Positions 1 to 37,553 of a stretch of 37,553 bases of DNA are shown here, one piece after another (the stretch's first letter is position 1; the number at the start of each line of letters is the position of its first letter). The position numbers and the translations under genes were made by a program. The notes under the pieces are model-generated. The model saw nothing but the letters and a program-made list of their open reading frames with translations, was not told the DNA's origin and ran no database searches. The stretch spans positions 1 to 37,553 of the forward strand of contig PEVN01000388.1 in NCBI GenBank assembly GCA_002779825.1, in the 5' to 3' direction. This DNA comes from Armatimonadetes bacterium CG06_land_8_20_14_3_00_66_21 (GTDB lineage Bacteria > Armatimonadota > Abditibacteriia > CG2-30-66-41).

Positions 1-214
1 GGCGCTGCCGGTTGCCCAGCGAGGCTGTCACGGACGTTCCTTCCTTAGCCAAGCGCGGCCTCCTCGATAACGCAAGGGCTGAGTGCGATCATTCGAGCCT
101 GCCCACGCAGATTCCTTCCGCTCGCCCCAATGCCCGAGGAGCGGCGGACCCTCGCCGAGGGCACTGCGGACCCGTTCGCCGCATGTGGCAGTCGCCCGGC
201 CCCGAGGACCCTCG

Positions 215-2416
215 CTACGGCAACCGCCTCAACGCCTGCCACGCGTCGTATGCTTCGTCAGAGTCCGGGTAGTCCCGAATCACTGTGTTGTAGCACTCCC
301 TCGCCTCCTTCAGGCGGTCCATGAGCGTGTAGACACCGCCAAGGTAGCGGTATGCGGCGGGCACGCTGTCGGATTGCGGGTAGTCCCGAATCAGTCGGCG
401 GAACGCACGGACGGCCTCGTCGTACTTCTTCAGATAGTAGAGGTTGAAACTGCCGATACTGGACAGGAACGTCGGACAACGGTCGTCATCGGGGTACGCG
501 CGGAGGAAGACCTCGTACTCGCGGATAGCGTCCTCGTACTGCTTCGCGCGCTGGTACCCGGTGGCCAACTGGTACTGGATTGTGCGGCACCGATCGTCGG
601 CGGGGAACAGCTCGAGGAACCGCCGCTGCTCCTTCCGTTCCTTCTCGGCGTCATTGAGGTAGCGCCCAGACAGCGCGATGAGCTGCTGCTGTGCCACGAC
701 GGTGTAGTAGACGTCGGGGTACTCGTGCATGAACGCCCGGTAGGCCTCGACCGCCTTGTCGTACTCCTTGTCCTTCACAAGCTTTGCGGCTTCGGCCCAG
801 TCCTGACCCAGTTGGCGGACGCGGTCGCGATCCATCTGGGAGCGACGCTGGTAGTAGGCGTACTGCGACAGCGGGCACTGCTCGACCAGCGCGGCGTAGG
901 CGCGCTGCGAGTCGTCGTCGCGCTTGAGCTGCCTATAGAGGCTGCCCAACTGCTGGTAGGCGTCGGCGCACCGGTCACTATCGGGGAACAGCTCGATGAA
1001 CTTGCGGTACTCCTCAACGGCTCGCTCCTTGTCGCGAAGGTAGCCGCCGCACAAGGAGGCGATCAGCCATTGCGCGTCGTCCCGACCATCGAAGTCCGGG
1101 TATTGGCTGAGCACCATCCGAGAGGTCTCGATGGCCTTGTCGTACTTTTTGGCGCGTCGGTAGAGGTCGGCGACCTCGGCAAGCTGGTTCGGGCACTGAT
1201 CGCTGTCCGGGAAGCGGCGCACGTACTCCAGCTTGGCGTCGATGGCCTTCTCCGGTTCGCGGAGACGGTAGGCATAGACGGACGCGATTTGGAGAAGCGC
1301 GCTGGCTGCGTTCGAGGCGGTGGGAAATCGATCAACGATGGTACGGTACTCGGCGAGGGCGCTCTCGTACTCCTTGTCCTTCTGGCGGTCGTGTGCCCGC
1401 TGCAGCAGCAGGCGGGCGATCTCTCGCTCCAACTGCTTCTTCACCATCGGCTCAGTGACCCGGTCGTACGCCTTCTGGAACAGCGCCAACGCTCCGTCGA
1501 GGTTCTTCTCCTGACGGAATATCTGCGCCAGCGCCTCGTAGTTGCCGGGATTGGCGGGGTCGTCCAGTGCTGCCTGTTCCAGCGTGGACTTCAGCCGCGG
1601 GCGGAGTTGCTCAAGTTCCGCCTCGGTTGCGAAGTCATACTGCGCTTCCCAGATCTTCCCGACCTCAGCGTAGAGTCGCCGCGTCTCCTCAGGGTCCGCC
1701 TCTTTGCCGCCGGCGGCGTGCAGCCCCTTTGAGAGCACCGCGAAGCCCTCGTCGAATCGGTGCTGAAGCAGGTAGAGGTGACTGAGCTCTGTGTAGTTGA
1801 CCACTCGGTTCGGCGCGCTCCGGATCTGGGCGGCATAGAAATCGACCGAGCGCGATTCCAGCTTTCGGTCCAGCGTCTTCTCTTCACCATCGGCCAGTTC
1901 CAGCCGCTCCGTGAGCGGGGTGAAGTTCACTTTCTCGAGCCGCAGGTGGTGGCCGTTCGGGGAGAGATCCCCGAGCTTGCGCGGCGTCACGCCGCGGAAC
2001 TCGCCATCCAGGTAGACGCAGACGTCCGGCGGCTCAGTGGTGATCGTGAGCGCCGCTTGCCCGAGTCGGCGTAGCTTCAGGCGGAGGGGCTGCGTGTCTT
2101 TGCCGACCTCGACGGCCTGTCGAAGGGGCGCGTACCCCCGGCGCTCGGCCTGCAGTAGGTGCGTGCCGGGCTGCACGTCCGCCACGGTGGCCGGCGAGAC
2201 GCCCGCGAATCGCCCGTCCACGAAGAGCGCTGCACTGGTTGGGTCGGTCTCAACGGTGAGGGTGGCTGCGGAGGCGAAACGCGGCGCGCAGCAGAAGCCA
2301 AGGACCGTCAGGACGGAAAGGACGAATGGGACGAGAGGGGCCGGGCCGAGGGGCGCGCTGTGGAATGCCGGTCCCGAGGGCGCCGCGCTACTGCGTCTGT
2401 TGCTGCGGCAAGTCAT
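215..2416 (-). CDS. Secreted PEGA-domain and TPR-repeat protein
   Basis: 733-aa ORF. N-terminal hydrophobic segment, two PEGA-like repeats (LTVETDPTSAALFVDGRFAGVSPATV..., LTITTEPPDVCVYLDGEFRGVTPRKL...), then many TPR-like helices (e.g. YDKAVEAYRAFMHEYPD, YEDAIREYEVFLRAYPDDD). Confidence 0.85.
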   Translation of the reverse strand: MTCRSNRRSSAAPSGPAFHSAPLGPAPLVPFVLSVLTVLGFCCAPRFASAATLTVETDPTSAALFVDGRFAGVSPATVADVQPGTHLLQAERRGYAPLRQAVEVGKDTQPLRLKLRRLGQAALTITTEPPDVCVYLDGEFRGVTPRKLGDLSPNGHHLRLEKVNFTPLTERLELADGEEKTLDRKLESRSVDFYAAQIRSAPNRVVNYTELSHLYLLQHRFDEGFAVLSKGLHAAGGKEADPEETRRLYAEVGKIWEAQYDFATEAELEQLRPRLKSTLEQAALDDPANPGNYEALAQIFRQEKNLDGALALFQKAYDRVTEPMVKKQLEREIARLLLQRAHDRQKDKEYESALAEYRTIVDRFPTASNAASALLQIASVYAYRLREPEKAIDAKLEYVRRFPDSDQCPNQLAEVADLYRRAKKYDKAIETSRMVLSQYPDFDGRDDAQWLIASLCGGYLRDKERAVEEYRKFIELFPDSDRCADAYQQLGSLYRQLKRDDDSQRAYAALVEQCPLSQYAYYQRRSQMDRDRVRQLGQDWAEAAKLVKDKEYDKAVEAYRAFMHEYPDVYYTVVAQQQLIALSGRYLNDAEKERKEQRRFLELFPADDRCRTIQYQLATGYQRAKQYEDAIREYEVFLRAYPDDDRCPTFLSSIGSFNLYYLKKYDEAVRAFRRLIRDYPQSDSVPAAYRYLGGVYTLMDRLKEARECYNTVIRDYPDSDEAYDAWQALRRLP

Positions 2417-5153
2417 AGATGCATGTCGCCTTTCCGCTCAGCGGCCGGTCGAGTAGTTCGCTGTGGCTGCCGTCGTGGGTCGAGACCCGGACGCGGGCAA
2501 TCATCACGCCGTTGTTGTACGTCCACAGCCCGAGGCGGTTCCCGTCCAGCGGCGTGGGGTCCTCAACATCGAACACCAGCTTGTTGTCGATCCAGTACCG
2601 CAGCCGGTTGCCGCGCTTCTGGATCTTCTGGTAGAACCACAGGTGGTGGATGTTGGTCTTCTGGGAGGGGATGATGTCCTCGGTGCTCTCCGCCAGCGTC
2701 GTTGCCCCCTTGAGGAGACGGGTGTACTTGTTCCCCCAGCCGCCGAGGAGAAAGCTGTAGCCGGAGGTCAGGTCCTGACCATCTGCGCAGATTGTCGCGT
2801 TGATGTCGGAAGCGTAGTCGTACTGCCACGCGTGCTGTTCCTTGCTGCGGTTCATCTTGGTGGCGCCGGCGAACTCCAGCGTCCCATCGCCGCGGAAGAT
2901 CCGTTTGCTCCAGAGCACGGCCAGGGCCTTCTCCTCTCGACCCGAGAAGAACGACCAGCGGGGATCGCACTCCCACCGATTGGTGATCTCCCAGACGCCT
3001 GCCGCGGGACGCCAGTCGGTGGGTGCCTCTTTGAAAGTATAGGTGTAGACGTCGTCGGCGTAGACCTTCACATTCGCCGGGTCCACCTCGATCCTCGCCG
3101 TCGAGTAGCCCACGCTGATGCCCGGTAGTGGCTTGGGATCGCCGAAGTGCAGCACCGGCTGCTGGTCCACCAGCCCGACGACGAAGCGACCCGCTCGGCG
3201 GAGGCTCATCTCGGCGGGGTGTGCCTCCGCGGGGAGCGATTGCCGCGCAACTTCCTGCCCGGCGCGGAGCAACACGGCCTGGATGCCCGTGTCGCGCTTA
3301 AGTGCGAACGCGTACCCGGAGTCGGTCTGCTGATCTTCGGCGCTGGCAAAAAGCTGGATCTCAGCGCCTGCTTCCGACAGCTCGCTCAGCAACACGTCGA
3401 TCTCGGCATCTCCGTAGAAGTCGGCGCGGTGCCAGTGAACTACGGGACCGGGCTCCGTCGGCTCTGCCGACGGGGAGAGCCAGTCGCTGGCGGCAGCCGC
3501 CCAGTCTTCCATGCTCTTCTCTTTGGAGAAAACTTCGTGCACCGTGTACACGGGTTGCCGCGTCTGGCGATCGGTGAGCGACAGACCGAAGTTGTCGAAC
3601 GTGACGCCGGTGGCCCGCTCCACGACGAGGCCGACCTTGCCCTCGGGCAGTTCCCGGTCCCACGCCTCCAACAAGTCGAGTCCGTCCAACGCGGCCGTGA
3701 AGTGCCCTTCCTCGCACCGCAAGCGCAGTTCGTGCGGCTTGTCGCGAAGCGGCAACAGGGCCGCGGTCGCGAGCGTCTCCAGCTTGCCCTCGACGACCCG
3801 CTGAAACGTCAGCGCCGGCGTTGCGGTGTCAACCGTCAGTGCGTAGTAGTTCAGCGGATCCTGGTAACGGAAGCAGAGGCCGGCTCGGCGCGCGTCGGCG
3901 AGCCCGACGTTGACGGCGCACTCGAAGTTGCGGCAGACGGCGGCCTCGCACAGGGCCAGGGCCTGCTTCTCAGTGCTGACGCGGAGGAGTGTGGCACCAG
4001 ACTGTGCGCCTGCGTCGGCGCGGGTCCACTCGCCACCCAGCCACGCCCAAGCGCCGGGCACGGGCGCGCTGAAATCGTCTGTGAAGCCTTTGTGTCCATG
4101 GACTTCCACGTCATCGAAGAAGGTGGTGGTGGGGCTCTCTGTGTACAGCCCGGCCCGACCGTGCGACAGACCGGGATCGGCGGCGGTAAGCACCAGGTTC
4201 CCGTCGATCCGGACTTGGGCGAAGCCCTCGCCGACCGTGGCATCGAGCCGGTACCACTGGCTGGGCAGGAACCCTCCGTAACTTTCAGCCAATACGGTCT
4301 GCTTGCCGTCACGCACACGCAGGAGTTGGCGTTTGCCGCGACTGCCCGTTTCGTGCAGCGGCTCCCAGCGAACGACGTAGTAGTTGCCCGGATCCTGCAC
4401 ACAGAAGGCGATGCCAACCGCTCCATCGCCGGTGCCCTGCACCGAGGCGGCATACTCGTAGTTGTCCCAGAACCAGCTCCCTGCTGCACATAGGGCAGGC
4501 GCGCCCGCCGCGGTGCCCAGCATCGAGAACGCGTTGCTGCTCAACACCGGGTTGTCGAGAGAGTTGATCGCCCACTTGCCGGAGAGCGCTTCCCACTCGC
4601 CCAGTTCACCAGCGGGCTTCATGAAGTCGTCGGTGTAGAACAGCTCCTCAACGGGCTGGACGCGCACGTCCTCCACGACCACTCCGTCGCCGGCGGAACC
4701 GACGGCCCCCCGCGAGAAGGTGCTGTCGAATGCCCGCGCCACGAGCGTGCCGTTGGCGACTAACGTGATTGCTTGCTGCCGGCGCTTGAGGACGAAAAGA
4801 GTCGGCCTGCCGTTGAGCTTGACCGTGCCTAAGTCCAGCAGGCCGAGCTGCAGACCGGCCTCGACCCGGATCAATCGAAGTCCGGCGGGCGCGAGCAGCA
4901 GCTCGTAGCCGTCCCCGTTCTCCTGGCTGTTGAACCGCAGCCGAGCCTCCTCGTTTCCGCTGGTGGCACGCGCAGAGAACTGCACGTCGAAGTCGCGGTC
5001 GCAGTCTTCCTCCGCCCACACCAGCGGGCGCGCCTTGGCCGCTTGATAGGGCTCGGGCGTGGGGAAGTCGAAGGCTCGCGCGGCCACTGCGGTCAGCAAT
5101 GAAAGCAGGCAGGCTGCCACGACGCGACGGTCACTCAGGTGCGCAGATCTCAT
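2388..5153 (-). CDS. Large secreted protein with several LamG/DUF1080-like (concanavalin-like) domains
   Basis: 921-aa ORF with signal peptide (MRSAHLSDRRVVAACLLSLLTAVAARA). Repeated blocks such as FYTDDFMKPAGELGEWEALSGKWAINS, FTDDFSAPVPGAWAWLGGEWTRAD and YYVVRWEPL / YYALTVDT resemble 3-keto-disaccharide hydrolase/LamG-type beta-sandwiches. Its 3' end overlaps the next gene by 29 bp. Confidence 0.75.
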   Translation of the reverse strand: MRSAHLSDRRVVAACLLSLLTAVAARAFDFPTPEPYQAAKARPLVWAEEDCDRDFDVQFSARATSGNEEARLRFNSQENGDGYELLLAPAGLRLIRVEAGLQLGLLDLGTVKLNGRPTLFVLKRRQQAITLVANGTLVARAFDSTFSRGAVGSAGDGVVVEDVRVQPVEELFYTDDFMKPAGELGEWEALSGKWAINSLDNPVLSSNAFSMLGTAAGAPALCAAGSWFWDNYEYAASVQGTGDGAVGIAFCVQDPGNYYVVRWEPLHETGSRGKRQLLRVRDGKQTVLAESYGGFLPSQWYRLDATVGEGFAQVRIDGNLVLTAADPGLSHGRAGLYTESPTTTFFDDVEVHGHKGFTDDFSAPVPGAWAWLGGEWTRADAGAQSGATLLRVSTEKQALALCEAAVCRNFECAVNVGLADARRAGLCFRYQDPLNYYALTVDTATPALTFQRVVEGKLETLATAALLPLRDKPHELRLRCEEGHFTAALDGLDLLEAWDRELPEGKVGLVVERATGVTFDNFGLSLTDRQTRQPVYTVHEVFSKEKSMEDWAAAASDWLSPSAEPTEPGPVVHWHRADFYGDAEIDVLLSELSEAGAEIQLFASAEDQQTDSGYAFALKRDTGIQAVLLRAGQEVARQSLPAEAHPAEMSLRRAGRFVVGLVDQQPVLHFGDPKPLPGISVGYSTARIEVDPANVKVYADDVYTYTFKEAPTDWRPAAGVWEITNRWECDPRWSFFSGREEKALAVLWSKRIFRGDGTLEFAGATKMNRSKEQHAWQYDYASDINATICADGQDLTSGYSFLLGGWGNKYTRLLKGATTLAESTEDIIPSQKTNIHHLWFYQKIQKRGNRLRYWIDNKLVFDVEDPTPLDGNRLGLWTYNNGVMIARVRVSTHDGSHSELLDRPLSGKATCIYDLPQQQTQ

Positions 5154-5359
5154 TCAGTGCAACTCCGATGTCAGCGGTTGTCGGTTCCCCAGCCCCTGCC
5201 GGTCTGGCAACTGACAGACCTCCGTGGCGTTCTTGGGGAGGCAGGGCAAGAAGAGCGGCGGCCCGTGGAAACCCATGCTCCGAATGGGGAAGTTAGACAC
5301 CGCCGAACCGGCGAAGATTCGGCCTGACCCAACTCACGCCGCCTCTCACCCCAGCCTCG

Positions 5360-7552
5360 CTACCGCCCGTTCATCTGTCCGACAAACGCCCCATTGCCGT
5401 GGGTGCCAAGGTACAGCCGGTCTGGGTCGTGCGGGTCGAGAGTGATCACGCCGACCTGCTTGCAGGTGAGCGAGCTGCCACTGAGGTCCGCCCACGTCGC
5501 GCCGCCATCGCGGGTCATGACGATTCCGCCGCCAGTACATTCGTCATGGTACGGGTGATCCATCAGCCCGGCGTAGACGACGTTGGCGTCGCGCGGATCG
5601 ACTGCGAGCCGCTCCACGAAGTCGTCCTCCAGCGCCCGCCGCCAAGTCACGCCGCCATCGTCGCTCCGGTAGACGCCGCCGGGGTAGGTGGTGTTGCCCA
5701 TTCGGCGGTCGCGAACGGCGAGGTAGAGGCGCTGCGGGTCGCTGGCGGCGACGGCGAGGCGCTGCACGTCTGCTACCTGGAGGTCACGGCTGGCCTGCGT
5801 CCAGTGTTTGCCGCGATCGTCGGTGCGAAACACGGCGCCCGGGCTCTTCCCGTCGTCTCCCAGCGCGCACCAGTAGGCGCCGGGCTGCGTGGGATGCGCG
5901 ACGAGGTCGCGGATGTTCCCGTGCGGCAAGCCGTCGTTGCGCGCCTGCCAGGAGGCGCCGCTGTCCTCACTGACGTAGACGCCGTGGTCGTCGGCGGTGG
6001 TGAGGAGACGGCGAGCGTTAGCCGGGCTGGCTGCCTCGACCAGAACCACTCGATGGCGGGCGTTGGGCAGCCCGGTTTCCGGCGTGCCGGTTACTCGCCA
6101 CGCCAGCCCGCCGTCGGTTGACTCCGCAACCAAGCCCTGGTTGCTTCCCCACTGACCGAAGGCGCTCCAGCAGTGACTTGGGTCGTCGGGATCGAAGGCG
6201 ACGGCCATGCACGAGTTCTGCATGTCGCGCGGCTCGATGCCCTCAGTGCAGCGACGAAACGTGTCGCCACCGTCGTCGGAGCGGAGCAGCCCGATGTCGT
6301 AGTAGCCGAAGTACAGGCGCCGTGGATCGGTAGGGTGCACAACGATGTTGTGGAGGCACGTCACCTCGAGACCGGCGCCCTGGAAGCGGCCGTCCGGCAG
6401 TACGCGCGTGTACGCCTGCTGCCAGTGATCGCCGCCGTCAGTGGTCTGGAATACGTGCCCTGAAGTGCCAAAGTACAGCACGGCGGGATTCAGCGGCGAC
6501 ATACTCAGGCAATTGACCGTGGGACCCCACATGGTGATCCAGCCCATGTCGAGGTTCGTGTTGTCTCCGCGGCGGACGGTGTCGGTCCACGTCTTCCCGC
6601 CGTCAACCGTCTTGTAGAGCGTCGCGTTGACCCAGCCGGTCCCGCCGACGTACGCAACATTTGGGTTATCGGGATGGCAGACGATTCGGTCGTAGTTCGA
6701 GGTCAGCGGCGCCGCTTGTCCCGGTTTGCCGACGGATTGCTTGAGCCCGTCGAGACAGGGCGTCCATGCGTTGCCGCCATCGGTGGAGCGGTACACGCCG
6801 CCCTGCCACGGGGTCTGCCCCGGCGGCGACTCGAGGGTCAGGTAGAGAATGTCCGGGTGCGCCCGGCACTGCGCCAGCCGGCGGACGTGCCGGTGTGGCA
6901 AGCCGGCGGTGGTCAGCTCCCAGGCGACCCCGGCGTCGCGGCTCTGAAAGGCGCCGAACTGACAGGCGAGGTAGAGGTGTCGGCTGTCCCGCGGGTCAAT
7001 CAACAGGTCGCTCACCAGCGCCTCCGCCGGCAGGCTGCCTTCGGCATTGACCTTCGCCCAGTGCGCGCCGCCGTCCGTTGTCTTGTAGAGGGCCCCCTTG
7101 CCGAACTCGTACCGGCGCGGGCGGCCGATCCCGGCGTAGACGGTGTCGGGCGCCTCTGGGTCGATGACCAGTGCGCCAATGGGCGCCGACCAACTGTATC
7201 GCGCCTTCGGCGGGAACCCCGCCCGCAGCCACTGCCAGCTCCGGCCTCGGTCAGTTGACTTGTAGACGCCGCTTTCGCAGCCAATGTAGAGGGTGTTGGG
7301 GTCCGTCGGGTGCGGCGCGAGGCACTCGACCCAGTAGTCCTCCAGCCCGACATTGTGGATGGTGTAGCTCTGCCCGCCGTCAGCCGAACGGTAGAAGCCG
7401 CCGACGTCGCAGCCAATGAACAGCTCCTCGGCGTCGTGCGGGCTGGCACACACGGACTGAATCCACCCGCCGCCACCTGGACCGAGGTTGTGCCAGTTGG
7501 GTTGGGCGGTGGCGGCGACGGCGGAGACAAGAAGAGCAACGAGGGCCTGCAT
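5360..7552 (-). CDS. Secreted Asp-box (BNR) beta-propeller protein, sialidase/GH74/VPS10-like fold
   Basis: 730-aa ORF with signal peptide and about a dozen Asp-box motifs (STDRGRSW, TDGGAHW, STDGGNAW, TVDGGKTW, TTDGGDHW, SDDGGDTF, SEDSGASW, TDDRGKHW, SDDGGVTW, TRDGGATW). Confidence 0.85.
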   Translation of the reverse strand: MQALVALLVSAVAATAQPNWHNLGPGGGGWIQSVCASPHDAEELFIGCDVGGFYRSADGGQSYTIHNVGLEDYWVECLAPHPTDPNTLYIGCESGVYKSTDRGRSWQWLRAGFPPKARYSWSAPIGALVIDPEAPDTVYAGIGRPRRYEFGKGALYKTTDGGAHWAKVNAEGSLPAEALVSDLLIDPRDSRHLYLACQFGAFQSRDAGVAWELTTAGLPHRHVRRLAQCRAHPDILYLTLESPPGQTPWQGGVYRSTDGGNAWTPCLDGLKQSVGKPGQAAPLTSNYDRIVCHPDNPNVAYVGGTGWVNATLYKTVDGGKTWTDTVRRGDNTNLDMGWITMWGPTVNCLSMSPLNPAVLYFGTSGHVFQTTDGGDHWQQAYTRVLPDGRFQGAGLEVTCLHNIVVHPTDPRRLYFGYYDIGLLRSDDGGDTFRRCTEGIEPRDMQNSCMAVAFDPDDPSHCWSAFGQWGSNQGLVAESTDGGLAWRVTGTPETGLPNARHRVVLVEAASPANARRLLTTADDHGVYVSEDSGASWQARNDGLPHGNIRDLVAHPTQPGAYWCALGDDGKSPGAVFRTDDRGKHWTQASRDLQVADVQRLAVAASDPQRLYLAVRDRRMGNTTYPGGVYRSDDGGVTWRRALEDDFVERLAVDPRDANVVYAGLMDHPYHDECTGGGIVMTRDGGATWADLSGSSLTCKQVGVITLDPHDPDRLYLGTHGNGAFVGQMNGR

Positions 7553-7583
7553 GGTGCGTTCCTTTCCCGTGCGGGACTGCGCC

Positions 7584-7686
7584 GCCCCTCCGAGCCGCGC
7601 ACGTCAGAGAGCGGCCTCAGAAGGCGCTGGGCTCTGGTTTGGCTTGACGCAGGGGCCGCTCTCTGACGTGCGCGGCTCGGAGGGGC
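7584..7686. repeat. Perfect inverted repeat, 33-bp arms, 37-nt loop
   Basis: Arms gcccctccgagccgcgcacgtcagagagcggcc (7584-7616) and ggccgctctctgacgtgcgcggctcggaggggc (7654-7686) are exact reverse complements. Confidence 0.95.
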
Positions 7687-7764
7687 CTGCGTCTCCGATT
7701 GCCCTGGTGCTTTGCTGCGACAGGGGACCGAAGGCTCCGAGGATGGCGCAATGGTTGCAGTTTC

Positions 7765-7864
7765 TGCCAACCCGTGCGCGCGTGCGCGACGGATACCCGG
7801 CCCGGCCACCGGCTGGGAGGGACTCCTCTACTGCCAACCCGTGCGCGCGTGCGCGACGGATACC
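7765..7864. repeat. Two identical 34-bp direct repeats separated by 32 bp
   Basis: ctgccaacccgtgcgcgcgtgcgcgacggatacc at 7765-7798 and 7831-7864. Confidence 0.95.
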
Positions 7865-7885
7865 GACCCCAAGGAGTAACGCATC

Positions 7886-9166
7886 GTGACCTCTATCAGA
7901 GCCGGCAGCAAGAACTCCCGCGCCCTTCTGACCTACCTGTGTGCAATCGTCATCGGTTCCCTCACCGGCGCGCAAGCGGCCGACTGGCCCGAGTTCGGCG
8001 GGCCCAACCGGAACGCGATCTCGAGCGAGACCGGCCTGCTCAAGGAGTGGCCTGAGGGAGGCCCCCAACTGCTGTGGAGCGCAGAAGGTATTGGCGCAGG
8101 ATTCTCTTCTGCCGTCATCGCGAACGGGACGGTCTACGTCACCGGGCAGGTGGGCGAGCAGGAAGCGCTGACGGCGTTCGATCTGGCTGGGAAGCAGAAG
8201 TGGCAGGTGCCCTACGGCGGCGTCAGCGACAAGTGGCCAAAGGACGCCCGCTCGACGCCCACTGTGGAAGGCGACTCTGTCTACGTCATCAGCGGCGCCG
8301 GGGTGGTTGCCTGCCTGGACGCGGCCTCGGGTCTGGCGAAATGGTCGGTCGAGGCGCGCAACGAGTTCGGGGGCAAGCCGGGCAACTGGACGACCGCTGA
8401 GTGTCCGCTCCTCGTGGACGACAAAGTGATCTACACGCCGGCCGGAGACCAGACCACCGTTGTGGCGCTGAACAAGGCGACAGGCAAGACCGTCTGGACC
8501 AGCGCCCCAGTGAACGACGCCAGCGCCTATGTCTCGCCGATCTGCATCGAGCGCGGCGGCAAGCAGCAGATCATCGCTGTAACGGCGAAGTGGATCCTCG
8601 GGGTCGACGCAGCCGACGGGAAGATCCTCTGGAAGGTGGAGTACGGTAAGCTCGCCAACGCCGAGAAGGCGAATGGCATCAACTGCTGCAGCCCTGTCTA
8701 CCACGACGGCAAGGTGTACGTCACCGCGGGCTACGACCATGGCAGCGTACAACTGCAATTGTCTGAGGACGGCACCGAAGCCAAGGTGGTCTGGGAAGAC
8801 CAGACGCTAGACTGCCATCACGGCGGCGTCGTTCTGCTCGACGGCTATCTGTACGGCGCCAACTGGATTAACAACGGCACCGGCAACTGGATCTGCCTCG
8901 ACTGGAACACGGGTCAGGTCAAGTACGACAAGTCGTAGAACGGCAAGGGATCGATCCTCGCGGCCGAGGGGGCGCTGTACTGCTACGACGAGAAGAAAGG
9001 CGAGATCGGCTTGGTCAAGGCCACGCCCGACGACTTCGTGGTTACCAGCTCCTTCGCCGTCCCGCTGGGCAAGAACCAGCACTGGGCCCACCCGTCCCTG
9101 AGCGACGGCCGGCTCTACGTGCGACATGGCGATGCCTTGATGGTCTACGACGTCAAGGCGAAGTAG
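7886..9166 (+). pseudogene. PQQ-binding-like beta-propeller (outer membrane protein assembly/PQQ repeat family), interrupted by an in-frame TAG at 8936-8938
   Basis: GTG start after an AAGGAG SD; protein has signal sequence then PQQ-like blades (ADWPEFGGPNRNAISSETGLLKEWPEGGP...). After the TAG the same frame continues with conserved-looking C-terminal sequence NGKGSILAAEGALYCYDEKKGEIGLVKATPDDFVVTSSFAVPLGKNQHWAHPSLSDGRLYVRHGDALMVYDVKAK and stops at 9164-9166. Confidence 0.85.
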
Positions 9167-9340
9167 CAGACGGACCCCGCTCGCCTCTCCACTGGGTCCG
9201 GTGCTCCCACCCGACTGCTGCTTTGAGCTTGTTGCAGTTCAGGAAGTTCGCGGAACTTCCCCGGCAGGCGTGCAGCAGACGTAGGACAGAGGGTATTCTC
9301 CCAGACGGAGCCGAAGTCGCACCGGGACTTCGGTGTATTC

Positions 9341-9664
9341 CTAACCTTCGCGAGTATAGTACGTTCCCAGCATGTTGGTCTTGAAGGTCGCGTCGAAGGG
9401 AATGCCCTGCTCCTCGGCGCGCGCCCGCGTTTCGGGGTGGTCGACCGGCCACGGTTGCGCGCCCAGATGCTGGATGGCGTCGCAGCCTTCCACGGCTCGT
9501 TGGCACACCGCGAAGCTCGTCAGGTCTCCTTCGACCCACGGCAGGTGCGCGAACTCCGCCTCAGGCCGTCGACGCGAGGTGAGCACCAGGTCGTGCTCCG
9601 CGGCCAACTCCCGAATGACGTAGGCACCCAGCTTGCCGCTGGCGCCGGTGATCAGGACTTTCAT
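9341..9664 (-). pseudogene. Truncated NAD(P)-dependent epimerase/dehydratase (SDR), N-terminal Rossmann part only
   Basis: 107-aa ORF MKVLITGASGKLGAYVIRELAAEHDLVLTSRR... with GxxGxxG-type motif. It ends at NMLGTYYTREG*, where extended SDRs continue for about 200 more residues. No continuation seen in other frames. Confidence 0.7.
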
Positions 9665-9708
9665 CCCTGTTCGCTCCGTTCGTGTCGGTACTCCATCATC
9701 GTCGAACT

Positions 9709-10731
9709 CTACGCAACCAATCGCTCGACCAGCAGCTCTTCGAACGCGTCCAGATCCTTCCAGTCCAGCGCGCAGTGGACTTGGCGCCGCGTTTCGTCGG
9801 CGAGGGTGAATCCGTCGTCAGTCACGCGGAGCGGCACGTCCTCCATGGCCAACAGCTCCTCCGAGAATGCCAGGTACACGGCAACGGTATCGAACAACGT
9901 CGTGCTGCGAGTGGTGGGGTCTGGGTGCGTACCGGGCCAGTTCACCTCGGTGGCCCAGGCGCGGTAGTTCTCCATCAGGGCCCGGGTCTTCGGGTGTCGG
10001 CAATCGCGCACGCGCCGGTACCGCTCGCCACCCAGCTTGACCCGGTCGCAGGTGTCCAGCGGCGTGACCGTGCAGTCCCACGGTGCGGCGAAGACTGCCT
10101 GCAACGCCTGCGGGCCGTTCTTCACATTGGCTTCGGCCGCGGGCTTGCTGCCGTCGCCGTAGCCCCGACGCACGGAGCCGTGCATGCCGACGAAACGGGC
10201 GTTACGGACGAAGCTCGGGTCACGCTGGAGCGCCGCCTCGAGATTGGGCACCGCGCCGATGCAGATGACCGTCACCGGGTCGGGCGACGCCTTGACCGTG
10301 TCGATGATCGCGCCCACGCCGTCTTCGTGGAGGGTGCCCGGGTAGCGTTCCAGCGCGTAGCCCTCGATCCACTTGCTCTGGTTCCCGCGCTGGTCTCCGG
10401 GTGGGATTCCCACGCCGACAGGGATGTCCGTCCTGCCGACCACCTCCAGCATCTTCGCGGCGATCCGGGCGCGGTAGGTCGCGTTGCCGGCGTCGGCGAC
10501 TACGAGGTGTGCGTCCAGTTCCGGGCTGTTGAGCAACATGCACAGCGCCCACGTGTCGTCGATGTCGCCACCGATGTCCGTATCGAAGATGACCGGTATC
10601 TTCTTCCCCTGTCGCAGCAGCCCGAAGGTGTCTGCTGCCGTGGGGTAGTGCGTCTCCGCCGCGTTTCCCGCGGCGGGCGCTGTGGCCGCTGCTGCTGCCG
10701 TCTTCATGAATGCTCTCCTTGACAGGTTCAG
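9709..10731 (-). CDS. Nucleoside hydrolase (inosine-uridine preferring family) with Tat-type signal
   Basis: IPVIFDTDIGGDIDDTWALCMLLNSPELDAHLVVADAGN is the IU-nucleoside hydrolase DxDxxxDD motif. The first ATG is at 10707, but an upstream CTG at 10731 would give MNLSRRAFMKTAAAAATAPAAG, a canonical Tat motif. Confidence 0.85.
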   Translation of the reverse strand: MNLSRRAFMKTAAAAATAPAAGNAAETHYPTAADTFGLLRQGKKIPVIFDTDIGGDIDDTWALCMLLNSPELDAHLVVADAGNATYRARIAAKMLEVVGRTDIPVGVGIPPGDQRGNQSKWIEGYALERYPGTLHEDGVGAIIDTVKASPDPVTVICIGAVPNLEAALQRDPSFVRNARFVGMHGSVRRGYGDGSKPAAEANVKNGPQALQAVFAAPWDCTVTPLDTCDRVKLGGERYRRVRDCRHPKTRALMENYRAWATEVNWPGTHPDPTTRSTTLFDTVAVYLAFSEELLAMEDVPLRVTDDGFTLADETRRQVHCALDWKDLDAFEELLVERLVA

Positions 10732-10752
10732 GGTGTCTTCCTGGGTAGCCCT

Positions 10753-10801
10753 TTGCGGGCGTCTGCAATGCGCGAAGCCGCCGTTCGGCAGACGCCCGCA
10801 A
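10753..10801. repeat. Inverted repeat with 14-bp perfect core upstream of the nucleoside hydrolase
   Basis: ttgcgggcgtctgc (10753-10766) and gcagacgcccgcaa (10788-10801). Confidence 0.85.
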
Positions 10802-10907
10802 GGGGCTGCGCTACGACGACCCGCGGTAGCAGCACGTGCCCTGGCGCGGAGGTGTTCGCCGGCCGCGACGAGCTCCCTTTGCGAAGCCGACAGGAGTCGG
10901 CGGTCTA

Positions 10908-10916
10908 TGCTATCCT
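10908..10916 (+). promoter_or_regulatory. Possible extended -10 promoter (TGCTATCCT) for the GH30-type gene
   Basis: tctaTGcTATCCTcat, about 47 nt upstream of the proposed start. No convincing -35 element. Confidence 0.3.
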
Positions 10917-10962
10917 CATACCCGTCCCGGGCGAGCGTTCGCGTGAGACTGGAGGTGTTCCC

Positions 10963-12849
10963 ATTCGACTTCTGCCGCACGTCCCGACCTGCTCGCCGGC
11001 CTCGTGCAGCGCCGGACTTCGTGCGCTTGTGTGCATTGCTTTGACGCTGGCGACCTCCCGTCAGACCCAGGCCGCAGAGACCGTCGTGGTGGACGCGTCC
11101 GCGCAGTACCAGGTCATGGAAGGCTGGGGCACTTCGCTGTGCTGGTGGGCGAACGTGGTCGGCGGGTGGAGCGACGCCAAGCGAGAGGCTATCGCCGACC
11201 TGCTGTTTGATCCTGTCAAGGGGCTGGGGCTGAACCTCGTCCGCTACAATATCGGCGGCGGCGACGCGCCCGACCACAAGCACATGCGCGTCGGCGGTGC
11301 GGTGCCTGGCTACAAGGCTGCCGCGGAGGCGCCCTACGACTGGTCGGCCGATGCCAACCAGCGCTGGATGCTCCAAGCCGCGATCGCCCGCGGGGCGAAC
11401 CTCACCGAAGCGTTCGCCAACTCGCCGCCGTGGTGGATGACGAAGAGCGGTTGTAGTGCAGGCGCGCAGGACCCGAACCAGAGCAACCTCCGCGACGACT
11501 GCTGCGACGACTTCGCGGCGTACTTGGCAGACGTGGTCGCGCACTTCCGTGACGCGTGGGGCGCGCCGTTTGGCACCCTCGATCCGCTGAACGAGCCCGG
11601 CGGGAACTGGTGGCAAGCTGAGAAGGGCCAGGAGGGGTGCCGGTTCGACGCACCGTCTCAGGCGCGCCTCCTTAACGCCCTCGCCGCTGCGCTGAAGGAG
11701 CGCGGCCTGCCCACCGAGATCAGTGCGCCCGACGCGCACTCCTTCGACTGGCTGGCCGGTCACGTCAACGGGTGGGACGACGAAGCGCGAGCGGCCGTCG
11801 CCCGACTCAATGTGCACGCCTACAACGGCCAACAACGGGCGGAAGTTCGGAACCTGGCGGAGCGGCTCGGGAACCGGCTGTGGATGTCGGAAGTCGACCA
11901 TGCCGGCCGCACGACCGGCCACGAGCACGACCACGACAGCATGGCGCCCGCCCTGACGCTGGCCGAGGCGATCGTGCGCGACCTGCGCGACCTGCAGCCG
12001 CGGGCCTGGGTGTTCTGGCAAGCCATCGAGAATGAGCAGTATTGCGTGTGGTGGAAGTTCAACTACGGGCTGCTGCACGGCGACTTCATGCATGGCACCG
12101 AGGAGTACCACTTCACCCGGAAGTACTCCGCCCTGGGCCAGTTCGCGAAGTTCGTCCGCCCCGGTTACCAGATGATCGACACCGGGGCTGAGGATGCCGT
12201 GGCGTTCGTCGACTGGCGGAGCGGCGCGCTCGCCCTTGTGTCGTTCCACCGCGGCGACGCGCCTCGGGCGCGATGCTACGACCTGGGGACTCTCCGGCTT
12301 GGCAAGGACGCGGCCGAGCGGTACCGCACGGCGGAGGGCGAGTCGCTCAAGCGGCTGCCCGAGGTTAGGGTGACAAAGGGCGCCCTCGTCGTCACCGAGA
12401 AGGAACGGTCGATCACCACCTACGTGCTCAATGTCGTCTCGTACGCCGGCCCACTCAAGCTCAACGACACCGCCCAGACCGCCGGTCCGAACCGGTTCGA
12501 GTTCGTTGGCGACTGGGCGTTCAAGGGGCGAGAGCCCTTGGCGTTCACCCGCGACAATCATTGGGGCTGGCGGAACGACGACTGCTACTTGGTCCGCTTC
12601 CGCGGCACCCAGGCCAAGCTCTACGCGGCTCGTGACAAGAGCGACGGTCTCGCGGCGTTCTCCGTGGACGGCGGTCCTGAGACGGTGGTCGACCTGTACT
12701 CGCCCACCCGCCAGGATCAAGCCCTGCTCTACGCCAGCCCCAGGCTCCCCGTCGGCGACCACGTCGTCAAGGTCCGTGTCACCGGCGAGAAGAACGCGGA
12801 AGCCAGCCAGCCGGTCGTGCCGGCGGACCGGGCAGATATCTACCCATAG
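10963..12849 (+). CDS. GH30-family glycoside hydrolase (endo-beta-1,6-galactanase-like)
   Basis: VMEGWGTSLCWWANVVGGW, LNLVRYNIGGGD, NSPPWWMTKSG, LDPLNEPGGNWW (acid/base Glu) and LWMSEVDHAG (nucleophile Glu). ORF is open from 10753, but no ATG/GTG start with an SD is evident in frame; GGAGGTG-ttccc-ATT places a candidate ATT start at 10963. Confidence 0.8.
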   Translation: MRLLPHVPTCSPASCSAGLRALVCIALTLATSRQTQAAETVVVDASAQYQVMEGWGTSLCWWANVVGGWSDAKREAIADLLFDPVKGLGLNLVRYNIGGGDAPDHKHMRVGGAVPGYKAAAEAPYDWSADANQRWMLQAAIARGANLTEAFANSPPWWMTKSGCSAGAQDPNQSNLRDDCCDDFAAYLADVVAHFRDAWGAPFGTLDPLNEPGGNWWQAEKGQEGCRFDAPSQARLLNALAAALKERGLPTEISAPDAHSFDWLAGHVNGWDDEARAAVARLNVHAYNGQQRAEVRNLAERLGNRLWMSEVDHAGRTTGHEHDHDSMAPALTLAEAIVRDLRDLQPRAWVFWQAIENEQYCVWWKFNYGLLHGDFMHGTEEYHFTRKYSALGQFAKFVRPGYQMIDTGAEDAVAFVDWRSGALALVSFHRGDAPRARCYDLGTLRLGKDAAERYRTAEGESLKRLPEVRVTKGALVVTEKERSITTYVLNVVSYAGPLKLNDTAQTAGPNRFEFVGDWAFKGREPLAFTRDNHWGWRNDDCYLVRFRGTQAKLYAARDKSDGLAAFSVDGGPETVVDLYSPTRQDQALLYASPRLPVGDHVVKVRVTGEKNAEASQPVVPADRADIYP

Positions 12850-12858
12850 TCGCGCTTC

Positions 12859-14742
12859 ATGTCAGCGCCACTCCCAAGAATGGACCCCAATATGCACCCC
12901 TCACGTTCGTCCCATTCGTCCTGTGCGTTCCTCCCGGTCATCGCTGCCACGGGCAGTGAGGGCGTGCCCAACTGGGCCACGCAGCAGCGCCGCCTCCTCG
13001 ACGCGGCAAGCAAGGCCGTCCACCCGTTCCTCCAGCGCTACACCCGCGACGACGGCACGGTTATCTGGCGCGACGCGTGGCCCGGCATGGACGGGTCGGA
13101 CGATGCCTACGAGGGCTTCGCCTCGCTGCCGCTGCTGTACCTGCTCGGCGGGAGCGACGAACTGCTGGCGCTTGGCCGCAAGCAGTGGGAGGCGATGACG
13201 CGGCAGTTCACTGCCTACGGGCAGGTCTATCGGGAGTTCGATGCCTACTACGACTGGATGCACCACGGCGAGAGCAGCCACTTGCTCTACTACCTGGGAC
13301 TTGCCGACCCGGCCGACGCGGCGTTTCGCGAGCGGGCTGTGCGCTTCGCCGGCATGTACTTGGGGGAGGATGCAGAAGCGGACAACTGGGATGCGGAGCG
13401 GAAGCTGATCCGGTCGCCCATCAATGGTAGCCGCGGGCCGCGGTTCGGCATGACTGCGGAAGACTGGTGCACGCACCGCGCCGTGCTCGACCACTACCTG
13501 GCGCCCTACGAAGACCTCCCCGGATACCCGACCAACCACGACCCGCAGACCAAGCTGCAGTGGACCGACGACGCCGTCTTTGCCGAGATCCTGAAGCTGA
13601 TGAACGAGCGGATGGCGCGGGGCGACGTGCCGCTGAACCTGACGGCAACTGGGCTGCTGACGCATGCCTTCCTCTACACCGGTGAGGAGAAGTACCGGCA
13701 ATGGGTGGTTGACTACTACGAGGCGTGGTGCCGCCGAACCGAAGAGAACGGCGGTCTGATGCCCGACAACGTGGGGCCGAACGGCCGGGTCGGCGAGTGC
13801 ATGGACGGCAAGTGGTGGGGCGGGTACTACGGCTACCGCTGGCCCCACGGCTGGCGCAACCTGGCGGAAGCGACGCTGGTGGCGGCGGGGAACGTCCTGC
13901 TGCTCACCGGCGACTTAGGTTGTCTGGATCTCCCCCGGTCGCTGCTCGATGGATTCTGGGCGTTGGCCGAAGAGCGCGACGGCTCGTTCAGGGTCCCTCA
14001 CCGGCATGGCGATGGCGGCTGGTTCGACTACCGGCCGCCCAACCCGGACTTCTGGGTGCACCTGTACCATCTTTCCCAGAGCGTTGAGGACCTGGATCGG
14101 CTGGACCGATTCCCGGACCGCGACCAGTGGCCCGCGCGACCCGGTGGGTTCGGCAAGAGCCCGATCGTCCACCGGACGGAGCCGTGGCTGGCATGGCTGG
14201 TGGGAGACAATCCGCAGTACCCAATCGACTCGCTCACTTGGGCCTGCCAGGAAGTCGACCGCCGACTCGACGTGATCGCGCATGACGACAGCGTGCCGGC
14301 CGACCAAGACGTCCATCATTGGCAGCAACGCTGTCCGGTGTTCGCCGGCCCGCTACCGCAGCAGATGCTGGGCGCGGACACTGTCTACCACGGCGGGTTG
14401 CTTCAGGCGCGCCTGCGGTACTTCGACCCAGTGCAGCGACGGTCGGGCCTGCCGGAAGGGGTCGCGGCGTTGGTCGCAGAGCTGTCGGCCGAGGCCGCCG
14501 TCGTCACGTTGGCCAACACCGACCCGAGTGCGGCGCGCGAGGTGCTCGTGCAGGCTGGAGCGTTTGGTGAGCACCGGTTCACGGAGGTCGTATCCGTCGG
14601 GCACGACGGCAGCGACGACGGGCCCGAGTCGGTGAATGCCCCGCGCTTCCAGGTTCGCCTCGCCCCTGCTTCGCAGGTGACACTGCGAAGCGGGATGGAG
14701 CGCTATGTCAACCGGCCGACGTACGACCTGCCGTGGGGGTAG
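12859..14742 (+). CDS. Hypothetical secreted or glycosidase-associated protein (possibly alpha/alpha-toroid fold)
   Basis: 627-aa ORF directly downstream of the GH30 gene. Helical, aromatic-rich sequence (DAYEGFASLPLLYLLGGSDELLALGRKQWEAM...YDWMHHGESSHLLYYLGLADP). Start could also be 12892. Confidence 0.7.
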   Translation: MSAPLPRMDPNMHPSRSSHSSCAFLPVIAATGSEGVPNWATQQRRLLDAASKAVHPFLQRYTRDDGTVIWRDAWPGMDGSDDAYEGFASLPLLYLLGGSDELLALGRKQWEAMTRQFTAYGQVYREFDAYYDWMHHGESSHLLYYLGLADPADAAFRERAVRFAGMYLGEDAEADNWDAERKLIRSPINGSRGPRFGMTAEDWCTHRAVLDHYLAPYEDLPGYPTNHDPQTKLQWTDDAVFAEILKLMNERMARGDVPLNLTATGLLTHAFLYTGEEKYRQWVVDYYEAWCRRTEENGGLMPDNVGPNGRVGECMDGKWWGGYYGYRWPHGWRNLAEATLVAAGNVLLLTGDLGCLDLPRSLLDGFWALAEERDGSFRVPHRHGDGGWFDYRPPNPDFWVHLYHLSQSVEDLDRLDRFPDRDQWPARPGGFGKSPIVHRTEPWLAWLVGDNPQYPIDSLTWACQEVDRRLDVIAHDDSVPADQDVHHWQQRCPVFAGPLPQQMLGADTVYHGGLLQARLRYFDPVQRRSGLPEGVAALVAELSAEAAVVTLANTDPSAAREVLVQAGAFGEHRFTEVVSVGHDGSDDGPESVNAPRFQVRLAPASQVTLRSGMERYVNRPTYDLPWG

Positions 14743-14877
14743 CGCCATGCCAGCGCAGCGATCAGGGCTCTGTCGCGCTGCCGCGCAAGGTGACAGCAAA
14801 TCCGTCGCGAATACCTCCTCCCGCCCAAACCTGCCGCGGGCGGCCGGCCGAACTGCACCTCCCAGGGAGCCCTCTGA

Positions 14878-15690
14878 ATGACGAACACCACGTGCCACGA
14901 CCTATTGCTCATCCTTTTCGCCGCCATCGCCCTCGGCCTGACGTCGCTTTGCGTGGGCGCGGAGGCGCCAACGGACCTGGTCCTGATTCCGGCGGGCGAG
15001 TTCACGATGGGGAGCGAGGGGAAGGCGCTGGATGAGGACGCGGCCGAGCGACCGGTCCACACGGTGTCGCTACCGGCGGTTCTCATTGACAAGACCGAAG
15101 TCACCGCCGCGCAGTACGCGCAGTTTCTCAACGAGGTCAAGCGGACAAAGGACGACGCCGGGAATCCGTTCCTGGGTCTGCCGCAGCACCTTCCCGTCGA
15201 GTTGGTCGGAGGTCAGTGGCGCCCGACGGCCGGCAAAGAGCAGTTCCCCATGGTCGACGTCACCTGGTACGGCGCCTCAGGCTACGCAACGTGGGCGGGC
15301 AAGCGACTGCCCAGCGAGGCCGAGTGGGAGCAGGCTGCCCGCGGCACCGACGGCCGGAAGTACCCGTGGGGCGCAGACATGGACTACGCCAAGCTCCGCT
15401 TCGGTCAGGACAGCATTGGTCCTGTCGGCGGGCTGCCCGCCGGGGCGTCGCCCTACGGCTGCCTCGACATGGCGGGCAATGCGTGGGAGTGGACGAGCAG
15501 CGTCTTCAAGCCATACCCGTATGTCGCCACCGACGGGCGCGAAGACCCCAACTCCACGGAGCGCCGCGTGGCGCGCGGTGGGAGCTGGACCGGCGAGCCG
15601 CACATCGCCACCACGACCTATCGATTCCGGCCGGAGCCCACCTTCGCGCACGCGTACCTGGGCTTCCGCTGCGCCAAGTCCCCTGAGTGA
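14878..15690 (+). CDS. Formylglycine-generating enzyme (SUMF1/FGE)-family protein
   Basis: LVLIPAGEFTMGSEG, RPVHTVSLPAVLIDKTEVTAAQYAQFL, FPMVDVTWYGASGYATWAGKRLPSEAEWEQAARG, DMAGNAWEWTSS, RVARGGSW, LGFRCAK. Confidence 0.9.
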   Translation: MTNTTCHDLLLILFAAIALGLTSLCVGAEAPTDLVLIPAGEFTMGSEGKALDEDAAERPVHTVSLPAVLIDKTEVTAAQYAQFLNEVKRTKDDAGNPFLGLPQHLPVELVGGQWRPTAGKEQFPMVDVTWYGASGYATWAGKRLPSEAEWEQAARGTDGRKYPWGADMDYAKLRFGQDSIGPVGGLPAGASPYGCLDMAGNAWEWTSSVFKPYPYVATDGREDPNSTERRVARGGSWTGEPHIATTTYRFRPEPTFAHAYLGFRCAKSPE

Positions 15691-15703
15691 GAGAGGCAAC
15701 ATC

Positions 15704-18433
15704 ATGTTTCGAGTTTCGAGCTTCGTGTTTGGCATTTGCGGCCTCGCCGCACTGGGAGTGTGCGCCAGGGCCACCGCCGCTCCACTGAGGCTGTACGTCG
15801 CGCCCAACGGAAACGACGCCTGGTCCGGGAAGCTGGCCGGCGCGAAGGGAGCTGACGGCCCCTTCGCCTCGCTGACTCGGGCGCGAGACGAGATCCGCAA
15901 GCTGAAGAAGGAAGGCGGACTCCCCGCGGACGGTGCGGTCGTGGAGCTGGCGGCTGGCGTGTACGAACTTGCGGCCCCCGTCCAGTTCACTGCCGAGGAT
16001 TCGGGTACCGAGACGGCGCCGGTTGTCTACCGGGCGAAGTCAGGCGCCGAGGTGCGGCTGGTGGGCGGGAAGCGGGTGACCAACTTCGCGCCGGTGACGG
16101 ACGCCGTCGTGCTGCAGCGGCTGGACGAAGCGGCTCGCGGCAAGGTGCTGCAAGCCGACCTGAAGGCGTTAGGCGTCACCGACTTCGGCGATCCGGTAGC
16201 GGACGGCAAGCGCCTGGAGCTGTTCTTCCAGGACCGGCCGATGAAGGTGTCGCGCTGGCCCAACGAGGGGTTCGCGAAGATCGTCGACGTGGTGGGCGGC
16301 GCGCCACACAAGATCCACGGAATCCCCGGCGACAAGATCGGCAAGTTTACCTATGACGCCGCGCCCGGCGCGGCAGGCGACCACCCGGCGCGATGGGTCG
16401 GCGAGAAGGACCCGTGGGTGCACGGCTACTGGTTCTGGGACTGGGCCGACGAGCGCCAGCGCATTGAGTCCATCGACACCGAGAGCCACACCCTCGCCGT
16501 GAAGCCACCCTATCACGGCTATGGCTATCGCCAGGGCGCCTGGTGGTGCGCCTTCAACATGCTGTCGGAACTCGACATGCCCGAAGAGTACTACCTGGAT
16601 CGCGAGACCGGCATCCTGTACTTCTGGCCGCCCGCGCCGGTGGAGCAAGGGAACCCGACCGCATCGGTGATCCCCGAGTTGATCCACGCGGAGGGGATGA
16701 CCCACGTCGCCTTCCGCGGGTTCGTGCTGGAAGCCACCCGCAGCACACCCGTGGTCATCGGCAACGCCAACCGCGTCCAGGTTGTGGCGTGCACGATTCG
16801 CAACACCGGCGGCTCGGCAGTGAGCATGTCGGGCACCGACAGCGGCGTGGTCGGGTGCGATATCTACGAGACGGCCAACGGCGGCGTCTCGCTGAACGGA
16901 GGCGACCGCAACACGCTCACCCCGGCGAAGCTGTACGTTGACAATAACCACATCCATGACTACGCCCGCTGGCGGCGCGTCTATCAGCCTGGCATCAGTC
17001 TCTACGGGGTGGGCAACCTGGCTCGGCACAACCTGATTCATGACGCCCCGCACATGGCCTTGGGCTTCGGCGGCAACGACCACGTGATCGAGTACAACGA
17101 GATCCACAGCGTGTGCTACGAGTCCAACGACGCCGGCGCAATCTACACCGGCCGCAATTGGACCATGCGCGGTACCGTGCTCCGCCACAACTACCTGCAC
17201 CACATCAACGGCCGCGAGGGCCGCGGCTGCGTGGGGATGTATCTGGACGACCAGTTCAGCGGGACGACGATGTACGGCAACCTGTTCTCTCAGGTCACGC
17301 GGGCCGCCATGATCGGCGGCGGTCGCGACTGCACCATTGAAAACAACGTCTTCGTAGATTGCGTTCCCGCCACACACGTGGACGCGCGCGGGCTGGGGTG
17401 GGCGGCAAGCGGCTTCGGGGGGCTGAAGGCCAGCCTGGCGCAGACGCCCTACAAGCAGGAGCCGTGGGCTTCGCGCTACCCGCAGTTGGTGAGCATTCTT
17501 GACGACGACCCGATGGCGCCCAAAGGCAACGTCATCGCGCGGAACATCTGCGTCGGCGGCCGCTGGGGCGACTTCGAGGCGAAAGCGAAGCCGCTGGTGA
17601 CGTTCACCGACAACTTCCTGGAAGGCGATCCCGGCTTTGTGGACGCGGCACAAGGCGACTTCCGGTTGCGCGACGACTCCCCGGCGCTGAAGCTGGGCTT
17701 CAAGCCCATTCCCCTCAAGGAGATCGGTCTGGTGAACGACGGCAACCGCGCCTCATGGCCGGTTCTGCACGAGGTTCGGCCAATGCTCGCCCCGCCCCCG
17801 GCAGTCGCCCGCGCGCAACGCGCCACTCCGGTCGTGCTCAAGGTCGCCCGGCGCGCTGCGGGCGTCCAGGTTGACGGTGTGCTCGCGCCGCAGGAGTGGA
17901 CAGGAGCCGACCCGGCAAAGGCGATGCCCGTCGAGCAAGGCATCCAGGGCGAGAAGGTAACGCCTCAGAGCCAAGCCTGGCTGTCGTGGGACGACCAGCG
18001 GCTCTACGTGGCGATCGACAACGCCGTCAACCCCAAGTTCCCCGTCCGGCCCGGCAATACCTGGGGGCAGGACGACGCCGTGGAGCTTGCTATCCGCAAC
18101 CCGGCCGCCGGGAAGGACGCGCCGATTCTCGTTCTGCGCGGCTTTCCCTCCAGACACTTCGAGAGCACCGACGAAGCCGGCGCGTCGCAGGCGGCGACGA
18201 GGAAAGCCGCCGAGGGCGTGCAATACGCAGCCAAGATCGTGGACGGCAAGCACTGGGTCGCTGAGTGGAGCGTGCCCTTCGCTTCGCTCGGCATCGACCC
18301 GGCCAAGCACACGAAGCTGCAGTTCAATCTCAGCGTGCGCAAGTCGGCTGACGAGCAATGGCTCATGTGGCAGGGCACCGGCGCCTGCACGTGGGAAGTG
18401 GGGAACGCCGGGGTGATTGAGTTGGTGCGGTGA
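15704..18433 (+). CDS. Secreted right-handed parallel beta-helix protein with C-terminal CBM9-like domain
   Basis: Start ATG at 15704 inside a longer in-frame ORF. Signal peptide, LYVAPNGNDAWSGKLAGAKGADGPFASLTRARDEIR (typical DUF1565-like entry), beta-helix core, C-terminal GVQVDGVLAPQEWTGADPAKA...AWLSWDDQRLYVAIDN...VAEWSVPFASLGI. Confidence 0.85.
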   Translation: MFRVSSFVFGICGLAALGVCARATAAPLRLYVAPNGNDAWSGKLAGAKGADGPFASLTRARDEIRKLKKEGGLPADGAVVELAAGVYELAAPVQFTAEDSGTETAPVVYRAKSGAEVRLVGGKRVTNFAPVTDAVVLQRLDEAARGKVLQADLKALGVTDFGDPVADGKRLELFFQDRPMKVSRWPNEGFAKIVDVVGGAPHKIHGIPGDKIGKFTYDAAPGAAGDHPARWVGEKDPWVHGYWFWDWADERQRIESIDTESHTLAVKPPYHGYGYRQGAWWCAFNMLSELDMPEEYYLDRETGILYFWPPAPVEQGNPTASVIPELIHAEGMTHVAFRGFVLEATRSTPVVIGNANRVQVVACTIRNTGGSAVSMSGTDSGVVGCDIYETANGGVSLNGGDRNTLTPAKLYVDNNHIHDYARWRRVYQPGISLYGVGNLARHNLIHDAPHMALGFGGNDHVIEYNEIHSVCYESNDAGAIYTGRNWTMRGTVLRHNYLHHINGREGRGCVGMYLDDQFSGTTMYGNLFSQVTRAAMIGGGRDCTIENNVFVDCVPATHVDARGLGWAASGFGGLKASLAQTPYKQEPWASRYPQLVSILDDDPMAPKGNVIARNICVGGRWGDFEAKAKPLVTFTDNFLEGDPGFVDAAQGDFRLRDDSPALKLGFKPIPLKEIGLVNDGNRASWPVLHEVRPMLAPPPAVARAQRATPVVLKVARRAAGVQVDGVLAPQEWTGADPAKAMPVEQGIQGEKVTPQSQAWLSWDDQRLYVAIDNAVNPKFPVRPGNTWGQDDAVELAIRNPAAGKDAPILVLRGFPSRHFESTDEAGASQAATRKAAEGVQYAAKIVDGKHWVAEWSVPFASLGIDPAKHTKLQFNLSVRKSADEQWLMWQGTGACTWEVGNAGVIELVR
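15706..15740 (+). repeat. Degenerate period-7 repeat overlapping the beta-helix start codon
   Basis: gtttcga gtttcga gcttcgt gtttggc atttgcg. Confidence 0.7.
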
Positions 18434-18463
18434 GCTGGGCGCCCACTGGGGCGACCTCTCCCG

Positions 18464-20044
18464 CTACTGCTCGCCCAGATGAAGCTCCACCTTCTCGACG
18501 CACAACTGCCGGCAGAGGTGGGGTGCCTGACGTAGGACCGAGAGGCAGACCTCGTTGCGGCCCGTCTTCACCGCGGCTGGGTCAGCGGTCCACGTCATGA
18601 GGCACAGCTTCTGCTGGGGGTCTACGCGGTAGTTGCCGTCGCCGCCGGACGGTCGCGCCGGCTGCCCCGGAGACGGGATCTGAGGGTCCTTCCAGTCGTG
18701 GTCGGTTGTCGGATTCGCCAGTCTCTGCCCGTTGAGGGTCGCCTCGACCTGGTCGCCGGGCTCGGCGTGGGAGAGCGTAACTCGAACCGTCAGCGACGGC
18801 TCGGCAATGCCAGCTTCGTCCCTCCGCTCGCCGCACCACAGCGCGATTGCCGCGGGCGTGCCGTCATACCGGAGCAGCGCTGGCAGTTGCGCGTCGGCGT
18901 TCTGGTTGAAGGCGCCCTCGGCCCACGGGTACCCGCCACGCCGTTCGACGGGGAACACCTTGCTCTTCCCCGCCAGCGTCTTTGGGCTGCCGAGTTCGTG
19001 ATAGGCGAGTTGCTGCGAAACGGGGCCGGGTGTGGCGCCCTTTGCCGCATACACCTCGGGCGGCGCGGCATGCCAGTTGAAGGTGACAATGCCGTCGGCG
19101 CCCTGCTGCCACCAGTTGGTCGCGACGCCACGGAACACCTCGGCGGGCGGATTGCGGTACCCGTCGCTGGCGTGGTGGTCGTCGATACAGGGGTAGAGCT
19201 TGACGCCGGGGCCGAGCGTCTCTCGGAACGCTGCCACGTCAACGTCGAACGAGCGCGAGCCAAGCGTCAACAGGTCCACCAGCCCTTCGCGCACCCACGT
19301 CTCCACGTCGAATCCGTCGGCGCGGCAGTTAGTGAAGTTGCGCGGGACCTTGGCTGCGAGCAGCAACGGGCGCCCACGCTTGGCGGCGACCTCCAGCAGC
19401 ATCCGCCGGACCAGGCGCGTCAACTCCGTCACGTGCTCCCGCAACTCCCACTGCCGTCCCACTGGCAGCACCGGCACGTGCCGGGCAAAGTCGAGCTGGA
19501 ACCCGTCGAAGTCATAGCGTTCGGCAAGCTCCCGCAATACCGCCACCTTGAACTCCCGCACTTCCGCAACGGACAGGTTCCACAACCCCTGCCACCACCA
19601 CGTCCGCAGCAGCCACTCGGGGTGCGCCTGCTTGATCGGGTTGGTCTGGTCCCTCTCCAAGCCAGCGGCGCCCACGTCGACCTCGGCGATTCGGTGGTGC
19701 CAGAACGCCTCCAGTCCGCGCCGGTGCGTCTGCTCGACGAAGACCGACATCCAGTCCACCCCGCCCTCCAGCCACTGCCGGACAGCCGGGTGAGGACTCG
19801 GTGGCAGCACCTCGCTGGGGTAGCTCGCGTAGTTGCCGTACGCGCAGTCCCAGAAGACCGAGTCGATCTGGCTCCCCGGTTCATCCACGTACCGAAAGCC
19901 ATGGGACAGCCACTCGCCGACACTCTCCGTGAGCGGTGACATGTCGTTCCCCATGGCGTCGTACTGGACGATGATCCGGCGGCGGCGATCGGCGGCGTGG
20001 TTGTGTTCAGGCGAAAGCCCGAGAGGCTTGGTTGGCGGTGTCAT
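18464..20044 (-). CDS. GHL10/DUF187-like TIM-barrel glycoside hydrolase-like protein
   Basis: 526-aa ORF: VFVEQTHRRGLEAFWHHRI, VRE..VAVLRELAERYDFDGFQLDFARH, GFDVETWVREGLVDLLTLGSR, NWWQQGADGIVTFNWHA. Confidence 0.65.
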   Translation of the reverse strand: MTPPTKPLGLSPEHNHAADRRRRIIVQYDAMGNDMSPLTESVGEWLSHGFRYVDEPGSQIDSVFWDCAYGNYASYPSEVLPPSPHPAVRQWLEGGVDWMSVFVEQTHRRGLEAFWHHRIAEVDVGAAGLERDQTNPIKQAHPEWLLRTWWWQGLWNLSVAEVREFKVAVLRELAERYDFDGFQLDFARHVPVLPVGRQWELREHVTELTRLVRRMLLEVAAKRGRPLLLAAKVPRNFTNCRADGFDVETWVREGLVDLLTLGSRSFDVDVAAFRETLGPGVKLYPCIDDHHASDGYRNPPAEVFRGVATNWWQQGADGIVTFNWHAAPPEVYAAKGATPGPVSQQLAYHELGSPKTLAGKSKVFPVERRGGYPWAEGAFNQNADAQLPALLRYDGTPAAIALWCGERRDEAGIAEPSLTVRVTLSHAEPGDQVEATLNGQRLANPTTDHDWKDPQIPSPGQPARPSGGDGNYRVDPQQKLCLMTWTADPAAVKTGRNEVCLSVLRQAPHLCRQLCVEKVELHLGEQ

Positions 20045-20155
20045 CCGGGTCTCCTAGGTGAATGCCGCCCTACGTGCGTGCATTCTCATCTGGTGTGGTG
20101 CCCACCCAACGGGCGGGCATGGATGATTCCTTCGGAAACGCGCTGCCCATCCGAG

Positions 20156-20233
20156 CCGCGACCGTGAGGGAGCGCGTGACAGGCTGACTTGGTCCGCGAC
20201 GCCGACGGCTCACGCGCTCCCTCACGGTCGCGG
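20156..20233. repeat. Perfect inverted repeat, 24-bp arms, 30-nt loop
   Basis: ccgcgaccgtgagggagcgcgtga (20156-20179) and tcacgcgctccctcacggtcgcgg (20210-20233). Confidence 0.95.
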
Positions 20234-20441
20234 TCAACCCCCAGGGGTCTGATCGGACGGGTTCGCGTCTTCTACACCCACGGCGCTTCCCCTGCCGAAT
20301 GCGAGTTCCTCGCGCCAGCGGCGAGCGGCGGTGCGGCTGGAAGGTGCGCGCGCCCTGACCGCGAATACGACAGGGCAACGTGGTGCGACAGCCAGTTCGC
20401 CGCCCCGGGGGCCGCAGCCACGCAAGCAGGAGGACAACGCC

Positions 20442-21266
20442 ATGGGGAAGATCGGTATCGGCATCAACCTCGAGTTTGTGCGACACCAGGACAAGCCGTT
20501 TGAGTGGGCGGTCGAGAAGGCCGCTGAGCTGGGCTACGAGTACGTCGAGCCAATGGTCCACTGGGGCCGCGAGTTGCTCAGCGAAGCCGGCTACTTCCAC
20601 AGCGTCTCCATGCTGGACGATCCGCTTCGCGTGCGGACAGCGTGCGAGCGGGCGGGGGTGAAGCTGTCGGGGCTTTCGGCGCACACGCCCTTGTGCAAGC
20701 CCGAGATCGGCGTCGAGTACCTCAAGCAGGCGATCCGCTTTGCCGCCGAGTGCGGCGCGCCGGTGGTCAACACCGACGAAGGGCCAAAGCCCGAGTGGAC
20801 CTCTGAAGAAGAAGACCATGTGCTGATGCGCTACACGCTGAAAGAGGCCGCCAAAGTCGCCGAACCGCGCGGCGTGCTCCTCGGGCTGGAACCGCACCAG
20901 CAGTACAGCAAGTCGCCCGAGGGGCTGAACCAGATCTACGGACTCGTCCGGAGTCCCGCGATTGGCATCAACTTCGACACGGGCAACAGCTACCTGAGCG
21001 GGCAGGATCCGGTTAAGTGGCTGCGGCGCGTCAGCAAACGCCTCGTGCACCTGCACGCCAAGGACATCAGCGTCCAGCAGTCCGAATCCGAGCGCGGCAA
21101 AGTAACCGGCACGCCTGTCGGCTGCGCGTGCGGCGAAGGCATCGTTGACTGGCAGAAGGTGATCGACCTCTGCAAGGCGGCGCCCCGCGACATCGTGCTG
21201 TCCGTCGAGTGCGGCACGGTGGAGCAGGCAGAGCGTAGCCTGGCGCATCTGAGGGCACTCGTCTGA
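20442..21266 (+). CDS. Sugar phosphate isomerase/epimerase (AP endonuclease 2-like TIM barrel)
   Basis: ATG at 20442 with AGGAGG SD at ~20429. MGKIGIGINLEFVRHQDKPFEWAVEKAAELGYEYVEPMVHW..., LGLEPHQQYSKSPEGLNQIYGLVRSPAIGINFDTGNSY, RLVHLHAKDI. Confidence 0.85.
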   Translation: MGKIGIGINLEFVRHQDKPFEWAVEKAAELGYEYVEPMVHWGRELLSEAGYFHSVSMLDDPLRVRTACERAGVKLSGLSAHTPLCKPEIGVEYLKQAIRFAAECGAPVVNTDEGPKPEWTSEEEDHVLMRYTLKEAAKVAEPRGVLLGLEPHQQYSKSPEGLNQIYGLVRSPAIGINFDTGNSYLSGQDPVKWLRRVSKRLVHLHAKDISVQQSESERGKVTGTPVGCACGEGIVDWQKVIDLCKAAPRDIVLSVECGTVEQAERSLAHLRALV

Positions 21267-21273
21267 GACGCCC

Positions 21274-21337
21274 GTAGCCGCGCGCCAAGCGCGTGGAGTC
21301 CGTCGCGGAGGTCCGCAGCCTTGGCGGCTGCGGCTAC
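21274..21337. repeat. Imperfect palindromic intergenic element with internal hairpin
   Basis: gtagccgc (21274-21281) pairs with gcggctac (21330-21337). Internal hairpin ccgcagcc (21313-21320)/ggctgcgg (21326-21333) with a 5-nt loop. Confidence 0.75.
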
Positions 21338-21347
21338 AGGAGCCAAT

Positions 21348-24300
21348 ATGAAACGCCTTCACACAGCCACCCTGTGCCTCGTCCTGCTGTCAGGCTCGGT
21401 TGCACGCGCCGAACCGGCGAAGCTCAACCTCCTCCTCCTCACCGGCCAGAACAACCACGCCTGGCAGCAGACGACGCCCGCGCTCAAGCAACTCCTGGAA
21501 TCGTCCGGGCGTTTCAAGGTCGACGTCACGGAGCACCCGGAAGCGTGCACTGCTGAAAGCCTCGCTCCTTACGACGTGCTGCTGAGCAACTGGAACGCCT
21601 GGGGAGACGACGTGGCGGTCAAGGAGTGGCCGGAGGCGACTCGGAGCGCCATGCTCGACTTCGTCCGCAACGGCAAAGGGCTCGCCATTATTCATGCCGG
21701 CAGCAGTTCGTTCTATGGCTGGAAGGAGTACCACCAGATGGTGGGCGCGGCGTGGGACTTGGGGAGGACGGGCCACGGTAGCCCGCACCAGTTCTACGTG
21801 TGGGTGACCGATCCAGGTCACCCAATCACCCACGGGATGAAGCTCTTCCTCACGCGCGATGAGTTGTGGCATCGAACGGGTGTGCAGCCCGGAGTGACGG
21901 CGTTAGCCACAGCCTTCTCCGCGCCGGAAACCGGCGGGTCGGGGCAACAGGAGCCGCTGGTGCTCGCCAACGACTTCGGGAAGGGCCGGTGCTTCAACCT
22001 GGTGCTGGGACACGACGCCCGCGCGATGGCGTCTGCCGGTTTCCGCTCCCTGCTGTGCCGCGGCACGGAGTGGGCTGCCACCGGCGAGGTGACGATTCCT
22101 GTTGGCGATCTGTCGCTGAGCGACGAGGAACTGGACTTCGTGCTCTCGCAGCTCCGGACGTACCGCCCCGCCGACCGACACGAGGTGCTGCTCGCGCTGG
22201 AGTACCACCTGGGGTGCGTCGCCAACACCGACCGGGCTGCTGCTGCGGCGCAGCGGCTGCTTGCGTTCGTCGCGGACACGCAGGCGGCGCTCGACGGCCG
22301 GCAATTCGCTCTGCGGCAGCTTTCGCTGGTCGGCTCGGCCGGCAGCGTCCAGGCACTTGCGGCGCTGCTCACAGACAAAGACCTCGGCCTGTACGCCCGC
22401 TTCGCGTTGGAGCGGATCCAAGGGGACGAAGCGTCAGCCGCCATGCGCGCAGCGCTGCAGGCCGCTTCCGGTATGCAGCGAGTCGGACTCCTCAACGCAT
22501 TGGGCGCGCGGCGGGATGAGCAGGCGGTGTCGCTGCTCGCCGGGTTGACCAACGACGCTGACATTTCGACCGCGACGGCGGCCCTCGCGGCTCTGGGGCG
22601 CGTCGGCACTGCCGAAGCGCTCCAAGCGCTGTCGGCAAGCGAGGCCGCCATGCCCGCGGTCCTGCGGCCGGCGCACACACGCGCGCTGCTGCGGTGCGCC
22701 GAGGGTCTGCTCGCGAAGAAGCAGGCGGGGACGGCAAAGCCCGTCTACGCGAAGCTGCTGATTGCAGCCCAGCCGGACTGCATGCGCGCGGCGGCGTTCG
22801 TCGGGCTTGCAGCGTGCGAGAACGCGAAGCGCGGCGAGTTTGTAGCGGGCGCCATGAACGGAGACGACAAGGTTCTCCGCGATGCGGCTGTGCGCGTGCT
22901 CCGCGACAGCGAAGACGGCAGTCTGTTGCGGTCTGCCGCTGAGCGTCTGGAGAGCTTGCCACCGGAGGTGCAAGCGCCGGTGATCGCGCTGCTGCAGGCG
23001 CGCGGGGAAGCCGCGTCGTTGCCAGTGGTCGCGAAGGCTGCTGCGAGTGGCGCCGCCGCCGTCAGACGCGCGGCATTGATCGCGCTCAGCACGTTGGGCG
23101 ACGCGTCGTCAGTCGCTGTGCTTGCGGAGGCCGCCGGGTCTGCCGACCCAACCGAGCGGAACCTCGCCACGGAGGCGCTGTCCTGCTTGCCGGGTGAGAC
23201 GACCGAGACGGCAATCGTCGCCGCACTGGGGAAGTCAGCGCCGGCCGCCCAGCGCCAACTGATCCGCGCGTTGGGCTCGCGCTCAGCCAGAGCAGCGGTT
23301 CCGGCGTTGCTGGCTCTTGCCGAGAGCAAAGCTGAGGCCGAGGTCCGCGCGGAGGCTCTTGACGCCGTGGGGCAGCTTGGCGACGCCACCGTCTGTGAGC
23401 GGCTCCTCCCGATGCTCGCCGGCGCAACCGACGGGGACCGCGGTCCCCTGGAGCAGGCGCTCGTGGCCCTCTGCTCACGCACCGGCACAACCAAGCCAGT
23501 CGCCGCTGCCCTTCCTGGGGCTGCCGATCCGTGCAAGATCTCCCTGATTGCCGTGCTGGGCTCAGTGGGAGGAGCCGACGCGCTCGAAGCAGTCCGCGCC
23601 GCAGCCAAGGCGCCGGCTGGCGAAGTCCGCAGCGCCGCGATCAAGGCGCTGTCCGGCTGGGCCGACGCAGGCCCGTTGGACGATCTGCTGACCGTGGCGA
23701 CTGAGACCAAGGACGCCACCCTCAAGGTGCTGGCATTGCGCGGCGTTGCGCGGCTCGTTCCGCTGGCGGGCGGCCGGTCGCCGGAGGTGCTCCTGAGATT
23801 TGTGACCACGGCGATGGGCGCGACCGACCGTCCGGATGAGAAGAAGGCGCTGCTCTCCGCATTGGGCAGCCTCCCGAGCTTGCCCGCCATGAACAGCGCT
23901 CAGGAGTACCAGAAAGACCCCGTCCTCGCGGACGAAGCTGCATTAGCAGCTCTGCAGATCGCCGACCGAATCTTCCGGCAGCATCTGACCGAGACCGAGG
24001 CGTTAGCGAGGCAACAGCAGGACTCGCCCACTCCCGCCCTCCGTGAGCGCGCCGTGGCGCTTCTGCTGAAGATCAGCAAAGCGGACAACCTCGCCTTCGG
24101 CGCGACGGCCACCAGCCCCGATGGCATCGACAAAGACGGCGCGGCAAGCGGCGATCAGGCCGCCATCGACGACGACCCCGCAACGTACTGGGATGAGGCG
24201 GATGGGCAGAAGCTGTACGTCCTTCGCGTCCAACTTCAGCAGCCGGCGAAGGTCTCCGTGATCCGGATCCTCGGCTACCAGCAGCACAGCTACGCGCCGA

Positions 24301-24500
24301 AGGACTTCGAAGTCGTGTGCGATGACAAGGTCGTGAAGAAGGTGGAGGGCGCCCAATATCAAGACAACCTGCTGACCGTGGCGCTGCCGGAGACGGAGTG
24401 CACGATAGTCGAGCTGCGCATCACCGGCTACTACGGTCAGAGCCCGGCAATCCGGGAACTGGGGATCTTCAGCCGAGTGCCCGGAGCGAAGAGAGGGTAA
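21348..24500 (+). CDS. Secreted ThuA domain + HEAT repeats + F5/8 type C-like domain protein
   Basis: Signal peptide; LNLLLLTGQNNHAWQQTTPALKQLLE...IIHAGSSSFYGWKEYHQMVGAAW (ThuA-like); many Ala-rich HEAT-like repeats (AVRRAALIALSTLGDASSVAVLAEAAGS); C-terminal AIDDDPATYWDEADGQKLYVLRVQLQQPAKVSVIRILGYQ (discoidin-like). Confidence 0.85.
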   Translation: MKRLHTATLCLVLLSGSVARAEPAKLNLLLLTGQNNHAWQQTTPALKQLLESSGRFKVDVTEHPEACTAESLAPYDVLLSNWNAWGDDVAVKEWPEATRSAMLDFVRNGKGLAIIHAGSSSFYGWKEYHQMVGAAWDLGRTGHGSPHQFYVWVTDPGHPITHGMKLFLTRDELWHRTGVQPGVTALATAFSAPETGGSGQQEPLVLANDFGKGRCFNLVLGHDARAMASAGFRSLLCRGTEWAATGEVTIPVGDLSLSDEELDFVLSQLRTYRPADRHEVLLALEYHLGCVANTDRAAAAAQRLLAFVADTQAALDGRQFALRQLSLVGSAGSVQALAALLTDKDLGLYARFALERIQGDEASAAMRAALQAASGMQRVGLLNALGARRDEQAVSLLAGLTNDADISTATAALAALGRVGTAEALQALSASEAAMPAVLRPAHTRALLRCAEGLLAKKQAGTAKPVYAKLLIAAQPDCMRAAAFVGLAACENAKRGEFVAGAMNGDDKVLRDAAVRVLRDSEDGSLLRSAAERLESLPPEVQAPVIALLQARGEAASLPVVAKAAASGAAAVRRAALIALSTLGDASSVAVLAEAAGSADPTERNLATEALSCLPGETTETAIVAALGKSAPAAQRQLIRALGSRSARAAVPALLALAESKAEAEVRAEALDAVGQLGDATVCERLLPMLAGATDGDRGPLEQALVALCSRTGTTKPVAAALPGAADPCKISLIAVLGSVGGADALEAVRAAAKAPAGEVRSAAIKALSGWADAGPLDDLLTVATETKDATLKVLALRGVARLVPLAGGRSPEVLLRFVTTAMGATDRPDEKKALLSALGSLPSLPAMNSAQEYQKDPVLADEAALAALQIADRIFRQHLTETEALARQQQDSPTPALRERAVALLLKISKADNLAFGATATSPDGIDKDGAASGDQAAIDDDPATYWDEADGQKLYVLRVQLQQPAKVSVIRILGYQQHSYAPKDFEVVCDDKVVKKVEGAQYQDNLLTVALPETECTIVELRITGYYGQSPAIRELGIFSRVPGAKRG

Positions 24501-24638
24501 CCACGGAGACACCGAGAACACGGAGGAGAACTTGAGTGTCGGCGTAGCCGCCGGCGCCAGCCGGTGGCACTGTGCGGTGGACCACACCACAAGTCCCTGT
24601 CCCGGTCCAATCCCTTGCCGCCCTGAATTCGTTGGGCA

Positions 24639-24741
24639 CCCGACAGGAGCGGACACCTGTACCTGTAACCGCGTGCCGCCACAGGTTGGAACCCTGTGCC
24701 ACGGCCCGACAGGAGCGAACATGCAACCTACACCTGTAACC
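24639..24741. repeat. Partial tandem duplication covering the SD region of the Gfo/Idh gene
   Basis: cccgacaggagcg at 24639-24651 and 24705-24717, each followed by a cacctgtaacc-like block. The second copy supplies the SD (AGGAG) for the ATG at 24721. Confidence 0.7.
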
Positions 24742-26013
24742 CGCCGCCGGTTCGTGCAACGCGCCGCGCTTGCCAGTGCGGCGACTGCGGCAGCGCCGTA
24801 CTTCGTGCCGTCTCGACTCTTCGGCGCCGACGCGCCGAGCAAGCAAATTGCGGTGGGGCACATCGGCGTCGGCGGGCGCGGCACCGGCTTGATGGGGGGC
24901 TTCCTCGGGCAGCCGGAATGCCGCGTCGTGGCGGTGTCTGACTGCTTCGGCTCTCGACGGGAACAGGCAGCGCACAACGTGGACGCTCACTACAAGGTGA
25001 CCGGCTGCAGGAAGTACGCCGACTTCCGGGAGTTGTGCGCCGACCCGGGGATCGACGCCGTGGTGGTCGCGACGCCCGACCACTGGCACGTGCTGGCCGC
25101 GCTGGAGGCGGTCCGCAACGGGAAGCACGTCTACGTCGAGAAGCCGCTGGGCATCAGCGTCGAGCAGGACCACACGCTGCGGGAGGCGGTGAACCGGTAC
25201 GGTGTGCAGTTCCAGTACGGCACCCAGCAGCGCGCGCAGAGCCACATGCGGTGGGTGTGCGAGATGGTAGTCAACGGCCGCCTTGGCAAGCTGCTGGCGG
25301 TGGAAGTGGACTCTCCCGGCGGCATTCAGGGCGGCTCGACAGAGCCGATCCCAGTGCCGGAGGATCTCGACTACGACCGGTTCCTGGGTCCCGCGCCCGA
25401 GGCTCCCTATACGAGCGACCGCTGCACGAGCAACGGAAGCTACCACATTTCGGACTTCGCCCTGGGCTTCATCGCCGGTTGGGGCGCGCACCCGCTGGAC
25501 ATCATGGTGTGGGGGTTGGGCGACGCGCCGGAGGCAGTCCCGGTCGAGTACTACGGCACGGGAGTCTTCCCGACCCGAGGGCTGTACGATACGGCGATGC
25601 GCTGGGATGTGCGGGGCAAGTTCGCCGACGGAAAGGAGTTCCGCTTCCGCGGCCCCGGCGAGGACAAGACGACGTTCGTCGGCGACAAGGGCCGGATCGC
25701 CGTGTCCCGCGGCGGCATCCGCGAACTGGACCCGGCCTCGCTGAAAGACGAAAAGCTCACCCCCGGCGAGAAGCGCCTCTACGTCAGCAACAACCACGGC
25801 GGAAACTGGCTCGACTGCATCCGTAGCGGCCGCCGGACCATCGACCCTGTCGAGGTCGCCTGCTTCTCGGACACCGTCAGTCACCTGTCAGACATCGCCA
25901 TTCGCACGGGCCGGAAGATCAGGTGGGACCCGGTCAACGAGATCATCCTGGACGATCCGGCAGCGTCGCGGATGCTCAGCCGACCACTGCGGGCACCGTG
26001 GAGTCTGGGGTGA
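24721..26013 (+). CDS. Tat-exported Gfo/Idh/MocA-family oxidoreductase
   Basis: MQPTPVTRRRFVQRAALASAATAAAPYFVPSRLFG (Tat signal), IAVGHIGVGGRGTGLM (Rossmann), VVVATPDHWHVLAALEAVRNGKHVYVEKPLGISVEQ. Confidence 0.9.
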   Translation: MQPTPVTRRRFVQRAALASAATAAAPYFVPSRLFGADAPSKQIAVGHIGVGGRGTGLMGGFLGQPECRVVAVSDCFGSRREQAAHNVDAHYKVTGCRKYADFRELCADPGIDAVVVATPDHWHVLAALEAVRNGKHVYVEKPLGISVEQDHTLREAVNRYGVQFQYGTQQRAQSHMRWVCEMVVNGRLGKLLAVEVDSPGGIQGGSTEPIPVPEDLDYDRFLGPAPEAPYTSDRCTSNGSYHISDFALGFIAGWGAHPLDIMVWGLGDAPEAVPVEYYGTGVFPTRGLYDTAMRWDVRGKFADGKEFRFRGPGEDKTTFVGDKGRIAVSRGGIRELDPASLKDEKLTPGEKRLYVSNNHGGNWLDCIRSGRRTIDPVEVACFSDTVSHLSDIAIRTGRKIRWDPVNEIILDDPAASRMLSRPLRAPWSLG

Positions 26014-26291
26014 GCGCGCGCAGCTCTCGCGCGGTGCGTACCGGTCGCAGTCTCGTCCGGGCATCAGGACCAGACCGGCGCCCAAGGCGAGGACACCCAA
26101 GGGCACAAGCCGCAACCGTCGTCGTTGCCAGAGGATCGCTGATGCGCCGATCGTCAGGGCGGGCAACGCCACCACGAAGACGAGGCGGACAGTGCCGAAG
26201 CGTGTTGGGATGAGGGAAAGGGACAGCGTGAGGACGAGCAGCCCCGTCCACGCCGCCCGCAGGACGAACTGGAGTCGGGGGCGCCCTCTTG

Positions 26292-26984
26292 TCACGGGTT
26301 CGCCTCCAAATGGCCAGGGCGCAAGCCGTCTTCGCCGCCCTCCGGCGCCAGCCGCACCACCACGCCGTCCCGGAGGACGAAGAGGTGGTCCGCCAGCCGC
26401 TTCATCTCGCTGGTGCTGTGGGTGATGTGCAACGCCGTCACGCCCGTTTGCTCCTGCACGGACCGGAGGAGTCGACACATCTCCTCGTGCGTTTCATCGT
26501 CGAGGGCGCCCAGAGGTTCGTCGAGACAGAGGACTCCCGGGCGGCAGGCCAGCCCTCTGCCGAGCGCCACCCGCTGGACCTCGCCGCCGCTGAGTCCTTC
26601 CGGGCGCCGATCCAATAGATGTCGGAGGTCCAGAAGTGCCGCCAGCCCATCCACGCGGTCCTCGATGGCGTGTGGGTCCCACCGCCGGATGGCCGGGGCG
26701 AACGCCAAGTGCTCGCGGACGGTCATCGTGGTGAACAGAGCACCGTCCTGCGGCACGTACCCGATGCCACGCGCGCCGGGCTTCAGGTCCGTGACGTCGC
26801 GCCCGTCCAGCAGAATGCGTCCCGACTGAACGGGTCGCAGTCCGCAGACGCACTCCAGAATGGTCGTCTTCCCGCTCCCCGTCTTCCCCATCAGCACCCC
26901 ATACCCGCCCGTCGGGACCTCGAAGGAGATGTTCCGCAGTGAGAAGCTGCCCAGCGTGACGCTGAGGGCTTGGACCGAGATCAC
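26292..26984 (-). CDS. ABC transporter ATP-binding protein, molybdate/tungstate (ModC/WtpC)-like
   Basis: Walker A GKTGSGKTT, signature LSGGEVQRVALGRGL, Walker B VLCLDEP, adjacent to ModB-like permease. Start proposed at GTG 26984 (ISVQALSVTLGSFSL); ORF is open to 27047 through a heptamer repeat. Confidence 0.85.
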   Translation of the reverse strand: MISVQALSVTLGSFSLRNISFEVPTGGYGVLMGKTGSGKTTILECVCGLRPVQSGRILLDGRDVTDLKPGARGIGYVPQDGALFTTMTVREHLAFAPAIRRWDPHAIEDRVDGLAALLDLRHLLDRRPEGLSGGEVQRVALGRGLACRPGVLCLDEPLGALDDETHEEMCRLLRSVQEQTGVTALHITHSTSEMKRLADHLFVLRDGVVVRLAPEGGEDGLRPGHLEANP

Positions 26985-27031
26985 CGGTTGCGCCCCCCGA
27001 CGGAACGCCGCCAGTTCGCAGCCTCCGCCCA

Positions 27032-27063
27032 AATCCGCAATCCGCAATCCGCAATCCGCAATC
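27032..27063. repeat. Heptanucleotide tandem repeat, 4 perfect copies of aatccgc plus partial
   Basis: aatccgc x4 at 27032-27059 followed by aatc, immediately 3' of the permease stop codon (on the - strand). Confidence 0.95.
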
Positions 27064-27912
27064 TCACAGGTGGTACACCTTCCCCAGGTGCACGCCCGAC
27101 ACGCGGACGATCACCAGCACTGCCACGGCCACAAGTACCATCAGCAACGACACTGCGACAGCCGCCTCGATGTTGCCGATACTCAGCTCTAAGAAGACGC
27201 TGGTGGAGAGCACTTCCGTCTTCCGCCGCGTCGCGCCGGAGAAGATGAGAATCGGCCCAAACTCGCCCAACGCCCGCGCCCAGGCCAGTGTCGCTGCCGC
27301 CAGGAGTCCGGTCCTCGCTTCCGGGAAGATCACCAGCCAGAACGCCTGACCGCGATTGCAGCCGAGGGTCAGCGCGACCTGTTCCTGGCGCGGGTTGATC
27401 TGGTCGAAGGCGACGCGCATCGTCCGCACGGCGAAGGCGCAGGCGACCATGAACTGGGCGGCGATCACGCTGGGGATCTCGTAGGCGACCTGGACCACGT
27501 GCTGCTGGAAGTACCGCCCGGCCGGCGTCTGGAAGAGGATGAGCAGGCTGAGACCGATCACCAGCGGCGGGAGCACGATGGGGATGTCGAGAATGGCGTC
27601 CAACAATGCCTTGCCGCGGAACTGGTGCCGTGAGAGCAGGTATCCGATCGGCACCGCCACCCACAGCGACATGATCGTGGTGATCGTGCAGGACAGCAGG
27701 CTGAGCTTGATGGCGTAGCGGATGTCGGCGCTGCGGAGCGCCTCCAGCAGGTGCCCGGGCGTGGTGAACGTCGCGTCCGCCAGGAGCATAGCGACGATGA
27801 CGGCGAGGTAGCTGGCGCTGAGCAACCCAAGCCCCAGGTAGAACGGAAAGTCGGAGGGCGGCCGAAACGTCGGTGGCGGGGTCGCCTTCTCAGCAGGCGC
27901 GGAAGCGGTCAT
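27064..27912 (-). CDS. ABC transporter permease, molybdate/tungstate (ModB/WtpB)-like
   Basis: 282 aa; multiple TM helices; EAA-like loop TLGCNRGQAFWLVIFPEARTGLLAAATLAWARALGEFGPILIFSG. Start overlaps the upstream gene's stop (ATGA). Confidence 0.85.
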   Translation of the reverse strand: MTASAPAEKATPPPTFRPPSDFPFYLGLGLLSASYLAVIVAMLLADATFTTPGHLLEALRSADIRYAIKLSLLSCTITTIMSLWVAVPIGYLLSRHQFRGKALLDAILDIPIVLPPLVIGLSLLILFQTPAGRYFQQHVVQVAYEIPSVIAAQFMVACAFAVRTMRVAFDQINPRQEQVALTLGCNRGQAFWLVIFPEARTGLLAAATLAWARALGEFGPILIFSGATRRKTEVLSTSVFLELSIGNIEAAVAVSLLMVLVAVAVLVIVRVSGVHLGKVYHL

Positions 27913-29426
27913 TGCTTCGGCTCGGGCGCCACCCAGTGGAACCCCTTCGAGAGGAACCGCTTCTTGGACTTGGCAGACTCGATGTCGGCGATGAGCCGCG
28001 CCACCAGATGGGGGCACTTGGTTGCCTTGGCGGCCGTGATGGGCTGGGTGGCCTTCGCGTTCTTGTCCGGGAGGTAGACGATCTCCAGCGTCTCGCCGAG
28101 CTTGCCGCAGTTCGCTTTGTAGACCACCACGGCGTCCAGCGATCCCGTGCCCGCCCTCAACTGGTTCACCAGGAGGTCCGCCGTCGGGGTCGAGGTCTTG
28201 ACGTTCTTCCAGACCTGCGCGTAGATCCCCTGTTCCTCCAGCAGCCGTTTGGTCAGCGCGCCGAGGGTGCTCTGCTCCGGGTTCGCCAGACCCAGCTTCA
28301 GCCCCGGCCGGGCCAGGTCTCTGAACGTCCTCAAGCCGAGCGGGTTGCCCTTGGGCACGAGCATGACAATCTCGGTGCTGGCGATATCCTGCGGCTCGAG
28401 AAACAGATCCGCCACCGGTGGCACGAACGACACGTCGCACGCCATGTAGGCGTCCGGCCGGCCGCCGGCTTTCATCTGCCCCACCAGGATGCCGCAGCCG
28501 TTGTAGACCGTGGAGATGCTGCACCCTTCGCGCGCCTCGAACTCGTGAACCGTGTCCTCGATGGCTACTCGGTTGACACCGCCACTGTAGAACAGGATCT
28601 CCGGTCTCTCGGCCCACACGTCCCCCTCGACCACTTCGTAGCCGTGCTCCGCAAACGTCTTCAGCCCCTTGTCCCTCGCACCGAGGTACCGGCAGAACCG
28701 GAGCGCTGCCGTCGGCTGCTTGCAGCTCTTGAGAACGCCAATCAGCACGTCCTTGGTCGCTTTGTCGAAGACCGGCACACGCACGGCCTCGATCTCCGGG
28801 TACTGGTTCGCCGTCGCGTCCCAGAGGATCGCCGCGTCGACGGAGCCGATCTTCAGGTCGTTGGCAAGGTCGGTCACCGTGGGCTTGAAGACGACGGCCG
28901 CCTCTTTCAGCCGCTCCCAGTGCCCGCTCTTCGTCAGCAACTCCTCGGTCAGCCGGCCGATGGACGCCGCCTCCGGGCTGCCCAACGCGACGCGCACCTC
29001 CTTGCGCAGCAGGTCGTCGAGGCCGCGGATGTGCTTCGGGTTCCCCTTGGCCACGCCGATGACCGGGCGCATCCGCGCCAGCGGAATGACTTCCTCGACC
29101 AGGTTCTTCTCGCGGGCGAGGTCGAGATAGCTCTGGTCGGCGGCGAGGAACAGGTCGCCGGTGTGCGTCACGGTGAGGCTGCTCAGCAGCGTCCCCGAGC
29201 CCTGGTACTGAGGCTCGATCTCCACGGAGTAGCGCCGTCCGTACTCCTGCGCCACTTCGTCCACCGGCTGCTTGAGGCCGGCCGCGCAGTAGAGGACGAG
29301 GTGCTGCCTCACCTTGCCGGGTGCTTGCGTGGTCGCGGTCGGTGCCGGTGCCTTCCTGTGCAGGAGGAGCACACACAGACCGAGGACCACGAGTGTTCCG
29401 AGCAGTGCTTTCCAGCCGGTATTCAT
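27909..29426 (-). CDS. Periplasmic substrate-binding protein with two tandem ModA-like domains
   Basis: 505 aa. First domain LVLYCAAGLKQPVDEVAQEY...GDLFLAADQSYLDLA...KGNPKHIRGLDDLLRKEVRVALGSPEAASIGRLTEELL...VDAAILWDATANQ. Second domain ILFYSGGVNRVAIEDTVHEFEAREGC...GNPLGLRTFRDLARPGLKLGLANPEQSTLGALTKRLLEEQG...SLDAVVVYKANC. Confidence 0.85.
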   Translation of the reverse strand: MNTGWKALLGTLVVLGLCVLLLHRKAPAPTATTQAPGKVRQHLVLYCAAGLKQPVDEVAQEYGRRYSVEIEPQYQGSGTLLSSLTVTHTGDLFLAADQSYLDLAREKNLVEEVIPLARMRPVIGVAKGNPKHIRGLDDLLRKEVRVALGSPEAASIGRLTEELLTKSGHWERLKEAAVVFKPTVTDLANDLKIGSVDAAILWDATANQYPEIEAVRVPVFDKATKDVLIGVLKSCKQPTAALRFCRYLGARDKGLKTFAEHGYEVVEGDVWAERPEILFYSGGVNRVAIEDTVHEFEAREGCSISTVYNGCGILVGQMKAGGRPDAYMACDVSFVPPVADLFLEPQDIASTEIVMLVPKGNPLGLRTFRDLARPGLKLGLANPEQSTLGALTKRLLEEQGIYAQVWKNVKTSTPTADLLVNQLRAGTGSLDAVVVYKANCGKLGETLEIVYLPDKNAKATQPITAAKATKCPHLVARLIADIESAKSKKRFLSKGFHWVAPEPKQ

Positions 29427-29522
29427 ACACGATTCCCCCGAAAAAGCAGAAAGCCAGTACGTAAACCACCCATTATAGCGCCCGCTTGGCAGGGCGCGTC
29501 AGTGCTGCGGCAGGCTGCTCGC

Positions 29523-30353
29523 TCACACGACTTTGGCGTACTCTTCCGCCAACTGCCGGGCGATCTCTGCGTCCACGCGATGGAACGGGCGCTGGCCGCT
29601 CGCGAGGTCAGCCTCGGGAACCTCGCACACCAACAGCGTGTGCGTGAACAGCCCGGCTGCAACCAGCACCCGACCGCAGCGGTTCAGAATGAACGAATCA
29701 CCGACGCCCACGCCCTTCCGACCGAAGATCGGTTCGCCGACGGATTCCGGCACGGTGACGTTGGCCCTGACCACGTACACGTCGTTCTTGACGGCCAGCG
29801 CAATGTGGTGTTGACGAACGCGCCATGTGTGGTCCTCCACCCCGTCGTACCCAATGTAGTTGAAGTGCGGCGAAAAGAGGATCTGCGCACCGCGCATGGT
29901 CTCGATCCGGGCGGGTTCCATGAAGGAGGAGTCGGCACAAATGATGACGCCGAACGTCACGCCGTCCCGCTCGAACACGGGGAACTCATGACCGCGCTCG
30001 AAGTACTCGTACACCAGGTAGTTCTTCGAGTAGCGCCCCAGCAGCTTCCCACGCTCGATCACCACGGCGGTGTTGTACAACTTGTCGCCACGCAGCTCAT
30101 TCAGCCCGAGAATCAGCGTCGGCGAGTAGCCCCTCACCCGTTCGAGCAGCGCGGCGAACTCGTCGCCTGCCAGCTCCACCGAGTTGGCCAGCGCCTGCTC
30201 CTGCGTAGGAAAGTAGCCATGGAGAAAAGTCTCCGGCATGCAGAGAACGCTGGCTCCCGCGGCTTCCGCACTTTCGAGGGAGTCGAGCGTCGCCTGTAGG
30301 TTTGCCTCCGCGTCGCCGAAGACGACCGGCCCTTGATAGGCAGCTATCTTCAT
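29523..30353 (-). CDS. Carbon-nitrogen hydrolase (nitrilase superfamily)
   Basis: 276 aa with catalytic triad contexts E (CMPETFLHGY), K (RYSKNYLVYEY) and C (VIICADSSFMEPAR). Confidence 0.9.
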   Translation of the reverse strand: MKIAAYQGPVVFGDAEANLQATLDSLESAEAAGASVLCMPETFLHGYFPTQEQALANSVELAGDEFAALLERVRGYSPTLILGLNELRGDKLYNTAVVIERGKLLGRYSKNYLVYEYFERGHEFPVFERDGVTFGVIICADSSFMEPARIETMRGAQILFSPHFNYIGYDGVEDHTWRVRQHHIALAVKNDVYVVRANVTVPESVGEPIFGRKGVGVGDSFILNRCGRVLVAAGLFTHTLLVCEVPEADLASGQRPFHRVDAEIARQLAEEYAKVV

Positions 30354-30394
30354 GGTGTCCCTCGCGTCATCGCCTGCACGGCAGTCTGTGCCCG

Positions 30395-30403
30395 TGCTAT
30401 ACT
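30395..30403 (+). promoter_or_regulatory. Possible extended -10 promoter (TGCTATACT) for the DUF2007-like gene
   Basis: cgTGcTATACTgat in the divergent intergenic region 30354-30484. -35 weak. Confidence 0.35.
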
Positions 30404-30484
30404 GATTCCAGGTTCGCGAGGCAAGCAGCGCGGACCTTCTGCAGCCCTGACACCGCGCCCGGTTTACGGGCACTCGTGGTAAAC

Positions 30485-30916
30485 ATGACAGAGCAACCCG
30501 GCGACCTCGACTCCCCTTGGCACGACGGTTCTGACCCCGGTGTGGCGGTGACCGGCCCCTTGGTCTGCGTGCACACGTGCGGGGAAGCCGCCGAAGCCGA
30601 CGCCCTCCACGACCTGCTCTCACGAAGTGGCATCCGCACCTTGACCGATCGAGCCGCTGGCGCCGGGGAGCCGGCCGGGACGCTTTTCAACCTGCTCATC
30701 CACCCGTCCGACCTGCCGGCCGCTTCCCAGCTTCTCAGGGCGCACGGGTTCGACCTCCCTGCTCCGGCCGAGGTCAATCCCGGCGGCGCCCGGAGGGGCG
30801 TGCGCTTGAGCCTGACGGGGGCGATTCCCGCGCGACGCTCGGGGCTAATGATCTGGCTCGCCGTCGGTCTCGCGGTCGCCTTCTGGCGGGACTTCGCGAG
30901 GTTGCTGTCCAAGTGA
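30485..30916 (+). CDS. DUF2007-like (putative signal-transducing) domain protein with C-terminal TM helix
   Basis: 143 aa: LVCVHTCGEAAEADALHDLLSRSGIRTLTD...FNLLIHPSDLPAASQLLRAHGF then hydrophobic LMIWLAVGLAVAFW. Confidence 0.65.
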   Translation: MTEQPGDLDSPWHDGSDPGVAVTGPLVCVHTCGEAAEADALHDLLSRSGIRTLTDRAAGAGEPAGTLFNLLIHPSDLPAASQLLRAHGFDLPAPAEVNPGGARRGVRLSLTGAIPARRSGLMIWLAVGLAVAFWRDFARLLSK

Positions 30917-30990
30917 CTTCGGCCGCCCGGGCGCGCCGGAGGGTTGAGTTCTGCGGCGGATGAGAACGAGGTGGCTGCCGTGCCACTGGA

Positions 30991-31025
30991 CCCCAATCTA
31001 CAATCTGGGATCTGAGATCTGCACT
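30991..31025 (+). repeat. Degenerate period-7 repeat just upstream of the FtsX-like gene SD
   Basis: ccccaat ctacaat ctgggat ctgagat ctgcact. Confidence 0.65.
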
Positions 31026-31040
31026 CCGGTAGGAGGACCT

Positions 31041-32180
31041 ATGTCGGTTGCCGCCTTGTTGTTCAAAGAGATCCGGTTCCGCTGGCTGAGCTTTCTCCTC
31101 GGCCTGTTTGCCGTCGCCGCCGCGGTGACGCTGTTCGTCGCCCTGCTCAGCCTGGAGCGGGCTTCTGAGGACGAGACGCGGCGGCTCATGCGCGACCTGG
31201 GCTTCAACTTGGTCATCGTCCCCAAAGACACCAACATGGAGGACTTCTGGGCCAGCGACTTCGCGGACAAGGAGATGCCCGAGGAGTACGTGGAGCGCGT
31301 GGCTAACGCGAAGAACGTCAGTGCGGAGCATTACGTGGCGATGCTCCGGAAGCGCGTCGCGTGGCGCGGGAAGCAGGTTCTGCTGACCGGCGTGCTGCCG
31401 GAGTTGGGCGCGCTCGGGAAGAAGAAGAAGTCGCCGATGGGGTTCCAGATCCCGCCCGGGTCAGCGTATGTCGGCTACGAGCTGTGGCGCAGCCTGGGTA
31501 TCAGCGACGGCGACACCGTTGAGGTGCTGGGGAAGCGCCTGAAGGTCGTGCACTGCATGTTTGAGTCGGGGAGCAAAGACGACATCTCGCTCTATGCCCA
31601 CCTGCACGACGTGCAGGCGATGCTCGGCAAGCCCGGCAGGATCAACACCATCCAGGCACTTGGGTGCATGTGCTACGGGGAGCGGCTGCCTGTGCTCCGC
31701 CAGCAACTCAACGAGGCGCTGCCGGAAGCAAAGGTGTCGGAGATGTCCGCCATCGCCGAGGCGCGCTTAGAGACTCGGCACATGGTCGCCCAGTATGGCG
31801 GGCTCATTCTCCTGATCGTGCTGATTGTGGGCACGCTCTGGGTGGCGGTGCTGTCGTTCCTGAATGTCAGAGAGCGCGAGCAGGAAATCGGCATCCTGCG
31901 GGCGTTGGGGATTCGGTCGGGGCAGATCGCGTCCCTATTCCTCTGGCGGGCGGTCCTGACCGGGCTTGTCGGCGCGGTCGTGGGCTTTGCGGCTGGCACG
32001 ATGCTCTGCCTTCAGCTCGGCCCCGGTCTCTTCAAGATCACCCATGCGAAGATCGCGCCGCTGTACCCGTTGCTGGGCTGGTCCGTCCTGGTGGCGCCGC
32101 TCGTCGCCGCCGCCGCCAGCTTTCTTCCCACGATGGCCGCCGTGACCCAGGATCCGGCTGTGACACTGGTGAGGGAATAG
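31041..32180 (+). CDS. ABC transporter permease of the FtsX/MacB type
   Basis: AGGAGG SD, ATG 31041; one N-terminal TM, a large extracytoplasmic domain, then three TM helices with LNVREREQEIGILRALGIRSGQIASLFLWRAVLTGLVGAVVGFAAG. Confidence 0.85.
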   Translation: MSVAALLFKEIRFRWLSFLLGLFAVAAAVTLFVALLSLERASEDETRRLMRDLGFNLVIVPKDTNMEDFWASDFADKEMPEEYVERVANAKNVSAEHYVAMLRKRVAWRGKQVLLTGVLPELGALGKKKKSPMGFQIPPGSAYVGYELWRSLGISDGDTVEVLGKRLKVVHCMFESGSKDDISLYAHLHDVQAMLGKPGRINTIQALGCMCYGERLPVLRQQLNEALPEAKVSEMSAIAEARLETRHMVAQYGGLILLIVLIVGTLWVAVLSFLNVREREQEIGILRALGIRSGQIASLFLWRAVLTGLVGAVVGFAAGTMLCLQLGPGLFKITHAKIAPLYPLLGWSVLVAPLVAAAASFLPTMAAVTQDPAVTLVRE

Positions 32181-32183
32181 CTC

Positions 32184-32840
32184 ATGATCGCGCTGGAAAA
32201 CGTCCGGAAGGTATACCGCACCAAGCGTGGCGAGGTTCCGGCCTTGGACGGGGTCAGCTTCTCAGTTGCGGCGGGTGAGTTCCTCACTGTGCGGGGCCCC
32301 AGCGGCTGCGGCAAGTCGACGCTGCTCCTGACGATTGGCGGAATGGTGCGGCCAACCCAGGGCACAGTCACGGTGGACGGCAAAGACGTGTACGCCCTGT
32401 CCGCGGCGCAGCGCGCGGCATTCCGGGCGGACAACATTGGCTTCGTGTTCCAGATGTTCCACTTGGTGCCGTACCTGACGGTGCTGGAGAACGTGTTGCT
32501 GCCCACGGCCGCCGGGGGCGGGAGTGCCGGTGAGGCTGAAGCGCTCGCCTTGCTGGAGCGCTTCCGGATGACCGACCGCGCGCACCACAAACCGGCCGAA
32601 CTGAGCACCGGCGAACGCCAGCGCGCCGCGCTTGCCCGCGCGCTGCTGAGACGGCCGGGGCTCCTCCTGGCCGATGAGCCCACGGGCAACCTGGACCCGG
32701 AGAACGCCGCGGAAGTCATGAGCTATTTCACGGAGTACCATCACGAGGGCGGCACGGTGGTTCTGGTGACGCACGAACAAGCCGCTGCCGACCATGCTCA
32801 CCGGACCGTGACGATTCGCGGCGGGAAGCTCGCGCAGTGA
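32184..32840 (+). CDS. ABC transporter ATP-binding protein, LolD/MacB-like
   Basis: Walker A GPSGCGKST, NIGFVFQMFHLVPYLTVLENVLLP, LSTGERQRAALARALLRRPGLLLADEPTGNLD. Confidence 0.92.
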   Translation: MIALENVRKVYRTKRGEVPALDGVSFSVAAGEFLTVRGPSGCGKSTLLLTIGGMVRPTQGTVTVDGKDVYALSAAQRAAFRADNIGFVFQMFHLVPYLTVLENVLLPTAAGGGSAGEAEALALLERFRMTDRAHHKPAELSTGERQRAALARALLRRPGLLLADEPTGNLDPENAAEVMSYFTEYHHEGGTVVLVTHEQAAADHAHRTVTIRGGKLAQ

Positions 32841-33739
32841 TGAAAGCTCCCTCGAGGCGCGTTCCTTCTCGACCCACCGGCGCTGCGTCACTGACGATGG
32901 CTGCCGGTGTCTGCCTCGTTCTGGGGTGCGTCGTCGGCTGTCGGCGCGAAGTGCCAACGCCCGCGCGACCGGCTGGCGTCGGCGCAGGCGCACTGCCGCA
33001 GGGGCGAGCGGGGAAGGCTGAGCCCGGCAAACACTCCCTCACCCAAGTCAGGCTGCACCTGTACTGCGCCAGTGCGCTACAGGAAGCGGCCGACCGAGTC
33101 GCGGCTGCCTTCACCAAGGAGACGGGCGCCCTCGTGATCTGCGACTACGCTGGGGCTGGCGTGCTGCTGGCGCAGTTGCGAAAGGGTGTGGCGGGCGACG
33201 TGTTCCTGGCGGACGATGCCCACTACCTCTCCGCCGCCGCGAAGGAGGGCTTGGTCTATTCGCACGCCGAGGCGTACTACTTGACTCCCGTGCTGCTGGT
33301 GAAGACCGGGAATCCGAAGAGCGTCCGGGCGCTGAGGGATTTGACTCGGGCGGGCCTTCGCGTCGGGCTCGGGTCGCCCACGGCGTGCGCGATCGGGCGG
33401 GCGACGGAGGCGCTGCTGAAGGCGAGCGGCGCACGCCTAACGGCAGTGAAGCGGAACACGGTGTTCACTGCCATGTCGGTGGACGAACTGGTTGGGCAAG
33501 TCCGGGAGGGCAGACTGGACGCCGCCATCGTCTGGGATGCAACTGCCAGGCAGTCGCCCGGGGGGACCGATTTCGTGCCCATCCCGTCGGCCCGAACCGG
33601 ATCGGCGCGCGTATCTGTCGGGGTGCTGAAGACGACTCAGAACAAGGAACTCGCTGACCGCCTTGCCCACTTCGTTACGGGCGAGAGCGGCCGCGCGATT
33701 CTCCGGACACTGCAGTTCACGTTGCCCCCCCCGAACTGA
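32837..33739 (+). CDS. ModA-like substrate-binding lipoprotein
   Basis: 300 aa; start overlaps the ATPase stop. Lipobox-like VLGCVVGC; LHLYCASALQEAADRVAAAF...GDVFLADDAHYLSAA...KTGNPKSVRALRDLTRAGLRVGLGSPTACAIGRATEALLKASG...RLDAAIVWDATARQ. Confidence 0.85.
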   Translation: MMKAPSRRVPSRPTGAASLTMAAGVCLVLGCVVGCRREVPTPARPAGVGAGALPQGRAGKAEPGKHSLTQVRLHLYCASALQEAADRVAAAFTKETGALVICDYAGAGVLLAQLRKGVAGDVFLADDAHYLSAAAKEGLVYSHAEAYYLTPVLLVKTGNPKSVRALRDLTRAGLRVGLGSPTACAIGRATEALLKASGARLTAVKRNTVFTAMSVDELVGQVREGRLDAAIVWDATARQSPGGTDFVPIPSARTGSARVSVGVLKTTQNKELADRLAHFVTGESGRAILRTLQFTLPPPN

Positions 33740-33815
33740 GCCACAGACGTCGGCTGCCGGTGTAGGGCTGCCCGCTCGGCAGAACTCGCCGGGCAGGCGA
33801 GGGAGACTGAAGAGA

Positions 33816-34712
33816 TCAGACCGCGTTGAGGAGTTCGCGCAGTCGCGCAATGCTCACGCGAGCGACCCGGTCCAGCGTATCCTCGCTGCCTCCCTGCACG
33901 AATGGCGCGCACATCTCGAACCCGACCCAGCCGTCGTAGCCGCCTGCCCGTAGCCCGCCGAGGAACGCCCCGTAGTCGATGAAGCCTTCGCCGAGCGGGA
34001 CCATCTGCAGGTAGGGCTGCTCCTCCGAGTAGCTCACCAGCGACGGGTTGTAGCGGAACCGCTTGCGGCGCTGGTAGTCGGCGACCGTCGTGAAAACCGT
34101 CCGTGGTGCCAGCGTCCGAGCGGCTTCGGCCAAGTCGTCTCCGTGGAGTGCGGTGCTCCAGGCGTCGAAGCAGGCGCGGCAGTGGGGGTGGTCGATCTCG
34201 GTGAGCAGGTCCCTCAGGGCCAGGTAGTGGACGGCGTGGTCGTGGTGGTTCTGGATACCGAGAGTCACACCGTGCGCGGCCGCCCTGTCGGCCGCCTCGC
34301 GGAGGGTCTCCACCACTCGCCGGTGAACGTCTGCGAACCGTATTCCCGGCCGCTCGAAGGCAGTGAACACGCGCACCACCTCGGTGCCCAACTCCGCGGC
34401 CAGCCGGGCCAGCTCGGCGAGGTACAGGACTTCCTTCTCAGGATACGGGTTGTCCGGGAAGTCCATTCCCGCGCCGAGGTCGGTGTACCCCGCCAGGCAC
34501 GCGACCTCTACGCCTTCGCTGTCGAGGAGCGCCCGCAGCTCGGCGAGGCGAGCCGCGCCCAGATCCAACACGGAGCAGTGTGGCCGCTTGGCCATCAGCA
34601 TGACAGCCTCGGCTCCCAACGGTCGCACCTTGCGGATGACCTGCTCGATCGGCAGGCACACCTGCCCCGGCCAGACCCCGGCAGAGCTCACCGAATGCAG
34701 CGCGATTCTCAC
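33816..34712 (-). CDS. Sugar phosphate isomerase/epimerase (TIM barrel)
   Basis: 298 aa: ELRALLDSEGVEVACLAGYTDLGAG, ADRAAAHGVTLGIQNHHDHAVHYLALRDLLTEIDHPHCRACFDAWS, GGYDGWVGFEMCAPF. Confidence 0.8.
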   Translation of the reverse strand: MRIALHSVSSAGVWPGQVCLPIEQVIRKVRPLGAEAVMLMAKRPHCSVLDLGAARLAELRALLDSEGVEVACLAGYTDLGAGMDFPDNPYPEKEVLYLAELARLAAELGTEVVRVFTAFERPGIRFADVHRRVVETLREAADRAAAHGVTLGIQNHHDHAVHYLALRDLLTEIDHPHCRACFDAWSTALHGDDLAEAARTLAPRTVFTTVADYQRRKRFRYNPSLVSYSEEQPYLQMVPLGEGFIDYGAFLGGLRAGGYDGWVGFEMCAPFVQGGSEDTLDRVARVSIARLRELLNAV

Positions 34713-34727
34713 GGCGATGCGGCTCCC

Positions 34728-35486
34728 TCAGAAGTCGTCCAGGTCGTCATCCAGGCCGAAGTCCAGCGTCCCTACCGGCGCTCCCTCGACGTGGCTGTCA
34801 ACGCCCTCCCAGTCCGTCATCTCTCCCAGCTCTGCCGCGCAGTACTCGCAGGCGAAGATCTCCTTGGCGTCGGCTTCGCGGCGGGAGAGGGCCGTCTTCC
34901 GACCACAGATTGCGCAGCGGTACGCACGGCAGTCGTGACAGCGGATGGGGGACTTCCAGCCGTGCTCCCGAAACACCTTCTGTTGGTGCGCCGTCCAGAC
35001 CCATGCCTCTCCGCAGTCGAGGCACTTGAGACGCCGATCCGAGAGCGGCTTCGGCAATGACCACCCCACCAGCGCCGCCTTCTCCATCACCTCGTTGCGC
35101 CACGCCGGCAGGATCCCGCCGGCCCGGCTCCAGAGCACCTGGGGCTCGACATTCAGGAAGAGCCGCTCATCGAAGTCGAAGTTGGGGTCCACCAACAGCG
35201 GCTCCACTTTCTTGACGCCAACCCAGCCGATGAAGCTGCGGTCGGCCGCACTCAGGATCCAGACGGCCCATTTGTGCGAGATCGACGTGAGCCGCCGCGC
35301 CGCCCGGGCCACGCCTTCGACGGCGTCGCGACTGTCGATAAGCACCGCCAGGTCGAGATCGCCCGGCTCCACGGTGTCGGTGGCGGTCGAGCCCACCACC
35401 GCCACCTCCACGACGCCGGCGAGTTGCTGCGTCTGGTCGGCGAACTGCTGAGTCATTCGCTCGAAGCGATCACGAATGGAATCCAT
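34728..35486 (-). CDS. Nucleotidyltransferase-like domain fused to zinc-ribbon domains with acidic C-terminal tail
   Basis: VEVAVVGSTATDTVEPGDLDLAVLID (NTase GS...DxD pattern); DRRLKCLDCGEAWVWTAHQQKVFREHGWKSPIRCHDCRAYRCAICGRK...FACEYCAAEL (four CxxC pairs); ends DFGLDDDLDDF. Confidence 0.75.
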   Translation of the reverse strand: MDSIRDRFERMTQQFADQTQQLAGVVEVAVVGSTATDTVEPGDLDLAVLIDSRDAVEGVARAARRLTSISHKWAVWILSAADRSFIGWVGVKKVEPLLVDPNFDFDERLFLNVEPQVLWSRAGGILPAWRNEVMEKAALVGWSLPKPLSDRRLKCLDCGEAWVWTAHQQKVFREHGWKSPIRCHDCRAYRCAICGRKTALSRREADAKEIFACEYCAAELGEMTDWEGVDSHVEGAPVGTLDFGLDDDLDDF

Positions 35487-35604
35487 CGAAGGGCGCTCCT
35501 CTCTGAGGGGGTCACCTGCCCACGGAGAGGGTAATACGCCGCGCCCGGTCAGAATCCTGCCGGCGGAAGTTGCTCTCGATCCACCTCTTCACCGACCCGC
35601 GAGG

Positions 35605-36378
35605 TCAGACATGCGCCGCCGAATCGTCGCTCTGCAGCGCCGCCAGGAGCGAGTTGATCTCGTCATCCACTTCGGCGGGGTCGGGCACCATGCGCGCGAT
35701 CTCGTTGCGCAGGGCTTCTCGGTAGCGCTCGCGCAGGCGGTGCACCGCCATCTTCACCGCGCCCTCCGCCATGCACAGCTCCTGGGCCAACTGCCGGACC
35801 GGCGGGGCGTCGTCCTCCCCGGAGAGGAAGACCTTCAGGTGGTCGAAGAGCCGCTCTTTGCCCACGTCAACATATCGGCGCCGCACGCGCTGCCTCACCC
35901 GGTCGAGGACGGTCAGCGCCCAGCGTCGCTCGTAGATTCGTTCCGGCGTCGACTGGTCCGCGGGTTCGCGGGAATACCAGTCTTCGGCTGACGAGAAGTC
36001 CAGCGAGAGTGGCAGTTGCCCGCCGCCGCGCTTCTGGGCACTGGCCCGGACCCGCTCCTTCGACAGGAAGTTGCTCAACGCCGTGAGCAGGAACGTGCGA
36101 AAGCGGCCGCGTTCCCGATCCGCGACCCTGAGCGTCTGCTTCTCGAGCAGCGTGGTGAAGAACTCCTGTGTCAGGTCCTCGGCATCGTCCGGGGAGTAGC
36201 CGCGGCGGCGAACGTAGGCGTACAGCGGATACCAGTACGCCTCACACAGCGAAGCCAGGGCTCCGCCCGACTCGGGCGAGGAGCGGTCACCCGCCATGGC
36301 AACCATCTCCCACTGCGTGGCAGGGAATTGCTCCGCGCTGCGTGGCACTGAGTTCCGGTCTGGTGGAGGGAGTGGCAT
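35605..36378 (-). CDS. ECF-type RNA polymerase sigma factor
   Basis: FPATQWEMVAMAGDRSSPESGGALASLCEAYWYPLYAYVRRRGYSPDDAEDLTQEFFTTLLEK (region 2) and VRQLAQELCMAEGAVKMAVHRLRERYREALRNEIA (region 4). Start ATG at 36378 proposed within a longer ORF. Confidence 0.88.
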   Translation of the reverse strand: MPLPPPDRNSVPRSAEQFPATQWEMVAMAGDRSSPESGGALASLCEAYWYPLYAYVRRRGYSPDDAEDLTQEFFTTLLEKQTLRVADRERGRFRTFLLTALSNFLSKERVRASAQKRGGGQLPLSLDFSSAEDWYSREPADQSTPERIYERRWALTVLDRVRQRVRRRYVDVGKERLFDHLKVFLSGEDDAPPVRQLAQELCMAEGAVKMAVHRLRERYREALRNEIARMVPDPAEVDDEINSLLAALQSDDSAAHV

Positions 36379-36508
36379 CTCAGGCGTTCGTGAGGGCGGC
36401 TTCGAGCTTCGCGCTCTAAGTATAGCCAATCCGAACCCGACCTCGTGTGGCCTTGGGTTGGGCCGGCTTCCCTCGCCTTGGCGGCGAAGGCTGCCGGGGA
36501 GGGGCGCC

Positions 36509-37553
36509 CTACGCCGGCACCCGCCCCAGGGCCTGTGCTTGCGCGACGCGTTCGGCATCGGGGCCCTGCACACTGTCGAGGCTTCGCAGACCGGGTGTGC
36601 ACTGGGGACCGCAGTTGCAGACGTAGTTCCACGGATCCTGGCCGAGGAGGTCGCCCAAGGCGGCCCACATCCGCGGCGTCTCCGCGCAGAGGGTGACCGG
36701 CGTCGCGGGGCTGAGGCGTTTGGCTTCGGTGAGGAAGTGTCGATAGAGCGTCTCTTTGACCTCGAACGGGAACGGTCGCTGCCCGTGGAGCGACCGGTCC
36801 CACGGCTCGGGCTGACGTTGTGTGGCCCAGGCCGCGTTCACGAAGTCCGGGTCGAGGTTGTCCAGACCGAAGGCGGCGTCCATCTCCTCCATCGTGTCGA
36901 AGAAGACCATCTCGAAGCTCAGGTTGTCCGGTGTCACCTGTCGAAAGAGCTGTTCGAGCATGTCCGTAGTCTCGTCCTGCCAGCCGCGAATGGGGATGAG
37001 CGGCTTGAACTTGAAGCGCACGGGGTAGCCGGCTTCCTGGCACTTGCGGGCGGCTTCGAGTCGCTCCTCCATGGTGGCCGTGCACGGCTCGAGGCGTCGG
37101 CTGACGGAGTGGGTGGTGAGGGTCCACAGCATGATCGTGTGCCCGCGGTGCTCCAGTGGCAGCAGGAAGTCCACATTGGCGCTCTTGCTGAACAGAACGA
37201 GATACTGGTCTTTGCGCCGGGCGAAGTCGTCCACCAGTAGCGCACAGGCGCCGTACTCCGGCTCGATCGCCAGCACGTCCTGCTCGACGTCGTATCGGAA
37301 CGTCTTCTGCCACGGAGTCTCCGCGACGAGCCGATCGGCGCGCTCGAGGAACTCCTCCACGTTGAGCATGATGGTGTACACCGACCCGCGTTGGCAATAC
37401 GCGCACCGGTGCAGGCAGCCCCACGCGCTGTGCAGGTCGTGCAAGCTCCAGCAGACCAGGCTCAGACCTCCTGATCTCGGACGGAGTGGTCCGCGGTCGT
37501 GGCTGCAAGAAGAGCCTTGAATTCCCGGTGTTTCGGTGAGTTTGTGGGTGCGG
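36509..37553 (-). CDS. SPL (spore photoproduct lyase)-like radical SAM protein, 5' end outside the window
   Basis: WGCLHRCAYCQRG (CxxxCxxC), DFARRKDQYLVLFSKSANVDFLL, TTHSVSRRLEPCTATMEERLEAARKCQEAGYPVRFKFKPLIPI. The frame stays open from 37444 to the window edge without an ATG/GTG start. Confidence 0.75.
   Translation of the reverse strand, partial: RTHKLTETPGIQGSSCSHDRGPLRPRSGGLSLVCWSLHDLHSAWGCLHRCAYCQRGSVYTIMLNVEEFLERADRLVAETPWQKTFRYDVEQDVLAIEPEYGACALLVDDFARRKDQYLVLFSKSANVDFLLPLEHRGHTIMLWTLTTHSVSRRLEPCTATMEERLEAARKCQEAGYPVRFKFKPLIPIRGWQDETTDMLEQLFRQVTPDNLSFEMVFFDTMEEMDAAFGLDNLDPDFVNAAWATQRQPEPWDRSLHGQRPFPFEVKETLYRHFLTEAKRLSPATPVTLCAETPRMWAALGDLLGQDPWNYVCNCGPQCTPGLRSLDSVQGPDAERVAQAQALGRVPA

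Follow-up and report, generated by a model that had tools for sequence, protein, structure and literature searches.

A substrate-binding protein with two tandem ModA-type domains beside a ModBC-like importer in Armatimonadota and other phyla

A precedent for two substrate-binding domains serving one ABC importer is GlnPQ, whose tandem domains bind their ligands independently and compete for docking (PMC8025302). The selenocysteine-assisted organometallic (SAO) system is reported to use selenocysteine-containing substrate-binding proteins (SBPs) and to be linked to metals (PMC13188914). A survey of molybdenum-using bacteria left 278 of 3683 without a known transporter (PMC6147048). No description of a tandem ModA-type SBP was found in the literature searched, most subscription papers being outside reach, so that absence is not proven. 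Here, a stretch of 37,553 nucleotides (the window; GCA_002779825.1, contig PEVN01000388.1) from Armatimonadetes bacterium CG06_land_8_20_14_3_00_66_21 was analysed, in which a sequence-only reading had proposed that the SBP of a ModBC-like importer is a 505-aa chain with two consecutive ModA-like domains.

Architecture of the tandem protein and its operon

The features of the locus are collected in Table 1. Pfam SBP_bac_11 matches the 505-aa protein in two stretches (whole protein 1.7e-81), and the profiles of its two halves align with each other over 220 columns (hhalign; probability 99.9%, E 2e-31, 25% identity), so that the internal repeat is no chance likeness. An AlphaFold2 model built on a 12-row alignment (mean pLDDT 89.6) contains two complete α/β domains, at about residues 41-265 and 276-498, separated by a short linker (~268-273), close to the joint placed near residue ~275 from the letters alone. 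Foldseek aligned regions of ~230 residues with single ModA chains (TM 0.79-0.86 by target length), and the tandem proteins GlnPQ, EvgS and BvgS were also among the matches. The proposal was thereby borne out: the chain neither forms a single bilobed fold over its 505 residues nor has a domain match in one half only, and it differs in this from the single-domain ModA, WtpA and TupA. The motif that both halves had been said to share was only partly recovered: GRLTEELL of the N-domain corresponds to GALTKRLL of the C-domain, whereas in the pocket the N-domain reads YCAAG, GSGTLL and WDATANQY and the C-domain YSGG, GCGIL and ACD. A lipobox is found in 9 of 12 aligned family members, and a hydrophobic N-terminal anchor in the other three, the window protein included.

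Table 1. Coordinates of the features of the tandem SBP locus in the window.
Feature	Position	Strand	Details
Tandem substrate-binding protein (SBP)	27909..29426	minus	505 aa, ATG at 29426
N-terminal membrane anchor, residues 1-24	29355..29426	minus	Predicted helix 4-24 and comparison of N-termini
N-domain, residues 40-267	28626..29309	minus	ModA fold, 'core' clade; Ser77 (= ModA Ser39), Trp202 (= Tyr170), Cys47
C-domain, residues 274-500	27927..28607	minus	ModA fold, own clade; Cys311 (at ModA Ser39), Cys330, Tyr436 (= Tyr170)
Cys311 codon TGC	28494..28496	minus	ModA Ser39 position
Cys330 codon TGC	28437..28439	minus	ModA position 58
ModB-like permease, 282 aa	27064..27912	minus	BPD_transp_1 1e-15
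ModC-like ATPase, 251 aa	26292..27047	minus	ABC_tran 2e-30; Walker A, LSGG and Walker B intact
FtsX-type permease	30960..32180	plus	Homologue of the FtsX found at tandem SBP loci of relatives
LolD-type ATPase, FtsX partner	32184..32840	plus	
Single ModA-like SBP, 300 aa, second SBP gene of the locus	32837..33739	plus	SBP_bac_11 1.5e-46; core clade (tree)

Against the NCBIfam modA equivalog cut-off of 62.5 bits, the N- and C-halves score 57.8 and 32.8 bits, respectively, and the complete protein passes with 85.6 bits because the scores of its two domains sum; annotation pipelines may label such proteins 'ModA' on this account. As neither window half reaches the cut-off alone, the oxyanion-type assignment of the original reading is plausible only. 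The N-domain of one relative (locus L018) clears it by itself (71.7 bits).

The genes for the SBP, ModB and ModC follow one another on the minus strand, and those for FtsX, LolD and the single SBP lie upstream on the plus strand. The SBP stop codon and the ModB ATG overlap (ATGA), and translational coupling of the two genes is shown at the level of sequence. The permease scores 200 bits with TIGR01581 and 156 bits with TIGR02141, both under cut-off; in the comparison of the operon with curated models, ModB reaches 156 bits (cut-off 182.6) and ModC 170 bits (cut-off 285), the families being right. WtpC is the best NCBIfam match of the ATPase (199 bits, under cut-off), and no C-terminal regulatory domain was detected in this short protein. 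Neither a molybdenum cofactor (Moco) riboswitch nor another Rfam element was found near the operon in the window or in six relatives. The single SBP of the window reads YAGAGVLL (window:32837-33739), so that Ala takes the place of the pocket Ser found in almost every core domain.

Distribution, linked genes and domain origins

The tandem SBP is a conserved family present over several phyla. A scan of genome contigs returned at least 12 loci, 11 of the 12 full-length (45-54% identity), from Flavobacteriaceae and other Bacteroidota, Candidatus Poribacteria, Verrucomicrobiales and Planctomycetota. A search of 290 other genomes from the window's own phylum yielded a full-length tandem in two, G274 and G275, and altogether 13 further full-length relatives of the double architecture were found. 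Matches in a plasmid collection were to single domains only, all over the N-domain. Wherever the contig extends far enough, ModB follows the tandem SBP, and ModC adjoins ModB in all of these loci except on the short G275 contig, where there is an overlap. In most loci a further set of genes, complete or in part, accompanies them, for MoaD, ThiF, FtsX, LolD, a PQQ/PA14 protein and a protein of ~366 aa; homologues of the PQQ protein and of the last, which belongs to no recognised family, lie on another contig (C183) of the window's genome. The ~366-aa protein has a conserved C-x-C and was modelled with two thioredoxin-like domains at moderate confidence (mean pLDDT 73.6). In a poribacterial MAG (L020) the N-domain is intact, and the C-domain persists as an in-frame remnant of ~115 aa without the Cys motifs, after which ModB comes directly.

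Several loci carry further genes. In two flavobacteria, a class-III aminotransferase-like gene stands between the tandem SBP and ModB (L013:9414-10748 and L017:9401-10735), and a ThiF-type gene of greater length lies just upstream. One ORF (L011:11943-13799) starts like the cassette FtsX and continues as an SGNH-hydrolase-like protein, either a fusion or an assembly artefact. In G274, the genes for the tandem SBP, ModB and ModC are directly followed by those for a glycyl radical enzyme and its activase (L060:3752-6930); the enzyme was rejected as a clue to the substrate, since it falls under the curated cut-offs of all named enzymes and was not seen at the other loci.

In a tree of 129 SBP domains from tandem and related loci with four solved ModAs, the window N-domain falls in a 'core' clade with many single SBPs adjoining ModBC, and the C-domain in a separate clade of its own, members of which were never met alone beside ModBC in the loci surveyed. 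Grouping the window-type N- and C-domains as one clade was not rejected (AU p 0.71; the constrained tree scored above the free quick tree), so that internal duplication may have given rise to this tandem and fusion is not favoured over it. A second kind of tandem occurs in 20 proteins of the window's phylum, with the reverse order, that is, a core-type domain at the C-terminus and domains of other subfamilies at the N-terminus. One clade of window-type C-domains with second-type N-domains was rejected (AU p 0.018), which makes the two types different domain combinations, and the union of window-type with second-type N-domains was rejected more strongly still (AU p 6e-5).

The window's genome has a second importer locus on contig C349 (L026:4375-12092), in which four ORFs (226, 267, 541 and 399 aa, the 541-aa one being a tandem) with five ModA-type domains between them surround one ModB and one ModC, with a DUF318/SaoE-like permease adjoining. 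Nine genomes with second-type tandems have no matches for MoaA, MoaE or MoCoBD, some of them being 95-98% complete, which makes a molybdate role for the tandem unlikely there. Weak PF00384 matches occur in some of the nine; complex I subunits can also match PF00384. With second-type tandems in these relatives, which appear to lack Moco, and loci of up to five ModA-type domains, the wider SBP family probably carries more than molybdate. Single ModA-like SBPs at L026:6408-7211 and in nine relatives have CPPC at the ModA Ser39 loop and two more conserved Cys near ModA positions 153 and 173, possibly a four-Cys site.

Candidate ligands and roles of the two domains

The ligand residues of ModA, which we take to be Ser12, Ser39, Ala125, Val152 and Tyr170 (the letters were confirmed on the 1amf sequence), correspond to Gly, Ser, Ile, Val and Trp in the window N-domain and to Val, Cys, Leu, Ala and Tyr in the C-domain. 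The ModA set is thus not kept in the N-domain, where Ser12 has become Gly and Tyr170 Trp, a point against the molybdate or tungstate reading given below. Both Cys311 and Cys330 are Cys in 14/14 window-type C-domains, and Cys47 in 15/15 window-type N-domains. Among the roles first suggested for a double protein, that of two ligands or two functions agrees best with the pockets, which differ at all five aligned ligand positions; this divergence also disfavours avidity from two equal sites.

We tentatively favour, at somewhat less than an even chance, a double-headed, membrane-anchored SBP of a ModBC importer, in which the N-domain delivers a molybdenum- or tungsten-type ligand and the Cys-bearing C-domain is accessory. 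The N-domain would capture the transported ligand, most likely molybdate or tungstate, and dock on ModB; its role as the delivering domain is suggested by L020, which keeps it intact beside a decayed C-domain. The C-domain would most likely bind the ligand in a second, thiophilic form, bind a thiophilic partner of it or perform thiol redox chemistry, and might hand ligand to the N-domain or keep it near the importer, while the linked thioredoxin-fold protein could keep the thiols of the C-domain reduced.

The gene content of the host genomes bears on the ligand. MoaA occurs in 14 of 15 genomes with a window-type tandem (that of L020 included), the exception being an incomplete-looking MAG (G292), and MoaE in 11 of the 15, with no match in G292, the window's own genome, G274 or G275. 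In five genomes with both MoaA and MoaE (G293, G295, G296, G299 and G300), ModB of the tandem locus is the sole ModB-type permease at E<=1e-20, which suggests by elimination among ModB-type importers that the locus imports molybdenum or tungsten there, MOT1- and sulfate-type molybdenum uptake being other possible routes. Against the molybdate or tungstate reading stand the lack of MoaE matches in the window's genome, G274 and G275, the three more ModB-type permeases of the window's genome, and another ModB above the modB cut-off in each of G274, G275, G291, G294 and G301. A molybdate/tungstate-type ligand is accordingly only inferred for the window SBP. A second MoaD/ThiF pair adjoins the tandem SBP in most loci, separate from the copy in the Moco cluster; Moco clusters were read in four of the five sole-ModB genomes and have their own MoaD in 4/4 and ThiF in 2/4, so that the MoaD of the tandem locus is an extra copy. 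Aldehyde oxidoreductase was rejected as the partner of this pair, as PF01314 (aldehyde ferredoxin oxidoreductase, AOR) occurs in only 4 of 21 genomes. The window's genome lacks PF01314, as do 11 of the 12 that contain L009-L020; in this the locus departs from AOR-linked tungsten-cofactor MoaD clusters.

Alternatively, both domains may import a soft, thiol-binding metal or metalloid such as Cu(I), As(III), an organometal or a thio-oxyanion, the importer then being no molybdate system, which we consider unlikely. The reading draws on the wider family, in which most SBP subfamilies have conserved Cys of their own near the pocket (e.g. CPPC in one single-SBP group): of the 10 positions at which half or more of the members of a subfamily have Cys, 8 are no more than 3 residues away from one of the five ligand residues of ModA (hypergeometric p 5e-6, the 3-residue window having been picked post hoc, after the data were seen). 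The second-type tandems of the nine genomes without MoaA, MoaE or MoCoBD matches also agree with it, as do the DUF318-type permeases often found at second-type loci; among named families these permeases come closest to SaoE and SO_0444 Cu/Zn efflux, with scores far under the cut-off for either. However, the N-domain of the window type retains the serine of ModA Ser39 and has a single conserved Cys, and genomes with a window-type tandem have MoaA; in five of those that also have MoaE, the tandem belongs to the only ModB-type importer found.

It is improbable that the protein resembles GlnPQ in function, with both domains docking on one ModBC and delivering different oxyanions competitively or with different affinities. 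Its two complete folds with divergent pockets would suit such a scheme, as would the precedent of GlnPQ domains binding different amino acids independently and competing for docking (PMC8025302), but the C-domain type was never found alone beside ModBC, one lineage has lost most of it while keeping the N-domain, and a Cys occupies its pocket at the ligand Ser of ModA. That the C-domain senses ligand or redox state and thereby gates the N-domain or the importer is most improbable, and the sensory module of the sequence-only reading is disfavoured with it: the tandem periplasmic-binding folds of the BvgS and EvgS sensors and the invariant Cys311/Cys330 pair, a potential redox switch, are in its favour, but the only anchor is N-terminal, with no transmembrane signalling or cytoplasmic domain.

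Should the favoured reading of the N-domain be right, the locus would be a molybdenum or tungsten importer of flavobacteria and other phyla; should the Cys-pocket reading be right, a widespread 'ModA-like' family would transport something else. A broader proposal, that these loci represent an unrecognised class of multi-SBP, ModBC-powered importers for a thiophilic metal, metalloid or thio-oxyanion, is doubtful at present; if true, uptake or relay of the ligand would fall to different SBP domains with Cys in their pockets, as many as five in one locus and joined in at least two ways, and the dedicated MoaD/ThiF pair would supply sulfur chemistry in many loci.

Comparison with described systems

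The sensor kinases BvgS and EvgS share with the window SBP two tandem periplasmic-binding folds, whereas the latter has no signalling domain. The SAO system likewise employs more than one SBP, with Sec or Cys as the reported likely ligand-binding residues (PMC13188914), and a SaoE-like permease is found in second-type loci; the window locus, however, has no DUF318 permease, and the models of SaoB/SaoX and other Sao SBPs did not match the SBPs studied here. WtpABC and TupABC are close in that the window ATPase best matches WtpC, below cut-off, and that WtpA has the same general fold, but their SBPs are single-domain and the window proteins miss the curated cut-offs. GlnPQ also places two substrate-binding domains in one chain for one ABC importer; there they form one polypeptide with the permease and have amino acids as ligands, whereas the window SBP is a separate, anchored protein of the ModA class, its ORF overlapping that of ModB at ATGA. 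ModA (TIGR01256/SBP_bac_11) resembles each half in fold, in the ModB- and ModC-like partners and in the Ser39 equivalent of the N-domain, and differs in that the window SBP has two domains and a membrane anchor, and has Gly (N) or Val (C) at the position of Ser12, Trp at that of Tyr170 in the N-domain and Cys at that of Ser39 in the C-domain.
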